Shown here: in pieces, positions 1-64,000 of the stretch
Layout: each line of letters begins with the position of its first letter
How positions within the stretch are numbered: the first letter of the stretch is position 1
Assembly: GCF_003002825.1 (NCBI RefSeq)
Contig: NZ_PVTE01000001.1
Coordinates: forward strand, 124,001-188,000
DNA: 64,000 nucleotides
DNA from: Spirosoma oryzae
GTDB taxonomy: Bacteria; Bacteroidota; Bacteroidia; Cytophagales; Spirosomataceae
Reading direction: 5' to 3'
Program-made: the position numbers and the translations under genes
The notes under the pieces: model-generated
Seen by the model: only the letters and a program-made list of their open reading frames with translations
Told to the model about the DNA's origin: nothing
Databases searched by the model: none

Positions 1-2
1 TT

Positions 3-239
3 AATGAGTTAGACACCCGGAAGATGACGCCAGAGGAACGAGCGTATTTCGCGCGTGTGACAGCGGCCAACGCCGAAGCGGTCAAGGCTGAAAAGCAAAA
101 AATACGAGAGGCAGTAGAGCAGAAGGAAGTTGATACGATTAAAAATCTTCTGAGTCTAAATATGTTAACGGTTAGCCAGATAGCTAACACTGTTGGCGTA
201 AGTGAAGACTTTGTTCATACAATCTCCCAAGAAAAGTAG
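3..239 (+). CDS. C-terminal part of an Rpn/PD-(D/E)XK nuclease-like protein (partial)
   Basis: The frame is open from the left edge of the window, so the gene begins outside it; the first ATG seen (position 24) is probably internal. The visible 78 or so residues are charged and helical (Glu/Lys/Ala rich) and end with a short helix-turn-helix-like stretch, SQIANTVGVSEDFV, before the stop. This layout, a charged helical linker followed by a small 'T/S-x-x-x-IA' HTH, is typical of the C-terminus of Rpn-family recombination-promoting nuclease/putative transposase proteins that are common in Bacteroidota. The catalytic PD-(D/E)XK part would lie upstream and cannot be checked here. The assignment rests on the tail only. 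Confidence 0.55.
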   Translation, partial: NELDTRKMTPEERAYFARVTAANAEAVKAEKQKIREAVEQKEVDTIKNLLSLNMLTVSQIANTVGVSEDFVHTISQEK

Positions 240-322
240 AACCTATTGTCTCAGATACCGACGGCCCGACCGTCTCTGACTCATACTTAGCATCAGTGTG
301 TGCGTCGTTGGGCGAGTAAAGG

Positions 323-345
323 CGTCGTTTGTCGAATAAACGACG
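323..345. other. Small inverted repeat in the leader of the kinase gene
   Basis: Arms CGTCGTTT and AAACGACG with a 7-nt spacer lie about 100 bp before the kinase start. The 240-443 gap also has two similar sites containing CGTTGGGC. They could be an operator or a terminator for the preceding gene; there is no T-tract to decide. Confidence 0.25.
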
Positions 346-443
346 GTTGGGGAGTGGTATAACGCCGTTGGGCCGATAGGGCTGTTAAGTACCATCGCTG
401 ACCTGTAGTTTTGTTCATCCGTTTTTAAATCGACGCGGATGGT

Positions 444-1490
444 ATGACTCGTTTCAGGCTTCCAAAACCCCACCGGCGCGTTTGGTATCAGAGTATATTC
501 TGGCTGGGTTACTTCCTGCTTGCGTGGCTCAGTTCAAGCACGTACGTCGAAGACTACAAGAGCAGCCTGTGGTGCGTGCTGCTCAGCTTCCCGCTGCTGA
601 TGATGGCCGGCTACTGGCACCTGCTCATTACCGTCAGGCGCTATCTGCTTGTGGGGCGCATGACCGGATTCTGGCTGAATCTGCTGGGCGGGCTCATCGT
701 CTTCGGCCTGCTGGGACGGTGCATCAACTACCTGTTCTTTTACCCGAACTACTACCCGGAAGGACTACAGAAACCACTGCTGTACTGGCCTAAAATCCTG
801 ACGGAGTCGCTGGAAATTCACCTGGTGGCGGGCCTGTTTATTGCCATCGAACTGGCCCGGCATGCGCTGCAACAGCAGCAGTTGAGCGATACATACCGCC
901 GGGAAAAACTGGCCGCTGAGTACCGGCTGCTGCAATCGCAGGTGCAGCCCCATTTCCTCTTTAACACGCTGAACAACCTGACGTCGGTGTCGCTGCGGCA
1001 ACCGGCGCAGATGCCGCGTCTGCTGCAACGGCTGGCGGGTCTGCTCAGCTACCAGCTGCACGAAAGTCACCGCCCCGTGGTGCCGCTCGCCAAAGAAATC
1101 AGCTACCTGTCGGACTATATCGCACTGGAACAACTCCGCTACGGCGACCGGCTCGACGTGCAGACGAACTTCGACGAGCTGACGGCGCTTGACAACCTGA
1201 TGATTCCGCCCTTGCTGCTGCTGCCGTTCGTGGAAAACGCGTTCAAGCACGGCGCGGCCCGGACCGAAACCGACTGCTGGATTCAGCTGCACGTATCGCG
1301 TTGCGTTGACCGGCTGGTGTTTTCGGTCGAGAACTCGGTACCCGACACGGAGCCGTATCCCGAAGCGTCGGGGCTGGGGCTGACCAACCTCAGAAAGCGG
1401 CTGGACATTCTGTTTCCCGGTCAGTACGAGCTGGTGACACTACCCGAAGACAGTCTGTTTCTGGCCGTCCTTAAATTCAACGTGAACTGA
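444..1490 (+). CDS. LytS/YehU-type membrane sensor histidine kinase
   Basis: A 348-residue kinase of the His_kinase (PF06580) class. The N-terminal 140 residues hold about four membrane segments (roughly 15-32, 42-62, 76-98 and 118-138) without a recognisable periplasmic ligand domain. A short helical linker leads to the phospho-acceptor box QPHFLFNTLNNL with His170, then the ATPase domain with the N box (LLPFVENAFKH) and a G box (GLGLTNLRKRL). It autophosphorylates and should pass phosphate to the LytTR regulator whose ATG overlaps this gene's stop by one base, so the two are translationally coupled. The tripartite pump genes follow directly, suggesting the pair controls the pump. The stimulus is unknown. 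Confidence 0.9.
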   Translation: MTRFRLPKPHRRVWYQSIFWLGYFLLAWLSSSTYVEDYKSSLWCVLLSFPLLMMAGYWHLLITVRRYLLVGRMTGFWLNLLGGLIVFGLLGRCINYLFFYPNYYPEGLQKPLLYWPKILTESLEIHLVAGLFIAIELARHALQQQQLSDTYRREKLAAEYRLLQSQVQPHFLFNTLNNLTSVSLRQPAQMPRLLQRLAGLLSYQLHESHRPVVPLAKEISYLSDYIALEQLRYGDRLDVQTNFDELTALDNLMIPPLLLLPFVENAFKHGAARTETDCWIQLHVSRCVDRLVFSVENSVPDTEPYPEASGLGLTNLRKRLDILFPGQYELVTLPEDSLFLAVLKFNVN

Positions 1491-2230
1491 TGCCGATTCG
1501 CTGCTTTGTACTGGATGATGAGCCACTGGCCACCGACCTGCTCAGCGACTACATCGGTCGCCTGCCCGATCTGCATCTGGTGGGCGTGTCGAACAGCCCG
1601 ACGCAGGCGCTGCTGACGCTACAGCAACTATCGGCAACGGGCGTGCCGGTCGACGTGCTGTTTCTGGACATCCACATGCCCCGCCTGACGGGTTTCGATC
1701 TGCTTCGGCCGCTGGGTTACCGACCGAAAGTGATTTTCACGACGGCCTATCGTGAATACGCCCTCGATAGCTACGAGTTCGATGTGGTCGATTTTCTGGT
1801 AAAGCCCATTTCGTTCGAGCGGTTCCTGCAATCGATCGGCAAGATCTACCGCTTTCTGCCAACTGCCGTTGCGCAGGCCGAGCTTCCGCCACCCAGCCAG
1901 AAAGCGCGGGAATACCAGTATTTCAAGGTCGACAAGGAAATGGTCAAGCTCGATCTGGCCGATATTCTCTGGATCGAGAGCCTGAAAGATTACGTCCGTA
2001 TTCACACCAAAAACGCCGAACTGGTGTCCTATCTGCGGATCAGCTATCTGGAAGAAAAGCTACCGCCGGATCGGTTCGTCCGCATTCATAAATCGTTCAT
2101 CGTCGCCCTGGAGCATGTTCAGGCGATCAGTGCTACCTACATCCGTATCAACAACGAAGAGCTGCCCATTGGCCGCATGTACAAGGCCCGGCTGGACGAC
2201 GTGCTGACCCGCAGTGGTCCCGATTCCTGA
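1490..2230 (+). CDS. LytTR-family response regulator
   Basis: A 246-residue regulator: receiver domain at residues 1-120 with the acidic pair DD at 9-10, phosphorylation site Asp60 (VLFLDIHMP), a conserved Thr/Ala switch (FTTAY) and Lys in LVKP; then a LytTR DNA-binding domain at about 140-240 (YFKVDKEMVKLDLADILWIESLKDY-type start, ending RMYKARLDDVL). It is the partner of the preceding LytS kinase. LytTR proteins usually bind direct repeats upstream of their targets; the RND pump genes 130 bp downstream are the obvious candidates, but no clear repeated site was found in that gap. Confidence 0.92.
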   Translation: MPIRCFVLDDEPLATDLLSDYIGRLPDLHLVGVSNSPTQALLTLQQLSATGVPVDVLFLDIHMPRLTGFDLLRPLGYRPKVIFTTAYREYALDSYEFDVVDFLVKPISFERFLQSIGKIYRFLPTAVAQAELPPPSQKAREYQYFKVDKEMVKLDLADILWIESLKDYVRIHTKNAELVSYLRISYLEEKLPPDRFVRIHKSFIVALEHVQAISATYIRINNEELPIGRMYKARLDDVLTRSGPDS

Positions 2231-2362
2231 CGACGGGTGGGCCTGCCCAGTCCTGCGTTATGTACACTTGTCAGGAACTTTGTCGGCCCGATTCGCCTGT
2301 TTATCCTGAGACTCAATAAAAATTATCAAGTACTACGAATACAACCTGTTACAGACGATCTG

Positions 2363-3526
2363 ATGCAATTCTTACCTAAACCCCTCTTACTCATCTGTCT
2401 AGTTACCCTACTGGGGCAGGTCGGGTGCCGTTCATCGTCGGGCGATACGACCCCGCCGGTCGAAGTGCCGACCTTACCCGTAGCAACCGTCAAAACCGCG
2501 TCGGTAACGACCTATCAGGAATTTGCCGCCACACTGGAAGGTAAAACCAACGTCGACATTCGGCCACAGGTCGAAGGCTACCTGGAAAAAATTTACGTCG
2601 ACGAAGGGGCCGCCGTCCGCAAAGGGCAGCCGCTGTTTCGCATCGATACTCGTACGTACCAGCAGCAGGCGGGCAGCGCCAAAGCGAGCCTGCTGGCGGC
2701 ACAGGCCAATCTGGACAAAGCCGCGCTGGAAGTGAGCCGGCTGACCCCGCTGGTCGAAAACAACGTGGTGTCGGACGTGCAGCTCAAGGCGGCTCAGTCG
2801 GCCTACGCGGCTGCGAAAGCCAATGTCGAACAGGCCCGGTCGATGGTGGGAAATGCCAGTGTCAACCTGAACCGGACGCTGATAACGGCCCCGGCCAGTG
2901 GCTTCATCGGTCGGTTGCCGTACAAAGTCGGCAGTCTGGTGGGGCGGGCCGAGGTGATGCCGCTGACGACGGTGTCGGACGTGCATGACATCTACGCGTA
3001 CTTCTCCATGGGTGAAACCGATTTCCTGCATTTCACCCGGCAGGCGTCCGGGAGTAGCCTGGCCGACAAGATCCGCAAGCTGCCCCCCGTGCAACTGCTG
3101 CTGTCCGACGGCAGTACCTACGGTCGGTCGGGTCGCATCGAAATAGTGTCGGGGCAGTTCGACAAGACGATGGGGGCGATCAGTTTCCGGGCCGTCTTCC
3201 CGAACCCGCAGGGACTGTTGCGGTCGGGGATCAGCGGGCGTGTCCGCATCCCGGAGCCACATCCATCGGCGATTGTCGTGCCGCAGGAAGCGACCTTCGA
3301 ACGGCAGGACCGGGTCTTTGTCTACGCCCTCGCCGACAGCAATAAAGTGGTGAGCCGGGCCTTGCAGGTAGCCGGTAAAAGCGGGACGGATTACCTGGTC
3401 ACGAAGGGCGTACAGCCCGGCGAACGAATCGTGTTGCAGGGAATCGACCGCCTGCGCGACGGCGACGCCATCAAGCCCCGCCTGACAACCGATAGCCTGT
3501 CGGCGATGAATGCACCGACCCGCTAA
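2363..3526 (+). CDS. RND efflux periplasmic adaptor (membrane fusion protein)
   Basis: This HlyD/AcrA-type lipoprotein links the inner-membrane RND pump to the outer-membrane channel. An earlier in-frame ATG exists at 2237, but the start at 2363 gives a clean lipoprotein signal (MQFLPKPLLLICLVTLLGQVGC) with lipid attachment at Cys22, so I chose it. Then come a biotinyl-lipoyl half (GKTNVDIRPQVEGYL, DEGAAVRKGQPLF), a helical hairpin of Ala/Gln-rich coiled coil at about 90-150, the second lipoyl half (ITAPASGFIGRL), a beta barrel and the membrane-proximal domain ending at ERIVLQGIDRLRDG. It is first in the pump operon, 62 bp before the permease. Confidence 0.92.
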   Translation: MQFLPKPLLLICLVTLLGQVGCRSSSGDTTPPVEVPTLPVATVKTASVTTYQEFAATLEGKTNVDIRPQVEGYLEKIYVDEGAAVRKGQPLFRIDTRTYQQQAGSAKASLLAAQANLDKAALEVSRLTPLVENNVVSDVQLKAAQSAYAAAKANVEQARSMVGNASVNLNRTLITAPASGFIGRLPYKVGSLVGRAEVMPLTTVSDVHDIYAYFSMGETDFLHFTRQASGSSLADKIRKLPPVQLLLSDGSTYGRSGRIEIVSGQFDKTMGAISFRAVFPNPQGLLRSGISGRVRIPEPHPSAIVVPQEATFERQDRVFVYALADSNKVVSRALQVAGKSGTDYLVTKGVQPGERIVLQGIDRLRDGDAIKPRLTTDSLSAMNAPTR

Positions 3527-3588
3527 ACCGTCGGGCTTTTCACCCGTCCGGCGCTGTCAACGTAGTGCCGGACATTCTCAACCAACTC

Positions 3589-6500
3589 ATGCTAAAAGTA
3601 TTCATTGAACGCCCGGTGCTGGCCACGGTCATTTCGATCCTGCTGGTCATCCTGGGTGTCATATCGCTGGTGTCGCTGCCGGTGACGCAGTTCCCCGAGA
3701 TTGCGCCCCCCAGCGTACAGGTGGCTGCATCGTACCCCGGTGCCAACGCCGAAGTAGTGTCCCGGTCGGTCGCTACGCCCCTGGAGGAAGCCATCAACGG
3801 GGTCGAAAATATGTCGTACATGACCTCGACCGCAGGCAACGATGGCTCGGTCGCCATCAACGTGTACTTCAAACTCGGTACCAACCCCGATCTGGCGGCT
3901 GTAAACGTGCAGAACCGGGTGGCCAAAGCCACCAGTTTGCTGCCCGCCGAAGTCATTCAGGCCGGTATCTCGACGCAGAAGCAGCAGAACAGCATGATTA
4001 TGATTCTGCTGCTCAACAGTACCGACGATGCCTACGACGAAACCTTCCTGCAGAACTACGCCAAAATCAACCTGATCCCGGAATTACAGCGGGTCAACGG
4101 GGTAGGGCAGGTGATGGTCTTCGGCGTCAAGGACTACGCCATGCGGGTCTGGCTCAAACCCGATCGGCTGGTTGCGTACGGGCTGTCACCCCAGGAAGTA
4201 CTGGGTGCCATTCGGGAGCAGAATCTGGAAGCGGCTCCTGGTAAGATCGGCGAAAGCAGTCAGGAATCGTTCGAGTACGTCATCAAGTACAAGGGCAAGC
4301 TGAGCCAGCCCGATCAGTACGAGAATATCGTTTTGAAAGCCAATGCCGACGGATCGACCATCCTGCTCAAGGACGTCGCCCGCGTCGAGTTCGGTTCGTT
4401 CACCTACAGTGGCGGTACGCGCGTCAACGGGCGACCCAGCGTCGGGATTGCGATCAACCAGATGGCCGGGTCTAACGCCAACGACATCCAGATTGCCGCG
4501 CTGGCAATCATGGACAAAGCCAAAGACGCGTTCCCCAAGGGCATCAACTACACCATCGGTTACAGCACCAAAACCTTCCTTGACGAGTCGATCGATCAGG
4601 TTATCCATACGCTCATCGAAGCCTTTATCCTGGTCTTCATCGTCGTCTTTCTGTTTTTGCAGGACTTCCGGTCGACGCTGATTCCGGCGATTGCCGTGCC
4701 GGTGGCGATCGTGGGTACGTTCTTTTTCATGAAGCTCTTCGGCTTTACGATCAACCTGCTGACGCTCTTTGCGCTGGTGCTGGCTATCGGTATCGTGGTC
4801 GATGATGCCATCGTAGTTGTCGAAGCGGTGCACGCCCGGATGTCGTCGGGAAAACAATCGGCGCGGGCGGCTACTATCCGCTCGATGCAGGAAATTTCGG
4901 GCGCGATCGTATCGATTACGCTGGTGATGGCGGCCGTATTCGTGCCGGTCGGGTTTATGAATGGCCCGGCGGGGGTATTCTACCAGCAATTTGCTTTTAC
5001 GCTGGCTATCGCCATCCTGATTTCGGCGGTCAACGCCCTTACGCTCAGTCCGGCGCTGTGCGCGCTGCTGTTGAAAGATACGCATGAGCACGAGCACGAT
5101 GCGCCGAAAAAAGGCTTTGTCAATCGGTTCTTTGCGGCTTTCAACATAGGCTTTACGTCGCTGACCAACCGGTACGTCGGCGGGTTGCGGTACCTGGTGC
5201 GTCACAAAGGGGTGGCTTTGAGCGGACTGGCGCTGGTGACGGCCGTCACGGTCTGGCTGATGCGTACAACCCCGACCGGCTTCATCCCGTCGGAGGATCA
5301 GGGCTTCCTGGCGTACTCGCTGAAATTGCCGGCCGGCGCGTCGATGCAGCGGACCGAGAAAGTGACGAGTAAAATCGACGGGATTCTGAAGAAGATACCG
5401 GCAATCGATCAGCACATCGAAATCAGCGGGCTGAACATGCTGGCCAATTCGCAAAGCCCGTCGTATGCCGCCGGCTTCGTCAACCTCAAACCGTATGCGG
5501 AGCGGGGGGCGGTGAAAAACTTGCAGCAGGTGGTCGATTCCGTAGCCAAACAGGTAGCGGGTATCGAAGAAGGGCGGGTCGACGTGTTTACGATGCCGAC
5601 CGTGCCCGGCTTCAGCAACGTCGATGGGTTTGAACTGCTCCTTCAGGACCGCACCGGTGGCAAGCTCGACAAGCTGGGGGCCACCGCCAACGCCTTTATC
5701 GAAGAACTGGGCAAACGACCCGAAATCGCGGCTGCGTTTACGACGTTCGACACCGGAACGCCCCAGTTCGAACTCGACATCGACGTCAAGAAAGCCAAGC
5801 AACTGGGCGTGTCGACGAGCGATATTCTGCAAACCATGCAGGTCTATTATGGCAGTTCGTTTGCGTCGGACTTCAACCGCTTCGGCAAATTCTACCGCGT
5901 GATCGCGCAGGCTGACGCTCCTTATCGGGCCGACCCGGCAACGCTGAACAGCATCTACGTCAAGAATCAGGCGGGGCAGATGGTGCCGATGACCACGTTC
6001 GTTACGCTCAAACGGGTGTACGGGCCGGAGTCGGTAACGCGCAACAACCTGTTCACGTCGGTCGCTATCAACGGGCAGGCCAAACCCGGCTACAGCACGG
6101 GCGATGCCATCCGGGCGGTAGAGGAAGTGGCGAAGCAGAAGCTGCCCGTGGGCTACACCTACGAATGGACGGGTATGACGCGCGAAGAAATTGCCGCCGG
6201 TAGTCAGACGAGCCTGATCTTTATCCTGAGCCTAGTATTCGTGTACTTCCTGCTCGCAGCTCAGTACGAAAGCTACATCCTGCCCTGGGCGGTGCTGCTC
6301 TCTATCCCGACCGGTATTCTGGGCGTGTTCCTCGCCATCAACCTGGCCGGTATCGACAACAACATCTACGTACAGGTGGGGCTGATTATGCTGATCGGGC
6401 TGCTGGCCAAAAACGCCATTCTGATCGTGGAATTTGCCGTGCAGCGTCGGCAGTCGGGCATGGGGCTGGTCGCGTCGGCGCTCGATGCGGCCAAACTGCG

Positions 6501-6768
6501 CCTGCGCCCGATTCTGATGACTTCGTTTGCCTTCATCGTCGGGCTGATTCCGCTGATGAGCGCGACAGGTGCGTCGGCCAAGGGGAACCACTCGATCAGC
6601 ATCGGTACGGCGGGCGGGATGCTAACGGGCGTATTGTTCGGTCTGTTCATCATCCCGGTACTGTTCGTCATTTTTCAGGGGCTTCAGGAAAAAGTCCGTC
6701 GCCCCAAACCCGCCGACGAGGAGCCGGTGCTGGGCAAAGACGCCTACGCTGACCTGCCCCGCAATTAA
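3589..6768 (+). CDS. RND multidrug efflux permease, HAE1/AcrB family
   Basis: A full-length inner-membrane proton-driven exporter of about 1,059 residues. A GTG at 3565 is in frame, but the ATG at 3589 gives the canonical family start MLKVFIERPVLATVIS. Visible hallmarks are the first transmembrane helix, two large periplasmic loops (about 40-330 and 560-870), the TM4 acid pair in GIVVDDAIVVVEA, TM helices in two groups of six, and the second-half motif GLLAKNAILIVEFA with the key Lys. Its adaptor lies upstream and the outer-membrane channel downstream. Substrates cannot be read from sequence; family members export lipophilic drugs, detergents and dyes. There are no frameshifts. Confidence 0.95.
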   Translation: MLKVFIERPVLATVISILLVILGVISLVSLPVTQFPEIAPPSVQVAASYPGANAEVVSRSVATPLEEAINGVENMSYMTSTAGNDGSVAINVYFKLGTNPDLAAVNVQNRVAKATSLLPAEVIQAGISTQKQQNSMIMILLLNSTDDAYDETFLQNYAKINLIPELQRVNGVGQVMVFGVKDYAMRVWLKPDRLVAYGLSPQEVLGAIREQNLEAAPGKIGESSQESFEYVIKYKGKLSQPDQYENIVLKANADGSTILLKDVARVEFGSFTYSGGTRVNGRPSVGIAINQMAGSNANDIQIAALAIMDKAKDAFPKGINYTIGYSTKTFLDESIDQVIHTLIEAFILVFIVVFLFLQDFRSTLIPAIAVPVAIVGTFFFMKLFGFTINLLTLFALVLAIGIVVDDAIVVVEAVHARMSSGKQSARAATIRSMQEISGAIVSITLVMAAVFVPVGFMNGPAGVFYQQFAFTLAIAILISAVNALTLSPALCALLLKDTHEHEHDAPKKGFVNRFFAAFNIGFTSLTNRYVGGLRYLVRHKGVALSGLALVTAVTVWLMRTTPTGFIPSEDQGFLAYSLKLPAGASMQRTEKVTSKIDGILKKIPAIDQHIEISGLNMLANSQSPSYAAGFVNLKPYAERGAVKNLQQVVDSVAKQVAGIEEGRVDVFTMPTVPGFSNVDGFELLLQDRTGGKLDKLGATANAFIEELGKRPEIAAAFTTFDTGTPQFELDIDVKKAKQLGVSTSDILQTMQVYYGSSFASDFNRFGKFYRVIAQADAPYRADPATLNSIYVKNQAGQMVPMTTFVTLKRVYGPESVTRNNLFTSVAINGQAKPGYSTGDAIRAVEEVAKQKLPVGYTYEWTGMTREEIAAGSQTSLIFILSLVFVYFLLAAQYESYILPWAVLLSIPTGILGVFLAINLAGIDNNIYVQVGLIMLIGLLAKNAILIVEFAVQRRQSGMGLVASALDAAKLRLRPILMTSFAFIVGLIPLMSATGASAKGNHSISIGTAGGMLTGVLFGLFIIPVLFVIFQGLQEKVRRPKPADEEPVLGKDAYADLPRN

Positions 6769-6771
6769 CCG

Positions 6772-6866
6772 TTTTTCCTGTCATCCCGACAACAGGAGGG
6801 ATCTTCGCAGTAGGGAGAAACTATCCCGCTACCGAAGATCCCTCCTACGTCGGGATGACAGAAAAA
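6772..6866. repeat. Large palindromic repeat, GTCATCCCGA family (copy 1)
   Basis: An imperfect inverted repeat just after the permease stop. The outer arms TGTCATCCCGAC and GTCGGGATGACA and inner arms GGAGGGATCTTCG and CGAAGATCCCTCC pair around a short middle, with T- and A-runs at the two ends. A second member with the same core lies at 8376-8466. It could act as a bidirectional terminator or transcript-stabilising hairpin within the pump operon. Confidence 0.8.
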
Positions 6867-6899
6867 GCTGAATAACTACTCACGTAACCAAGAATACTC

Positions 6900-8327
6900 A
6901 TGTTGCGAACGCCTGTTTTATCGGCTCGCCTATCCATAGGTTTTTTAGTGATTACCCTACTCACGGCGGGTTGTAAGGTGGGGCAGAATTACCGGCGCCC
7001 AGCCATGCCGGCACCGGCGCAATACGGGCAGCGCCCATCCGTCGATACGAGCAGCGTGGCGCAACTGCCCTGGCGGCAGTTCTTTCGGGATGCTGAATTG
7101 CAGGCCCTGATCGAGACTGCGCTGACCCATAACTTCGACCTGCGGCTGGCGATCAAGCGCATCGAGGAAAACCAGGCCTATGTCCGGCAGACGCGCTATG
7201 CCTTGTTGCCGACGCTCAACGGGCAACTGGCGGCCTCGACGGTGACGCCCTCGCGGAACAGCCTGAACGGGCTGAGTCTGGAAAACTTCATCGGTACGCG
7301 CCACCTGGAAGACTATTCGGCAAACCTGAATCTGTCGTGGGAAATCGACGTCTGGGGGCGCATCCGGCGGCAGAACGAAGCGACTATTGCTCAGTTTCTG
7401 CAAAGTGAAGAAGCAGCCAGAGCGGTGCGGACCAACCTGGTGTCGAACGTGGCGGCTGGCTATTTCAACGTACTGCAACTCGACGCCCAGCTCGACGTCG
7501 CCCGGCGGAATCTGGCGTTGGGTGATACCATTGTGCGGCTGGTCCGGTTTCAGAAACAATCGGGCGACGTAACTGAACTGGCCGTTCAGCAGGCCGAAGC
7601 CCAACGACAGGCCGCCGACCTGCTGCGGTCGCAGATCGAACAGGCGCTGGTAATTGAACAGAACGGCCTGCGTCGGCTGCTGGGTGACTGGCCGGGCACC
7701 ATCACACGCGGTAACCGCCTGACGACGTATCCCGTCGCCGATACGCTGCTGACCGGTGTGCCGACCCAGTTGCTGGCGAATCGACCTGACGTCCGGGCCA
7801 GCGAACTGGGGCTGGTAGCGGCTAATGCCCGTACCAGTGTCGCGCAGGCCAGTCTGTACCCCGCGCTGACCATCACGGGGACGGGTGGACTGAACGCATT
7901 CCGGGCGGCCAACTGGTTTATGATTCCCAATTCGCTGTTTTATAACCTGGCGGCCGGACTGGTACAACCCATCTTCCAGCGTCGGCAGCTCCGTACGCAG
8001 CTGGAGGTGACTACCATTCAGCAGGAAGCCGCGCTGATTCAGTTTCAGCAGACGCTGAATACGGCCGTTAGTGAAGTGGCCAACGCCCTGACCCGCAACG
8101 AGAACCTGCGCGATCAGGAGCGTATCGCGACCAGTCGCGCCCGCACGTTGCAGGGAGCCGTCAACAATGCCAAGCTGCTGTTTAAAAGCGGCATGGCGAC
8201 GTATCTGGAGGTTATTACGGCGCAGGGAAACGCCTTGCAGGCCGAACTGGCCCTGGCCGATGTAAAGCGGCAGCGGCTCGGCGCCATGATCGAAACCTAC
8301 CGCTCACTGGGCGGTGGCTGGCGGTAG
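6900..8327 (+). CDS. Outer-membrane efflux channel lipoprotein (TolC/NodT family)
   Basis: The 475-residue third component of the RND pump. The N-terminus is a lipoprotein signal ending in LLTAGC (Cys25), followed by the family start GQNYRRP. Two OEP (PF02321) repeats follow, each with long alpha-helical hairpins: the first around 60-240, the second around 270-465, with the characteristic NRPDVRASE motif that begins the second repeat and a C-terminal region ending YRSLGGGW. It would form a trimeric barrel plus periplasmic tunnel docking to the adaptor encoded at 2363. It lies 131 bp after the permease, separated by a palindromic repeat that may lower its relative expression. Confidence 0.93.
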   Translation: MLRTPVLSARLSIGFLVITLLTAGCKVGQNYRRPAMPAPAQYGQRPSVDTSSVAQLPWRQFFRDAELQALIETALTHNFDLRLAIKRIEENQAYVRQTRYALLPTLNGQLAASTVTPSRNSLNGLSLENFIGTRHLEDYSANLNLSWEIDVWGRIRRQNEATIAQFLQSEEAARAVRTNLVSNVAAGYFNVLQLDAQLDVARRNLALGDTIVRLVRFQKQSGDVTELAVQQAEAQRQAADLLRSQIEQALVIEQNGLRRLLGDWPGTITRGNRLTTYPVADTLLTGVPTQLLANRPDVRASELGLVAANARTSVAQASLYPALTITGTGGLNAFRAANWFMIPNSLFYNLAAGLVQPIFQRRQLRTQLEVTTIQQEAALIQFQQTLNTAVSEVANALTRNENLRDQERIATSRARTLQGAVNNAKLLFKSGMATYLEVITAQGNALQAELALADVKRQRLGAMIETYRSLGGGWR

Positions 8328-8375
8328 AGTAGTTGTGTAGAACAAGGTTAGTATATGCTATCAGCAGAGCCGGCG

Positions 8376-8466
8376 GTTTGTCATCCCGAGCCTGCGAGGG
8401 ATCTTCGCGAACAGGCGGCTTTAGTTGCGATTAGCGAAGATCCCTCGCAGGCTCGGGATGACAAAC
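8376..8466. repeat. Perfect 33-bp palindromic repeat, GTCATCCCGA family (copy 2)
   Basis: Arms at 8376-8408 and 8434-8466 are exactly complementary over 33 bases around a 25-nt loop. The core (GTCATCCCGA, then GAGGGATCTTCGC) is shared with the copy at 6772-6866. It sits after the outer-membrane channel gene and could serve as its terminator or as a dispersed REP-like element. Confidence 0.85.
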
Positions 8467-8489
8467 GAAGCCATTTCATGTATTCTCAA

Positions 8490-8669
8490 CTAGCCATTCA
8501 GGTCGGGCCGGGCCACTGTGGCCCGGCGGGTGCTCCAGAACCGGTACCACTGATACCACAGAACGCCTGAAATCGCCAGCATGGCAACGATCCGGCTGGC
8601 TCGACCGAAGCCGGGTATATCGATGAACGTACTGGCTTTACCGGTAAACCCGCAACCGAGATGAGCGAC
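8490..8669 (-). pseudogene. Possible decayed gene remnant encoding a membrane-protein C-terminus
   Basis: On the minus strand a stop-free stretch of about 59 codons ends at a TAG at 8490-8492 and has no usable start: an in-frame TAG lies just upstream. Its translation looks protein-like (one probable transmembrane helix around [19 protein letters not shown], then a basic tail STRRATVARP). It overlaps the first codons of the hydrolase gene on the other strand. It may be the tail of a lost gene; chance cannot be excluded at this GC content. Confidence 0.2.
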
Positions 8670-9548
8670 CTACGCAAAGAAGACATTAAGCAGGAAGTAT
8701 TCGACCTCTACGACGACTACGCCCACAGCCGGATCGACCGGCGGGATTTCGTACAGCGGCTGTCAGCCTATGCCGTCGGCGGGCTGACGGTCACCTCATT
8801 GATGAGTTTCCTGATGCCGAATTATCAGGACAATATTCAGGTTCGGGCCGACGATCCGCGCCTGAAAACGGAGTCGGTCAATTATGCGTCGCCCAAGGGG
8901 GGCGGGACCATCAAAGGACAATTGTCGATGCCAGCCGATACCAAAAAGAAACTGGGCGGGATTGTCGTCGTGCACGAGAACCGGGGACTGAACCCCTACA
9001 TCGCCGACGTCGGTCGCCGGGCGGCATTGGCCGGTTTTGTCTCGATTGCGCCCGACGCGCTGTCGCCCCTGGGTGGCTATCCCGGTAACGACGAGCAGGG
9101 GCGGGAAATGCAGAGTAAGCGCAACCGCAACGAGATGCTGGAAGATTTCATTGCCGCCTATGACTACCTGAAAAGTCACCCGGCCTGCACGGGTAAGATC
9201 GGCGTGGTCGGCTTCTGCTTCGGCGGCTGGATTTCCAACATGATGGCTGTACGTATTCCCGGTCTGTCGGCTGCGGTACCGTTCTACGGCACACAACCAA
9301 CCGCCGACGAGGTGCCCAGCATCAAAGCCCCCCTGTTACTGCACTATGCCGCGCTGGACACGCGCGTCAACGAAGGATGGCCCGCCTACGAAGCTGCGCT
9401 CAAAGCCAACAACAAGGAGTACCACGAGTACATGTACGCCAACGCCAACCACGGCTTCCACAACGACACGACTCCGCGCTATGACAAGGCCGCTGCCGAA
9501 CTCGCCTGGAAACGAACCATCGACTTTTTCAACGAGAAACTGGTCTAG
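8661..9548 (+). CDS. Dienelactone hydrolase family alpha/beta hydrolase
   Basis: A 295-residue DLH-type (PF01738) hydrolase. The first 50 residues carry a helical charged segment and then a hydrophobic stretch ([18 protein letters not shown]) that looks like an uncleaved anchor or a weak export signal preceded by Asp-Arg-Arg. The catalytic part has the family landmarks: VVVHENRGL with Glu106, the nucleophile elbow GFCFGG with Cys186, an Asp in ALDTRV near 233 and His in NHGFHND near 264. Cys-Asp-His triads of this kind cleave lactone or ester bonds, in the original family dienelactone of the chloroaromatic pathway; here the substrate is unknown. It is monocistronic and convergent with the arsenic operon. 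Confidence 0.88.
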
Positions 9549-9578
9549 ACCTGACCGGTTTTTAAAACCGGTCAGGTC
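9548..9578. terminator. Hairpin between convergent genes
   Basis: Perfect 14-bp arms (GACCTGACCGGTTT and its complement) around a 3-nt loop begin at the hydrolase stop codon. It is a strong stem without a T-tract, probably part of a two-hairpin bidirectional terminator with the one at 9588. Confidence 0.6.
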
Positions 9579-9587
9579 TGTCAAACG

Positions 9588-9616
9588 AACGCCCGCTATG
9601 GTCAGTAGCGGGCGTT
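9588..9616. terminator. Intrinsic terminator between convergent genes
   Basis: Arms AACGCCCGCTA and TAGCGGGCGTT pair over 11 bp around a 7-nt loop and are followed by TACTTT on the plus strand. It separates the hydrolase gene from the convergent acr3 end. Confidence 0.65.
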
Positions 9617-9625
9617 TACTTTAAA

Positions 9626-10693
9626 TCAGCGAGGGAGTCGGGCCAGCGGTTGAAAGTGAACCTGCTGCTTCCGGACAAACCGAACGAGTAGAATCAGCAC
9701 CGGTACTTCGATGAGCGGGCCGATGACAGCTGCGAAGGCAGCACCGGAGTCTATACCGAATACCGCAATGGCCACGGCAATGCCTAACTCGAAGTTGTTA
9801 CCCGCTGCGGTAAACGCCAGCGACGTCGCTTTACCGTAGTCGGCCCCGGCCCGCTTCGAGAGATAGAAGGCCGAGAAGAACATCAGCGCGAAGTAAATCG
9901 ACAGCGGAATGGCAATACGCAGTACGTCCAGCGGGATCGATACGATAAGCTGCCCTTTCAGGCTGAACATCAGACAGATCGTAAACAGTAACGCAAGCAG
10001 CGTGAGTGGGCTGATCGCCGGTAGAAATGTTTGCTCGTACCACTGCTGACCATACAGGCGGGTCAGCACCAGCCGCGATAGCAGGCCCATCAGAAACGGA
10101 ATGCCCAGGTAGACGAACACACTACTGGCTACCTGACCGACCGTAATCTGTACGTCGTAGCCCTGTAGACCAAACAGGGGCGGCAACACCGTAACGAAGA
10201 GCCAGGCATAGACGGAATAAAACAGCACCTGAAAAATACTGTTGAACGCCACCAGACCAGCGGTATACAATCGGTCGCCACCCGCCAGATCGCTCCAGAC
10301 AATGACCATCGCGATACAGCGGGCAATACCGATCATAATCAGGCCGGTCATGTAATCGGGCTTGTCGGGCAGAAACAAAACGGCAAGGCCGAACATCAGC
10401 AGCGGGCCGATCACCCAGTTTTGGGCCAGTGACAGCGCCAGTATTTTCGTGTTGGCGAACACCTTGGGCAACTCCTCATAGCGGACCTTGGCCAGCGGAG
10501 GATACATCATCAGGATCAACCCGAGCGCCAGCGGTACATTGACGGTCAGCCGCGCTGTCGTGCCGGATGAAAAGCTATTGATAAACGCCTGCGATTGCGG
10601 AAAGAAATACCCGATACCGACCCCGACCAGCATGGCCAGAAAAATCCAAAGGGTCAGAAAACGGTCGAGAAAAGAAAGACGGGATGCACTCAT
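9626..10693 (-). CDS. acr3: ACR3-family arsenite efflux permease
   Basis: The 355-residue inner-membrane carrier extrudes arsenite. The start at 10693 ([16 protein letters not shown]) is chosen over a more upstream ATG because it fits the family and overlaps the stop of the preceding gene as ATGA. Ten hydrophobic segments are visible; the key conserved cysteine lies in [12 protein letters not shown] (TM4), and the [18 protein letters not shown] motif matches the conserved TM9 region. It is last in the operon arsR-arsC-arsN2-acr3. ArsC supplies arsenite by reducing arsenate. ACR3 is distinct from ArsB of E. coli, which lacks these motifs. Confidence 0.94.
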
Positions 10694-11136
10694 AGGGGTT
10701 GCGGAGCGATTCGTTTCATCACAACGGCCGATGCCGGGCACAGACCGCTGAACTGTCGGGTTTGCCGGATAGCGTCCGGCACGTCGTCCCGATGAACGGG
10801 CGTAAAGGCATGGCGGCTGAAATAACGTTCGGCCGTGGTGGTAATCAGGTAAATCGGCTGTATGTGTGCCGCATCGGCCGTGGCAAGTAAGCGTTCGATC
10901 AACTGAGCCGCCATACCCGTGTTCCGGTGCGCCGGATCGACGGCTACCGACCGTAGCAGGCCCACGGCTGCATGATGTTCCAGACCCGCCACACCCACCA
11001 GCTCATCACCGTCCCACGCAAGGATAAAGCCCGACAGATCTGTTGGCAGATCATCCGTGAGTAACCCTGTTTTCCGTAGTAGCGTGGTAACGGCTTCTCG
11101 CTCATCAGGTCGCGCGGTGTCAATGCGCAGGGCCAT
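10690..11136 (-). CDS. arsN2: Arsenic-resistance GNAT acetyltransferase, ArsN2-like
   Basis: A 148-residue GNAT protein. The longer frame upstream runs inside arsC on the same strand; the start at 11136 ([12 protein letters not shown]) gives the usual ArsN2 length and overlaps the end of arsC by 17 bp. Visible are the N-terminal strand, the beta4 strand LLRSVAVDP, the acetyl-CoA loop [10 protein letters not shown] (degenerate Q/RxxGxG/A), and a C-terminal [16 protein letters not shown] segment followed by CPASAVVM, which is typical of the ArsN2 family found in ars operons. ArsN1 acetylates phosphinothricin-like arsenicals; ArsN2 is less studied, so the substrate here is inferred from operon position only. 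Confidence 0.8.
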
Positions 11137-11551
11137 CGTTTTCGGGAAGCCGGGTGGCGATAAAGTCCTGCGCGAAGTACTTGATCTGGTCACGTACCTG
11201 CCGGAACGACGTGAGCGCGTCCACGCCGGGCTGGTGGCCCGGATCAGGGAAGCTGTGGTGAATCGTCGTGGCATTCGACGGGTAAATGGGGCACTGCTCG
11301 CGGGCATTGTCGCAGACCGTAATCACGTAATCGAATGGAATGTCCAGATACTCATCGGCATGGTTCGAGGTATGGTGGGCTATGTCGATGCCATCTTCAG
11401 CCATCACCTGAACGGCCAGCGGATTCACCCCGTGCGGAGCAACACCGGCACTGTATACCTCGGCCCGGTTGCCGGCGAAATGTTGCAAATAGCCCTGGGC
11501 CAGTTGCGAGCGGGCGGAATTACCCGTGCAGAGAACAAGAATACGGATCAT
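11120..11551 (-). CDS. arsC: Arsenate reductase, low-molecular-weight phosphatase type
   Basis: A 143-residue thioredoxin-coupled ArsC. The P-loop CTGNSARSQ starts at Cys8, the resolving cysteines are Cys80 and Cys87 in VCDNAREQC, and the catalytic Asp lies in FPDPGH near 102. These three cysteines and the Asp define the S. aureus pI258-type enzyme that reduces arsenate to arsenite by a cysteine relay regenerated by thioredoxin. It is downstream of arsR, with an ArsR-box-like palindrome in the 101-bp gap, and is followed by the acetyltransferase and the acr3 exporter that would remove its product. Confidence 0.94.
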   Translation of the reverse strand: MIRILVLCTGNSARSQLAQGYLQHFAGNRAEVYSAGVAPHGVNPLAVQVMAEDGIDIAHHTSNHADEYLDIPFDYVITVCDNAREQCPIYPSNATTIHHSFPDPGHQPGVDALTSFRQVRDQIKYFAQDFIATRLPENDGPAH

Positions 11552-11609
11552 CGTCGTCGTGGGCTGGTCGGTTTACGGAGCCATTGCCAGCCAGCTTATT
11601 TATTGGTTT

Positions 11610-11625
11610 ATTGTAATATTGCGAT
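11610..11625. promoter_or_regulatory. Second ArsR-box-like site, between arsR and arsC
   Basis: Read on the minus strand the 16 bases ATCGCAATATTACAAT match 13 of 16 positions of the palindrome upstream of arsR (ATCGTAATAATACGAT). It lies in the only intergenic gap inside the operon, so ArsR may also bind here. No clear TAnnTTTG motif accompanies it. Confidence 0.5.
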
Positions 11626-11652
11626 TGGCTTGGGTAAAAAAGAACCACCTGC

Positions 11653-11982
11653 CTAGCAGCATCTGGTGGTTGCTACGTAGGTGTCGAACGCCGATCCGAA
11701 GACGTGGCGCGCTTCTTCCCACACGGTCTCGTTGATGCAGTAACAGACGCGGGGCGGATTGATCTCGCCCTGAATGATACCAATGCGTTTCAGTTCTTTC
11801 AAATGCTGCGACACGGTAGCCTGGGCCAGCGGGAGTTCATCGACCAGATCACCGCAGACGCAGGCTTTCTTCTGAGCCAGTAGTTGCAGGATAGCCACCC
11901 GCGCCGGATGAGCAAAGGCTTTGGCCAGATCAGCGATCCGGTTCTGTTCGTCCGTAAATATTTCGGTCTTCGTTACACCCAT
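11653..11982 (-). CDS. arsR: ArsR/SmtB-family transcriptional repressor
   Basis: A 109-residue winged-helix repressor heading the arsenic operon. The recognition region is [21 protein letters not shown], preceded by CVCGDLV, the As(III)-sensing cysteine pair in the alpha3 position typical of ArsR. Additional cysteines are present in the wing region (RVCYCIN) and the protein ends in Cys-Cys, which could bind further arsenite. Without metalloid it would hold the operator at 12010-12027; arsenite binding releases it. The start codon is only a few bases after a good -7 element, so the transcript is probably nearly leaderless. Confidence 0.93.
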
Positions 11983-11986
11983 GCGG

Positions 11987-12027
11987 CAAAGATAAGTGGC
12001 TAGTTTGATTATCGTATTATTACGATA
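11987..12027 (-). promoter_or_regulatory. arsR promoter and ArsR operator
   Basis: On the minus strand TATCTTTG at 11994-11987 fits the Bacteroidota -7 motif TAnnTTTG and ends 4 bases before the arsR ATG. A perfect palindrome, TATCGTA-TTAT-TACGATA (12010-12027), lies where the -33 element would be. Repressor bound there would block sigma factor access, the usual ArsR arrangement. Confidence 0.75.
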
Positions 12028-12095
12028 TAAGTTTTAGACTGTTGGCACTATCTATTTTATCATCCGGTATCAACTGGTAATCAAGAATCGATTTG

Positions 12096-12527
12096 CTAGA
12101 TGAAACTAAGCGAGGTAGCATTAGCTAAAGCCCAGGCCTGATAATCAAACTGATGCCATTCGTGGCTGCATCCGGCTTGACAGACAACCGCCCGGCGGTG
12201 CCGATCCGCTTGTCCGAAGATAAACAAAGCGAGTGCAAAGGACTTTGATGACTCGCTGTTTGGCAGGCGTTCTAGTTTGGTCACCGCGACGGCTAAACTG
12301 TGCTTGAGTAGGATGACTACCGGCGTCATGGTTGGTTTGATGGGGCCGTCGGTCGCTGCCTGTTGAATCATAGCGGGGCTGGGATGAGCCTGAATCAGCA
12401 GGGACAGCACATTACGGAGTGCCTGCTGCTGTTCGTCGATGTCGAGCGTGCTGAACCAGGCCTGACACTGCTCGACGCTGGTAACGCCATGCGCATAACT
12501 GTTGAAAAGCGTCTCCTGAAAAGTCAT
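12096..12527 (-). CDS. DUF5958-like hypothetical protein
   Basis: A 143-residue soluble protein without signal or membrane segment. It is helical, with an N-terminal NSYAHGVTSVEQCQAWFSTLD segment, a middle LSLLIQAHPSPAMI, and a C-terminal RRAVVCQAGCSHEWHQFDY motif where two Cys and a His could bind metal. This layout (start with 'W-F', middle 'Q-A-H-P', end 'C-x-x-x-C-x-H-x-W-H') agrees with my recollection of the Bacteroidota family DUF5958, whose function is unknown. It lies alone between the ars operon and a small membrane protein gene on the same strand. Confidence 0.6.
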   Translation of the reverse strand: MTFQETLFNSYAHGVTSVEQCQAWFSTLDIDEQQQALRNVLSLLIQAHPSPAMIQQAATDGPIKPTMTPVVILLKHSLAVAVTKLERLPNSESSKSFALALFIFGQADRHRRAVVCQAGCSHEWHQFDYQAWALANATSLSFI

Positions 12528-12607
12528 GTCTTCGTCTTGCTGATTTGTACTTCTGTTAACAAGTCATTCGGACTATCATTCTGACATCGATACGCCTATG
12601 CGGTTGA

Positions 12608-12778
12608 TCAATGACGCCATTTTCTGAACAGCCGGAAGAATAAGAGGCCGACTGATAAGCTGATAAGCCCCCCAATCCAGAACCAGCTGAATCCTGAGGT
12701 CATCAAGCCTGTTTGAAAGCACATCAACGCACCCAAAACGAAGAAGGTACCGAAGAGAAGGGCAATTATTCTGGACAT
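12608..12778 (-). CDS. Small two-helix membrane protein
   Basis: A 56-residue open frame, ATG at 12778, stop TGA at 12608. It has two hydrophobic helices (residues 4-19 and about 27-45) joined by a short loop with a Cys, and a basic tail (RLFRKWRH), so it should insert with the C-terminus inside. The composition is clearly coding-like and no gene opposes it. Function unknown. Confidence 0.6.
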   Translation of the reverse strand: MSRIIALLFGTFFVLGALMCFQTGLMTSGFSWFWIGGLISLSVGLLFFRLFRKWRH

Positions 12779-12921
12779 ATATTTCCTGTAGATGGGTAAG
12801 AAATAGATTGTTAAGCTATTCGAGAAATTATACCGGTGATGATATCAGTTTATTAAAAGAATGTTTCTTGTGCAAGGATTCATCCCGTAGATGCAATTTG
12901 CTGATTGATAGATGACATTAA

Positions 12922-13475
12922 CTAAAAACTGGTTACCCAGTCAGTTGATAGAAATAACCAGACTCGTAAGGTGATGAGCAGATAAAAGCCATAAATAAAA
13001 TTCCTGTTATCGAGCGGTTTGGCTGATCTGTATACGAGTAAACCAAGCGCTAAACTTATTCCTGAGAAAGAATAAAAAAGCCAATGTCTATCAAATTCTG
13101 AAGGATCGCGTTCTCCCCAGTTACCATCTTCCATGGTGTACCATTTAGTCCAAAGTAAGGGGAAAGGTCTCTTCGCTCAATTTCGGCCGACCACTCTGTT
13201 TCAGAATACGTCGTATACAAGCGGTCTAGACTATTCACCTCATCTAAAATAAAGTACCCTGAATCACCTATGCCAATTATCCGGTCTTTGTAAAAGTACC
13301 ACTTATCTAATTTGCCCACAGGCGCATTTATATAGTCACTTACTTCAGTACCATCACAAATACTGTTTCCATTTGGTGTCTTAAAATAACTCGATACGCC
13401 GTTCATAAACTGCCCATGAACTGTGTAGATACAGGCGAAAACCAAAAAGGGAATGAGTAATAATTCTTTTACCAT
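12922..13475 (-). pseudogene. Frameshifted secreted/membrane protein, uncharacterised
   Basis: Two overlapping minus frames appear to be one gene broken by a frameshift at about 13150-13180. The 5' part (from ATG 13475) has a signal peptide-like start (MVKELLLIPFLVFACIYTVHGQ) and about 100 extracytoplasmic residues; it runs out of frame after WSAEIERR. The 3' part continues in another frame as PFPLLWTKWYTMEDGNW, then a charged linker and two or three membrane helices ending at 12922. Without the shift the product would be about 185 residues, with one N-terminal and a C-terminal helical membrane region. A sequencing error is an alternative to a real mutation. AT-richer than its neighbours. Confidence 0.5.
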
Positions 13476-13570
13476 TCTGACATATACAATTAGGTGAGAA
13501 CATGTAGCTTCTTTTCTGCCTAGGTAGATCATGATAGGCCAAACAAGCCCATTTATAGGCGCTAAACGGA

Positions 13571-14884
13571 CTACGAAGTACTAAACAGTAAGCTGAAGGT
13601 GCTGCCCTTTCCTACGGTGGACTGTAGTTGAATGCTGCCCCGGTGTAGCTGCATGATCTGCCGCGACAGGCTAAGACCAATGCCGCTGCCGTGCGGCTTT
13701 GTCGTAAAAAAAGGGACGAAAATCTCGTCGATCAGCTCGTCGGGAATACCCGGTCCGTTGTCGGCAATGGACACCAGTGGGCGATGCTCGTCGTTGGGCA
13801 ATGCCGTGATGGCCAGGGTTGGGGCTGCCTGATCGCGTAGCGCATCCAGCGCGTTGGTCAGCAGGTTGATGAGTACCTGCTCGATCAATACCGGGTCCGC
13901 CAGTACGACCATGTCCATGTCCGGTACGATGACGTCGGGGTCGATGTCGCGTTGCGCAAGAGTCGGCTCAAACAGCGTCAGTACGGATTCGATCAGGTCG
14001 ATGACGCGCACCGGCTGAAGCGATGCCGTCGAAAATTTGCTCAGGTTCCGATACGTCTGCGAAAACTGAAGCAGTCCCTCGCTGCGAGTACGGATAACGC
14101 CGATGCCCGTCCGCAACTCGTCCACTGTGGCCGGCTCCGTGTGCAGCCGCTTGTGCAGGGTTTCTGCCAGCGACGCAATCGGCGCGATCGAGTTCATGAT
14201 TTCGTGGTTGAGTACCCGCAGGATTTTCTGGTAGGCCAGGGCTTCGTTGGCTTCCAGCGCTTCGCTCATGGGCTGAAAGGCAACCAGCCGCCAGCGCCCG
14301 GTCTCATCCGTAAAGGCCGTGGCCGATAGTAGCACGGCCTGCGCGCCCACTTTAAACACCTTGCTTTCACCCGGTCGCAGCGCCAGCAACTGCGCGTGCA
14401 GGGCGGGATTGCGACGCCGGAAGCCTTCCAGCGTGTTGACGTACGGCACCTGAAGCAGCCGCTTCAGCGACTCGTTCATCCAGCCCACCGCCAGATCATC
14501 GTCGCGATACGACAGGATGCCCGTGTTCACCAGCGCCAGTACGTTCTGTAAATACAAATGCTGGGCCTCCTTCTCGCGGGTTAGTTCGCTGAACGTCTGG
14601 TTGATCTGGTTCAGCAACTGACGCGCCTGCCGCACGGAAGCCGGTGCATGAACGGTGCTCAGATTACTCGAAAAATCCTGATAGCGGAGCGCGTCCAGAA
14701 AGTCGGTCAACTCCCGGTTCTGCCGGTTCAGGTAGCGCATCAGTTCCCAGATCTGCCCAACCGCTACCAGGAGTATCGGTAGCCAGTAAACGGGTTGCCG
14801 GGTTACCAGCGCGTAGGCCAGTCCGGTCAGCGTAAGCAGCAGCAAACCCGCGCGCAGGGGAAGGGCCAGGTCAGTCCTGTTCAT
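13571..14884 (-). CDS. NtrY-like sensor histidine kinase
   Basis: A 437-residue kinase with two N-terminal membrane helices (about 9-25 and 32-47), a short linker, a PAS-like region at 105-210, then HisKA box LNHEIMNSIAPIASL with His227 and a HATPase_c domain with N box (NLLTNALDALRDQ), G1 (DNGPGIPDEL), and G2 (TTKPHGSGIGLSLSRQI). The H box of HEIxNxxxPI form marks the NtrB/NtrY-type kinases that work with sigma-54 activators. The gene starts 1 nt after the stop of the NtrC-like regulator at 14886, so the two are co-transcribed. With the divergent ABC transporter this resembles envelope-stress or peptide-sensing clusters of Bacteroidota, but the signal is unknown. Confidence 0.9.
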   Translation of the reverse strand: MNRTDLALPLRAGLLLLTLTGLAYALVTRQPVYWLPILLVAVGQIWELMRYLNRQNRELTDFLDALRYQDFSSNLSTVHAPASVRQARQLLNQINQTFSELTREKEAQHLYLQNVLALVNTGILSYRDDDLAVGWMNESLKRLLQVPYVNTLEGFRRRNPALHAQLLALRPGESKVFKVGAQAVLLSATAFTDETGRWRLVAFQPMSEALEANEALAYQKILRVLNHEIMNSIAPIASLAETLHKRLHTEPATVDELRTGIGVIRTRSEGLLQFSQTYRNLSKFSTASLQPVRVIDLIESVLTLFEPTLAQRDIDPDVIVPDMDMVVLADPVLIEQVLINLLTNALDALRDQAAPTLAITALPNDEHRPLVSIADNGPGIPDELIDEIFVPFFTTKPHGSGIGLSLSRQIMQLHRGSIQLQSTVGKGSTFSLLFSTS

Positions 14885-14885
14885 T

Positions 14886-16241
14886 TTACAAATCGTATTT
14901 GCCCAGCCGTCGGTACAGTGCCATCCGGGTGATACCCAGTTCTTTGGCGGCTTTCGTGATGTTGCCGTGATGTTTGTCGACGACCTTCTGAATGATGCCT
15001 TTTTCCAGTTCCGCCAGTTGGGTCGTTTCGAGCCCGGCAGGCAAGGTCGTTTCGACGGACGAGAACACCAGATCCTCGGCGGTCAGCGCACTCGATTCAC
15101 TGAGAATGACGGCCCGTTCCATCGTATGCTGAAGCTCCCGGACGTTACCCGGAAACCGGTAGTTCAGCAGCCGCGCCAGCGCCCGGCCTTCCAGCCGGGG
15201 GACCGGCTTTCCGTATTTGGTCGCGTATTGCGCCAGAAAATGCTCCGCCAGCAGCCGGATGTCGTCTCCGCGTTCGCGCAGCGGTGGCAGCGTCAGTTCG
15301 ATGGTGTTCAGGCGGTACACCAGGTCTTTCCGAAACCGGTCGGTCTGTACGAGTTGGTGAAGCGATGCATTGGTCGCCGACACCACCCGCACGTCGACCG
15401 GAACCGGCGTGTGACTACCCAGCCGCGTGACCTGCCGCTGTTGCAGGGCCGTCAGTAGCTTTGTCTGCCCGGCCAGTGACAGATTGCCGACTTCATCCAG
15501 AAAAAGCGTGCCGTCTGCTGCCGCTTCAAACCGCCCCACCCGATCCTGCCGGGCGTCGGTGAACGCGCCTTTCACGTAGCCGAACAGTTCGGATTCCAGC
15601 AGATTCTCGCTCAGCGCCCCCAGATCAACGGCGACGAACGGTTGGCTGGCCCGCATCGACTGCGCATGAATCAGCCGGGCAACGACATCCTTTCCCGTAC
15701 CGTTCTCGCCCAGAATCAGCACGTTGGCATCGGTTGGCGCGATCTTTTCGATGGTACGACGGAGCGTCTGCATCGCCGTCGACTCGCCGAGCAGGGGCAG
15801 GGGCGTCGGCTTTGTCGACTGATTGATCGGCTTGTCGGTGGCCTGGCGTCGGGAAAGGGCTTCGGCCAGTGACGTCAGTAGTTTATCGTTGCGCCAGGGT
15901 TTGACAAGGAAATCGGCGGCTCCGTCTTTCAGCCCCCGGATCGCCAGGTCGATATCGGCATAGGCCGTGATGAGCAGTACGGCCGAGGTCGGGGCCAGCT
16001 TGCGCAGCTGCTGAAGCCAGTACAATCCTTCGTTGCCGGTGTTGACCGCCCGGTGGTAATTCATGTCGAGCAGGATCAGGTCGAAGGTTTCCTGCCGGAG
16101 CAGCGCCGGTAACCGTTCGGGGTTTTTCTCGGTATGAACAAGACGAACTTCAGGACGCAGCAGCATGGCCATCGACGTCAGCACGTCCGCATCATCATCC
16201 ACCACCAGCACCGACGCCTTTTTGAGTAACTGTACAGCCAT
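14886..16241 (-). CDS. NtrC-family sigma-54-dependent response regulator
   Basis: A 451-residue enhancer-binding protein. The start at 16241 (MAVQLLKKASVLVVDDD) is preferred over an upstream in-frame ATG. Receiver: Asp pair at 15-17, phosphorylated Asp59 (ILLDM), Lys in LVKPW. AAA+ domain: Walker A GENGTGKD, the sigma-54 loop as GAFTDA rather than GAFTGA, Walker B LFLDEVGNL, arginine finger region RFRKDLVYRL. C-terminal Fis-type HTH: HHGNITKAAKELGITRMALYRRLGKY. It would activate sigma-54 promoters after phosphorylation by the adjacent kinase. Candidates for its binding sites are two palindromes at 20624-20658. Confidence 0.93.
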   Translation of the reverse strand: MAVQLLKKASVLVVDDDADVLTSMAMLLRPEVRLVHTEKNPERLPALLRQETFDLILLDMNYHRAVNTGNEGLYWLQQLRKLAPTSAVLLITAYADIDLAIRGLKDGAADFLVKPWRNDKLLTSLAEALSRRQATDKPINQSTKPTPLPLLGESTAMQTLRRTIEKIAPTDANVLILGENGTGKDVVARLIHAQSMRASQPFVAVDLGALSENLLESELFGYVKGAFTDARQDRVGRFEAAADGTLFLDEVGNLSLAGQTKLLTALQQRQVTRLGSHTPVPVDVRVVSATNASLHQLVQTDRFRKDLVYRLNTIELTLPPLRERGDDIRLLAEHFLAQYATKYGKPVPRLEGRALARLLNYRFPGNVRELQHTMERAVILSESSALTAEDLVFSSVETTLPAGLETTQLAELEKGIIQKVVDKHHGNITKAAKELGITRMALYRRLGKYDL

Positions 16242-16288
16242 AGGAAAGCACATAGCCCGACGTGCAGGCCAAACCGACCGGTTGGCGC

Positions 16289-16318
16289 TTGAGCGTCGAG
16301 CGAAAGCGTCTATATTTG
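16289..16318 (+). promoter_or_regulatory. Probable housekeeping promoter of the ABC transporter
   Basis: TTG at 16289-16291, a 19-bp spacer and TATATTTG at 16311-16318 fit the Bacteroidota -33/-7 consensus. The GTG start of the ATPase follows at 16360. No -24/-12 element was recognised here. Confidence 0.6.
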
Positions 16319-16359
16319 ACTGGAAAGATACAACATCCCGCGACGTTGCCCGACCTACC

Positions 16360-17022
16360 GTGATCGAACTCCGCCACATTCAGAAAACGTATCCGTCGGC
16401 TGCGCGCGCAACGACGGTGTTGGCGAATCTGTCGCTGACGGTGCAGGCGGGGGAGTTCGTGACGATTATGGGGCCGTCGGGCTGCGGCAAATCGACCTTG
16501 CTGAATCTGCTGGGGTTGCTCGATGATGTCGATGGCGGGCAATACCTGTTCAACCAGACCGACGTAACGCGCCTGACTGAGCGGCAGAAAGACCAGTTTC
16601 GGCACCGGCACGTCGGCATCATCTTCCAGCGCTTCAACCTGATCGACGAATTGAGCATATACGAAAACGTGGAGCTACCGTTGCTGTATGCGGGGGTAGC
16701 CAGCCAGGAGCGGAGCCGGCGCGTGACTGACCTGCTCGATCAACTGCGCCTGATGCACCGCCGACACCACCGGCCCGCTCAACTGTCGGGTGGGCAGCAA
16801 CAGCGTACCGCTATCGCCAGAGCGTTGGCCGTCGGGCCGTCGTTGCTGCTGGCCGATGAGCCGACGGGTAATCTCGACTCGGCCAACCGGGAGGCTGTGA
16901 TGCGGCTGCTGACGGACATCAATGAAGCCGGTACGACGATTATCATGGTCACCCACTCCGAACTGGATGCGCTGTATGCCCACCGGATCGTGCGGATGCG
17001 TGACGGACAACTGACGGACTAA
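16360..17022 (+). CDS. ABC transporter ATP-binding protein, MacB/LolD family
   Basis: A 220-residue ATPase. No ATG is suitably placed; a GTG at 16360 gives MIELRHIQKTYPSA, the normal family start, and follows a good promoter. It carries Walker A GPSGCGKST, Q loop (FQRFNLIDELS), signature LSGGQQQRTAIARAL, Walker B LLLADEPTGNLD, and H loop MVTHS. With an FtsX-like permease such ATPases drive mechanotransmission or lipid/peptide export rather than classical import. The stop codon overlaps an ATG (TAATG) that is the start of a truncated permease copy; the intact permease begins 1.17 kb further on, beyond the Fic gene. Confidence 0.93.
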   Translation: MIELRHIQKTYPSAARATTVLANLSLTVQAGEFVTIMGPSGCGKSTLLNLLGLLDDVDGGQYLFNQTDVTRLTERQKDQFRHRHVGIIFQRFNLIDELSIYENVELPLLYAGVASQERSRRVTDLLDQLRLMHRRHHRPAQLSGGQQQRTAIARALAVGPSLLLADEPTGNLDSANREAVMRLLTDINEAGTTIIMVTHSELDALYAHRIVRMRDGQLTD

Positions 17023-17093
17023 TGCGCACGACTGGTTTTCGCTACGCGCTTGGCATGCTCCGCCGGCATTTGGTTTACGAAGTTTTCCGTTGA
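17022..17093 (+). pseudogene. Truncated 5' end of the ABC permease gene
   Basis: The ATG overlaps the ATPase stop as TAATG, the expected coupled operon junction. The first 16 codons match the start of the intact permease at 18193 (RTTGFRYALG-M/T-LRRH) with one base change over 45 bp, and then the frame diverges and ends after 23 codons. It is what is left of the original junction after insertion or rearrangement. Confidence 0.8.
17025..17069 (+). repeat. 45-bp direct repeat, left copy (flanks Fic segment)
   Basis: Matches 18199-18243 at 44 of 45 positions, same orientation, 1,174 bp apart. The matching sequence is the 5' end of the permease gene. Confidence 0.9.
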
Positions 17094-17261
17094 CTGGGTT
17101 GGCTGGTTTTTATGTGGAGAGAGCAGCCTGCCGACAAAAAGCCGATGCTGTACGGATAAACTACTGGTAGCAAAACGACCTGTACGAAGGGACTTCGATC
17201 CGGTATTTTTCTGGAAGTCCAAAGCCTTTGTTCACCCCCACATCAGCAGGGCGATACGTTT

Positions 17262-18092
17262 CTAAAAGAACATGGTTAGTCCGCCTTTGTGAGTAGGTGG
17301 TTTTATGACAGGCTTTTGTTGTTCAGAGAGCTGGCTAATCTCATCCTTAAGAAATTTGAGTAGCTGTCCATGCATAAATTCAGTGATGGGCTGGGTCGAT
17401 TCATCGCGCCGAGACTGTTCAAGCGCGTTGATGTAATTCGTTCGATCCTGCGCGTACACCAGGCTTAGCGGTAGTTTGTGGTAATGCTGTATGTAATTCA
17501 TCAACAGCCGTGACGTACGACCGTTACCGTCGCCGAAGGGGTGAATGCTCAGGAGCTGGTAATGAGCCTGAAATGAAAAGTCATAGACCTGTCGGATCGT
17601 TTTCAGATCAGGTAGGGCAGTATTGATTTCCTTCAGCAACAGATCGACAGCGGCTGTCACTTTTCGGGCATCCATAAACATGCGACTTCCGGCCATTGCG
17701 CTTACCGAACGAAACTCCCCTTTGCTCGAATCGAAACTACCCAGCAGCGTATGGGGGGGGCCGCCTGTCTGGCGCATTACCCCGGCCGCCATCTCTTGTA
17801 ATCGGGTCCGGTTGAGCGGTTCGCGGGCAGCGGCCCAGGCCAGTACCTGCGCCTGAATGTGCTGGTGATCGAGCACCATCAGATGGTCGGCCAGCGGCTT
17901 TCCGCCTGCTGTTAGCCCTTTATCGATCAGTGTCTGGGTTTCAGCCAGCGTTAGTGTACTACCTTCGATAACCGTCGAATGGTGGGTATGGACGACCTGG
18001 TTGTATAGTTCGAAATTGATGACTCCATCAGTAAGTTCGCGATACTGGTTAATTAATTGGGGCAATGTAGGAGCTGAATCGGATGCCATCAT
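17262..18092 (-). CDS. Fic-domain protein (probable AMP transferase), N-terminally inhibited
   Basis: A 276-residue Fic protein. The catalytic loop HPFGDGNGR has His184 and Asn190-Arg192 as needed for adenylyl transfer to a hydroxyl side chain. An N-terminal (S/T)xxxE(G/N) inhibitory motif is visible as S39-TVI-E43-G44, so this is a class II Fic that carries its own autoinhibitory helix and needs no separate antitoxin; none is encoded next to it. There is no recognisable C-terminal winged helix, only a Lys/Pro-rich tail. The gene is antisense to the ABC operon and lies between the duplicated permease starts, which marks it as an insertion. The target protein is unknown. Confidence 0.92.
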   Translation of the reverse strand: MMASDSAPTLPQLINQYRELTDGVINFELYNQVVHTHHSTVIEGSTLTLAETQTLIDKGLTAGGKPLADHLMVLDHQHIQAQVLAWAAAREPLNRTRLQEMAAGVMRQTGGPPHTLLGSFDSSKGEFRSVSAMAGSRMFMDARKVTAAVDLLLKEINTALPDLKTIRQVYDFSFQAHYQLLSIHPFGDGNGRTSRLLMNYIQHYHKLPLSLVYAQDRTNYINALEQSRRDESTQPITEFMHGQLLKFLKDEISQLSEQQKPVIKPPTHKGGLTMFF

Positions 18093-18192
18093 TGTATGAA
18101 TTTGCAGCTACACAAAGTTAGTCTGAAATATGTATCGTCTTACGGCATAGTATTGGTCAGCGATCGGCCAGCGAACCACATAAACTGATGGA

Positions 18193-20619
18193 ATGATACG
18201 CACGACTGGTTTTCGCTACGCGCTTGGCACGCTCCGCCGGCATCCGGCCTACGTCGCCCTGAATACGGTGAGCCTGGCGCTGGCCATCGGCTGTTGCCTG
18301 CTGCTGTTCTGGTATATCCGGTTTCATCTGAGCGTCGACCGCTACCATCGGCAGGCTGACCGGGTGGTACGGCTGGTAACTGAACTGCATATGAGTGGTT
18401 TGTCCTATTCGTCGGGGATTCCGACGCCCGTCGGCCCGGCCCTGCGTCAGGATATGCCCTGGCTGACGGCGGTGGCCATGGTGGTCGGGCAGGAGTACCG
18501 ACTGATTCAGGTAGAAAGCCGTGCCGGGCAACTCCATGCCGGGCAACTCCGTGCCGGGCAACTCACCAACAAGTTCACCGAAGCCCGGACGATGGCGTAT
18601 GTCGAACCGGATTACTTTCGCATCCTGGACTACAGCTGGTTGGTCGGGTCGCCCGATTCGTCGTTGCGCCAGCCATTCGCTGCCGTCGTGACCAGGCGGC
18701 TGGCCCGGAAGTATTTCGGGACGGCCAACCCCATCGGTCGGCACCTGTGTATGAACAACCGGCTGGAACTGACCATTACCGGCCTGCTGGCTGACCTGCC
18801 GGACAATACCGATCAGCCGTACGAGTTATTCGTTTCTTACAAAACCCTGGATTTTTACGCCCATAACGGAACGGCGCTGGACCAGTGGGCTGGTATCAGT
18901 TCACCAACGCAGTGCTGGGTACTGCTGCCAACGGCTGAATCGGTGACCCGGCTGGCGCAGCAACTGGTTCCCTTCCACCGAAAGCGGCACCCGGCCAGTC
19001 TGGACACGTACCAGTACCGGGTACTGCCGTTGACCGCCCAGCACACGGCCCCCAACTACTACACCGGTATTCCGGGCGACGTGCTGCTCGTTCTGGCGGT
19101 CATCGGGGGGCTTCTCCTGCTGACGGCCTGTGTCAACTTCATCAACATGGCTACCGCGCAGGCCCTGCGCCGGGGCCGTGAGATTGGCGTTCGGCGCGTG
19201 ATCGGCGCTACGCGTCGACGCGTGTTCTGGCAGTTTCTGATCGAGACGGTATTGATTACCAGCCTGGCAGCAGGCCTGGCGATTGTGCTGGCCTATTCGT
19301 TTCTGCCCGTCCTGCGGCAGTGGACGCAGACGCCGGTACCGTTCCGGCTCGACCTGATCGACTGGGGGTTTCTGCTGGGACTGGTCGTATTGGTTACCTG
19401 GCTGGCGGGCACGTATCCGGGCCTGGTGCTGGCAGGATTCAAGCCGGTGCTGGTGCTGAACGGGCAGGCTACACAGCAGCAGATTCAGGGATTGCCGCTG
19501 CGTCGACTGCTGATAATTGGGCAACTGGCGATCAACATGGCGTTTGTCACGGCGGTACTGGTAATGAACAGGCAGTTGTCGTTCTGGCTTCAGGCCGACT
19601 CCGGTTTCTATATCGACCAGCGTGTTACACTGCCAGTATACCAGAATGGAAATCAGAACCTCGCCCGATTCCGGCAGGAATTGCTGCAAATCGACGGGGT
19701 GGAAGCTGTCAGTTATAGCAGCAAGCCCCCTATTGGTGGTACGATCAATACATATCCCATTCGATTTGCGGATCGCCCGACGGTGGAACCCTACCAGATG
19801 GTGACGATGGTGGCTGATTCGGCTTACGTCCCTTTCTTTGGCATCAAACTACTAGCTGGTCGACAGTTGCCGGACTGCGATACGGTTAGTGGCTTTTTGC
19901 TCAACGCAACGGCCGTTCGGATGCTCGGGTTCTCATCGCCGGAGCAGGTGATCGGTAAGCTGTTGACGATTCCGTACAGAGACACGCTGACCAGGCCGAT
20001 TGTTGGGGTGGTCGGCGACTGGTGGCAGGAGGGGTTTAAAAAGCCAGTTCTACCGACTGTGCTCTCCACCAATCAGAACAGCTTTAGCAATTGCCACCTG
20101 CGGCTGGCAACCGGTCGAAAAGCCGCTATCATGGCCCGCGTGCAGGCCGTTTGGGAACGCTATTTTCCGGATAACATCTACGGCGAAGTACACCTGGACG
20201 AGGTCATGACCAATTTTTACGCGGAAGAAGCCGAACAGCTCCGGTTCGTGCAACTGGCTGCAGGCGTGGCCATCGCGATCGGCACGGTTGGCTTGCTGGG
20301 TCTGGTTATTTTCCTGACCAGCCGCCGGACGCGGGAGATTGCCATTCGGAAAGCGGTGGGTGCGTCGGAAGGCGCTATCGTATGGCTTTTTCTGCGGGAG
20401 TTTGCTTACCTGCTTGTCGTTGCCTTCGGGCTGGCCACGCCCTTGGTCTGGTGGTTGATGAATCAGTGGCTAAGCCGGTACGAAACCCACATTGCCTTCA
20501 CGCCCGACCTGCTGGGGATGGGACTGTTGCTGGTGACGGTAACGACGCTCCTGACCGTACTGGTACACACGCTACGGGCAGCCCGAACCAATCCGGCCCG
20601 TGCGCTGCGCACCGATTGA
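18193..20619 (+). CDS. FtsX/MacB-like ABC transporter permease
   Basis: An 808-residue permease of the long Bacteroidota type: an N-terminal helix (residues 24-45), a periplasmic MacB_PCD domain, a first FtsX domain of three helices near 295-425 (LLVLAVIGGLLLLTACVNF and EIGVRRVIGATRRRV coupling motif), a second MacB_PCD-like domain, and a second FtsX domain at about 690-800 (EIAIRKAVGASEGAIVWLF). The paired coupling motifs contact the ATPase encoded at 16360. It would function as a homodimer with it. The start is preceded by 100 bp unrelated to the original junction, so its expression may now depend on a new promoter. A five-residue repeat (AGQLx) lies near residue 115. Confidence 0.92.
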   Translation: MIRTTGFRYALGTLRRHPAYVALNTVSLALAIGCCLLLFWYIRFHLSVDRYHRQADRVVRLVTELHMSGLSYSSGIPTPVGPALRQDMPWLTAVAMVVGQEYRLIQVESRAGQLHAGQLRAGQLTNKFTEARTMAYVEPDYFRILDYSWLVGSPDSSLRQPFAAVVTRRLARKYFGTANPIGRHLCMNNRLELTITGLLADLPDNTDQPYELFVSYKTLDFYAHNGTALDQWAGISSPTQCWVLLPTAESVTRLAQQLVPFHRKRHPASLDTYQYRVLPLTAQHTAPNYYTGIPGDVLLVLAVIGGLLLLTACVNFINMATAQALRRGREIGVRRVIGATRRRVFWQFLIETVLITSLAAGLAIVLAYSFLPVLRQWTQTPVPFRLDLIDWGFLLGLVVLVTWLAGTYPGLVLAGFKPVLVLNGQATQQQIQGLPLRRLLIIGQLAINMAFVTAVLVMNRQLSFWLQADSGFYIDQRVTLPVYQNGNQNLARFRQELLQIDGVEAVSYSSKPPIGGTINTYPIRFADRPTVEPYQMVTMVADSAYVPFFGIKLLAGRQLPDCDTVSGFLLNATAVRMLGFSSPEQVIGKLLTIPYRDTLTRPIVGVVGDWWQEGFKKPVLPTVLSTNQNSFSNCHLRLATGRKAAIMARVQAVWERYFPDNIYGEVHLDEVMTNFYAEEAEQLRFVQLAAGVAIAIGTVGLLGLVIFLTSRRTREIAIRKAVGASEGAIVWLFLREFAYLLVVAFGLATPLVWWLMNQWLSRYETHIAFTPDLLGMGLLLVTVTTLLTVLVHTLRAARTNPARALRTD
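18199..18243 (+). repeat. 45-bp direct repeat, right copy
   Basis: Right partner of 17025-17069; here it is the intact start of the permease gene. Confidence 0.9.
18521..18565 (+). repeat. In-frame 15-bp tandem repeat, three copies
   Basis: Three units of GTGCCGGGCAACTCC with one or two differences encode AGQLH-AGQLR-AGQLT in the periplasmic domain of the permease. Length variation by slippage would keep the frame. Confidence 0.85.
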
Positions 20620-20623
20620 GCCT

Positions 20624-20658
20624 GTTCGTATCCGAACGATAAGTGCTCGTTTTCGAAC
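20624..20658 (+). promoter_or_regulatory. Two palindromic sites 21 bp apart (possible NtrC-type enhancer) or terminator
   Basis: GTTCG-TATC-CGAAC (20624-20637) and GCTCG-TTTT-CGAAC (20645-20658) share a 5-4-5 layout, and their centres are exactly 21 bp, two helical turns, apart. They lie 70-100 bp before a possible -24/-12 element, the usual place for enhancer sites of sigma-54 activators. The same bases can also fold with outer arms CTGTTCG/CGAACAG followed by TTTT, so a terminator of the ABC permease gene is an alternative. Confidence 0.45.
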
Positions 20659-20711
20659 AGTTTTAAATTGCGCGTTCAGGGAAAGGGCTTGTAAATGAAT
20701 CATTTGCCTTC

Positions 20712-20728
20712 TTGGTATGCGGCTTGAT
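20712..20728 (+). promoter_or_regulatory. Possible sigma-54 (-24/-12) promoter
   Basis: TTGGTATGCGGCTTGAT matches TGGYRYRNNNNTTGCW except that the -12 GC is GA; spacing between GG and GA is the required 10 bp. It is 38 bp before the receptor ATG at 20766. The altered -12 base makes it weak evidence on its own; the paired palindromes upstream add support. Confidence 0.35.
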
Positions 20729-20765
20729 CTATCTGTGTCGTGCGCTACAATGCACAACCCAGACT

Positions 20766-23177
20766 ATGAAAACACGATCGGTTGCCGCACTCTTCTGGTT
20801 GATCGCCCTGCGCTGCATGGGGCAGACGGGTAGACTGACGGGGGTTATCCTGAACGAACGCCAGCAACCCGTTGAATACGCAACCGTCGCGCTGCTGCAA
20901 CTGGTGGATTCGTCGTTCGTGAAAGGCGGCATTGCCGACTCCACCGGTCGCTTCGTACTCCCGAATCTGCCCGCCGGTACCTATCGGCTGCGGGTAACGG
21001 CGCTTGGCTTCCAGCCCTTTCTAAAGCAGCCGATTGGTATTGGCACCACCGAAGTGCTCGTCGACGCCGGGCGGATACAGCTTAGTGCCGATAGCCAGAA
21101 CCTGAACGAAGTGACCGTAAAAGGGGAGCGGCCCGTGATCGAACGGTCGATGGGGAAGCTGACGCTCAACGTAACCAACTCGTTTTTCAAAACCGCGACC
21201 AACGCGCTCGACGTACTCCGGCGCGCACCGGGGCTGCTCGTTAGCCAGGATGGCAGCCTATCCGTCAAGGGACAATACGCGCCGGTCGTTTACATCGAAG
21301 GAAAGCAGTTGCCGCTGACGGCCGAAGAACTGCGGGGCCTGGCGGCATCGGATATCGACCAGATCGAGGTAATCAACAATGCATCGGCGCAGTTCGACGG
21401 CGAAACGCGGGCGGTCATCAACATCAAACTCAAACGCGACAAAACGCTGGGCTGGAAAGGAAGTCTGTACAGCGGCTTCCTGCAAAACCAACGCTACAGC
21501 GGGGGAGAGCTGGGCGGCAGTGCCACCTACAAAACCCGGCAGTGGTCGTACTACGGCCGACTGGGCTACACCGTCACCAACGACTACCTGTCGGGGCTGG
21601 GCCACCGGGTGGTGCGAAGCGATACCACACGGACGGAATTTACGACGGATTCGTGGTTCAAGCGCACGGCCATGCCGCTGACCTACCAGTTCTCCGCCGA
21701 CTTTACGCCTAAACCGGCTCACCAGTTCGGGCTGCTGGTCAAAGGCAACCGCACTACCAACATCGACCGGATGACCAACCTGAATCAGCAGCAGGACTAC
21801 ACTGGTAACGCGATCAACACGCAGTTGCTGCAAACGCTCAACGTAACCCAGGGGCACAATCAGAGCGTGGCGCTCGATCTGAATTACAAAGGTACCCTCA
21901 ACGCCAGGGGTGACCAACTGTCGGCCTTTCTGGACTATGCTGCCTACAACACGCAGAAAAGTCAGGACTTCCGGAACGACTACCGGACGCCGGAAGGGAC
22001 TGTCCTGCGGTCGCCGATGGTCATGACGGGACAGTTTCCCAGTACGATTCACATTCGCTCGTTTCGCACGGATTACAGCCATTCGCTCGGCAAGGCAGGT
22101 AAGCTGGAAGCGGGTACCAAACTGACCTGGACGACGACCGACAGCGACCTGCGCTACGATACGCTGGCGGCTACCGGCTTCGTCTTCGACCCGTCGCGCA
22201 GCAACCGGTTTTTGTACGATGAAACGATACTGGCTGCCTACGGGCAGTGGAGCGGAACGATTGGAAAGTTCGACATCAACGCCGGTCTGCGCGTCGAAGA
22301 TACCCGTTCGACAGGTAATTCGCTGACACTAGACAAGGTGATTAATCGGCGCTATTTCCGCTGGTTACCGAGCCTGAACGTGCAGTGGAAACTGGGCGAA
22401 ACCGACGTGCTGTCAGCGGGTTTTACCCGCAAGATGCGTCGCCCGGCGTTCTGGGAGCTGAACCCGTTTACGCTGTACGTCGATCCGTACATGTATACCG
22501 AAGGCAATCCGTTTCTGCTGCCCGTTACCAACAACACCGCTGACCTGACCTACACCCACCGCGCCGTTACCGTCAGTCTGAACTACCGGCTGGACAAGGA
22601 CGTGTTCGTGCAACTGCCGATTCAGGATGATCGGACCAAAATCGTTCGGTACACGCGGGTAAATCTCAACACCCAGCAGCGGGCCTGGTTTGATGTCGCC
22701 GTTACCCACGCCCTGACGCCCTGGTGGAAAACGCAGCATTACGCGCAGGTGCAGTACGCCCAGACGAACTCGGCTTACCCGACCGGTGGCCTGATCGATT
22801 CGCAGGCGTGGAGTTGCTACCTGGATGGTCGGCACACGTTTACCATGGGGAAAGGCTATACCATCGACCTGAGCTATTATTACAGTTCGCCCACTGTCGA
22901 TTACATCTACACTGTGGCTTCCAGCGGTAGCCTGTCGCTGGGGTTGCAGAAGCGCGTGCTGGGCGGAGCGGGTAACCTGCAACTCAACGCCAGCGACCTG
23001 TTGAACTCGTACCGGGAGTTGTTCTACGGTCAGTTCCAGAACCTGGACGTGTGGACGCTACAGAAGCGCAACAGCCGTCAGCTAACGATTCGCTTTACTT
23101 ACGCCTTTGGTCGCTCGACCTTTACGCGTACCAACCGCAGTTCAGGAAGTGCCGACGAAGAAAACCGTGCCCGTTAA
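20766..23177 (+). CDS. Outer membrane beta-barrel receptor with carboxypeptidase-like regulatory domain
   Basis: An 803-residue TonB-receptor-like protein. The start at 20766 gives a signal peptide (MKTRSVAALFWLIALRCMGQ); an upstream in-frame ATG would not. Residues 20-110 form a CarboxypepD_reg-like beta sandwich (GVILNERQQPVEYATV, GRFVLPNLPAGTYRLRVTALGF), 115-215 a plug-like domain (DVLRRAPGLLVSQDGSLSVKG, DQIEVINNASAQFDGE), and the rest an OMP_b-brl_3-type barrel. It lacks the SusC signature and SusD partner. It heads a run with an S41 peptidase and a GIN-domain protein. Ligand unknown. It lies downstream of the sigma-54-regulator/ABC cluster and may be under its control. Confidence 0.9.
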   Translation: MKTRSVAALFWLIALRCMGQTGRLTGVILNERQQPVEYATVALLQLVDSSFVKGGIADSTGRFVLPNLPAGTYRLRVTALGFQPFLKQPIGIGTTEVLVDAGRIQLSADSQNLNEVTVKGERPVIERSMGKLTLNVTNSFFKTATNALDVLRRAPGLLVSQDGSLSVKGQYAPVVYIEGKQLPLTAEELRGLAASDIDQIEVINNASAQFDGETRAVINIKLKRDKTLGWKGSLYSGFLQNQRYSGGELGGSATYKTRQWSYYGRLGYTVTNDYLSGLGHRVVRSDTTRTEFTTDSWFKRTAMPLTYQFSADFTPKPAHQFGLLVKGNRTTNIDRMTNLNQQQDYTGNAINTQLLQTLNVTQGHNQSVALDLNYKGTLNARGDQLSAFLDYAAYNTQKSQDFRNDYRTPEGTVLRSPMVMTGQFPSTIHIRSFRTDYSHSLGKAGKLEAGTKLTWTTTDSDLRYDTLAATGFVFDPSRSNRFLYDETILAAYGQWSGTIGKFDINAGLRVEDTRSTGNSLTLDKVINRRYFRWLPSLNVQWKLGETDVLSAGFTRKMRRPAFWELNPFTLYVDPYMYTEGNPFLLPVTNNTADLTYTHRAVTVSLNYRLDKDVFVQLPIQDDRTKIVRYTRVNLNTQQRAWFDVAVTHALTPWWKTQHYAQVQYAQTNSAYPTGGLIDSQAWSCYLDGRHTFTMGKGYTIDLSYYYSSPTVDYIYTVASSGSLSLGLQKRVLGGAGNLQLNASDLLNSYRELFYGQFQNLDVWTLQKRNSRQLTIRFTYAFGRSTFTRTNRSSGSADEENRAR

Positions 23178-23200
23178 CGACTACTAAATTCCACCTATCG

Positions 23201-24631
23201 ATGAAAACCATTTCCGCGTTTCTACTACTCGTTCTCCTGTGTCTGGGCTGCTTCGCTGCTCGTGCGCAACCCCGCACGGCCAACCTGCCGGACGCCGACA
23301 AGATCGCCGGCCTGTCGAAATTCTGGTCCGAAGCGAGTTATAATTTCGCTTACTTCGACAAAACCCATATCAACTGGGACAGCGCCTACCACGCTTTCAT
23401 TCCGCAGGTGCTGGCGACCAAGACCACCTACGACTACTACCGAACCCTCGAACGCTTCTGCGCACTCCTGAAAGACGGGCACACCAATATCAACGCGCCC
23501 TGGTCGCTTTTCAACTATTCGACCTATGTGCCGCTCCGCTTCGTTCTGATCGATAAGAAACCCTACGTCGCCCGCGTGCTGAAAGGGTTATCGGACAGCG
23601 TACCGATCGGCTCCGAACTACTGACCGTCAATGGCCAGCCGATTCAGTCGTATTTGACTACAGAGGTAGTCCCGTACATCTCGGCGTCGACCGACCACGA
23701 GAAGTGGAATACGGCGCTGACGAATATATGGAGTGCCACGACGGATACGTCGACGGTTTATCCTATGACGTTCCGAACACCGGCCGGTAAGGTCATATCG
23801 TTCAACTCGCGGCTGTTTTCCCAGCGCGAGCGCGACGGGTCGCAGTGGCTACTGGGTGATGGCAGCAGCCCGGCCAAACGGCAACTGTCGCGGCTGACGA
23901 TGCTACCCAACGGCATTGCGCGTGTCGAACTGAATAGCTTTAGTGAAGACAAGCTGATCGACGAATTCAAAACGATGCTCCCTCAGTTGCAGACGGCTAA
24001 GGGCATTATCCTGGATATCCGGCAGAACGGCGGTGGTAGTACGGGCATCGGGGCCGAGATTCTGAAGTATTTCACCGACGAAAAAAAACTGGTCGGGTCG
24101 GTCTGGCGCACGCGGGAACACCGGGCTGCCTTTAAAGCCTGGGGCAACTACTACGCCACGCAAAAACTGGATTCGGCCGAAGCGAAAAGCGATTTTTACC
24201 AGCGGGCACTGAAAACAGCCAAAGGCGACTTCTGGTACAAAGGCGATACGATGACCTTCGACAACGCCGTCCGGGAGCCCCGACTACGCGCGCCGGTGGT
24301 CGTGCTGGCGGGCAACAATACGGGGTCGGCGGCCGAAGATTTCCTGATTATCATTCGTCAGTTGAAAACAACCCGGATTCCCATCATTGGTGAACCGTCG
24401 ACGGGGTCCACCGGCCAGCCCATGTCGTTTTCCATGCCCGGCGGTGGTTCGGCCCGCATCTGTACCAAACGCGACACCTACGCCGACGGAACCGATTTCG
24501 TCGGGGTGGGGGTGATCCCCGACGTGCTGGTCGCGCCTACCGTGCAAAGCCTGATCAGCGGTAAGGACGTGGTACTGGACAAAGCGGTTTCGGTACTCTC
24601 AACCAGTCAGCCCATTGTCAAAAGAAAGTAA
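23201..24631 (+). CDS. S41-family (C-terminal processing protease-like) peptidase
   Basis: A 476-residue secreted peptidase. The start at 23201 gives a signal peptide (MKTISAFLLLVLLCLGCFAARAQ); the reading frame extends further upstream inside the receptor gene without meaning. There is an N-terminal helical domain containing LLKDGHTNI, typical of S41 proteins, a PDZ-like segment around 120-150 (IGSELLTVNGQPI), and the tail-specific protease domain with ILDIRQNGGGS and the nucleophile Ser376 in NTGSAAEDF. The general base would be a Lys/Gln nearby in the family. It acts in the periplasm or at the outer membrane on unknown peptides. It begins 23 bp after the receptor and ends 19 bp before the GIN-domain gene. 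Confidence 0.9.
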   Translation: MKTISAFLLLVLLCLGCFAARAQPRTANLPDADKIAGLSKFWSEASYNFAYFDKTHINWDSAYHAFIPQVLATKTTYDYYRTLERFCALLKDGHTNINAPWSLFNYSTYVPLRFVLIDKKPYVARVLKGLSDSVPIGSELLTVNGQPIQSYLTTEVVPYISASTDHEKWNTALTNIWSATTDTSTVYPMTFRTPAGKVISFNSRLFSQRERDGSQWLLGDGSSPAKRQLSRLTMLPNGIARVELNSFSEDKLIDEFKTMLPQLQTAKGIILDIRQNGGGSTGIGAEILKYFTDEKKLVGSVWRTREHRAAFKAWGNYYATQKLDSAEAKSDFYQRALKTAKGDFWYKGDTMTFDNAVREPRLRAPVVVLAGNNTGSAAEDFLIIIRQLKTTRIPIIGEPSTGSTGQPMSFSMPGGGSARICTKRDTYADGTDFVGVGVIPDVLVAPTVQSLISGKDVVLDKAVSVLSTSQPIVKRK

Positions 24632-24650
24632 GCTAAAAACCCGTTCTGTT

Positions 24651-25379
24651 ATGAAAAAAACACGCGTCTTATTCCTGCTGAGTCTACTAATTTTCAGCGC
24701 ACCTTTGTTCGCCCAGCGCACCGGTGACGGTATCGTCGGCAGCAGAAACATCACCGAAGAAACCCGTACGGTGGCCAGCTACGACCGCCTGCTGGTCGAC
24801 TACACCATAAACGTACGCATTGCCGACGGAGAACCCGGAACGGTGCTACTGTCGGGTGAAGACAATGTTCTGCCTTACGTACAGATTGCCGTCAACAATG
24901 GTGAACTGAGCGTGGGCTTGTCGCGGAAAGCCAACTTCAAGGACACCAGACCCGTTACGGTGACCATTCACCGGGCCGCTTTACGGTCGATTCAGGCCAA
25001 AACGGCCTGCACGATTACCGCCGACGTACCGGTTGTCGCGGATCAGCTTACCGTCTCGCTCGATGAAGCCAGCCGACTGATGGCCGACCTCGCCGTGCAG
25101 CAGCTCACGGTTACGCTACAGGCGGCTTCGTCGATAACGCTGCGGGGCAAAGCGCAACGAGCCAGCTTTCAACTGGAAGGGGCCAGTCGTGTTGCTGCCG
25201 AACAGCTCCGCATTGCCAAAGCCGACCTGACGCTGAACGGGGCCAGTCATGCTAACATCGACGTAACGGACAACTTATCAGCCTCGGCCGATGGCGTCAG
25301 CAAGATAACGTACTCCGGGAGTCCGACTATCGACGCGCAGCGAACGGCGGGTTTATCGACCATCAAACGCCGGCAGTAG
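24651..25379 (+). CDS. GIN-domain (DUF2807) secreted protein
   Basis: A 242-residue protein with a signal peptide (MKKTRVLFLLSLLIFSAPLFAQ) followed by a putative auto-transporter adhesin head GIN domain (PF10988). The domain is seen as regularly spaced hydrophobic strands: RLLVDYTINVRIADGE, a central LRSIQAKTACTITADV, and repeats like ADLTLNGASHANIDV, forming a right-handed beta-helix-like fold. Such proteins are common in Bacteroidota, usually surface or periplasmic, without known activity. It starts 19 bp after the peptidase and probably closes the receptor-peptidase operon; the next gene has its own promoter. Confidence 0.88.
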   Translation: MKKTRVLFLLSLLIFSAPLFAQRTGDGIVGSRNITEETRTVASYDRLLVDYTINVRIADGEPGTVLLSGEDNVLPYVQIAVNNGELSVGLSRKANFKDTRPVTVTIHRAALRSIQAKTACTITADVPVVADQLTVSLDEASRLMADLAVQQLTVTLQAASSITLRGKAQRASFQLEGASRVAAEQLRIAKADLTLNGASHANIDVTDNLSASADGVSKITYSGSPTIDAQRTAGLSTIKRRQ

Positions 25380-25386
25380 CGCACGG

Positions 25387-25417
25387 TTGATCGACTCCGC
25401 TAAAGGCGTTATCTTTG
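25387..25417 (+). promoter_or_regulatory. Promoter of the guanidine exporter operon
   Basis: TTG at 25387-25389, a 20-bp spacer and TATCTTTG at 25410-25417 fit the Bacteroidota -33/-7 consensus. Transcription should start a few bases downstream, at the foot of the leader hairpin described next, leaving a leader of about 100 nt. Confidence 0.7.
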
Positions 25418-25453
25418 CTGGCGATACCGCCACGTAGTTGGTTGTATCGCCAG
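25418..25453 (+). other. 5' leader hairpin before the riboswitch
   Basis: Perfect 10-bp arms CTGGCGATAC and GTATCGCCAG enclose a 16-nt loop. There is no T-tract after it, so it is unlikely to terminate transcription; it may protect the RNA 5' end or help the following two hairpins fold. A terminator for the preceding gene is less likely as the promoter lies before it. Confidence 0.6.
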
Positions 25454-25455
25454 CA

Positions 25456-25501
25456 GGAGGACGACCTCCCCCATAGTGGGATACCAATCCGGGACGGCCC
25501 G
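25456..25501 (+). promoter_or_regulatory. Guanidine-II (mini-ykkC) riboswitch candidate
   Basis: Two hairpins carry the ACGR loops that define this class: GGAGG-ACGA-CCTCC (25456-25469) and CGGG-ACGG-CCCG (25490-25501), joined by a 20-nt linker. In the known class the two loops pair through their CG bases when guanidinium binds, and the second hairpin frees the ribosome-binding region. Here the second hairpin ends 20 nt before the ATG of an SMR exporter of the guanidinium type, exactly the expected gene. A promoter lies immediately upstream. Search with Rfam RF01068 would settle it. Confidence 0.85.
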
Positions 25502-25521
25502 ATCGAACCACGGTCAGCGTC

Positions 25522-25839
25522 ATGTCCTGGATTTATTTGTTGTTGGCGGGGTTACTGGAAGTTGTCTGGGCCTCGTTCATGAAGCAATCAGCGGGGTTTA
25601 TCCGGCTTGTCCCCTCCATCATCACTGTTGTTGCCCTGATTGCCAGCTTTGCGCTGCTGGCGCTGGCGATGCGTACATTGCCCCTCGGTACCGCCTACAC
25701 GATCTGGACGGGAATCGGAGCGGTCGGGGCCTTTATCGTGGGTATAGTCATATTCGGCGAACCCATCAACGCCACCCGCCTGATCGCGGCCACTTTGCTG
25801 ATCGCCGGGCTGGTACTCATGAAACTAGCTGCCAAATAA
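25522..25839 (+). CDS. gdx: Guanidinium exporter, small multidrug resistance family (Gdx/SugE)
   Basis: A 105-residue protein with four transmembrane helices. It opens MSWIYLLLAGLLEVVWA with the essential Glu13 and has the Gdx/SugE hallmarks GTAYTIWTGIGAVGAF and FGEPINATRL, and lacks the EmrE-type pattern. These dual-topology dimers exchange guanidinium for two protons and work as one-gene transporters, consistent with the single copy here. The guanidine-II riboswitch candidate in the leader supports the assignment strongly. A GNAT acetyltransferase gene follows after 2 nt and should be on the same transcript. Confidence 0.93.
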   Translation: MSWIYLLLAGLLEVVWASFMKQSAGFIRLVPSIITVVALIASFALLALAMRTLPLGTAYTIWTGIGAVGAFIVGIVIFGEPINATRLIAATLLIAGLVLMKLAAK

Positions 25840-25841
25840 CA

Positions 25842-26363
25842 ATGAATACAATAGCCATTCGTAAAGCTGAACTGGGTGATCTGGCTGCGGTGCAGGAAAT
25901 CGCACGCGCGACCTTCTTCGAAACGTTTGCCGCCACCAACACGGAAGCCGACATGCGGCACTACCTGACTGAGAAGTTTAGTGATGCGACTGTTTCAGCA
26001 GAGTTGAATCACCCTGATTCGTCGTTTTTCATTGCCTGGGCAGACGAAACGCCGATTGGCTACCTGAAGATCAACACAGGACCGGCGCAGACTGAACCGC
26101 AGGGTGACACCGCCCTCGAAATTGAGAGGATCTACGTCCGAAACGCATACCACGGCAAAAAGGTAGGGCAACTCCTGTATGAGCAGGCCCTGGTCAGTGC
26201 CCGCCAGCAAAACAAGACGCAGCTCTGGCTTGGTGTCTGGGAAGAAAACCCCAGGGCGATTCGGTTTTACGAGAAGAACGGTTTCGTGGCGTTCGACAAA
26301 CACATCTTCCAACTCGGTACCGATCAGCAAACCGACATCCTGATGCGAAAAATACTCGCGTGA
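25842..26363 (+). CDS. GNAT family N-acetyltransferase, PaiA-like
   Basis: A 173-residue GNAT (PF00583) enzyme. The start at 25842 is chosen because it lies 2 nt after the exporter stop; the frame upstream runs through the exporter gene. It has FFETFAATNTEADMRHYLTEKFS, typical of the PaiA-type spermidine/polyamine acetyltransferases, the beta4 strand ALEIERIYV, acetyl-CoA loop YHGKKVGQLL, and the C-terminal ENPRAIRFYEKNGF. Being tightly coupled to the guanidine exporter it is probably under the same riboswitch. An amine substrate such as a guanidine-derived or polyamine compound is inference from context only. Confidence 0.85.
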   Translation: MNTIAIRKAELGDLAAVQEIARATFFETFAATNTEADMRHYLTEKFSDATVSAELNHPDSSFFIAWADETPIGYLKINTGPAQTEPQGDTALEIERIYVRNAYHGKKVGQLLYEQALVSARQQNKTQLWLGVWEENPRAIRFYEKNGFVAFDKHIFQLGTDQQTDILMRKILA

Positions 26364-26418
26364 GGCCGGTTGATGCGCAGGAGTATAGCTTGTGTATCAG
26401 GGGAAGACCGCGAAACGA

Positions 26419-27192
26419 CTACCCCTCGATCCATCGGCGCAGGTCGGGGGTGCGGGCGGTGCTGACGATGAGCGGCTCGGTTCGGCCGGCAACCCACACC
26501 GCTAGCCGGTCGTTGAAGTACGACTCCAGCCGGTCGATGTAGCGGATATGGATTAGCTCCGACCGATTGATCCGGAAAAAACGGGCGGGGTCGAGTTGCT
26601 CCTCCAGTTCGTTCAGACTACCGTTCAGCGGGTATTTCTGTCCTTTCGCGTCGAACGCAAAAATTACCCCCTCATCCGCCTGAAGGTACGTAATGTCGTT
26701 GGTGTCGAGCAGGTGAATGCCCTGGCGAAGTTTGACGGCGAAGCGCTGGCGGTAGCTGACCTGGGCAGGCCGGAGTGCGTCGCGCAGTTGATTCAGTACG
26801 GTGTCGGTGAGCGTTGGCGCGGCCGGGGGGTGCGAGGTTCGTAGCAGTGTGTATTTGTCCAGCGCCTGCCGCACCTGCTGTTCGGTGAACGGCTTTAGCA
26901 AATAAGCAATCCCGTTCCCTTGAAAGGCGCGCAGCAAAAACTGGTCGTAGGCGGTCGTGAAGATAACGGGGCAACTCACCTGTACCCGGTCGAAAAGCGC
27001 GAATACATTCCCGTCCAGCAGTTCGATGTCCGAAAAAAGCAGGTCAGGGGCGGGGTTCGTCGCGAACCAGTTCGTGGCTTCCTGCACGCTGGGCAGGCTG
27101 ATCAGGATGCGGGCATCGGGCAGCAGGCGCGTCAGTAGCTCGGCGAGTCGACGGGATGCGATGGCTTCGTCTTCGAGTAAAACAATGGTCAC
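26419..27192 (-). CDS. LytTR-family response regulator
   Basis: A 257-residue regulator, last of a receptor-kinase-regulator operon. The receiver has EDE at 7-9, Asp55 in LLFSDIELLDG, FTTAYDQFLLRAF and KPF; the LytTR domain runs from about 155 to 250 (FAVKLRQGIHLLDTNDITYLQ to FFRINRSELIHI). Its gene begins 11 bp after the kinase stop. The targets are probably the same operon or another surface-function gene; no repeats that would suggest binding sites were recognised. Confidence 0.92.
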   Translation of the reverse strand: MTIVLLEDEAIASRRLAELLTRLLPDARILISLPSVQEATNWFATNPAPDLLFSDIELLDGNVFALFDRVQVSCPVIFTTAYDQFLLRAFQGNGIAYLLKPFTEQQVRQALDKYTLLRTSHPPAAPTLTDTVLNQLRDALRPAQVSYRQRFAVKLRQGIHLLDTNDITYLQADEGVIFAFDAKGQKYPLNGSLNELEEQLDPARFFRINRSELIHIRYIDRLESYFNDRLAVWVAGRTEPLIVSTARTPDLRRWIEG

Positions 27193-27203
27193 AGGTAAGG
27201 CAA

Positions 27204-28250
27204 CTAGGGATGAATAAGGGCCGGGTTTGGCGAGTCGATGGGAACGGGGCGCAGAATGGGCAGGCTGACGACGAATTCAGCCGCAGTCGATTGTATCCGC
27301 ACGGTCTTGTCGGAGAGCAGCGCGTACCGAGCCTGTACATTCTTCAGTCCGGTACCCGTCGACTCAACGGGTGTCAGTTTCGGGCGTCGTTCGTTCCGTA
27401 CTACGGCGGTGTCGTCGGTAATCGTCAACTCGACAAGCAGTGGATCGGTTTCGCTACCTTGGTTATGCTTGACGGCGTTCTCGACCAGTGTCTGTAAGCT
27501 GCCCGGTAACACCAGTACCGCCAGCGTATCGGGAATGTGTACCGTTGTTACGATTTCGTACGCCCGGCCGAAGCGTTGCCGGATCAGGTAGCTATAGTCG
27601 TTCAGGAAAGCCAGTTCATCGGCCAGCGGTACCACATCCTCCTCCTTGTTGCGAATCAGGTAGCGGTACAGCGCCGAAAAGCGGTGCAGGTACGCGCTTG
27701 CCTGTTCGGGGCTGCGTTCGATGAGGGCACCCAGGACGTTTAGGTTATTGAACAGAAAGTGCGGGTCGATCTGCGCTTTCAGGTGGCGCAACTCGGCTTC
27801 GGTACGTTCCTTCTCCGCCCGGATAAGCCGTTGCTGGGTTTCGAAGAAATGCTTGCCCGTCAGTACCGCAGCCAGCACACCCGCCTGCGTGGCTACATCG
27901 ATGAAGCTGTACAGCACGTCGTACCAGCGAAAAGGCTGACCGGCATGATATCGCTGCCAGATCAGTAGCTGATCGACCAGACCGAAGAAGGCGAGTACCG
28001 CCAGCATCGACAGGAACAGCAGCCCATACCGCCGGGTGAATAGAAACGCCGGGAACAGGACGTAAACGATCACCAGTACCGGACCGGTATGTGTGGCCAC
28101 GTTTAGTACCCAGCCGGAGAGTATAAACCACCACGGATGCTCCCAATTGCCCGCCACCATAAACGGGAAGGCCATGACCCAGAGAACGCCGATCAGTACC
28201 CAGTCGGAACGGTTGGGTTTGCGAAACGGTTGCTGCCCAGTTTTCATCAT
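27204..28250 (-). CDS. LytS/YehU-type membrane sensor histidine kinase
   Basis: A 348-residue kinase with four predicted membrane segments (about 17-33, 40-68, 77-95 and 115-132), a coiled linker with KERTEAELRHLKAQ, the phospho-acceptor box IDPHFLFNNLN with His164, and a C-terminal ATPase domain with TLVENAVKHN and a G-box TGLKNVQARY. The start ATG overlaps the receptor stop codon as ATGA, so the kinase is translationally coupled to the beta-barrel receptor and followed by the LytTR regulator. A receptor directly coupled to a LytS kinase suggests that nutrient or signal at the outer membrane is relayed to transcription, but there is no known contact. Confidence 0.92.
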   Translation of the reverse strand: MMKTGQQPFRKPNRSDWVLIGVLWVMAFPFMVAGNWEHPWWFILSGWVLNVATHTGPVLVIVYVLFPAFLFTRRYGLLFLSMLAVLAFFGLVDQLLIWQRYHAGQPFRWYDVLYSFIDVATQAGVLAAVLTGKHFFETQQRLIRAEKERTEAELRHLKAQIDPHFLFNNLNVLGALIERSPEQASAYLHRFSALYRYLIRNKEEDVVPLADELAFLNDYSYLIRQRFGRAYEIVTTVHIPDTLAVLVLPGSLQTLVENAVKHNQGSETDPLLVELTITDDTAVVRNERRPKLTPVESTGTGLKNVQARYALLSDKTVRIQSTAAEFVVSLPILRPVPIDSPNPALIHP

Positions 28251-30682
28251 TTGGTTTGATTGAGGCCGTCAAAAGTAAAGGGGTTTGGGCTTTCATCCCG
28301 CTGTTTCTTCATACCAAGGTTGTAGCGTACGCTGAACCCGACCCGCCGTGTATCGCCCCGGCGCGACCCGTCGGCCGTAACACTGCCCTGATTTAGCACA
28401 AACGTATTCCGGTTGGTGTAAAGCAGATCCGAGAGCGAGAGGGTAACGATCAGGCGGCTGTTGAGAAACTTCCGGTTAACGCTCATATCGACCGTACCAA
28501 AATTGCCGAGTTCATAAAACTGCCGCTGCCCGCGAATCGACCAGAAGCCGTTGACCTGGAGCGTCGAGCGGCTGTCGAGGTCAAGCTGGTGGTAGGTTAG
28601 CAGTGTCCACGATCCCCGGCTGAACGTAAGGGGTTGCCCTTCATACTGCCCGATGTACTGATTATGGTTGTACTGACCAATCACGACAAAGAAGTAGCGG
28701 CCACCGGGCGGAATACCGAGCAGCATACGGAAGTACGTTTCCTTGTTCCGACCCAGGTTGTCGGTTGTTCGGTAGGCGACGCTGGCGTTGGCGGGGTTCT
28801 GATACAGCACACTGGAAAAAAGTTGCTGCGTATGGTTTTGTCCGATAGCCAGAATCGGCAGGTTCGCGACGCTCAGGTTTGCTTCGACGTTCTGGGTAAA
28901 CTGAGGCTGTAAGGCCGGATTGCCCGTATCGTACAGGTACTGATCGACGTACCGGATGGCGGGATTCAACTGATCGTAGCTTGGTCGGGTGATGGACCGG
29001 CGGTAGATGAACGATGCCTGAACGGGGAAGTTGGCAATGGATACGACCGGCCGACTCAGGTACAGGTAGGGGAACAGATCGGTGCGCCGGACCTGGAAGG
29101 TCGTGTCGGTGGGTACACGCTGGTGACCGTTCATGGTCGTGTGTTCGAGCCGAAGTCCTGATTTGAGAATGAACTTGCCGAACGTCTTGGCCGCCTGCAC
29201 ATAGCCGCTGTGGATACCGTCGGTGTAATCGAAGGTGTTTGTTCGGGACGGATCAGGCTGGCGAATCATTTGTTGGATCGTCACATAATCGGTTTGGCTG
29301 GTGAACCATTGGCTGCTGGTTTTCAGGCCCGCTTCGAGCGTGAGTTTGCGTGGTAATTTCTGAATCCAGTCGACCTTGGCGGTGGCTAGCTGCCGCCCGG
29401 TTAGCAGGTCACCTTCACCCAGGAGGGCGGGGCTGGCCGGACGGTTGAATGCCGTCTGGTAATCCTGATTCGTGTGAGCCCCCAGGTAGCTGTACGACAG
29501 ATCGGCGGTGATTTCCGACCCCAGCGAATCGAGTTTGTAGCGGCTGGACAACCCCTGCGTCAGGGAACCGTTCTGACCGACATTCTGAACCGTATTCAGG
29601 TTGTCGACCAGGAGTTGCCTACCTTCAATTGACCGGATTTGGGTGCTGTTGTCGGCGGCCGTGTTGGTAGCTCCGTAGTTCGCCCGCCCGTCGAGGTTTA
29701 CCTCCCAACGTCGGTTCAGTTGATAGCCCAGGCCATAACCGGCAAAGAACGCATCGCCCGGTGTGCGGGTGTACCCTTCCTGACGAATAAGCTGGTTGCC
29801 TGGCAACTGGCGCGACCCGGTGAGCTGGTCGTAGTTGTCGCGTCGGCTGTAGTTCAGGTTCAGGTAACCGGATCGGTTGCCCGTACCATCGTTCAGACTA
29901 AAGCCAACGCTCTGGTTGCCAAATCGCCCCTGGTTCATCGTGGCGGTTATGCTGCCCGTTCGTCCCAGCTTAATGCCTTTTTTGAGGATAATATTCACCG
30001 CGCCCCCGGCACTCGACGCATCATAACGGGCCGACGGTGTACGCATGATTTCGATCCGCTCAACGCTATTCGGTGGCAGGCTTCGCAGTAGCGTGGCTAT
30101 ATCTTCGGCACTCATCCGCTGCTCCCGGCCGTTGATGTAAATCGTGGCGGGTACCGCGCTGGTTAGGTACACGTTTCCATCCTGATCCAGAAACAAACCC
30201 GGTGTTTTGGTGAGCAATTCAAAGGCGTTGGTGCTGCTGTTGGCGAGCAGTTCAGGGTTAACGATGGTCTTGTCGTCTTCCTGGTGCATGAGGGCTTTTC
30301 GGGCCGTAACGGTCACGGAAGTCAGGGTTTTGGCATCGGCGTCGAGGGCGAACCGGAACGTAGACTGGGCTTTCGTCAGCCGGATTCCCTGCGTAATCGG
30401 CTTTTTGCCCAGTGCCGTAATGCGGAGCTCGTAGGGGGTATCCGACCGGAGCATCAGTTGGGCGACACCTGCTGTATCGGTGATGGTAGCGAGTTGGCGG
30501 GTCGAGTCCGACCAGGCCCGAAACCGAACCGTGGCCCCAAATAAGGGCTGCTGTTTCGTGTCGGTCAGCACAACTCGCACCCGGCTCGATCCCGTGACGG
30601 AGGATAGTGTGTCGGAAGCGGGTTGGGCTCGCAACGGGATGAATGATAGCAGAGCGAGGAGACAGGAATATAGGAGCCGCAT
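28247..30682 (-). CDS. Outer membrane beta-barrel receptor with carboxypeptidase-like domain
   Basis: An 811-residue TonB-receptor-like protein with signal peptide (MRLLYSCLLALLSFIPLRAQ), a CarboxypepD_reg-like domain at 30-125 (VVLTDTKQQPLFGATVRFRA), a plug at 130-235 (NAFELLTKTPGLFLDQDGNV, RIEIMRTPSARYDASSAGG) and a 570-residue barrel of OMP_b-brl_3 type. It is a paralogue in layout of the receptor at 20766. No SusD-like partner is encoded. On the plus strand other frames are shadows. A possible -7 motif TAGGTTTG lies on the minus strand at 30717-30710, without a good -33 element. Confidence 0.9.
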   Translation of the reverse strand: MRLLYSCLLALLSFIPLRAQPASDTLSSVTGSSRVRVVLTDTKQQPLFGATVRFRAWSDSTRQLATITDTAGVAQLMLRSDTPYELRITALGKKPITQGIRLTKAQSTFRFALDADAKTLTSVTVTARKALMHQEDDKTIVNPELLANSSTNAFELLTKTPGLFLDQDGNVYLTSAVPATIYINGREQRMSAEDIATLLRSLPPNSVERIEIMRTPSARYDASSAGGAVNIILKKGIKLGRTGSITATMNQGRFGNQSVGFSLNDGTGNRSGYLNLNYSRRDNYDQLTGSRQLPGNQLIRQEGYTRTPGDAFFAGYGLGYQLNRRWEVNLDGRANYGATNTAADNSTQIRSIEGRQLLVDNLNTVQNVGQNGSLTQGLSSRYKLDSLGSEITADLSYSYLGAHTNQDYQTAFNRPASPALLGEGDLLTGRQLATAKVDWIQKLPRKLTLEAGLKTSSQWFTSQTDYVTIQQMIRQPDPSRTNTFDYTDGIHSGYVQAAKTFGKFILKSGLRLEHTTMNGHQRVPTDTTFQVRRTDLFPYLYLSRPVVSIANFPVQASFIYRRSITRPSYDQLNPAIRYVDQYLYDTGNPALQPQFTQNVEANLSVANLPILAIGQNHTQQLFSSVLYQNPANASVAYRTTDNLGRNKETYFRMLLGIPPGGRYFFVVIGQYNHNQYIGQYEGQPLTFSRGSWTLLTYHQLDLDSRSTLQVNGFWSIRGQRQFYELGNFGTVDMSVNRKFLNSRLIVTLSLSDLLYTNRNTFVLNQGSVTADGSRRGDTRRVGFSVRYNLGMKKQRDESPNPFTFDGLNQTK

Positions 30683-30910
30683 AGGTTGGCGTCAGGTTGT
30701 TGAACGAGCCAAACCTAGCCTTCGACGGATTAGTACACTCGCTGTTCTTGCCCAACCGGGGGAACAAGCTGATGAGCCAGGGGGAAATAGCTGTGGACTG
30801 ATCGCGCAACTGATGTGGTAGTAGTATACCAATCGGTAAAACAGGCTTACAGTAGCCTTCTTGTCATTGCAGCGCCTGTTGCCGCTGCTCGTCTATCGTC
30901 AGAAAACTTC

Positions 30911-32041
30911 ATGATTCGTCTTTCATTCGCCAGAGTGCGTTTTGTGCCGACCGCGCTCGCTACGTTGTGGCTGGCCACTGCTTTGCCCGTTGCCGCCCAG
31001 GATTGGACACTGGGGCCGTTTGTACGGCCCGCCGGTATAAATCCCGTTATTCTGCCCGATCCCACCAGCACCTTTATCGACCCCATGAGTGGGCAGCGCC
31101 TGGCCTGGGAAGCCAGCGATACGTTCAACCCCGCAGCCATCCGGCGCAAAAACAAGGTTTATGTCCTCTACCGGGCCGAAGACCGCTCCGGGCAAGGCAT
31201 TGGTAAACGTACCTCCCGGCTGGGGATGGCCGTCAGCAAAGACGGGCTGCGCATGAAGCGCCGGAAAACGCCGGTATTTTACCCCGCCGACGACAGTCAG
31301 AAAGAATTCGAGTGGCCCGGCGGCTGCGAAGACCCCCGGATTGCCGTGACCCCGGAGGGGCTGTACGTCATGTTCTACACCCAGTGGAACCGGGACGTGC
31401 CCCGGCTGGCCGTCGCTACATCGAAAAACCTGACGACCTGGACCAAACACGGTCCGGCCTTCCGGCAGGCGTACGGGGGGAAGTTCAAGAATCTGGCCAG
31501 CAAGTCGGCGTCGATTGTGACGAAGCTGGAGAAAGGTCGGCTCGTGATTACCCGCGTCAATGGCCAGTATCTGATGTACTGGGGGGAACGGTTTATGAAC
31601 ATTGCTACCTCCACCGATCTGGTAAACTGGACGCCTTCGGTGGACGCGAAAGGCGAGTTGACAGCCGCCCTGCTGACGCGCCCCAATCATTTCGACAGCG
31701 ATCTGACCGAGTGCGGCCCGCCGGCCCTGCTGACCGCCAAGGGGATTCTGGTCCTGTATAACGGCAAAAACAAACCCGGCGCGGGGCGGGACACGACCTA
31801 TACGGCCAATACCTACGCAGCTGGTCAGGTGCTGTTCGACGCCAAAGAGCCGGGGCGGGTCATCGCCCGGCTGGACAAGCCGTTCTTCGTGCCCACCGAG
31901 CCGTTTGAAAAAAGCGGCCAATACCCGGCGGGGACCGTCTTTGTGGAAGGGCTGGTCTACCACAAAGACAAGTGGTTTCTGTACTATGGTTGTGCAGACA
32001 GTCGGGTTGCCGTTGCCGTTTATGACCCGGCCACCAGGTAA
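30911..32041 (+). CDS. GH130-like secreted glycosidase/phosphorylase
   Basis: A 376-residue secreted protein. The start at 30911 gives the signal peptide (ending ALPVAAQ); earlier ATG is not needed. The mature part is a five-bladed beta-propeller typical of GH130/GH43-like enzymes: AWEASDTFNPAAI with Asn-Pro-Ala at the active site rim, VYVLYRAEDRSG, WPGGCEDPRI with catalytic Asp141, and YMLYWGER. GH130 enzymes act on beta-mannosides, as phosphorylases or hydrolases; the phosphate-binding arginines could not be confirmed, and a periplasmic location favours hydrolysis. No other carbohydrate genes are adjacent. Start is preceded by a 229-bp gap from the divergent receptor. Confidence 0.8.
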   Translation: MIRLSFARVRFVPTALATLWLATALPVAAQDWTLGPFVRPAGINPVILPDPTSTFIDPMSGQRLAWEASDTFNPAAIRRKNKVYVLYRAEDRSGQGIGKRTSRLGMAVSKDGLRMKRRKTPVFYPADDSQKEFEWPGGCEDPRIAVTPEGLYVMFYTQWNRDVPRLAVATSKNLTTWTKHGPAFRQAYGGKFKNLASKSASIVTKLEKGRLVITRVNGQYLMYWGERFMNIATSTDLVNWTPSVDAKGELTAALLTRPNHFDSDLTECGPPALLTAKGILVLYNGKNKPGAGRDTTYTANTYAAGQVLFDAKEPGRVIARLDKPFFVPTEPFEKSGQYPAGTVFVEGLVYHKDKWFLYYGCADSRVAVAVYDPATR

Positions 32042-32229
32042 GTCGATCCCGTTGGTTGGGCTACCCAGATGATTTGTTTGGGAAGTACACGGGCAATTGC
32101 TCCGCTGCTTTGTCTCGGGTAAGAAAGCTACTTTTCGGATACATCGGGAACAAAACATAGTAGCATGAGTTAGGTACAATTAATTGAGAGTAAAAGACAA
32201 CTGTACCTTTCACTAAAACGAAAAACACC

Positions 32230-32550
32230 GTGAACAAAATCATCGTAGGAGCTTCTGTAATAGCCATAATGGCCTTGTCGCAAACCAGTTTCGGTCAGGC
32301 AACCCAGGAAGCCAAGGCGGAGAAAAAAGAGCAGAAAGCCGAAAAGAAAGTGGCTAAAGCCAAGGAACTTCGGTCTAACGCGGCCACCGGTAAAGGCGTG
32401 GAAATCGCCGGTATATCGGACCCGAAAACCCGCAATGCCAAAGCGGATCGCAAAATGGAGCATGCGGAAAAGAAAGCCATGAAAAGCGACGCCAAAGAAC
32501 TAAAAGCGGCCGCTAAAGACGTGAAGAAGAAGGCGGCTGGTATTGATTAA
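32230..32550 (+). CDS. Small secreted Lys/Ala/Glu-rich helical protein
   Basis: A 106-residue protein starting with GTG (MNKIIVGASVIAIMALSQTSFGQ, a signal peptide). The mature part consists almost only of Lys, Ala and Glu and should be long alpha helix or coiled coil: repeats of AKAEKKEQKAEKKVAKAK type. A short non-helical segment (GKGVEIAGISDPKTRNAK) sits in the middle. The pI is high. Function unknown; similar proteins with KKxxK are common orphan genes in this group. A hairpin terminator follows at 32557. Confidence 0.75.
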   Translation: MNKIIVGASVIAIMALSQTSFGQATQEAKAEKKEQKAEKKVAKAKELRSNAATGKGVEIAGISDPKTRNAKADRKMEHAEKKAMKSDAKELKAAAKDVKKKAAGID

Positions 32551-32556
32551 TAGCAG

Positions 32557-32574
32557 GCCGGTTCTCAAACCGGC
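32557..32574 (+). terminator. Terminator of the small helical protein gene
   Basis: Arms GCCGGTT and AACCGGC around a 4-nt loop, 7 nt after the stop and followed by TAAAATTTG. Fits an intrinsic terminator with a short T-tract. Confidence 0.55.
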
Positions 32575-32777
32575 TAAAATTTGTACGTAGTAGCCAATCG
32601 GGCCGCTACGGCGAAGACGCAGTCACATGATGTGGCTGCGTCTTTTTGTTAGGTGCTACAACACGACAATGGTTGTTAGTGCATCGTTGCGCCAGACATC
32701 GTGTGCTACGGACTGAGTATGATACGATGAGACGCATGATATCCTCCGAATCCTTACGCTGACAGAGCAGTACGTGT

Positions 32778-33113
32778 TACCTTTGGGCTAACCTCGTAAC
32801 TCCCTGCTCGATCGCGTTCATGTCAGCCCCAACAACCGTTTCTCCGGTAACCAGTCGCCCCGCTAAAATTAACTACCTTGATTACACCCGAGTAGTGCTG
32901 ACCCTGCTGGTCATTCTGCATCATGTGTGCATTACCTACGGCGCGCCCGGCGGCTGGTATTTTCGACAACCGACAACGCAACTGGCGGCCCGGTTTGGCC
33001 TGACCCTGTTTGTGGCCACCAACCAGTCCTTTTTCATGGGGCTCTTCTTCCTGCTGTCGGCTTACTTCGTCGAACCGGCTTATCAGCGTAAAAGAGCCGC
33101 CGGATTCATGACA
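32778..33113 (+). repeat. 336-bp direct duplicate of the acyltransferase promoter and 5' end (left copy)
   Basis: Corresponds base for base, offset 6,586, to 39364-39699; about ten differences by eye, so about 97% identity. It begins at the -7 element TACCTTTG (32778-32785) and ends near codon 98. Confidence 0.9.
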
Positions 33114-33122
33114 TCACGTTGA
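32820..33122 (+). pseudogene. Truncated acyltransferase 3 family gene
   Basis: The first 97 codons match the start of the intact acyltransferase at 39406 (MSAPTTVSPVTSRPAKINYL onward) and the frame then ends at a TGA at 33120. Between about 33120 and 33175 a stretch that could read SAYSVYV resembles the intact gene's C-terminal RSAYSTYVFHP, so this may be an internally deleted copy keeping both ends rather than a simple 5' copy. The fragment still has the promoter and the first two membrane helices, with catalytic His in ILHHVCITYG, but no complete active site, so it is unlikely to be functional. Confidence 0.85.
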
Positions 33123-33249
33123 CACGAGCGCCTATTCAGTCTACGTTTGCTGGATCAGAGCCGTATTCGGCTAATCGGTAAACCAAGGTAGCTCACTCAA
33201 GATTAATGGCTCATTGCCTTCCGCCACTGGCAATCGTCAAGCGACATGA

Positions 33250-34617
33250 TTACAAATCGGTTAGGCGTATGACAAAGGCTTGTCCAACGGTGTGCTGCGG
33301 GAACCCATTTCCCATCGGGACAGGGTAACGCGAGCAAATCGCAATTAACGCACGATCGACTTTGAACAGCCGGTAAGGATAGCCGCTAACGGGCAGCGAC
33401 CGCTGTCGGCGCAGGGTTCTATCGAAGACGTCGATGGCTTTGACCTGACTGTTGGCTGCATAGATCAGTTGACTATCGTCGCTGAAGGCATAGTCCGCGT
33501 ACACACCCTTCGAAATAGCCGCAAGTGTACCCTTCAGGACTAGATTGTAATCGAAAAGCGAGCCTCTGTTTGACGTCAGTAGATACGTGCCATCGGGCGC
33601 AACCCGAACAATCCGGTGATCAACGGCTGCGTCACCGACCTGCTCAATGGTGGAAATGTACTCCCCCGTGGGCTTAAAATAATGCAGTATTGACCGGGTA
33701 GGAAAGGTATTCATACTGATTGCTAGCAGGTGAATCACTGGATTAATGGCATTCCGGAAGGCAATTAGTTTGTCGGCTCGTCCAGAATAAAAGCCACTTG
33801 CTACCGATGCTTTTCCCCCTACATAGCTCGTTATTACCTCACTCGACAAAAAAAGTACATTTTCCGAAGTTGCCAGCGACCAGACTACGTTAGGACGCAT
33901 AACATACTGCACCTTATTGAGATCTCCTCCCGGAAACCGAACGTAAGAGAACCCGGTCGGAACGTACAAATCTCCCGTTCGGGGGTCGATATACGGATAA
34001 TATGAATACTCCGTTTGATTAAAATTGATAATAGCAAATCGGGCGTCGGCGTAGCTCGCCACACGCTTCGACTGAAGCGTGTAGGACTCGATTAAACCTG
34101 ATTGATAAAACAAATAAAATTCCTGACGCAGTGGATGAAACAGGATCTCATAGGGTCCATTGTTATCGACCGAAAATAGAAATGGGTGCTGGGGTAACGT
34201 ACAGTCCACACTATTACTGGTGATACGCGCTGGCGTACCCGGTGTCGACAGAAGCCCGACAACCGCATACCGTAAATAAGGGGCGTAGGGAACGTTTCGA
34301 TCAACGTATGTCGTGGAGTCAGCCTGATTGATCTGGGCTACAACGCTGAAACTTTTCGTGCGGGTAACAGGGTCAAAGGCTGGATCTTCCGAGCGGAGCA
34401 CTTGATACGATTTAAAATCAGCGTGCGTTAAGCGGCTCCAGCGCAGGGCGATCTGCGTGCTATCGATAGTGAATTGGGCGTCCTGTAGAACAATTTTATC
34501 CGGGAAGGAATCGGCTAGCGGATCGACGGGTTTGCAGGACCAGTTCAGTGAAAAAATAAATGCCCACAGAGCTATCCAAGGCGCTACATTTTTCGCGCAG
34601 TTTCGGTACTTTGTCAT
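33250..34617 (-). CDS. Secreted beta-propeller-like protein with FN3-like N-terminus, uncharacterised
   Basis: A 455-residue protein. The start at 34617 gives a hydrophobic signal (ALWAFIFSLNWSC) that ends in Cys but with a poor lipobox; it is probably a lipoprotein. Residues 40-140 look like an FN3 domain (QIALRWSRLTHADFKSYQVLRSEDP); the rest is a string of weak repeats (APDGTYLLTSNRGSLFDYNLVL, FSDDSQLIYAANSQVKAIDVFD), like a seven-bladed propeller. No catalytic residues recognised. It is divergent from the giant T9SS protein with only 38 bp between starts, and AT-richer than the flanks; both probably form one functional unit. Confidence 0.7.
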   Translation of the reverse strand: MTKYRNCAKNVAPWIALWAFIFSLNWSCKPVDPLADSFPDKIVLQDAQFTIDSTQIALRWSRLTHADFKSYQVLRSEDPAFDPVTRTKSFSVVAQINQADSTTYVDRNVPYAPYLRYAVVGLLSTPGTPARITSNSVDCTLPQHPFLFSVDNNGPYEILFHPLRQEFYLFYQSGLIESYTLQSKRVASYADARFAIINFNQTEYSYYPYIDPRTGDLYVPTGFSYVRFPGGDLNKVQYVMRPNVVWSLATSENVLFLSSEVITSYVGGKASVASGFYSGRADKLIAFRNAINPVIHLLAISMNTFPTRSILHYFKPTGEYISTIEQVGDAAVDHRIVRVAPDGTYLLTSNRGSLFDYNLVLKGTLAAISKGVYADYAFSDDSQLIYAANSQVKAIDVFDRTLRRQRSLPVSGYPYRLFKVDRALIAICSRYPVPMGNGFPQHTVGQAFVIRLTDL

Positions 34618-34655
34618 TTGTTCGAAAATTAAACATATCATCGTTTATTCCTTAC

Positions 34656-37600
34656 ATGCCATTACGTCTACCCGCTTATTTTTTTCTACTTATCTGTTTT
34701 TTTCAATCCGCACCGGCCTGGGCTCAGTGGCAACGTACGCTTACGGTATCATCCAGGTGGCCTGTATCGCTATATACGCAAGGGGACGAAACCTGGGCAT
34801 CGGTCGTTCAGGAAGTAAATGGTGTGACATCGGGCCGGAACGTGGCTTATACGGCCGATGAAGGGCAAACCTGGTCGTTCGTTGGTACGACGACGGGTTC
34901 TAATTACCCCGATCCACCGGCCAGATCGATGGTAAAGCTCAACGGACGGCTGTTTGCCGCCAGCAGTGCCGGCCTTTACGTATCGACGGACGGCGGTAAA
35001 ATCTGGTCGGCCGTCAAAACGGAGCCACCGTTCACGACTATCGGGCAGTTGATGACCAACGGTCAGTTGTTGATCGCGGCCCGGTACGACTATGAGGGGG
35101 CGGTGATGCTCTCTGCCGACAACGGTGTGACCTGGCAAACCAGTCCGGTTCAGGATTTAAAAGGAATCGCCTGTCGCAACGATTCGCTCTTCGCCTATAA
35201 CTACTCCGCAATATTACTTTCCACGGACGCTGGTAAGACGTGGAAAAAATTGCTTGATAGCCAGTACTCCATTCAACAAATCGCGGTCACCAACACGGGC
35301 AGTCTACTGGTTACGAGCAGTCGGGACGGTTTACGACTGTATGACCTGAATCGGCAGGTATGGCGTACCATAACACTCGCGTCCCGGCTGAATCAGAGCG
35401 AACAACTGGCAACTCGACTGCTGGCCGTAACCGAAAAGGCCTGGTTTGTTTCGACGGACTACACGCAGAATGTGTATGCCAGCACGGACCAAGGAAAAAC
35501 TTGGATCGACATTAGCGCCGGTTTACCAACCGACCGCCGACGCTATAGTTCCGGATTGACAGCCTTGGCGGTATCCAACCGTTCGGTATTTACAATTCTT
35601 GGACCATCGGTCTGGCGACGGGATTTGAGCGAACTGCGACCCGACTACGTTGAATTTCCTGATAGTCTGGTTGCAACAATCAGCCCGCGCGATCAGACGG
35701 CGTTAACCTGGCGCGATAATAGCCTGACCGAAACAGGTTTTCGTCTCGAACGAAGCCTGTCCGAAACAGGTCCGTTTACCGAAATTGCCCGGCTACCCGC
35801 CAACGTAACTCAGTACACAGACACCGATGTTGCAAACGGCCCAACATACTATTACCGACTCAGAACTGAGGTTAATAGCCAGTTATCCGGTTACAGCCCC
35901 GTACTCACGGCAGTCCGGCCAGTCCGGAGCTGCCAGTCTATCAATCGCATTATGGGTACGAGTTTTTCTGACGTTCAGATGGTTACCGCTAGTCGGGGGT
36001 ATCTGGTTGAAGAAAACTCGGACGGAGCCACTCAACAGCAATTGCTGGAAACGCTGGATGGCGGAAAGAGCTGGCACGCCATTTTCCCGCGGCTGGGCCG
36101 AGCTTACTTCTCGAGCGTTCGCTTCAGTGGTATCGATCGTGGGTATATCGTGAGTGGTAGCGGTAACTTATTGCAAACCCGCGACGGCGGAAAGAGCTGG
36201 CGCGAGGCTCTAACGGCTAACAGCTTTATAAGCGCTCCTCATTTCGTGGATGACAAGATCGGTTTCGCAGCGGGACAGAATGGCCTGTTTTACGCGACAA
36301 CCGATGCCGGTGATACCTGGGTTGGCCGGGAGAGTCGGCTACGGGCACCCAGCTCGATCTGGTTTATTAATCAACGGGTTGGTTACGCGACAGCGGGTAA
36401 CTCGGTTTTGAAGACAAACGATGGAGGCTATAGCTGGGTGCCTGTGTTTGTTGACAATCGATCCTACGCAACCATGCAGCGAGTCTGGTTCACAACGGAA
36501 TCCGTGGGTTTTGCTTTTGGCAATAATGGCCTGATAAAAACGACTAACGCTGGAGAAACCTGGAGTCGCCTGTCGGTTTCCAGCCGGACTCTCGCCATTA
36601 TGGATCTCAAGCAAAATGCGGCTGGTCACCTGTTCGTGAGCGGTTTATATCCAGGGCCTAATCAATCCATAGGGGAGGGTTCCTTTCTGTTTAGGTCTGT
36701 CGATCAGGGCGCTACCTGGGATTCGGTCGCCGTACCAGCGCAGGGTTTCTTTACGCGGCTTAGCTTTTCTGGTCAAACGGGTTGCCTGGTGGGGCCACAA
36801 CGCAGTATTGCCATGAGTTACGATGGTGGCGCTACCTGGCAGTCGGTCAGCCACGATCCGTATTCAGTTCGTGCTGTGAGTCGAATTAATCGGTCGATCG
36901 TATCAGCGCGTAGGACAGGTGCCAAAGCCATTGTATTGTGGAGCCGGGATGGTGGTGAGAGCTGGCAGAACTACGAAATTGCGCAGCCACAGGTCCTCAA
37001 TGGCACCGTCTACGTGAAGCAGATCAATCCGGAGCGAGTTGTCGTTATTACTGAATATCTGGTGAGCCAAACGAACGATGGTGGTCGCACCTGGACCTCT
37101 CGGTCGCTACCCATGGCCGGTAAGCAGTTCTACAACCTGATCATCGTCAACGAAAAGGTCATGTATGGCGTCATGCCACGCGATGGTCGCGACGGTTTTG
37201 ACCTACTCAAAACTACTGACGGTGGCCTCAACTGGAGTAGGTTACCCACGCCGTTTAGCCCCACCATATCTATGTCTTTTCTCGACGAGAACAACGGACT
37301 AATCACCGCTAATTATATCGGGGATATGTACAAAACTAGCGATGGTGGACAAACCTGGCAAAAGCTACGGGTCAGCGTAGACGGAAACGCTTTGTACTCG
37401 GGCGGTCTACAACTGGTTACGCCAGCTATCGCCTTCGCCTGGGAATTGGAGCGGCTTTACAAAACCAGTAATGGTGGACAAACCTGGCAGTCCGTTGACT
37501 TATCCAGTACTCGACTGCCGGGTTCATACAGTCAGTTTATCAATTCCTGTTTTTTTGTTAACGCGAATCTCGGCTACATGCACCGCAGTGCTCAACTCTA

Positions 37601-38723
37601 CAAGACCGAAGATGGCGGACGGACATGGCAGGGAATGGGAGCGCTAGTGGCAGGGAACGGATTTGCTCAGATAACGGCCGATGATGAGTTCTTGTTTTTG
37701 TCTAACAATTACTACGGGGCGCTTGGCAAAGTATTGCTGCGCGAAAGGCCAGCAATGCCCCACGAACCCATCGGTAAACTGGTAGGGTGTTTGGGGACTC
37801 AGCAAAGCTATTCGATTACCAACCAGGACGCGTATTCTTACGAGTGGACATTATTGGGAGGGGGGCAGTTAGCTGTGAACCGTAGTCGAGTCACGGTTGC
37901 GGTTACGACACCCGGTACGTACACGCTAGCCGTTCGGTCATTGGATGAGTGTGGTATCAGTGACGCGAAGGCCATCCAGTTGCCCGTCCGAGAACGACCC
38001 GCCACACCGGCCTGGGATGCGCAAGCGCTGCGTCCATGCCCGCAAACAAGCGTTTCCTACAGCGTTCGGCCGGTCGATCAACTAAGCTATGACTGGCGAA
38101 TTGATGACAGCTTGTTGGTCAGTAGTCGCTCCAATACGATTGGTATAACCTGGCCCAGCCCGGGCGCTCGCACGTATGTACTTTCTGTTGCGGGTGATGA
38201 CGGGTTTTGTAGCAGCGATCCTGTTTCCAGTACGATCATTATCAAATCGCTGCCAGTAAAACCCCTCGTTTTTCAGGCTGGATCGGGTGAGTTACAAACG
38301 AATGTTACCGGGCAGGTTCAATGGACGTTCCAGGGCCAGCCAATTCAGGGGGCTACCAGCCAACGATATACGGCGAACCAGGGTACGGGATTTTACGCCG
38401 TCCGGGCAATCAATGAGTGTGGCTACACACGATCGGATTCCGCCCTCCTGGTGATTACGGCGCTCGAGAACGGGTTAGCGAGTAAGGTGACGGTTTATCC
38501 AAATCCAACCCAGGCTCGATTGGCGATCGATATAACTCATCCGGGAACAAAGACCCTATCGCTGACTTTGACTAGCTTATCTGGACAATTGATGATGAGT
38601 CGATCACTAGCGCCCGGTACTGTCCGCGCCGAGATTGACCTCAGCAGTTTACCAATGGCGACTTACTTCCTCATTGTTAGCGACGACAAAGAAAGGACGG
38701 TCTGTAAAATTATAAAACAGTGA
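34656..38723 (+). CDS. Giant T9SS-secreted protein with BNR/YCF48-like repeats
   Basis: A 1,355-residue surface or secreted protein. The start at 34656 yields a signal peptide (MPLRLPAYFFLLICFFQSAPAWAQ). The body is built of about 18 motifs of the type DGG-x-T/S-W (for example TDGGKIWS, RDGGKSWR, EDGGRTWQ), the Asp-box-like repeat of sialidase/YCF48/sortilin propellers, in two blocks; between them at about 340-435 is an FN3 domain (FRLERSLSETGPFTEIARL), and after the second block PKD/Ig-like domains. The C-terminus is a T9SS type A sorting domain (VYPNPTQARLAIDI, ATYFLIVS). No sialidase catalytic residues seen. Function unknown; adhesion or polymer binding is possible. Confidence 0.88.
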   Translation: MPLRLPAYFFLLICFFQSAPAWAQWQRTLTVSSRWPVSLYTQGDETWASVVQEVNGVTSGRNVAYTADEGQTWSFVGTTTGSNYPDPPARSMVKLNGRLFAASSAGLYVSTDGGKIWSAVKTEPPFTTIGQLMTNGQLLIAARYDYEGAVMLSADNGVTWQTSPVQDLKGIACRNDSLFAYNYSAILLSTDAGKTWKKLLDSQYSIQQIAVTNTGSLLVTSSRDGLRLYDLNRQVWRTITLASRLNQSEQLATRLLAVTEKAWFVSTDYTQNVYASTDQGKTWIDISAGLPTDRRRYSSGLTALAVSNRSVFTILGPSVWRRDLSELRPDYVEFPDSLVATISPRDQTALTWRDNSLTETGFRLERSLSETGPFTEIARLPANVTQYTDTDVANGPTYYYRLRTEVNSQLSGYSPVLTAVRPVRSCQSINRIMGTSFSDVQMVTASRGYLVEENSDGATQQQLLETLDGGKSWHAIFPRLGRAYFSSVRFSGIDRGYIVSGSGNLLQTRDGGKSWREALTANSFISAPHFVDDKIGFAAGQNGLFYATTDAGDTWVGRESRLRAPSSIWFINQRVGYATAGNSVLKTNDGGYSWVPVFVDNRSYATMQRVWFTTESVGFAFGNNGLIKTTNAGETWSRLSVSSRTLAIMDLKQNAAGHLFVSGLYPGPNQSIGEGSFLFRSVDQGATWDSVAVPAQGFFTRLSFSGQTGCLVGPQRSIAMSYDGGATWQSVSHDPYSVRAVSRINRSIVSARRTGAKAIVLWSRDGGESWQNYEIAQPQVLNGTVYVKQINPERVVVITEYLVSQTNDGGRTWTSRSLPMAGKQFYNLIIVNEKVMYGVMPRDGRDGFDLLKTTDGGLNWSRLPTPFSPTISMSFLDENNGLITANYIGDMYKTSDGGQTWQKLRVSVDGNALYSGGLQLVTPAIAFAWELERLYKTSNGGQTWQSVDLSSTRLPGSYSQFINSCFFVNANLGYMHRSAQLYKTEDGGRTWQGMGALVAGNGFAQITADDEFLFLSNNYYGALGKVLLRERPAMPHEPIGKLVGCLGTQQSYSITNQDAYSYEWTLLGGGQLAVNRSRVTVAVTTPGTYTLAVRSLDECGISDAKAIQLPVRERPATPAWDAQALRPCPQTSVSYSVRPVDQLSYDWRIDDSLLVSSRSNTIGITWPSPGARTYVLSVAGDDGFCSSDPVSSTIIIKSLPVKPLVFQAGSGELQTNVTGQVQWTFQGQPIQGATSQRYTANQGTGFYAVRAINECGYTRSDSALLVITALENGLASKVTVYPNPTQARLAIDITHPGTKTLSLTLTSLSGQLMMSRSLAPGTVRAEIDLSSLPMATYFLIVSDDKERTVCKIIKQ

Positions 38724-38725
38724 TC

Positions 38726-38754
38726 TGAATCGGCAATATGGATTGGCCGATTCA
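38726..38754. terminator. Hairpin after the giant secreted protein gene
   Basis: Perfect 9-bp arms TGAATCGGC and GCCGATTCA with an 11-nt loop, 2 nt after the stop codon. No T-tract, so an inefficient terminator or 3' end stabiliser. Confidence 0.4.
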
Positions 38755-39233
38755 GCGTTGAGTATGTTCACTGTCAGCACCTATTCAATTTTGACCTGGC
38801 TGGAAATCGATACAAGTATCCGTCAGGTAAATTGATTGCAAAGACGGTTTGCAGTTACCCGGCATAATCTGATCTTTTCAACTGGCCAGCTAAGGTGCCA
38901 TTTATACGAGTACCTCGGCTGGGACTACCAATCTAGGTTACGCTGTGCCCGATCCCCAAAAGATAGGTATACTTACCGCCAGTAGAGTATCTCAGCCTGC
39001 GGAAGCAGCAATTTTCGGTTCTGTCTGTTGGCGTTGGCATTGTATATGTTGCGCTGACTGACATTTGCGTTGTCGGTATTGATGAAGATCATGCTGGTAC
39101 TATACATCTAGTGGACAAACAGTGCGGATCAAGGTCATTGGGCCCAGCTACGCTATTCTCAAGGTGAGCACAGCCAGCCAATAACAGCGCGTTAAGCTGA
39201 TTCGGTAATAGCCGGTTAAGCACTTGGTACGTA
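38755..39233. other. Intergenic stretch without recognisable gene
   Basis: No long open frame, RNA gene or repeat was recognised. Composition is mixed and it could hold degenerate coding sequence. It belongs to the segment lying between the two acyltransferase copies. Confidence 0.4.
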
Positions 39234-39269
39234 AAAATGCCAGTACTGGTCAATCCGTGCTGGCATTTT
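39234..39269. terminator. Bidirectional terminator
   Basis: Arms AAAATGCCAGTAC and GTGCTGGCATTTT pair over 13 bp with one G-T pair around a 10-nt loop, with A-run before and T-run after. It lies before the intact acyltransferase promoter. Confidence 0.65.
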
Positions 39270-39363
39270 CTATGCGATTTGGCGAACCGCGTATCGGCTG
39301 AAAATCGGCTGGTTCGACACGGTAACGATCAGCCGCTAATCTGGTGTATTCAGGTAGCGTTAT

Positions 39364-39699
39364 TACTTTTGGGCTGACCTCGTAACTCCCTGCTCGATCG
39401 CGTTCATGTCAGCCCCAACAACCGTTTCTCCGGTAACCAGTCGCCCCGCTAAAATTAACTACCTTGATTACACCCGAGTAGTGCTGACCCTGCTGGTCAT
39501 TCTACATCATGTGTGCATTACCTACGGCGCGCCCGGCGGCTGGTATTTTCGACAACCGACAACGCAACTGGCGGCCCGGTTTGGCCTGACCCTGTTTGTG
39601 GCCACCAACCAGTCCTTTTTCATGGGACTCTTCTTCCTGCTGTCGGCTTACTTCGTCGAACCGGCTTACCAGCGTAAAGGAGCCGTCGGATTCATGACA
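39364..39699 (+). repeat. 336-bp direct duplicate (right copy)
   Basis: Partner of 32778-33113; starts at the -7 element TACTTTTG (39364-39371) and covers the first 98 codons of the intact acyltransferase. Confidence 0.9.
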
Positions 39700-40554
39700 G
39701 ACCGGCTCAAGCGACTGGGTATCCCGCTGGTGTTTTACGCACTGGTACTATCGCCAATCATAAACTTTCTGGTTTACCGCTACGGACAGCGGCAGGCGGT
39801 TAGTTTCGGGCAGTTTCTGATGGGGTATGACGGCTGGTTCGACACGGGGGTGCTGTGGTTTGTGGCGGCCCTGCTCGTGTTCGCCCTGGTTTACGTGCTG
39901 CTACGCCAACGCTACGCGCTTAAATACACTGTCAATCCGCCGTCCATGCGCGGTATTCTCCTGTTTGCCGTGGCCGTAGGCGTGGTTAGTTTTCTGGTGC
40001 GGTTGCTCTTTCCGGTTGGCTGGGTTGTGCCGGGCCTTGGCTTTCAGCTTAGCTATTTCCCGCAGTACATTGCCTTGTTTGCCGTAGGCATACTGGCTCG
40101 TCAGAACCAGTGGCTGGCTGGTTTGTCCCGTCGGCAGGGCAGGCAATTCGGCTGGCTGGCGCTGGGGTTCGTCGGAATCGGCTTCCCGCTGCTGTTCGTG
40201 GTGTCGATGGCACTGGGGTTGTCTATGGACAGCTTTAGTGGTGGCTGGAACGGGCAGTCGCTGCTGCTGTGCCTTTGGGAACAACTCGCGGGTCTATCGA
40301 TTTGTGTGGCCCTGTTGAGCTACGGCAAATACCACTGGGACAGGCCACATGCTTTTCTGGACCAACTGGCTCGCAGCGCCTACAGCACCTACGTTTTCCA
40401 CCCGCTGATTGTGGTTGGTTTGTCGGTGCTGGTCGCCGGACTGCCACTCGATCCGTTGGGCAAACTCAGTTTGGTGGCCCCTTTGGCCATCATCGGCTCA
40501 TTCCTGACCGGCCGACTTGTACTGGCCATCCCGAAGGCTGATACGATTTTTTAA
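39406..40554 (+). CDS. Membrane acyltransferase, acyltransferase 3 family
   Basis: A 382-residue integral membrane protein (PF01757) with about ten hydrophobic helices. The N-terminal KINYLDYTRVVLTLLVILHHVCITYG holds the conserved Arg and His of the family in the first helix; the loop residues APGGWYF follow. The C-terminal half ends with SAYSTYVFHPLIVVGLSVLV, typical of these proteins. Members transfer acetyl or other acyl groups to surface sugars, lipids or other extracytoplasmic substrates. The neighbours give no substrate clue. The first 98 codons and its promoter are duplicated 6.6 kb upstream. Confidence 0.92.
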   Translation: MSAPTTVSPVTSRPAKINYLDYTRVVLTLLVILHHVCITYGAPGGWYFRQPTTQLAARFGLTLFVATNQSFFMGLFFLLSAYFVEPAYQRKGAVGFMTDRLKRLGIPLVFYALVLSPIINFLVYRYGQRQAVSFGQFLMGYDGWFDTGVLWFVAALLVFALVYVLLRQRYALKYTVNPPSMRGILLFAVAVGVVSFLVRLLFPVGWVVPGLGFQLSYFPQYIALFAVGILARQNQWLAGLSRRQGRQFGWLALGFVGIGFPLLFVVSMALGLSMDSFSGGWNGQSLLLCLWEQLAGLSICVALLSYGKYHWDRPHAFLDQLARSAYSTYVFHPLIVVGLSVLVAGLPLDPLGKLSLVAPLAIIGSFLTGRLVLAIPKADTIF

Positions 40555-40704
40555 TCGCCGGGGTAACTCATCGCTGATCGCATCGTAAAAACAGGATTTG
40601 CCAAAGCCGTTTACTATTGGCACGGCGTGATGTCGTGTAGTATCAGTTACCTTGCGTACCTGTTCTGACGGCATCGCAGCCGGTCTTATCAGAAAACAGT
40701 CCTT

Positions 40705-41592
40705 ATGAAACACATCCTACTGGGTAGTCTGCTGCTACTAGCCCGCCACGGATTTGCCCAGGCACGGGTGTCGAGCGATACCATTGCGTTCGCGATGAAC
40801 GGGCAAAACAATATGTATGTGAAGGCCGTGTTTAACCGGACCGACACGCTGAATCTGAATTTCGACACCGGCACCACCGAATTGGTGCTGATCAACCGCG
40901 TGCTGAAAGGCAACCTGAAAACGGTGCCCAAGCTCTACACGACCGAATATCCGTTACAGATCGGTAAAACGACCTACACCACAAAGGTGTACGACGCCGA
41001 GTTGACCGCCCAGGAAACCGACGGACGCTTCGGCTGGGATCTGTTCAAAAACAAGGTCGTCGAGTTGGACTATGACAGGTCACTGCTGATCGTCCATGCC
41101 GAGCTGCCGACGAGCGTAGCGAAAAACAAGGCGTATGCAGCACTCGACATCGAGTTCGTAAAGGATCTTATGCTGGTAAAAGGGGCAATTGAGCAGGATG
41201 GCGTTGTCAATGAAAACCTGTTCCTGTTCGACACGGGCTATCAGCGAACAGCGATGCTGGATAATGATCTACTGAAAGAAGGCGGTTTTCCGATCGACAA
41301 AATGCCGGTTCTCAAAAAGGTTATCATGAAAGGGGCGCAGGGCAACGAGATTCCGGTGATTACCGCCAACCTGAACGCGTTGACATTAGGTCAGTACACA
41401 CTGCCCAACGTACCCGCTCAACTGGTAACGACGCACAAACCGCTTAAAAACAAGAATATTCACATTCTGGGGAATGACGTGCTGAAGCGCTTCAACACCT
41501 TTCTCGACTTACAGCACGACGTAGTCTACCTGAAGCCCAACCACCTGTACAGCGTCGCCTTCACGGACCAACCCAAAAAATCCGTTCGTTGA
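40705..41592 (+). CDS. Secreted retropepsin-like aspartyl protease-family protein
   Basis: A 295-residue protein with signal peptide (MKHILLGSLLLLARHGFAQ). Two similar halves carry DTG motifs: NFDTGTTELVL (about 53-63) and LFDTGYQRTAML (about 172-183), as in two-domain pepsin/retropepsin-like folds. Hydrophobic-Gly features such as ILGNDVLKRFNTFLDLQHDVVYL close the second lobe, so an active aspartic protease is possible, while many relatives are uncharacterised. It lies 150 bp after the acyltransferase, in the same direction but with its own possible promoter. Function unknown. Confidence 0.8.
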   Translation: MKHILLGSLLLLARHGFAQARVSSDTIAFAMNGQNNMYVKAVFNRTDTLNLNFDTGTTELVLINRVLKGNLKTVPKLYTTEYPLQIGKTTYTTKVYDAELTAQETDGRFGWDLFKNKVVELDYDRSLLIVHAELPTSVAKNKAYAALDIEFVKDLMLVKGAIEQDGVVNENLFLFDTGYQRTAMLDNDLLKEGGFPIDKMPVLKKVIMKGAQGNEIPVITANLNALTLGQYTLPNVPAQLVTTHKPLKNKNIHILGNDVLKRFNTFLDLQHDVVYLKPNHLYSVAFTDQPKKSVR

Positions 41593-41819
41593 CAGCGTTG
41601 TAGTATTCAGACTTACCGTACACAGATTAACTGATCGGTTGTTGTGCCCCTTAAGCGATTGAATTTTGGCTGATCGGCTGTCGGCCCACCTGAGTGTAGA
41701 AAAACGACCGTTTTTTGTACAGGTAATCGCCTGTTTGCGTACGATAAAACGGCCCCTTTTTCCTGCTCAACAGCTACGATTTATTCTCAGGTATGCCACC
41801 CCCAACTGTGCGAAACTGT

Positions 41820-42452
41820 TCACTTACCCTTGTCAATTGCCATACGTATGGCCAAACCTGTCAAAACCCCCGACATAATCCACTTTTGCACCCTTACATA
41901 GGTTGGTCGGGCGTGAAACCATTTCGCTACTTTGACTGCTGACAAAACAATCAGTGCGTTAACCGAAGCACTGACAAGTAACTGGGTAAAACCTAATTGA
42001 ATATTCTGGCTCAATAAGGCTCCGTAATCAGGACTGGTAAATTGTGGAAAGAAAGAGAGGTAGAATACAGCCACTTTTGGGTTCAATGCGTTCGTCATAA
42101 ATCCCATACGCACCAGTTTGGCGTCTGAATCAGCTGAGAGGTTACGAGTCTGGAAGGGTGAAGAACTTCCTGGTTTTATACTTTCCCAAGCTAAGAACAG
42201 CAAGTACAGCACGCCAAGCCAGCGGAGTATCTCATACGCCATTGGGATCTTCATAAACACGGCCGTAAGTCCTAGCGAGACTAGCGTGATGTGCATTAAA
42301 AATCCTAGTAGAACGCCTACTAGCGACAACAGACCGGCTCTGCGCCCCTGACTAATTGATCGTGATAGTAAATAAATCATGTTAGGGCCTGGACTTAACA
42401 CGAGTCCCAACGCAGCTAAAGCGAAAATCAACAAGTTGTTTAATGGTATCAT
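41820..42452 (-). CDS. LysE/RhtB family amino-acid exporter
   Basis: A 210-residue transporter with six hydrophobic segments. The start at 42452 (MIPLNNLLIFALAALGLVLS) is the family start; the frame extends further upstream without sense. The signature LGLVLSPGPNMIYLLSRSI (with the conserved PGPN) and ALNPKVAVFYLSFFPQF (NPK motif) identify the LysE superfamily; the RhtB branch exports threonine, homoserine or other neutral amino acids. An 18-bp inverted repeat precedes the start. AT-richer than neighbours. Confidence 0.92.
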   Translation of the reverse strand: MIPLNNLLIFALAALGLVLSPGPNMIYLLSRSISQGRRAGLLSLVGVLLGFLMHITLVSLGLTAVFMKIPMAYEILRWLGVLYLLFLAWESIKPGSSSPFQTRNLSADSDAKLVRMGFMTNALNPKVAVFYLSFFPQFTSPDYGALLSQNIQLGFTQLLVSASVNALIVLSAVKVAKWFHARPTYVRVQKWIMSGVLTGLAIRMAIDKGK

Positions 42453-42471
42453 GGAACGGCTTTTTCCAAAG

Positions 42472-42514
42472 TTTCCAGAAAGTGGACTACTCAAACTAGT
42501 CCACTTTCTGGAAA
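42472..42514. promoter_or_regulatory. Perfect 18-bp inverted repeat upstream of the LysE gene
   Basis: Arms at 42472-42489 and 42497-42514 are exactly complementary with a 7-nt loop, centred about 40 bp before the start. It could be an operator for a repressor or a leader hairpin that sequesters the start region. A shorter perfect palindrome ACAGTT-G-AACTGT lies further upstream at 42624-42636. Confidence 0.65.
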
Positions 42515-42686
42515 TAGAACAGTCCAGTGCGTGCAGGCTGAAAAGCCGATTATGCGCTGGTATATTGGTAAAGTGACCAAGATCGACACTACAATCGTCC
42601 ATTGCCATAGTGTGTAGTAGTGGACAGTTGAACTGTACCCAAGCACACATTATTAAAATGGGCACACTTGGGCACAGCTAAAAATT

Positions 42687-42719
42687 AAAAACCCCGTTTC
42701 CTGGCTGGAAACGGGGTTT
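42687..42719. terminator. Terminator of the PVC-type haem protein gene
   Basis: Perfect 13-bp arms AAACCCCGTTTCC and complement with a 5-nt loop. It resembles the terminator next to tRNA-Val at 47443-47475 and is likewise next to tRNA-like sequence. Confidence 0.75.
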
Positions 42720-42725
42720 AGTAGT

Positions 42726-42766
42726 GAAGTAGCGGGCTCGATGACCAATTCGGTATGGACCTCCCT
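42726..42766 (-). pseudogene. Relic of a tRNA-Val gene (middle deleted)
   Basis: Sixteen bases at 42726-42741 (GAAGTAGCGGGCTCGA) are identical to the 3' part of the intact tRNA-Val(GAC) at 47488-47562, and the other end has AGGGAGGT, like that gene's 5' end. The D and anticodon arms are missing. With the similar terminator beside it, it is best read as a deleted duplicate of the tRNA-terminator unit. Confidence 0.5.
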
Positions 42767-42787
42767 TAGCCGAAGCGAGACGATTGC

Positions 42788-45433
42788 TTACTTCTTCTGC
42801 TGAGACAGAAACGTAATCAGGGAAGCAAATTCCTCGTAAGACAAAGCGTTCGCCAGCCCACTTGGCATCATCGAGTTTTCCATCTCCTTTCGGGAAAGTA
42901 CATCGGACGCCTTGATGGTGTAGACCTGCCCCGTGATGTCGCGCATCACCAGGCGGCTGGCCGATTCTTCGGTGACAAAACCCGTATAGCTCCTGTTTCC
43001 TTTAGCTGTGACAAACACCGTCGCAAACCCCTGTGAAATGGATGCATTGGGCTTGAGGATGGATTCGGCAATCTGATCGCGGGTCATAATCGAACCAATC
43101 TGACCCATAAACGGACCTTTCATGGCTTCGTTCCGACTGAGGCTGTGACAGGCAATACAGCCCTGTTGGGCAAACAACGTTTTACCCAGGGCCGCGTTTC
43201 CGTTGATCCTGGCCATCGCCAGCATGACGTCTTCGATGGACGATTCGCCGATCTGCCCTTTCTTGTTGCGTATTTTTTCCAGGTCGACTTTAGGCTCTTC
43301 CCGGGCGACGACAGTTTCTTCGACGCCGAACTCCGGAATGTCCAGCCGAAGACGCCGGTTCAGATCGGTGAAAAACTGTTTCTGGTCGCTTGCCTGCCAC
43401 GCACTGACCAGTAGCGTTTTGATCTGTGGGGACGATGCCCACTCGATGGACCGATAGTAGGGACCGTGCGTGTCAGGTCGGGTGCTCCACCACCAGGAAC
43501 CGTCGTAATCAGCTTCTTTTTTGTAAAGGCGGGCCAGGGTCGTCAGGATGCTGTTTTTCTGACTGGCATCGGTCGTCTTCGCGTAAGCCGCCAATAACCC
43601 ATCGACGGCTTTGGGATCGTGCATGTACCGGAGTGCCCACAGCGCCAGCGTCGACTGCTTCGTGTTGAGGGCATTGAGACAGGCATCGACCGCATGCAGG
43701 TTGACCAGTGCCCGAACGGCCAGGTGAGCGGGAACAATGGATGCATTGGGCGTCGCATGCGGGCCTTCGGTGCCCGGCGCGGGCGCGACGAAGGACGCGG
43801 GCACCGGGATTTGCAACAGGGCCTGGGCTACTTCGGGCTTGCCCAACCGACCCAAGCCAATGATGGCTGCGGTCTGGACGCGGGGCGAGGCACTGGTCAG
43901 TCCGGCCAGGAAGGGTTCGAGGGGTACGGAAGCCGCGTAGGCTTTGCGGTCCGCCAACGCCCGCAAGGCATATTCCTGCATCGTTGGGTCGGCGCTTAAC
44001 GTGACCAGGTTGCTTAGGCCGGCATCACCGGCCGCCTGCGCATACGTATACATGGCCGCAATCCGACCCGGTAAGGCCTGTTGTTTGTCGGTGGCAATCG
44101 ACCAGACCCGTTTCTGCATGCTGGCATCGGTTCGGCTCAATAGCTCCTGCTGCGCGGCCAGCCGGGTCACGGCGCTTCTGGAACTCAGTAGATCCGCCAG
44201 CTTTTTGACCGACAGTTTTTTGAGATTGGCAAACGGTACGTATTGCCAGCCTTTGGGTACGGCCCGGGCAACATAGCCTTTGCCGGGGTTGCCGGTATAG
44301 CCGGCTCCGTCCCAGGCGGCCAGATACAGCCGGCCAGACCCATCGACGTCGACATCCGTGATCTGGGGCAGTTTGATAAACTCTTCCTCCTGTTGCGTAA
44401 AGCTAGGGCCATCACTGGTGAGCCGGTGCAGGTAAAGCTGATTGCGTCCCCAGTCGGCCATCATGGGCACGTGGTTGTATTTTTCGGGCCACGACGGCTC
44501 ATCCAGGTAGAGCGAGCCCGTACCGGAGCCGCCCCCCACATCGACCAGCGCTGGAATGATCTCGTCGGTGAAGTGCTTGAACAAAACGGGATAACCATAC
44601 TCGCCCGACTGGATATGGTGCGAAAACCGAATGTTCCAGCCCCCCCCATCGTTCGTATTGTCGCGGGTAAAGGTGTTCATAAACGGATCGATGGCTACGT
44701 CGTAGATGTTGCGGGTTCCATGCGTATAGACCTCCATTTCGGTACCGTCGGGGCGAACCCGGACAATGCCTCCCCCGAGCATGGTCAGCGTCTTCCCCGA
44801 CCGATCGACTGCCTTGTGAAACCCGAAATCGCCCACGGCAATGTACACCCAGCCATCGATGCCCATCCGGATGCCATTGGTCGCGTGATCGGTGCCCCGG
44901 CTCTGGATGAAGTTTACGTTGCTTATATGCTCAATCAGGGGTTTTGACGGCCCGTCGGCGACCCCGTCCTGATTTTTATCCTCAAACACAACCAGGTCCA
45001 TACCGGTCGCTTTTTTGGTTTCGGCCGAAAAGGTCGTGTGCAGAACCAGGAGCCGGTCGCCCAGCGGCAGAATCCCCCGTGGATTATCGACCTGCGCAAA
45101 CTCGGTATGGCTGTCCATGCGCCCGTCGTTGTCAGCATCGAGGAGCCGAACGATACTGCCTTTGCCGGGCTCTTTACCCAGAGAGCCCATTTTGTCGACG
45201 CCTACGTAGACTTCGCCCGTAGGGGCTACGGCCATACAGGCCGGGCTGGGCGTCAGGGCCGGGCCCGAGAAGGCGTTCAGCGTCAACTCGTTTGGCCAGC
45301 TGGCCGCTTTTAACAAGGTATCAGGGCCTTCCCGAAACAGCGACCCATTTATTCGGGAGGAAGACGATTCTCGGGTTATCATCGCAGCAAGTATTCCCAG
45401 GGTTGCTGCACCCAGCACTAGTGACCGTACCAT
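42788..45433 (-). CDS. PVC-type haem-binding CxxCH protein (propeller-HEAT-cytochrome c)
   Basis: An 881-residue periplasmic protein with an N-terminal hydrophobic anchor or signal (LGAATLGILAAMI). Residues 60-390 form a Glu/Asp-rich beta-propeller like glucose/sorbosone dehydrogenases (ADNDGRMDSHTEFA, NDGGGWNIRFSHH), 400-690 a set of HEAT-like helices, and 735-880 a cytochrome c domain with CIACH (Cys759-His763) and a distal Met in SGLANALS-preceding NSMMPSG. Such proteins are common in Planctomycetes-Verrucomicrobia-Chlamydiae and Cytophagales, often for oxidative sugar metabolism. Substrate unknown. It is monocistronic, ended by a strong terminator. Confidence 0.9.
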   Translation of the reverse strand: MVRSLVLGAATLGILAAMITRESSSSRINGSLFREGPDTLLKAASWPNELTLNAFSGPALTPSPACMAVAPTGEVYVGVDKMGSLGKEPGKGSIVRLLDADNDGRMDSHTEFAQVDNPRGILPLGDRLLVLHTTFSAETKKATGMDLVVFEDKNQDGVADGPSKPLIEHISNVNFIQSRGTDHATNGIRMGIDGWVYIAVGDFGFHKAVDRSGKTLTMLGGGIVRVRPDGTEMEVYTHGTRNIYDVAIDPFMNTFTRDNTNDGGGWNIRFSHHIQSGEYGYPVLFKHFTDEIIPALVDVGGGSGTGSLYLDEPSWPEKYNHVPMMADWGRNQLYLHRLTSDGPSFTQQEEEFIKLPQITDVDVDGSGRLYLAAWDGAGYTGNPGKGYVARAVPKGWQYVPFANLKKLSVKKLADLLSSRSAVTRLAAQQELLSRTDASMQKRVWSIATDKQQALPGRIAAMYTYAQAAGDAGLSNLVTLSADPTMQEYALRALADRKAYAASVPLEPFLAGLTSASPRVQTAAIIGLGRLGKPEVAQALLQIPVPASFVAPAPGTEGPHATPNASIVPAHLAVRALVNLHAVDACLNALNTKQSTLALWALRYMHDPKAVDGLLAAYAKTTDASQKNSILTTLARLYKKEADYDGSWWWSTRPDTHGPYYRSIEWASSPQIKTLLVSAWQASDQKQFFTDLNRRLRLDIPEFGVEETVVAREEPKVDLEKIRNKKGQIGESSIEDVMLAMARINGNAALGKTLFAQQGCIACHSLSRNEAMKGPFMGQIGSIMTRDQIAESILKPNASISQGFATVFVTAKGNRSYTGFVTEESASRLVMRDITGQVYTIKASDVLSRKEMENSMMPSGLANALSYEEFASLITFLSQQKK

Positions 45434-45954
45434 ACGTAATCGTTATTCAATGACGCTACTGCCTATGTAAATAAGCGATAGGCCATTCCCTACTTGATCG
45501 GTGCGGGCTAACCGATGCTTTTTTTCGACAGTTACCCTGCACACACGTCTCCAGAGCGTCACTACCTGACCGTGTATACGTCGATTTCGCCAGGAAGCCG
45601 GTGGTTCATACAGTGAGGGTTTTGGGAGAACAAATGAAATTAATTCAATATATTAAGGCCCAGCGATGTTATCTTCGTCATAATTGTACCTTTCCGTGGT
45701 AGTTTGCATGTGAAATCTTATGTTGTGTGAAATAACTAAGATGATATACCTCACTCTAGCTTTTCGTACAGTTGAGGTACAGCATGCCTAGAAAACCTAC
45801 GGGGTTTGGGATTGCCACCCCCAAGCACTATACAGCGTTACAGAATCCATTAATACTTGTGCAGATTTCTTAATTAAGTTTCCATTATAGATCAGTATTA
45901 ATCTCACTTTTAGAAGTTTATACATTTACACAATCACTCTCAACAATTTATAGT
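45434..45954. other. AT-rich intergenic region between divergent genes
   Basis: About 520 bp, clearly AT-richer than the genes to its left. No open frame, RNA gene or clear repeat recognised. It must hold promoters for the haem protein (minus) and the small lipoprotein (plus); TACATTTA near 45925 matches the -7 consensus at 7 of 8 positions. Confidence 0.4.
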
Positions 45955-46281
45955 ATGAAAACTCAGATTCTGGTCTTGTTGATAGTTTGCTTTGGCTTCA
46001 GTCTTGTAGGCTGTAGTAAGGTTAGCAATGGTGTTCCACCGACACCAGCCGCGAATACCTTCCTTAAAGGAGCAGATGGTCCACCACTCTGGTTTGTCGA
46101 TAATGTCGAAGTAGCCGCTCCACAGCAAAAAGGAAAACCTGTAGTTGATCCTAATAATATTCAAGCTGTAACTGTTCTCTCTCCTGATGCCAACAAAGAT
46201 TTGATCAGTCGTTATGGAGAGAGAGGCAAGAATGGTGTGGTGCTCGTAACTACGAAAAAAGGAGGTAAGAAACACAGTTAA
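45955..46281 (+). CDS. Small lipoprotein with a free-standing TonB-plug-like motif
   Basis: A 108-residue lipoprotein with a lipobox (FSLVGC, Cys20). After a Pro-rich linker, residues 65-105 read NNIQAVTVLSPDANKDLISRYG and ERGKNGVVLVTTKKG, which matches the end of plug domains of TonB-dependent receptors ('I-x-S-I-x-V-L-K-..-A-x-x-x-Y-G-x-x-G-x-N-G-V-I-x-I-T-T-K'). No barrel follows; the gene ends there and is closed by a long hairpin terminator. Similar mini-plug segments occur in M56/BlaR1-type and other Bacteroidota proteins. A role in binding TonB or sensing is possible but unknown. AT-rich. Confidence 0.75.
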   Translation: MKTQILVLLIVCFGFSLVGCSKVSNGVPPTPAANTFLKGADGPPLWFVDNVEVAAPQQKGKPVVDPNNIQAVTVLSPDANKDLISRYGERGKNGVVLVTTKKGGKKHS

Positions 46282-46294
46282 TATCTAACTGTAC

Positions 46295-46359
46295 CTCTCT
46301 AAAAAGTGCAAAAGCCGTTCAGAGGTAAATCATGAATGGCTTTTGCACTTTTTAGAGAG
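46295..46359. terminator. Long hairpin terminator after the small lipoprotein
   Basis: Arms of 27 bp (46295-46321 and 46333-46359) with one G-T pair enclose an 11-nt loop; the stem contains A- and T-runs. It could terminate in both directions. Confidence 0.75.
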
Positions 46360-46464
46360 TTGTTGTATAGCTAATGTTATGTGAAGGAAATAAAATAAGA
46401 AAGGATCACTCTTAATCTGTCGAGTAATCCTTAGAAAATTTATATCAGAAACAAACTTACTACC

Positions 46465-46866
46465 CTACTTGGCCCAATTAGGGAGTGCCCCTTTCAGCAG
46501 ATAACGATCTTTACCGTTTCGTTCGCTGGGTAATTGAATTAGATGCCTTGTTTCCTGTTGTGGTGCTTTAACTGGTACACTACCATAGGCTAATAATCCT
46601 GTCTTCCGATCTCGAACGAAAAGTACATATTCCGCATCACTGTAGTAAGTCACTTGAATCGATGAAGCCGAACTGTTCTCAGCTACCGAGCCTTTCCCAT
46701 TCGCCATCCCCCAGCTATAAATATAATCCCCTGAACCACCAGTCACTACTGCTTCCAATGTTTGCTGGTTAGGCAGTTCAGTAGATGTTGTCTTGATTGT
46801 GGCTCTGAGTTGAGCATAGGACTGAATTGAAGCAAATAGGCTGATTAGAAGCAATATCTTACGCAT
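46465..46866 (-). CDS. Small secreted protein, PKD/SprB-like strand repeats
   Basis: A 133-residue protein with signal peptide (MRKILLLISLFASIQSYAQ). Residues 20-95 contain VTGGSGDYIYSWGM and IQVTYYSDAEYVLFVRDRKTG, resembling one SprB/PKD-like beta-sandwich unit. The C-terminal 35 residues are polar and basic and lack a T9SS sorting domain. It lies alone in an AT-rich region, on the minus strand. Function unknown. Confidence 0.65.
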   Translation of the reverse strand: MRKILLLISLFASIQSYAQLRATIKTTSTELPNQQTLEAVVTGGSGDYIYSWGMANGKGSVAENSSASSIQVTYYSDAEYVLFVRDRKTGLLAYGSVPVKAPQQETRHLIQLPSERNGKDRYLLKGALPNWAK

Positions 46867-46941
46867 AAAACAGATTGGAGTTTAGAGTCAGTCAAATAAC
46901 GATAAAAAGATTAATGTAGCTGTTATATAAGTGCAATTATG

Positions 46942-47241
46942 TTAATAGCTCAAGTTATCTAGGGCCATTTTTTTGCTGGCAAACTCTGACCAGGTACTGA
47001 AAAACTCAGTTAGTGGGTATTCGTCGTCACCCGGTCCTGACCAAGTCAAATGGACAACTGCTAATTTACCCCCTTCTCTTAAAAACAGTACATCATCGCT
47101 TGCAAAGCTCCTTCCAATGGGTTCAAGTTGCTCTTCAAACAAAGGATGGTACAAGGTTATCTCTGCTTGTAGCTGATTCTTAATAGCTGCCTTCTGGCTT
47201 TCGGAAACAACTCCCCAAGGCTCTAACCAAGTTTTGTCCAT
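46942..47241 (-). CDS. Small conserved-looking hypothetical protein (immunity-like context)
   Basis: A 99-residue soluble protein; start at 47241 (MDKTWLEPWGVVSESQKAAIKNQL) rather than the more upstream ATG. It has a pattern I recall from widespread unnamed proteins: N-terminal W-E-P-W, a helical 'E-L-x-x-E' segment, then RRSF-like DDVLF, AVVHLTWSGPGD and PLTEFFSTWSEFA. Members of this set are often orphan genes. There is no toxin partner beside it. Function unknown. Confidence 0.6.
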   Translation of the reverse strand: MDKTWLEPWGVVSESQKAAIKNQLQAEITLYHPLFEEQLEPIGRSFASDDVLFLREGGKLAVVHLTWSGPGDDEYPLTEFFSTWSEFASKKMALDNLSY

Positions 47242-47442
47242 CGAGTGCTTTTCTGTTGTATAATCAAACGTTATGTTAGCTAAAGTACAGGAAAGCCACA
47301 TAATACCGTTTCAATGTAAGACGTTACTCGTCGTCGTTGAAGCTGGGCCTTCGCCTTTTTCATCAGTACAAGAAGACGAACAGCTTATCTATACCTAAAA
47401 CTGCACAGACAACTGCATAAAATTATACAGCTGGCACAAAAG

Positions 47443-47475
47443 AAACCCCCGTTTCCAAGCTGAAAACGGGGGTTT
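47443..47475. terminator. Terminator after tRNA-Val
   Basis: Perfect 12-bp arms AAACCCCCGTTT and AAACGGGGGTTT with a 9-nt loop; on the minus strand it follows the tRNA by 12 nt and has a T-rich tail. Confidence 0.8.
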
Positions 47476-47487
47476 TGTCTTTACTAG

Positions 47488-47562
47488 TAGGAAGTAGCGG
47501 GCTCGAACCGCTGACCTCTGCTCTGTCAAAGCAGCGCTCTGAACCAACTGAGCTAACCTCCT
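47488..47562 (-). tRNA. tRNA-Val(GAC)
   Basis: On the minus strand 75 nt fold into a full cloverleaf: acceptor AGGAGGT/ACTTCCT, D arm GCTC/GAGC, anticodon stem CTGCT/AGCAG with loop TTGACAG (anticodon GAC), T arm AGCGG/CCGCT with loop TTCGAGC, discriminator A. No CCA is encoded. It reads GUC/GUU valine codons. It ends 12 nt before a strong terminator. Confidence 0.93.
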
Positions 47563-47593
47563 TTGCTGTCCGATGCAGTGGACGGGTGCAAAA

Positions 47594-48916
47594 CTAGTAA
47601 ACTTTGTCGGCTTCCCAACGGGAGCGGTAAACTTTTTGTGAAGGAATTCGCCACAATAGGGCCAACCCAATGATAAACAGCACCAATAGCCCCAGCACTG
47701 AATTCCGCATACTGCCGGTTACTTGCTCGATCAGCCCGTAAACAAGCGTGCCCAGCACGATCGAGAGCTTCTCGGTGATGTCGTAGAAGCTGAAATAGGA
47801 GGCTGTGTCGGCAGTGGGGGGAATTAGTTTGGCGTAGGTCGAGCGGGAGAGTGATTGAATACCGCCCATGACCAGCCCCACAATGGCAGCCAACCCGAAG
47901 AACTGCGTCTCGCTGTTGACATAATACGCGCCCGTGCAGACGCCGATCCAGACCGTTACGGCGATCATCAGGGCGTAGGTGTTTCCGAAGGCTTCCGACA
48001 GCCGGGAAAACAGGTACGCGCCCCCAATGGCAACCAGTTGAATCAGCAGAATCGTTATGATCAGGCTGGTGGACGGCAGTTTCAATTCGTCACTGCCGAA
48101 GATCGTGGCCACATACATCACCGTTTGTACGCCCATGTTGTACACGAAAAAGGCGATCAGGAAGCGCTTGGCCAGTAGCAGGGTGTTGAGCTGCTGCCAG
48201 ACCTTCCCCAGTTCGCGGAAGCCGTTGAGCAGGTAACCACCGGTCGGCGCGGTTCCGGCGTCGGCCTTCCGCGTGCCGTCGGGCAATCGGCGGAACGGAA
48301 TCTGCGCGAAGCCAATCCACCACAGCCCAACCGTCAGAAAAGCGAACCGCGACGCCATGCCTTCGCTGATGTTGCCAAACCAGTCGCGCTTGAGGATAAC
48401 CAGCAGGTTGAGCACCATGAGCAGTACCGAACCGATGTAGCCCATCGAAAAACCACGGGCGCTTACCCGGTCGAACTGATCGTCGGTGGCGATGTCGGGC
48501 AGGTACGAATTGTAGAAGACGATGCTGCCGCTCCAGCCAATCAGGCTAAGCCAGAAGCAGACGACGGCGAAGGTGGTGGTCTCCTGCGTGAAGAAAAACA
48601 GCAGGCTGCAACTGATGGCCCCCGTGTAGCAGAAGGCTTTCATGAACGCTTTCTTGCGCCCGCTGAAATCGGCAACGGCCGAAAAGATGGGGGAGAGCAG
48701 CGCCGTCAGCAGGAAGGCCGCCGAGATGGTGTACGAAAACAGGACGGAGTTCTTGACCGTAAACCCAAGAAAACTGATCACCGGCCCACCCGCGTCGTTG
48801 AGCGCCGTCGCCGAGAAATATACCGGGAAAATACTTGACACAATCACCAGCGCGTGCGCGGAGTTCGCCCAGTCGTAAAAAGTCCAGGCACGGAGCGTGC
48901 GCGGGTCGTTCTTCAT
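47594..48916 (-). CDS. MFS transporter, Atg22/UMF1 family
   Basis: A 440-residue transporter with 12 predicted helices. The start at 48916 (MKNDPRTLRAWTFYDWANSAHALVI) shows the family landmark W-x-x-Y-D-W-A-N-S-A in helix 1; later helices contain SDFSGRKKAFMK-like loop (VADFSGRKKAF) and GGIQSLSRSTYAKLIPP. Yeast Atg22 exports amino acids from the vacuole; bacterial members are mostly uncharacterised and are probably exporters or importers of amino acids or related molecules. It is followed by the tRNA on the same strand and preceded by a lipoprotein gene, separated by a 30-bp inverted repeat. Confidence 0.9.
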   Translation of the reverse strand: MKNDPRTLRAWTFYDWANSAHALVIVSSIFPVYFSATALNDAGGPVISFLGFTVKNSVLFSYTISAAFLLTALLSPIFSAVADFSGRKKAFMKAFCYTGAISCSLLFFFTQETTTFAVVCFWLSLIGWSGSIVFYNSYLPDIATDDQFDRVSARGFSMGYIGSVLLMVLNLLVILKRDWFGNISEGMASRFAFLTVGLWWIGFAQIPFRRLPDGTRKADAGTAPTGGYLLNGFRELGKVWQQLNTLLLAKRFLIAFFVYNMGVQTVMYVATIFGSDELKLPSTSLIITILLIQLVAIGGAYLFSRLSEAFGNTYALMIAVTVWIGVCTGAYYVNSETQFFGLAAIVGLVMGGIQSLSRSTYAKLIPPTADTASYFSFYDITEKLSIVLGTLVYGLIEQVTGSMRNSVLGLLVLFIIGLALLWRIPSQKVYRSRWEADKVY

Positions 48917-48924
48917 AGCAATGA

Positions 48925-49002
48925 GTGAATGGGTGAATGAGCGATTGAGCGAATAATTGCCGGCAACCAGACATTCACTCAATCGCTCATTCACCCATTC
49001 AC
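48925..49002. repeat. 30-bp inverted repeat with internal GTGAATGAGC-type units
   Basis: Arms at 48925-48954 and 48973-49002 match at 29 of 30 positions. Each arm itself contains tandem variants of GAATGAGCGATTGAG. It lies between the lipoprotein stop and the transporter start, so it could terminate or attenuate. Confidence 0.8.
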
Positions 49003-49008
49003 AATTAA

Positions 49009-49482
49009 TTACGGCACAGGTTTGAATTCGAGGTTGATGGGCGTGTTTTTACCGTCAACGGGGGCCTGCTGACGGAGAATCAACTGGTTGCGATCGAGTT
49101 GTACGATGGGGAAGTTGCCGTTAAAACCGGTTACGACTACATCCATCGACTGGTTGTCGCTGGCCAGTTTCCAGGTACCCTGATTGACGACCACGTTCGA
49201 CTGATTGGGGTCGAGCGCGCGAACTGTATTGTCGTTGCGGAATTGCATGCGCAGATTGTACAGCACAGCCGTAGCCAGATTTAGCCGGTTGACGTTGATG
49301 GGCTGGCCATCGGTCGTGGTTACGGCGTTGACCTGCCAGTTGTTGGCCACCAGCAGTTCCGTCTGCGATGCGGCAGTAGGAGCCGGATTGTCATTGTTGT
49401 TACAGGCCGTAATGAACGCCAGTAGCAGCAGGGCAACGACCGACGAGCGTAGCAACGAAGGGAAAAAACGAGATGTATGCAT
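49009..49482 (-). CDS. Lipocalin-like lipoprotein, uncharacterised
   Basis: A 157-residue lipoprotein: signal peptide with FITAC lipobox (Cys27), then an Asn/Ala/Thr-rich linker and about 120 residues of alternating beta strands (LVANNWQVNAVTTTDG, MQFRNDNTVRALDPNQSNVV, GTWKLASDNQSMDVV, ILRQQAPVDGKN). The order 'W-x-V ... F-x-x-D-G/N-T ... G-x-W-x-L ... L' matches the small lipocalin-like lipoproteins frequent in Bacteroidota. Probably faces the periplasm. Function unknown. Confidence 0.75.
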   Translation of the reverse strand: MHTSRFFPSLLRSSVVALLLLAFITACNNNDNPAPTAASQTELLVANNWQVNAVTTTDGQPINVNRLNLATAVLYNLRMQFRNDNTVRALDPNQSNVVVNQGTWKLASDNQSMDVVVTGFNGNFPIVQLDRNQLILRQQAPVDGKNTPINLEFKPVP

Positions 49483-49597
49483 GATTGGAATGATGGCTGA
49501 CTAATGAACCTGCGGCAACCGACATTGTTAGGCTGCGGCCTGTGCCGACTGACGGCTACGGGGTTAAATTTCCATAGATTTGCCCAAAATGCAAGGT

Positions 49598-51241
49598 ATG
49601 CGAAGTCGATTGAGCGTATGGTACGGGCTGGCAGGGCTGGCTTGCGGGCTGAACAGTGGCATGGTCTGGGCGCAGCAACAGTGCGCTACGGCCCTGACAT
49701 TCACCCCCGTCAGCCAACCGAATCGGATCGAATGGAGTAAATTTCCTGCGTTCTCGCTGCCTTTTCCGGTGGTGTATGGTGGTCCCCGGCTGGGCGACAC
49801 ACAGGCCAGTCCGCTAAAGCACGGGTTTAGTCAACTGGGGCAGATTGCTGACAGTGAAGCCGCACGCACGACGACAGCGCAACGGGCTGCCATTTACTAC
49901 GGGCTCGCCTATGGCCTTAACCAGCCGTGGGAGCAGATCGAAAGTCCTTGGAACAACGATCTGACGGCCTATCGGGCTCAGTGGGAAAACTGGCTGATCG
50001 GCGTGTCGGGCGGGCAGAAAAACGCGGCTGGTCAGTATGTATTGCCGATCAGCCGGCTGGTGATCGATATCGAGCGTATCCTGGAAACCGACACGCAAAT
50101 TCTCCGGATCAAGACGAACAGCCTGGTGCCGCAGCAATACCGCAACCTGTCAGACGCTGCGTTTCTGGTGGCGTACAAGCAGGCTATTCGCAACCTGTAT
50201 GCCGAAGCTGCCCGCTACATCCGGCAGCGGTCTGACCTGAGCAATGTGTCGTTGAGTGGGTACGCCGACACGCCCATTCTGAATAATGCGCTCAACATCA
50301 CCACCTTTTCCTGGACCGACTGGACGACGAACCTGAACCGGGTCAATTACCTGGTGAAAGATTCGACCGAGAGCCGCGTCGGTGGGCCGTATTACGAGCA
50401 GTTGACGACGATGGCGCCGTCGGCTTACTACTATTATGACTACCCGAACCCGTTTGCGCGGGATTATCTGCCGTATCTCCTGTTCCAGATCGAAGTAAAC
50501 CGGGCGTGGAGCGATAAGCCCGTCATCCCGTTCGTTGGCTTGCGCTACCACCCGTCATCCAGCAGCTACCCCGGTTTTATCCAGCCGTTCATGGCTGAGG
50601 CAACGGCCATCTTTCCGATTTTCTCCGGTGCGGCCGGGCTCTGGCTCTGGGACGACCCGACGCTGGAAAATAGCCGGTCCGATGTCTATTCCGCTTACGA
50701 ATATTTCACGCACGGGCTGTACCGGCTTTCGCAGTTCAGCGACATGTTTCAGGGTAGTTACGAACGCGTCATCGAAGCGCCCGCCCGCGATCTGATGGAA
50801 AAGCAGTTACCCGTCTGGCGGGGTATCGTAAAAGGCAACAACATCCTGATTGCTGCACACAACCCCTACGCAGCCGAGGGGCAAACGACGAGTCTGCTGG
50901 TGACCTACAAAAACTGGCAGCAGCGTATTCAGCTGACGGGCCGTGAGGTGTATCTGTGCCGCTTCGACATGAGCGTCGTGACGGCAAATGAGCCGACAGC
51001 GCCCACCGTCAGCGTATTCCCCAACCCCACCAGCACCAGCCTGACCGTGTCGTTCGGTCAGCTACCAACCAGCCCGACCAGGCTGACACTCGTCAATACG
51101 ATGGGACAGAACGTCGGTCAGTGGTCCGTCTCAACGGCGACGAGTACCCTGAACGTCGCCACACTACCCGCCGGTGCCTACATCCTGCGCATCACCACCG
51201 ACACCGGTCAGCAAACCCACAAGGTCCTTCTAGACCGCTGA
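49598..51241 (+). CDS. T9SS type A-sorted secreted protein with TIM-barrel-like body
   Basis: A 547-residue protein. The start at 49598 (MRSRLSVWYGLAGLACGLNSG) gives the signal peptide; a -7 element TAGATTTG at 49575-49582 precedes it. The body is alpha/beta with RLVIDIERILETDTQILRI, NVSLSGYADTPIL, FIQPFMAEATAIFPI and GLWLWDDPTLEN, which resembles the strand order of a glycosidase TIM barrel with acidic ends, but I cannot assign a family. The C-terminal 75 residues are a T9SS type A domain (VFPNPTSTSLTVSF, LPAGAYILRITTD). It would be exported through the type IX system and attached or released at the cell surface. Confidence 0.85.
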   Translation: MRSRLSVWYGLAGLACGLNSGMVWAQQQCATALTFTPVSQPNRIEWSKFPAFSLPFPVVYGGPRLGDTQASPLKHGFSQLGQIADSEAARTTTAQRAAIYYGLAYGLNQPWEQIESPWNNDLTAYRAQWENWLIGVSGGQKNAAGQYVLPISRLVIDIERILETDTQILRIKTNSLVPQQYRNLSDAAFLVAYKQAIRNLYAEAARYIRQRSDLSNVSLSGYADTPILNNALNITTFSWTDWTTNLNRVNYLVKDSTESRVGGPYYEQLTTMAPSAYYYYDYPNPFARDYLPYLLFQIEVNRAWSDKPVIPFVGLRYHPSSSSYPGFIQPFMAEATAIFPIFSGAAGLWLWDDPTLENSRSDVYSAYEYFTHGLYRLSQFSDMFQGSYERVIEAPARDLMEKQLPVWRGIVKGNNILIAAHNPYAAEGQTTSLLVTYKNWQQRIQLTGREVYLCRFDMSVVTANEPTAPTVSVFPNPTSTSLTVSFGQLPTSPTRLTLVNTMGQNVGQWSVSTATSTLNVATLPAGAYILRITTDTGQQTHKVLLDR

Positions 51242-51257
51242 TTTGTCTGATTGTCCT

Positions 51258-51595
51258 GAACTTTGATTCTTGTGATTGCTTTGATGGACTGTGATTTTTC
51301 TTTTTGAAATCAAGGTAATCAGCCAAATCAGCGACAATCACAGTTCAGACAATCCTGAACTATGATTTATGTGATTGCTTTGATGGACTGTGATTTTTCT
51401 TTTTGAAATCAAGGTAATCAGCCAAATCAGCGACAATCACAGTTCAGACAATCTTGAACTTTGATTCGTGTGATTGCTTTGATGGACTGTGATTTTTCTT
51501 TTGTAATCAATGCGATCAGACAAATCATAAGAATCACAGTTCAGACAGTAAAATCAGCGCAATCATATAAATCAGCGTTAATCACAGTTCAAGAT
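51258..51595. repeat. Array of ~99-bp palindromic units with TGATT spaced 9-9-10 bp
   Basis: Units start at 51258, 51357 and 51456 (exact 99-bp period) and the third is degenerate at its end. Each unit is a palindrome: the left half has TGATTNNNN motifs spaced 9, 9 and 10 bp after GAACT, the right half AATCA at the mirror spacing before AGTTC. The same family is at 58432-58845. It sits between the T9SS gene and the DUF255 gene and reaches within 12 bp of the latter's start. Confidence 0.9.
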
Positions 51596-51606
51596 AAGTA
51601 ACGGTT

Positions 51607-53658
51607 ATGCCCAATCAGCTTCAGTACGAAACCAGCCCATACCTGCTTCAGCACGCCAACAATCCCGTCGAGTGGTACCCGTGGGGAGAGGAAGCCCTGA
51701 ACCGCGCCATCGACGAAGACAAACCGATACTCGTGAGCATCGGCTATTCGGCCTGCCATTGGTGCCACGTCATGGAGCGCGAGTCGTTCGAGCGGGAAGG
51801 CGTAGCGCGGGTAATGAACGAGCATTTCGTGTGCATCAAAGTCGACCGGGAGGAGCGCCCTGACGTCGATGCTATTTACATGGACGCCGTGCAGGCGATG
51901 GGCGTGCAGGGCGGCTGGCCACTCAACGTCTTTCTGATGCCCGATGCCAAACCGTTCTACGGCGTCACCTACCTGCCCACGCAGCAATGGGTAAATCTGC
52001 TGGCCAGCATCAACAACGCTTTCATCGAAAACCGCGACGATCTGAGTCAGTCGGCCGACGCCTTTGCCCGCGAACTGAATCTGTCCGACGCTGAACGCTA
52101 CGGCCTGACGGGCGGAAACCTGGACGTGACGCCCGACTTTCTGGACGCGCTCTACCGGAAGATTGCCGTGAAAGCCGATGATGAAAAGGGAGGGATGCGC
52201 CGGGCCCCCAAGTTTCCAATGCCGACGATCTGGCGGTTTCTGCTGCGTTACCAGGCCGCTATCGATCATGTAGACCCCGACGCGCCCGAAATCCAATCGG
52301 CATTGCACCTGGTGACGCAAACCCTCGATCGCATGGCGCTGGGCGGTATCTACGACCAGCTTGGCGGTGGTTTTGCCCGCTACTCGACGGACGTCGACTG
52401 GCTGGCTCCCCACTTCGAAAAGATGCTGTACGATAACGGGCAACTGCTGACGCTGTATTCGGAAGCCTACAGCCTGACCCGAAACCCGCTCTACAAGCAG
52501 GTCGTCTACCAGACGATTGCCTTTGCACAGCGCGAACTGCTGAGTCCGGAGGGGGGCTTCTACTCGGCGCTGGATGCCGACAGCGAAGGTGTCGAAGGTA
52601 AATTCTACACGTTTACGACGCCCGAACTCCGCGATTACCTCGGCGCTGACTTCGACTGGTTCGCCGACCTGTACCATATCACGGAAGCAGGCAACTGGGA
52701 ACACGTAAATATTCTGCATCGCACGGAAACCGACGACTCGTTTGCCGAACGCATGGGTTGGACCACCGACGAGTTAGCTACTAAACTCCAGCCTATCCAC
52801 GAGCGGCTGATGGCCGTGCGCGACACGCGTATCCGGCCGGGGCTGGACGACAAGATTCTCTGTTCGTGGAACGGGCTGATGCTGAAAGGACTGGCAACGG
52901 CCTACCGTGTATTCAACGAGCCGGAGTTCCTGACGCTGGCACTGCGACAGGCGTTTTTCCTACTGCGTAAGATGCGCGATAGCCGCAACGGGCGACTCTG
53001 GCATACCTACAAGCTGGGCCGGGCGCGGCAGGCGGGTTTTCTCGACGACTATGCCGCCGTAATCGACGGGCTGCTGGCGCTCTACCAGGCAACGTTTACC
53101 GAAAGCTGGCTGACGGAGGCCGATCAGCTGATGCAGTACGTGCTGCTCAATTTCAGCGATCCGAAAACCGGCGACGAGTTCGATCCGATGTTCTTTTTCA
53201 CCGATAAAAATGGGGAAGAGTTGATTGCCCGCAAGAAAGAACTGTTCGATAACGTCATCCCGGCGTCTAACTCGATGATGGCGGAGAACCTGCTGATGCT
53301 GAGCCTGCTGCTTGAACGGCCGACCTATGCCGAGCGCGCCGATCAGATGCTGGGTCGGGTGCAGCCGCTGGTGCAGGCCAACGCCGACTACCTGTCGAAC
53401 TGGGCGGGCCTGTTTGCGCTCCGGTCCCGGCCAATGGCAGAAATCGCCATCGTGGGTCCCGATCTCGACCGTTTCCGGGCCGAAATCGATGCGGTGTACT
53501 ATCCCAACAAAGTGCTGAGTGGCACCACCGATCGGAGTGGCCTGCCGCTGCTAGAACAGCGGGGTACTGTCGATGGTAAAACGGCTTTGTACGTCTGCTA
53601 TAACCGCACCTGTCAACTGCCCGTCACGCGTGTTGATGCCATGTGGCCGCTGTTATAG
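51607..53658 (+). CDS. Thioredoxin-domain/DUF255 protein (YyaL/SSP411 family)
   Basis: A 683-residue protein with no signal peptide. Residues 1-165 form a DUF255 thioredoxin-like domain: [31 protein letters not shown] (CHWC in place of CxxC) and [10 protein letters not shown]; the rest is an (alpha/alpha)6-like barrel similar to N-acylglucosamine epimerase/cellobiose epimerase folds ([31 protein letters not shown]). Human SPATA20 and bacterial YyaL share this layout; activity is undetermined, and a protein-folding or sugar-related function has been suggested for the family. Full length. Confidence 0.92.
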
Positions 53659-53789
53659 GGGGTTGCGTTTGGGCGGTGATAACGATCAGGCAAGAACCTG
53701 ACAAGCGTGTTCGCCGGTGCTGATGGGCGTCATAGGGATGCCGGTGGTGAGGCTGTTGTTTTGTGCTATCAATCAAACGCACAACGACC

Positions 53790-54119
53790 ATGGCAACGCT
53801 TTCTCATACATCGGCTTATACCACGTCATCGGCTACCGGCTGGCAGGCCCGCTACCGCAAATTCGTTACCGATGGCGAATTCAACCGGACAGGCTGGGCT
53901 GCCACCGCACTGGCCATTCAGGGCTGTGTGTTGTCGCCCACGCTGCTGTTGACAATGGCTTATCTGGGCGGGGGCGACTGGCAGTTTCTGGTCGGTATGC
54001 TGTGCTTCCTGCTGGTATTGGTGCCCATTCTGGCGGCCATGCCCCTGAAAAACCTTGTTCCCGCGTTCGGTATCAGCGTCGCTATCCAACTGACGATCAT
54101 CCTGCTGAATATTTTCTGA
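53790..54119 (+). CDS. Small membrane protein, uncharacterised
   Basis: A 109-residue protein; start at 53790 (MATLSHTSAYTT) preferred over an upstream ATG. Polar first 45 residues, then three hydrophobic helices (about 45-66, 72-92 and 97-109). Short charged loops. It lies 131 bp after the DUF255 gene and is closed by a strong hairpin terminator. Function unknown. Confidence 0.65.
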   Translation: MATLSHTSAYTTSSATGWQARYRKFVTDGEFNRTGWAATALAIQGCVLSPTLLLTMAYLGGGDWQFLVGMLCFLLVLVPILAAMPLKNLVPAFGISVAIQLTIILLNIF

Positions 54120-54133
54120 CCAGGTAATTCACG

Positions 54134-54180
54134 AAAAGCGTGTCGCCCGGTTCCTTGCAGGAATCGGGCGACACGCTTTT
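54134..54180 (+). terminator. Intrinsic terminator
   Basis: Long stem: AGCGTGTCGCCCG pairs with CGGGCGACACGCT, with inner TTCC/GGAA around TTGCA, then TTTT. It ends transcription of the small membrane protein gene. Confidence 0.85.
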
Positions 54181-54297
54181 GTAGTTGGCCGCAAGCAGGG
54201 GGTCTTTTTTTTGAATGGAATTGGTTATGTAAATGGCTGATTGTGAGATTCTTTGAGAGGGTATTAGTATAGGCATAATTTATTATCCCTCCTGTCG

Positions 54298-54600
54298 TCT
54301 TCAGGATTGTTAAGTTCTAGCTCGTTTACCCGGCAGCGGCCGACCGCCCCAGCCCCCTAAAGGGCAGGGCTGTTAAGTTCTAGCCTGTTTACCCCCCGAC
54401 CCCCTGAAGGGGGAGCATTCCGCAAATGAAATGCACCCCCTTTAGGGGGCTGGGGGGTAGATGAACCGACGGAAATTTGGCTACCGTTAGCGTCAACTCA
54501 AGAACTTAACAGCCGTGCCCTCTCAGGGGGCGGGGGGGGGATGAACCGGAGGGAATTTGCCCGCCATCAGCATCAATTTAAGAACTTAACAGCCCTGCCT
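54298..54600. repeat. Compound nested repeat: CCCCCT/AGGGGG palindromes and GTTAAGTTCT units
   Basis: GTTAAGTTCTAGC occurs at about 54307 and 54370, and its complement AGAACTTAACAG at about 54500 and 54582, so the left and right ends mirror each other. Inside, CCCCCTGAAGGGGG-type and CCCCCTTTAGGGGG-type palindromes pair as GGGGGAGCATT against AATGCACCCCC. The rest of 54181-54297 and 54601-54645 shows nothing more. Such CCCCCTNNAGGGGG elements are dispersed in Bacteroidota genomes. Confidence 0.75.
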
Positions 54601-54645
54601 GCGAGGGAGGACAGCAACAGAACAAAAACAAAATTCCCAACGGCC

Positions 54646-55050
54646 TTACAATACGTTAAGGGAAACCAGTACGGATAAAAACTGATAGCAGCCGCTACTA
54701 AGCTGGGCGAGTTCGTCGCTCATCCGGCGAATACTCAGGTCGATACCGGTGTACAGGGTGAAGCGCGGTTCCGAACAGCGGGTGGGTGGGCAGACCGCGT
54801 GCGCACAAACCATGTCGAGCCGCAGCCGCTGTAGCCGACTTTTCAAGTTGTTGAATTTACTGACGTACTGAACGGCCCGATGGCGTAGCAGCGGGGAGTT
54901 ATGCTGCGCCAGTAAATCGGTCAGTAAGTCAACCGTCTGGGTGATTTCCTGTTCGTGCTGCGTCAGTGCCTGATCCCAGTGCTGCGTGCGGCAGTTGTGG
55001 TGTAGGCCAGGCTCATCGTCATAGGGGAGGGTCGTCAGGGGGTCGGTCAT
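54646..55050 (-). CDS. Small helical hypothetical protein
   Basis: A 134-residue protein, probably soluble and mainly helical: HHNCRTQHWDQALTQHEQEI, DLLTDLLAQHNSPLLRHRAV, FNNLKSRLQRLRLDMV, then a Cys-rich stretch HAVCPPTRCSEPRF. The leucine/hydrophobic heptad-like spacing at 25-80 suggests a coiled coil. The region begins after repeats at 54600. Function unknown. Confidence 0.55.
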   Translation of the reverse strand: MTDPLTTLPYDDEPGLHHNCRTQHWDQALTQHEQEITQTVDLLTDLLAQHNSPLLRHRAVQYVSKFNNLKSRLQRLRLDMVCAHAVCPPTRCSEPRFTLYTGIDLSIRRMSDELAQLSSGCYQFLSVLVSLNVL

Positions 55051-55225
55051 AGCGAAGTGTGATTGGTATATTTAGCTGGTTAAAAGTAGCGGATGGCTGC
55101 CCGCGGGCTATTGACCGTTATCAGCCGTCGGACTAACATGTGTCAGGTCGCCAGCTGACGGTCCGCAGTCGATCATCGGTAGGAAACGCCGACTTTTGGG
55201 CGGTGAATTGGTCAGGTCGGGATGG

Positions 55226-55501
55226 TCAGGCGCTATACGTTCCTTCGTGGCGAACCAGTTCGACGCCCCGCTGTACCAGAATCAGGGTTGGGAAATGGGT
55301 AACGCCGAAGCTGAGCACGACCGCTGGATGCTGGCTGGCATCAATGTGAATGATCCGCGTAGTCAGGCCCGGTGAGCGTTGCAGCCGGTCGGTCAGCTGC
55401 GCTTGCTGATGCTGGGTTTCGTCGGTAGCTGTCGGCGCGTGAAAAACCAGCAGTACCGCCGAATCGGAATTTGGGGAAACAGACGGGTTCGGGTGAAGCA
55501 T
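55226..55501 (-). CDS. Thioredoxin-like protein without the CxxC motif
   Basis: A 91-residue protein; start at 55501 (MLHPNPSVSPNSD). A longer open frame above it runs through the divergent kinase gene and is a shadow. The pattern VLLVFHAPTATDETQ sits where thioredoxins have WCGPC, so both cysteines are lost; then TTRIIHIDASQHPAVVLSFGV, a cis-Pro loop HFPTLILV and RGVELVRHEGTYSA follow as in thioredoxin beta4-alpha4. It should fold as thioredoxin but not do thiol exchange. It is divergent from the PAS kinase, 126 bp between starts. Confidence 0.7.
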   Translation of the reverse strand: MLHPNPSVSPNSDSAVLLVFHAPTATDETQHQQAQLTDRLQRSPGLTTRIIHIDASQHPAVVLSFGVTHFPTLILVQRGVELVRHEGTYSA

Positions 55502-55627
55502 AAGCGATACGATCAGAATCAGTCGTAAAATTGGGTCGCTGGGTACGATGGCGATATGACGCCCGTCAAACCCGATATTGATTTTTGACAGACTGGGTTG
55601 ACGCAACGGCCTATTACTTGTGCAACT

Positions 55628-57235
55628 ATGGTAACAAACACAGCTACGCCCGTGCTGCTGGCGCTGCTCGCCGAACCGGGCGACGATTTGATTGGTCTGT
55701 TCGACCCCACTGCCGGGCAATTTACCCACGTCAATACCGTGGGGATGGCCATGCTGGGCTTTCCAACTGACGCCGATGGACTTGTGCAACTGAACCGGAG
55801 CGATGCGCAGGCTACGCTGAGTCCGCTCGTGAGACAACTGGCGCGGCCGGGGACGGTTCAGCCCATGCACGGTACGGAGCTGGAACTGGTTCATGCCGAT
55901 GGAACGCCATTCCGTGTGCGGTTGACGGTGTTGATGATCCGGGAGAACGATACCGATTTCTGGCTGGTCCGGCTGCGAAATTCCGGACGGCTGTACCAGG
56001 CCGAGCGAGAACTGCAACAGAGTCTGCTGCGCTACGAAGCGGTCTTTACCAACGCGACAATCGGTATTATCGTCGCGAATCGGGCTGGTCAGATCGTATC
56101 GGCGAATCAACTGGCCCGGCAACTGTTCGACTACCCCGACGATGAACTGGTTGGCTTGTCGATCGATCGACTCGTGCCGACCAATGTCAGTCAGTACCAC
56201 GAGCGGCTACGGCAATCGTTCAACGACAATCCGCAGGTACGGGCTATGGGCCATAATCGCGACCTGCACGCCCGCCGGAAAGACGGGTCGGTCTTTCCGG
56301 TCGAAATTAGTCTGAGTTACTTCCGGAAAGACGAGCAGTTGTATGCCGTTGCCTACATTATCGACATTACGTTCAAGAAAGAAGCGGAGCAGCAATTACT
56401 GGCCCATCGCGACCGCATCGAACGACTCAACGCCGAGCTGGAACAGAAGGTCATTGACCGGACGCACGCGCTCATGACGACGCTTGAACAACTGGAAGAA
56501 TCGAAAGACGAACTGGCCAAAGCGCTGTCGGCCGAGCGGCAACTGGGCGAACTGAAGTCGCGTTTCGTGTCGATGGCGTCGCACGAATTTCGCACACCCC
56601 TGACTACGGTATTGACGTCGGCTTCATTAATCGAGAAGTACCCCGGTATCGATCAACAGGACAAGCGGCAGAAACATATTCAGCGCATCCGGGCGTCAGT
56701 CGATCACCTCAACGACATCCTCGAAGAGTTTCTGTCGGTCGGTCGGCTGGAGGAAGGCAAGATCGAAACCCGGCCGGTGCGCGTCGATCTGGCCCGGCTG
56801 GTCGACGATGTTATTGGGGATATGCAGTCTATGCGCAAACCCGATCAGCGCATTCAGACGGAACTGAACGGACAAGACGCGGTGTGGCTCGATTCATCGC
56901 TACTGCGCAACGTAATCGTCAACCTGTTGTCCAACGCGATCAAGTATTCGGGGGCGGGTTCGCTCATCCGGGTGCTCGGTCACTGGCAACAGGGTGAACT
57001 GACCCTGTCGATTGCCGATCAGGGCGTGGGTATTTCCCCGGCCGATCAGGAGCACTTGTTCGAACGATTCTTTCGGGCCAAAAACGCGGGGAACGTGCCC
57101 GGAACCGGATTGGGGCTGCACATTGTCGGTCGCTATGTCGAGCTGATGGGTGGCCGCGTACACCTGCACAGTGAACTAAACCAGGGCACCACCGTGTCGC
57201 TGACACTCCCTTATGAAAACCATACTACTGATTGA
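55628..57235 (+). CDS. Cytoplasmic PAS-sensor histidine kinase
   Basis: A 535-residue kinase without membrane segments. The ATG at 55628 is chosen; a TTG at 55598 is in frame. Two PAS domains (about 15-120 and 135-250; second ends FRKDEQLYAVAYIIDIT), a coiled coil (250-305), HisKA with His319 in MASHEFRTPLTT, and HATPase_c with NLLSNAIKYSGAG, DQGVGISPADQ, and GTGLGLHIVGRYVELMGG. Its partner overlaps by 23 bp downstream: a receiver-Crp fusion. PAS domains suggest sensing redox, light or small molecules inside the cell. Confidence 0.93.
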   Translation: MVTNTATPVLLALLAEPGDDLIGLFDPTAGQFTHVNTVGMAMLGFPTDADGLVQLNRSDAQATLSPLVRQLARPGTVQPMHGTELELVHADGTPFRVRLTVLMIRENDTDFWLVRLRNSGRLYQAERELQQSLLRYEAVFTNATIGIIVANRAGQIVSANQLARQLFDYPDDELVGLSIDRLVPTNVSQYHERLRQSFNDNPQVRAMGHNRDLHARRKDGSVFPVEISLSYFRKDEQLYAVAYIIDITFKKEAEQQLLAHRDRIERLNAELEQKVIDRTHALMTTLEQLEESKDELAKALSAERQLGELKSRFVSMASHEFRTPLTTVLTSASLIEKYPGIDQQDKRQKHIQRIRASVDHLNDILEEFLSVGRLEEGKIETRPVRVDLARLVDDVIGDMQSMRKPDQRIQTELNGQDAVWLDSSLLRNVIVNLLSNAIKYSGAGSLIRVLGHWQQGELTLSIADQGVGISPADQEHLFERFFRAKNAGNVPGTGLGLHIVGRYVELMGGRVHLHSELNQGTTVSLTLPYENHTTD

Positions 57236-58271
57236 AGACAACGACGGTATCCGCGAGAATACGGCCGAAATTCTGGAACTGACAGGCTATCACGTGCTGA
57301 CGGCCGGAAATGGGAAGGAGGGTGTCGAACAGGCACTTACGATCCGGCCCGATCTGGTTATCTGCGACATCATGATGCCCGTTCTGGACGGGTACGGCGT
57401 CCTGCACATTTTCAACCGGAATCCGCAACTGGCCGGTATCCCGTTTATTTTTCTGACGGCCAAAACCGAGCGGGCGGACTTCCGGCGGGGGATGGAACTG
57501 GGAGCCGATGACTACCTGACCAAGCCCTTCGACGAGAGCGAATTACTCAGCGCTATCGAAGGACGGCTTAAGCGATTCGAGCAGGTCGGTAGTCCAGTTA
57601 CTATTGCCCAATCTGCCAACGGCCAACCCGCGTCAGCGGATGCGGTTCGGCACATCAGTGGATTGACCGATCTGGTAACCGACCGAAAAGTGCATGCCGT
57701 CCGGCGGAAGCAGTACGTGTACACCGAAGGCGACGATCCGACGCGGCTGTACTACGTAAAATCGGGTAACGTCAAAACCGTTCGGGCCAATTCCGATGGA
57801 AAAGAGCTGATTACGGACTTGTACAGCACCGGCAGCTTTTTCGGCTACGTCGCCCTGCTCGAACATGCGCCCTATACCGATTCCGCCGTAGCCATCGACG
57901 ATGCCGAACTGGTCTACATTGCCAGCGATGAGTTCCAGCAGTTGCTGACCGACCCACGGGTAGGCCAGCAGTTTATCCGGTTGCTGGCGGGATACGTCAG
58001 TGAGCGGGAGTCGCAACTGGTGAGCATGGCCTACAATTCGCTGCGCCGACGCGTGGCCGATACCTTACTGCGGCTACAGCAGGGTACCGGCCAAACAGCA
58101 GCCCCTGACCTGATTCAACTGTCGCGCGACGATCTGGCGTCGATCGTGGGAACTGCCACCGAGTCGCTGATTCGTATTCTGAGCGAGTTTCGGCAAGACG
58201 GTCTGATCGAGCAGACGCATGGAGTGATCCGCGTTCTTCAGCCCGACAAACTTCGCCGGGCGAACTGGTAA
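57213..58271 (+). CDS. Receiver-Crp/Fnr fusion response regulator
   Basis: A 352-residue regulator. The receiver domain (1-125) has ED at 8-9, Asp52 (ICDIMMPVLDGYG), and KPF; a linker at 125-155; then a cyclic-nucleotide-binding-like beta barrel (about 160-270, YVYTEGDDPTRLYYVKSGNVK, GSFFGYVALL), and a Crp-type HTH at 280-350 (LSRDDLASIVGTATESLIRIL). The receiver gives phosphorylation control to a Crp/Fnr-type regulator: a fusion seen in some Bacteroidota near PAS kinases. Key cAMP-contact residues cannot be confirmed, and Fnr-type cysteines are absent. Target unknown. It overlaps the kinase gene by 23 bp. Confidence 0.92.
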   Translation: MKTILLIEDNDGIRENTAEILELTGYHVLTAGNGKEGVEQALTIRPDLVICDIMMPVLDGYGVLHIFNRNPQLAGIPFIFLTAKTERADFRRGMELGADDYLTKPFDESELLSAIEGRLKRFEQVGSPVTIAQSANGQPASADAVRHISGLTDLVTDRKVHAVRRKQYVYTEGDDPTRLYYVKSGNVKTVRANSDGKELITDLYSTGSFFGYVALLEHAPYTDSAVAIDDAELVYIASDEFQQLLTDPRVGQQFIRLLAGYVSERESQLVSMAYNSLRRRVADTLLRLQQGTGQTAAPDLIQLSRDDLASIVGTATESLIRILSEFRQDGLIEQTHGVIRVLQPDKLRRANW

Positions 58272-58273
58272 GA

Positions 58274-58408
58274 TTAGCCCAGGGCGGTGTAATCGCGCTC
58301 CTCGACCAGATTGTCGACGTCACCGTCTTTGTCGGCCAGCAGGTCGTCGTGCACAACCTCCTCGTCTTTCTCGTCGTCTTTTTCCGGTTCCTGATTTTTG
58401 GCTGCCAT
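58274..58408 (-). CDS. Very small acidic protein
   Basis: A 44-residue frame, ATG at 58408, TAA at 58274. More than 40% Asp/Glu with some Lys: MAAKNQEPEKDDEKDEEVV and later DLLADKDGDVDNLVEERDY. Its stop lies 2 bp after the convergent regulator's stop. The composition and the fact that it fits exactly between two units make it probably real; low-complexity acidic peptides can also arise by chance. Function unknown. Confidence 0.5.
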   Translation of the reverse strand: MAAKNQEPEKDDEKDEEVVHDDLLADKDGDVDNLVEERDYTALG

Positions 58409-58431
58409 GATCTTGAACGTTGATTTTTCTT

Positions 58432-58845
58432 GAACTATGATTGGTCTGATTACGCTGATGGACTGTGATTCTTCTATCGATCAGGGTAATCAACTAATCA
58501 GACGAATCATGGTTCAAGATGGTCTGAACTTTGATTTTTTTGATTACGCTGATGGACTATGATTTTTTCTTTCTGAAATCAACGAAATCATACCAATCAA
58601 ATAAATCACAGTTCAGACAATCTTGAACTGTGATTCGTCTGATGACACTGATAGACTATGATTTTTCTTACTGAAATCAACAAAATCATACCAATCAAAT
58701 AAATCACAGTTCAGACAATCTTGAACTATGATTTATTTGATTACGCTGATGGGCTGTGATTCTCTTTTCCAAATCAATGAAATCATATAAATCAGCGTCA
58801 ATCACAGTTCAAGACCAATCACAAAAATCAAAGGTCAAGAATAAG
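58432..58845. repeat. Second array of TGATT palindromic units
   Basis: Four units begin at about 58432, 58526, 58625 and 58723, with periods 94, 99 and 98. Each has the GAACTNTGATT ... AATCACAGTTC mirror layout of the array at 51258. Degenerate half-units extend at both ends (from about 58415 to 58845). Fills the gap between the acidic peptide and yjbQ and slightly overlaps the end of the latter. Confidence 0.9.
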
Positions 58846-59254
58846 CCGTAATCACCAGAATGCGACGGCCGCCGTGGTCGCGGTGTTCGCCCAGGTAGAT
58901 GCCCTGCCACGTACCGAGGTTTAGTTGCCCATTGGTAATCGGCATCGTGACGGCGTGGCCCAGCAAGGCTGCTTTCAGGTGCGCGGGCATGTCGTCGGGG
59001 CCTTCGTAGTTGTGCTTGAAATAAGGCGCGTTCTCCGGTACGAGCCGATTGAAAAAGCTTTCGAAATCCTGCCGGACCGTTGGGTCAGCATTTTCGTTGA
59101 TGCTCAGGCTCGCCGATGTGTGTTGAATGAATACATGCAGCATACCCGCCTGAATCTGCCGCAATTCGGGAAAATCGCGTTCAATAAATCGGGTGATCAG
59201 GTGAAAGCCGCGTGAAAAAGCAGGCAATTGAATGATTTTCTGGTAAACGGGCAT
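58835..59254 (-). CDS. yjbQ: YjbQ family protein (UPF0047, secondary thiamine-phosphate synthase-like)
   Basis: A 139-residue protein with the family features GFHLITRFIERDFPEL, GMLHVFIQHTSASLSINENADP (with the conserved His-Thr-Ser and Asn-Glu-Asn), and GTWQGIYLGEHRDHGGRRI. These residues bind a metal. E. coli YjbQ has weak thiamine-phosphate synthase activity; the true role of the family is unsettled. It is monocistronic, and the array of TGATT palindromes touches its 3' end. Confidence 0.93.
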   Translation of the reverse strand: MPVYQKIIQLPAFSRGFHLITRFIERDFPELRQIQAGMLHVFIQHTSASLSINENADPTVRQDFESFFNRLVPENAPYFKHNYEGPDDMPAHLKAALLGHAVTMPITNGQLNLGTWQGIYLGEHRDHGGRRILVITAYS

Positions 59255-59352
59255 AGACGACCGGTTGGAATGAGGTTTGTTCCGTAAACTACCAACCAGC
59301 CAATATATCCCAGTAAGAGCCGCACACGTGGCGTCTAAGAGTCGTAAGATGA

Positions 59353-59943
59353 CTACAGAATCCGGTCGTTGTTTTCGCTGACGAACGCCCCCCAGGCTCC
59401 CTTTTTGGTCTTTTTGTTGGAGACCACCGGAATCGCGTTTTCGTGGAAGTGATGACAGACCGCAATGGCCAGCGCATCGGTCGCGTCGAAAAATTTGGGT
59501 TGCAAATCCTCCCGCAGCAGGTGGCTGACCATGTGCGATACCTGGTCTTTGGTGGCGTTACCGTTGCCCGTTACCGACTGCTTGATCCGGCGGGGGGCGT
59601 ACTCGACAATCGGAATGTTACGCGACAGGGCAGCGGCCATCACTACGCCCTGTGCCCGACCCAGCTTAAGCATCGACTGGACGTTTTTGCCGAAGAACGG
59701 GTCTTCAATCGCCATCTCGTCGGGGTGGTATTCGTCGATCAGCCGCAGAATGGTATCGAACAGCTTCTGTAGCTTCAGCTGGTAGGTGCTATATTTGTTC
59801 AGCTCAACGACACCGTACTGAATCATGCTCATGACGCCCCCTTTGACCGAAATGAGCCCGTAGCCGGCAATCTGCGTGCCGGGGTCGATCCCGAGAATGA
59901 TTTTTTCGGGGATGACAGGGACTGGTTTAGGATCGGCGCGCAT
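59353..59943 (-). CDS. ruvC: Crossover junction endodeoxyribonuclease RuvC
   Basis: A 196-residue Holliday-junction resolvase. The start at 59943 gives a short Pro-rich lead-in before KIILGIDPGT with catalytic Asp20; the other acids are Glu in AIEDPFFGKN and the Asp pair in FDATDALAIAVCHH. Conserved basic residues in RRIKQSVTGNGNATKDQV match. It cuts junctions with RuvAB in recombinational repair. A C-terminal tail of about 40 residues (KTKKGAWGAFVSENN) is longer than the E. coli protein. The gene is divergent from the YbhN-like gene, with only 47 bp between starts. Confidence 0.94.
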   Translation of the reverse strand: MRADPKPVPVIPEKIILGIDPGTQIAGYGLISVKGGVMSMIQYGVVELNKYSTYQLKLQKLFDTILRLIDEYHPDEMAIEDPFFGKNVQSMLKLGRAQGVVMAAALSRNIPIVEYAPRRIKQSVTGNGNATKDQVSHMVSHLLREDLQPKFFDATDALAIAVCHHFHENAIPVVSNKKTKKGAWGAFVSENNDRIL

Positions 59944-59990
59944 TGGTAGTTCGTTGAGGATTTCTGCAAAGTAACGTATTTGACCCAATT

Positions 59991-60956
59991 TTGACGTTTA
60001 ACCTGTCAAAGAAAATCCGGTTCTGGCTCCGAGCAGCCGGTTTTTGTGTGCTGCTGGCGTACATCGGATACGTAACGCAGCAACAGCCGTTCGACTGGGC
60101 GCAGGTGCAGGCGCAGTTCCGAACGGTCGCGCACCCCGAACGATGGGCCGCGCTGTTGCTCCTGCTGGCACCGGTCAACTGGGGTCTCGAAGCCCTCAAG
60201 TGGCAATGGCTGCTCCGGCGGGTCGAAACCGTGTCGTTTGCCGATGCCTACCGGGGCATACTGGCGGGCATGACGCTGAGCTTTGCCCTGCCCGCGCAAC
60301 TGGGCGACGTCGCCGGGCGTGTGCTGTCGCTGCGGTCGGCGGGGCGGGGGGCTGCGGTCGGCGCGTCGATGGTGGCGGGCGGGATGCAGTTTTATGTCAC
60401 CCTGGTGCTGGGGACGCTGGCCCTGGCCTGGCACCTGCATCAACTACCGATTCGGCAGACCCCAGCCGCCTGGTGGTTGCTGGGTACGTGTGCGGGGCTG
60501 TCGGTGTTGGGCGTAGCCTTTGGTCTGCTGCGCCAACCAACGCTCAACCGGCTAGCCCGCTGGCGACGTGTGCAACGCTTTTCGTCGTACTGGACCGTAG
60601 CGGGCGCGTATACCAATGCGGAAATCGGGCTGGGGCTGGGTATCGCGACGCTGCGCTACGGTATCTTCGCGCTCCAGTTTTACGTCGCGTTGCGGCTGGT
60701 TGGCATACAGGCACCCGTCGATGCGTTGCTGGCTGGCATCGGGCTGATTTACCTGATCAAAAATGCGGCCCCACCCATTAATATGCTGAGCGATTTGGGG
60801 GTTCGGGAAGCGGCTGCGCTCTGGGTGTTTGCCCCGCTGGGGCTGTTTGCCCCTGTGCTCCTGACGGCAACGCTGACGCTCTGGCTGGTCAATGTGCTGA
60901 CGCCCGTACTGATCGGACTGATCTGGGTGTGGCGACTCAATCTGGCAACTGAATGA
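59991..60956 (+). CDS. YbhN/LPG synthase transmembrane region-like membrane protein
   Basis: A 321-residue integral membrane protein, TTG start at 59991 as no ATG is suitable. About 8 helices; family-like features (PF03706) are APVNWGLEALKWQWLLRR, MTLSFALPAQLGDVAGRV and a C-terminal AAPPINMLSDLGVREAA. Relatives are flippase-like or regulatory membrane proteins linked with glycosyltransferases; here the GT2 gene overlaps its end by 4 bp (ATGA). This suggests a common role in making or moving a glycolipid. Confidence 0.8.
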   Translation: MTFNLSKKIRFWLRAAGFCVLLAYIGYVTQQQPFDWAQVQAQFRTVAHPERWAALLLLLAPVNWGLEALKWQWLLRRVETVSFADAYRGILAGMTLSFALPAQLGDVAGRVLSLRSAGRGAAVGASMVAGGMQFYVTLVLGTLALAWHLHQLPIRQTPAAWWLLGTCAGLSVLGVAFGLLRQPTLNRLARWRRVQRFSSYWTVAGAYTNAEIGLGLGIATLRYGIFALQFYVALRLVGIQAPVDALLAGIGLIYLIKNAAPPINMLSDLGVREAAALWVFAPLGLFAPVLLTATLTLWLVNVLTPVLIGLIWVWRLNLATE

Positions 60957-62074
60957 CGATAATTTTATTGACAATCAGCGTCTTGTACGCGCTGCTTACC
61001 CTGCTGCTCTGGCAGAGCTGGCTCCGTATTCCAGCCCCAAAACCGGCCGGGTCGCTGGCGGGCGGGCCGTCGATTACGGTAGTTATTCCTGTGCGAAACG
61101 AAGCGGCCAACATCGGCGCGCTCTTGAGCGATCTTGCCCGGCAGACCTACGCATCGTTCGAGGTCATCGTTGCCGACGATTCATCGACCGACGATACCCG
61201 GCTGCTGGTTCGGGAAGCCATGTTTGCTTTTCCGCAGCCGCTACACCTGCTCTCGCTGGCCGACGAACCCACCACCTCCCCCAAAAAGCGGGCGATCAGC
61301 CAAAGCATCGGGCAGGCGCGGGGCGACCTCATCATCACCACCGATGGTGACTGTCGCGTTGGCCCCGACTGGCTGGCGACTTTTGCCGCAGCTTATCAGC
61401 AGACCGGTGCCAAACTGCTGTCGGGCCCGGTGACGTTCACGGCCGATCAGACACTGACCGATCGCCTGCAAACCGTTGAATTCGCCAGCCTGATCGGATC
61501 GGGGGCGGCCACGATAGCCCTGGGTCGGCCAACCATGTGCAACGGTGCCAACCTTTGTTACGAAAAGCGGGTCTTCACGGAAGTGGGTGGCTTCGCGGGT
61601 GTCGATCACCTGGCGTCGGGCGACGATGAACTGCTGATGCACAAGATTGCCCGACGGTATCCGGACGGCGTGCGGTTTTTGAAAGCCAAAGCCGCTATCG
61701 TGCAGACCCAGCCGCACCGATCCTGGCGGGCGTTTTATCAGCAGCGTCGGCGGTGGGCGAGTAAATGGCGGGCATACGAATCGTACGGACCAACGGTGTT
61801 GGCCGTGTTTATTTTTCTGAGCAACCTGGCCCCGGTGCTGGCTTTACTAGGTTGGTTGAGCGGATTTTTAAACGTTTCGGTTCTATTGGGAGTTGTGCTG
61901 CTGAAGGCCCTGCCGGAGTTTTTGTTTTTACGGGAGGTTCTTGTTTTTTTACAAAAAAAATCGTCGGTCCGGTCCATCCCGATCACGCAGGTGCTTTACC
62001 CGTTTTACGTGGTTTTCTTCGGATTAGCCGCGCAGGGAAAAGGCTACCGCTGGAAAGGCCGGCGACTGGAATAA
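60953..62074 (+). CDS. Membrane-bound family 2 glycosyltransferase
   Basis: A 373-residue protein with an N-terminal helix (3-20), the GT-A catalytic domain, and two or three C-terminal helices (about 290-345). Nucleotide-sugar motifs: VVIPVRNEAANI, ADDSSTDDT, and DGDC (Asp131-Asp133, the DxD); acceptor region FLKAKAAIVQTQPHRS and QQRRRWASKW, the processive-type QxxRW. It would use a nucleotide sugar, adding hexoses to a lipid or polysaccharide on the cytoplasmic side. Its ATG overlaps the preceding stop. Confidence 0.9.
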   Translation: MTIILLTISVLYALLTLLLWQSWLRIPAPKPAGSLAGGPSITVVIPVRNEAANIGALLSDLARQTYASFEVIVADDSSTDDTRLLVREAMFAFPQPLHLLSLADEPTTSPKKRAISQSIGQARGDLIITTDGDCRVGPDWLATFAAAYQQTGAKLLSGPVTFTADQTLTDRLQTVEFASLIGSGAATIALGRPTMCNGANLCYEKRVFTEVGGFAGVDHLASGDDELLMHKIARRYPDGVRFLKAKAAIVQTQPHRSWRAFYQQRRRWASKWRAYESYGPTVLAVFIFLSNLAPVLALLGWLSGFLNVSVLLGVVLLKALPEFLFLREVLVFLQKKSSVRSIPITQVLYPFYVVFFGLAAQGKGYRWKGRRLE

Positions 62075-62078
62075 CGCT

Positions 62079-62190
62079 GGTATTCGGTTTACGGGGTTCG
62101 GTATACGGTTTGTCTCGTAGGCAGCCGACCGTACGAACACCATCTCCACAAGGGGCGAACCGTAAACTGTAAACCATAAACCGTAGACCA
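62079..62190. repeat. GGTTTAC-type intergenic palindrome
   Basis: The left half has repeated CGGTTTAC/CGGTATAC and the right half GTAAACTGTAAACCATAAACC, its approximate mirror. It fills the gap between the GT2 and deacetylase genes almost completely. Confidence 0.6.
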
Positions 62191-62195
62191 CACGA

Positions 62196-62843
62196 ATGGG
62201 CTTCTTTCTGCATAAGTCGAATTTTCTGCTCAGAACCGTATATCCTGAGTTCTGGTGGAAGGTAGAGGGCGACGTGGAACCAACCATTTACCTGACGTTC
62301 GATGACGGCCCGATTCCCGACGTGACGGAATTTGTGCTCGAACAGCTCGACCGGTATGCGGCCCAGGCTACGTTCTTCTGCATCGGCGACAACGTGCGCA
62401 AGCATCGCAATGTCCTGTATCAGGTACTAGAAGCCGGACACATGGTGGGCAACCACACCTACAATCACCTCAACGGATGGAAAACGGACGATGAGACGTA
62501 TCTGGAAAATGTGCAATCCTGCCAGCACGTGCTGGGTGTCGAAACAGCCCTGTTTCGTCCGCCGTATGGCCGTATACGCAAGACCCAGGCCGCGCAGGTA
62601 ATGGAACACCATTCGGTGGTGATGTGGGACGTGCTGACCGGCGACTTCGACCAGACTATGGCACCCGATGTCTGCCTGAAGAAAAGTATTCAGCATACCG
62701 AGCCCGGTTCGATCATCGTTTTCCACGACAGCCTGAAAGCGTGGCCGAATATGCGCTACGCACTCCCGCGCCTGCTGGCTCATTTTGCCGAACGCGATTA
62801 CACGTTCCGGGCCGTTCCGCAGCCTGTCTACGCCGGTTTCTGA
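62196..62843 (+). CDS. Polysaccharide deacetylase (NodB/PgdA-like)
   Basis: A 215-residue NodB-domain (PF01522) enzyme. Motif 1 TFDDGP with Asp36-Asp37, motif 2 HTYNH with metal ligands His87 and His91, motif 3 RPPYG at 121-125, and a C-terminal SIIVFHDS. Metal-dependent removal of acetyl groups from peptidoglycan, chitin-like or exopolysaccharides is expected. There is no clear signal peptide, only a hydrophobic N-terminus (MGFFLHKSNFLLRTVYP). It is near a GT2 and YbhN gene, consistent with exopolysaccharide or wall modification. Confidence 0.92.
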   Translation: MGFFLHKSNFLLRTVYPEFWWKVEGDVEPTIYLTFDDGPIPDVTEFVLEQLDRYAAQATFFCIGDNVRKHRNVLYQVLEAGHMVGNHTYNHLNGWKTDDETYLENVQSCQHVLGVETALFRPPYGRIRKTQAAQVMEHHSVVMWDVLTGDFDQTMAPDVCLKKSIQHTEPGSIIVFHDSLKAWPNMRYALPRLLAHFAERDYTFRAVPQPVYAGF

Positions 62844-62877
62844 TGAACCGACGCGCTCACTCCGGCGTTGCTTTCGC

Positions 62878-63693
62878 ATGACCTACATTGAAACGCACGC
62901 GCACGTATACGACGAACAGTTTGCTGCCGACTTGTCCGACGGTGCCGACGTGGTTGGCCGTGCCCGCGAAGCCGGTGTTACCCAACTCTGGATGCCCAAT
63001 TGCGCCCGCGAAACCGTTCCGGGTATGATGGCGCTTGCCGAACAGTACCCCGACACCTGCCTGCCCATGATGGGGCTGCACCCAGCTTATGTCAACGACA
63101 CCATCGACGACGAACTGGTAGCTGTCGAGCAGTGGCTGAACAAGTATCCGTTCATTGCGGTTGGGGAGATCGGCCTGGATTTTTACTGGGACATGACCCA
63201 CGTCGACCGGCAGTTTGCGGCTTTCGAAACGCAACTGCGCTGGGCGGCCGAACGGGATCTGTTTGTATCAATGCATACCCGCTCCGGCCACGACCGCAAC
63301 GCCTTTACCGAAGCCGCCGACTTGCTCGAAAAACTGGCCTTACCCGGCCTGACGGGCATTTTTCATTGCTTCGTCGGCACGCTCGATGAGGCCCGGCGGG
63401 CTACCGAGATGGGTTTCAAACTGGGCATCGGCGGTGTCAGTACGTTCAAAAACGGTGGACTCGACAAGGTGCTGCCCCACATTGGTCTGGAGCACCTGGT
63501 GCTGGAAACCGACGCGCCGTATCTGGCCCCGGTGCCGTATCGGGGTAAGCGCAACGAACCCGCCTACATCCCGCTCATCGCGCAGCGTGTCGCCGATTTA
63601 AAGCAGATGCCCGTGGCTGAGGTCGCCCGCCAAACCACCGCGAATGCCACGGCGTTGCTGGGAAAAAAGGTATTGACAGGATTACAGGATTAG
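62878..63693 (+). CDS. tatD: TatD-family metal-dependent hydrolase
   Basis: A 271-residue TIM-barrel DNase-like protein. The start at 62878 gives MTYIETHAHVYDEQF with metal ligands His7 and His9; later VGEIGLDFYWD (Glu), HTRSGHDRN, FHCFVGTLDEA and LETDAPYLAP (His, Asp). TatD has 3'-5' exonuclease activity in E. coli and is common in Bacteroidota. Its last residues, LTGLQD-stop, are encoded by the left arm of an intergenic palindrome (63674-63700). It is followed, after that repeat, by a type I asparaginase gene. Confidence 0.93.
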   Translation: MTYIETHAHVYDEQFAADLSDGADVVGRAREAGVTQLWMPNCARETVPGMMALAEQYPDTCLPMMGLHPAYVNDTIDDELVAVEQWLNKYPFIAVGEIGLDFYWDMTHVDRQFAAFETQLRWAAERDLFVSMHTRSGHDRNAFTEAADLLEKLALPGLTGIFHCFVGTLDEARRATEMGFKLGIGGVSTFKNGGLDKVLPHIGLEHLVLETDAPYLAPVPYRGKRNEPAYIPLIAQRVADLKQMPVAEVARQTTANATALLGKKVLTGLQD

Positions 63694-63892
63694 CAGGATT
63701 TAGGGAATTGTTTGTGAATCGTTCTGTTATCCCGACGTTGGTTTGGGATAATAGAGAAGGCCTTTTACTTAGTGATAAACAGCCTTTGAAGGTTAGGGAA
63801 CAACCGGCCGTGCTGGAAAATCGGCGCTCGTTCGCTCAACCCGTGTTATCTGCGTGCTAACAATCAAATCTTGTTAATCCTGTAATCCTGTC
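63674..63892. repeat. Inverted repeat of ACAGGATTA units, overlapping the end of tatD
   Basis: The left arm (63674-63700) has GACAGGATTACAGGATTA; the right arm (63867-63892) is nearly its complement, with about 165 bp between. The units repeat AGGATTA at 8-9 bp spacing. The middle shows no open frame of note. The left arm encodes the tatD stop codon. Confidence 0.75.
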
Positions 63893-63907
63893 CATAACTT
63901 GCGGCCT

Positions 63908-64000
63908 ATGCCGTACACAACCATTTGCCTGACGCCTGCCCAGCCCCGGCAGGCGTCATCGACTTCCCCAGCGCGCTCAGTGCTGGTCATCTATACCGGC
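63908..64000 (+). CDS. ansA: Type I L-asparaginase (partial, 5' end)
   Basis: Only 31 codons are in the window. After a short Pro/Ala/Ser-rich lead (MPYTTICLTPAQ) it reads SVLVIYTG, the start of the first strand and nucleophile loop (normally I-Y-T-G-G-T-I-G-M) of type I asparaginases. The catalytic Thr would be the next but one residue beyond the edge. Cytoplasmic, asparagine to aspartate plus ammonia. In related genomes TatD and this enzyme are neighbours, which supports the call. Confidence 0.75.
   Translation, partial: MPYTTICLTPAQPRQASSTSPARSVLVIYTG

Follow-up and report, generated by a model that had tools for sequence, protein, structure and literature searches.

A guanidine-II riboswitch upstream of gdx in Spirosoma, with predicted gating of the start codon and no Shine–Dalgarno sequence

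The window analysed here is a stretch of 64,000 nt from Spirosoma oryzae, and the features described below all lie on its forward strand. A promoter element of the Bacteroidota −7 type, TATCTTTG, occupies positions 25410–25417; the consensus for such elements is TAnnTTTG, and no sigma-70 consensus promoter was found at the locus. Behind it come a 5′ hairpin, P0 (25420–25451), and the two hairpins of a guanidine-II riboswitch, P1 (GGAGG-ACGA-CCTCC, 25456–25469) and P2 (CGGG-ACGG-CCCG, 25490–25501), joined by a 20-nt linker (25470–25489) that opens with a small hairpin of its own, CCCA-TAG-TGGG (25470–25480). A spacer of 20 nt (25502–25521) then leads to the ATG, at 25522, of the exporter gene gdx (25522–25839), and this is followed by the gene of a GNAT acetyltransferase (25842–26363). 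The ACGA and ACGG loops, the length of the linker and the distance to the ATG are exactly as the first-pass annotation had described them, and the host, which it took to be Cytophagales-like, does belong to that order (genus Spirosoma).

The gdx product, an SMR protein of 105 aa, scores 123.2 bits against the SugE model NF008512, just below the curated cut-off of 126, versus at most 76 bits against other SMR models. The best matches in the PDB are two SMR entries (E 1.2e-30 and 6.1e-30), which we take to be Gdx proteins, compared with E 4.2e-15 for EmrE. Five residues that presumably characterize Gdx, E13, W16, S42, Y59 and W62, are all present and identical to those of the top PDB match. The Gdx features claimed for this protein on first inspection are borne out, and it is nearer to Gdx/SugE than to the EmrE type, a putative, Gdx-like guanidinium exporter. 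The acetyltransferase, which starts 2 nt past gdx, is PaiA-like (NF053587, 176.5 bits, cut-off 250) and is likely to be part of the gdx operon. Genes for PaiA-like acetyltransferases also lie behind gdx at 12 of the 30 other Spirosomataceae riboswitch loci, two of them as partial matches; the 71 proteobacterial loci gave none at E 1e-5. Such a neighbour suggests, as a possibility, that acetylation of guanidine or of a polyamine is tied to export. A gene of the same kind also stands behind a riboswitch-free gdx, that of L036.

Guanidine-II riboswitches are built from two GC-rich hairpins with ACGR loops and a linker of 7–40 nt (linker range from PMC7544219), a description that fits the hairpins and the 20-nt linker of the window. 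With cmscan and Rfam release 15, RF01068 matches positions 25453–25502 of the + strand of the window with 35.8 bits, above the gathering cut-off of 32 (E 0.0017), and it is the single match with E ≤ 0.001 in the 6.57-Mb genome (E 4.1e-5). The stability of the aptamer stretch alone is unremarkable, being no better than that of shuffled sequences (z −0.81), so the evidence for the aptamer is its motif, its place and its conservation. All 33 loci that were fetched for an RF01068 match, 31 from Spirosomataceae and two from other Bacteroidota, contain an SMR gene, and in 32 of these loci P2 ends 16–24 nt upstream of the SMR start. In the remaining one, L008 (genome G152), P2 and the ATG are 66 nt apart and three extra P2-like hairpins follow P2 in tandem; their loops, AAGA, ATGA and AAGA, do not have the ACGR needed for binding. 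Among 42 distinct Bacteroidota aptamers, changes on both sides of a pair are seen at P1 pairs 2–5 and P2 pairs 3–4, and a small linker hairpin alike to that of the window is found in 39. When arms are swapped between leaders, P1 is significant in Spirosomataceae and the near-invariant P2 is not, and the arms of the linker hairpin are equalled by 0/2000 swaps in Proteobacteria and by 253/2000 in Spirosomataceae. One aptamer, L117, has an ACGC loop. The guanidine-II riboswitch upstream of gdx is genuine, a member of a class already known; the Rfam search and the conservation of loops and stems in relatives, both proposed as checks when the motif was noticed, agree on this.

Of the 222 Spirosomataceae genomes searched, 30 have a match to RF01068, above the cut-off in 26; they represent 9 of 36 genera. 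Samples of the order, class and phylum, which overlap with each other and with that of the family and were searched with strict filters that miss weak members, gave 20/390 (every one Spirosomataceae), 1/375 (the window genome) and 3/395 (two outside the class), respectively. The riboswitch is thus used by a Cytophagales genome, as the first-pass annotation had inferred, and is patchy and rare in wider Bacteroidota samples. A literature search that covered parts of the sources and not the founding papers of the class found no report of guanidine-II from Bacteroidota; its presence there is not claimed as a first report. A family of environmental bacteria is added to those that seem to encounter guanidine. 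A protein search of the 222 genomes gave 46 SMR genes with at least 60% identity, the next standing at 48%. The ACGR pair motif precedes 43 of these close Gdx genes, recognized by Rfam at E ≤ 0.001 in 31 cases and by eye in 12, of which seven reach E ≤ 0.5 in cmscan and none the cut-off. It is absent before the other three close genes (L114, L119 and L126), before five more distant SMR genes of Spirosomataceae and, by pattern search, before 60 further SMR genes (65 of 69 SMR places with <60% identity were fetched). At L114 (G084), a close gdx, the riboswitch has been lost and the start AGUC-ATG-TCT-TGG retained; the leader is identical to that of L036, from Dyadobacter sp. CY323. The leaders of G197 and G187, of the same genus as the window, are those of Spirosoma profusum and S. 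endophyticum. L002 (G051, contig C15) is the second guanidine-II switch of its genome; the first codons of its gdx are out of frame with the rest in the alignment, which may reflect decay of the copy or an error in sequencing. The comparisons below use the 43 Spirosomataceae leaders, from which the loci outside the class (L032 and L033) are excluded, and 61 of the 71 proteobacterial loci, ten having been discarded, among them loci with variant or truncated aptamers.

Folding predicts that P2 competes with the start of gdx. In the predicted OFF hairpin of the window (25486–25533), which excludes P2, positions 25486–25495 make ten consecutive pairs with 25524–25533, and 25496–25498 pair with 25519–25521, which leaves A and U of the start codon bulged. 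The fold of 25486–25536 has an energy of −22 kcal/mol (z −3.06), equalled by 2 of 200 shuffles. In ligand-free ensembles of the 43 leaders P1 forms with a median of 0.99, P2 with a median of only 0.01. The OFF helix exceeds three expected pairs in 33 of these leaders, which are related to each other so that counts among them are not independent, and in 30 of the 61 proteobacterial leaders; being predicted there too, the helix is not peculiar to hosts without a Shine–Dalgarno (SD) sequence. Its mean in Spirosomataceae is 5.75 pairs versus 3.11 with a shuffled P2–ATG segment and 4.39 with swapped leaders, and in Proteobacteria 3.40 versus 2.03 after synonymous recoding, 1.40 shuffled and 2.61 swapped. 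With P1 and P2 locked (forced to form, their loops left open, as a proxy for the ligand), the median pairing of positions −3 to +6 falls from 0.69–0.73 to 0.37–0.42 in Spirosomataceae, with a drop in 36–41 of the 43 leaders depending on settings, and from 0.56–0.59 to 0.51–0.53 in Proteobacteria, in a model that ignores transcription speed and proteins. The helix is not formed in ten of the 43. In seven leaders (L004, L017, L019, L120, L124, L127 and L128) P2 stands at 0.22–0.99 without ligand, and these may switch by other means; in L127 folding pairs the linker with the stretch 3′ of P2. The apex of the OFF structure in the window is a further hairpin, P3 (GATCG-AACCA-CGGTC, 25501–25515), at a site that in Proteobacteria houses the SD. 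Swapped arms of P3 do as well as its own in 13/2000 cases in Spirosomataceae and 1/2000 in Proteobacteria. P3 was rejected as a universal hairpin, its folding z being near zero (mean −0.24) and its occurrence limited to some leaders.

In the guanidine-II class, guanidinium is bound in the ACGR loops of P1 and P2, which dock with each other through these loops, and the hairpins at 25453–25502 are expected, from their motif, to do likewise. We propose that without ligand P2 would be open, and that its 5′ arm, together with the loop bases AC, would pair with codons 2–5 and the G of the ATG. GRC, which comes next in the P2 loop, would pair with the three bases immediately upstream of the ATG, so that the start codon would be buried. 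Guanidinium would keep P2 closed and so free the start codon. An SD would play no part in this, consistent with a phylum whose mRNAs lack one.

Control might instead be exerted on the transcript. Poor translation without guanidine would then allow Rho or RNases to shorten the message, P0 would set its stability, and the start helix would be either the first step or irrelevant. Rho-dependent 3′ ends are reported in the E. coli sugE 5′ UTR (PMC7815308), and the form of P0 is strongly conserved. In the window this hairpin folds with −19.3 kcal/mol (z −4.99). Its arms are matched far beyond swaps between species in Spirosomataceae (0/2000; 123/2000 in Proteobacteria), although its sequences are unrelated across the family. 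A TAnnTTTG element lies 25–50 nt upstream of P1 in 31 of the 43 leaders, and the sequence behind it folds more tightly than that at 13 further sites of this kind in the genome (p 0.017). Our guess is that P0 is a hairpin that stabilizes the 5′ end of the mRNA. No intrinsic terminator was found in 25380–25900, however, and an effect on the transcript leaves the complementarity to the start of gdx unexplained; we hold it to be unlikely.

That complementarity could also be a by-product without function, handed down with an ancestral proteobacterial leader and a conserved Met-Ser-Trp-Ile start, on top of an aptamer that is real. Part of the OFF helix is indeed set by the conserved Met-Ser/Ala-Trp start, the recoded Spirosomataceae controls still making 2.37 pairs. 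The sequences are related, the helix extends to proteobacterial leaders as given above, and it shows no covariation: 155 of 2000 swap permutations (run without L008) were as good as the leaders' own pairing, and the purine of the P2 loop does not covary with position −2 (p 0.14). Yet pairing exceeds that after synonymous recoding in 34 of the 43 Spirosomataceae leaders. The Ser-2 codons are UCY in 33 of 33 cases, whereas UCY makes up 13% of Ser codons in own-genome stretches, an approximate share as frames were called by length. Relative to Proteobacteria, Ser has replaced Ala: 30/39 distinct Spirosomataceae leaders have U at +4, versus 2/54, and 31/39 have G at −3, versus 15/54. The 57 SMR paralogues without a riboswitch (the 60 less three without an aligned start codon) lack the complementarity. 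The duplex of the start with the P2 arm has a mean energy of −5.9 kcal/mol in these paralogues and −11.6 kcal/mol in the riboswitch leaders; UCY is used in one of their six Ser-2 codons, and G at −3 together with Y at −1 occurs in 14 of the 57, compared with 34 of the 43 riboswitch leaders. A functionless origin of the pairing is rather improbable.

Translational riboswitches are usually explained by the hiding and exposure of an SD. For guanidine-II the usual account is likewise SD release (PMC12186494, PMC9094411, PMC7544219): the linker and the P1 3′ arm would act as an anti-SD that masks a ribosome-binding sequence at about −12 to −8 until the ligand releases it. It is in keeping with this account that CCUCCCCC of the P1 3′ arm and linker is retained in most leaders. 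However, no more than 4 of the 43 Spirosomataceae leaders have an SD-like sequence of four or more bases at −18 to −4, whereas 59 of the 61 from Proteobacteria do, and the mean energy of the duplex with the anti-SD is −2.6 versus −9.3 kcal/mol. The leader of the window has no SD-like 4-mer for the ligand to expose; such exposure is a mechanism proposed for the class and not part of its sequence definition. In own-genome stretches 1 of 77 genes has such a 4-mer by a simple gene-start rule; at the proteobacterial loci the rule detects one in just 7 of 43 genes, and on that side it is a weak control. A pattern for the 3′ end of 16S rRNA had no match in the assembly. Bacteroidetes are described as having no SD sequences and as tuning initiation by structure in the start region (PMC6847099). 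The duplex of the P1 3′ arm and linker with −16 to −4 is weak (−2.21 kcal/mol; −7.00 in Proteobacteria) and no better than when swapped (590/2000), and P1 is already formed without ligand. The usual account is inapplicable as it stands, since Spirosomataceae leaders are mostly without an SD, and we think it quite improbable here. A pairing of the P1 loop and 3′ arm (GACCU) with AGGUC before the start was considered and rejected, with 0.00 pairs on average in the ensembles. The folding model used does not reproduce SD gating in Proteobacteria, where SD pairing is 0.72 free and 0.68 locked and drops by more than 0.2 in 11 of 61 leaders. Finally, chance or relict hairpins that have lost guanidine sensing, a reading for which the shuffle-like folding and the ACGC loop of L117 might be cited, are negligible as an explanation in view of the Rfam score, the gene context, conservation across nine genera and compensatory changes. 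Because the phylum does not use the sequence on which ribosomes dock, the switch probably covers and uncovers the start codon itself.

A tree of Gdx proteins, built from 124 rows and 105 columns with named Bacteroidota loci omitted, bears on the history of the unit. Gdx of Spirosomataceae groups with that of Proteobacteria in a single clade (SH-aLRT 99), separate from five other SMRs of Spirosomataceae and from the Gdx of L032 (G634) and L033 (G712). Most forks within the clade are unresolved, and long branches join at its base. The riboswitch–gdx unit, shared with Proteobacteria, has probably passed between phyla, in one or more transfers and in either direction. L032 and L033, from Bacteroidota outside the class, carry guanidine-II riboswitches of 46.1 and 42.8 bits with Gdx proteins only 48–50% identical to that of the window. 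These are a separate lineage; neither GGAG nor AGGA was found near their starts.

Taken together, we put at roughly 60% the reading in which the guanidine-II riboswitch of Spirosoma turns on translation of gdx by gating the start codon without an SD, in a unit probably transferred between phyla. Conservation, codon choice and folding energies favour direct gating, and covariation of the helix lends it no support. Somewhat short of an even bet is a wider view, in which ligand binding and exposure of the start are one event, residue 2 (Ala to Ser, always UCY) is tuned to the RNA, and pairing with the start is perhaps the original mechanism of gdx-type switches, the anti-SD being secondary. In the same partial literature search, start-codon gating of guanidine-II was not found. 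The novelty lies in the expression platform: the absence of an SD and the predicted gating of the start codon make a variant worth testing. A phylum that keeps riboswitches without SD sequences needs another handle for them, and this leader of ~100 nt is a candidate. Gating of the start codon predicts that synonymous changes of codon 2 will have effects.

The handle that the switch would use is one already described for SD-less initiation in Bacteroidetes, in that structure at the start tunes initiation (PMC6847099). The tuning reported there is genome-wide, in Flavobacterium johnsoniae, with no ligand switch, and F. johnsoniae favours A at −3, whereas Spirosomataceae leaders mostly have G (34/43). 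For the guanidine-II riboswitch of Gloeobacter violaceus, the authors of its structure suggested a stem that shares bases with both P2 and the ribosome-binding site and precludes the folded switch (PMC5486947). The proposed target in that case is the ribosome-binding site; in Spirosoma it would be the start codon and codons 2–5, with no SD. The closest known system is the gdx/sugE riboswitch of E. coli (RF01068), which has the same two ACGR hairpins and the same target gene. Its leader has a GGAG SD, unlike most of those in Spirosomataceae, which also differ in a longer helix between P2 and the start and in the 5′ hairpin P0. One aptamer and one gene in two phyla, with and without an SD, thus offer a natural contrast, which bears on the unsettled mechanism of guanidine-II switching in E. 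coli. In a cesium-resistant E. coli a 20-bp deletion of −30 to −11, removing P2, makes gdx constitutive, an effect that the authors attribute to exposure of the SD (PMC13064478). In the E. coli K-12 gdx leader, the GGGAC of P2 also folds onto the start and the Ser-2 codon, if more weakly (start paired 0.42). The P2 strand would then be the repressing strand in E. coli too, and pairing with the start may be old, retained and lengthened in Spirosomataceae without the SD.
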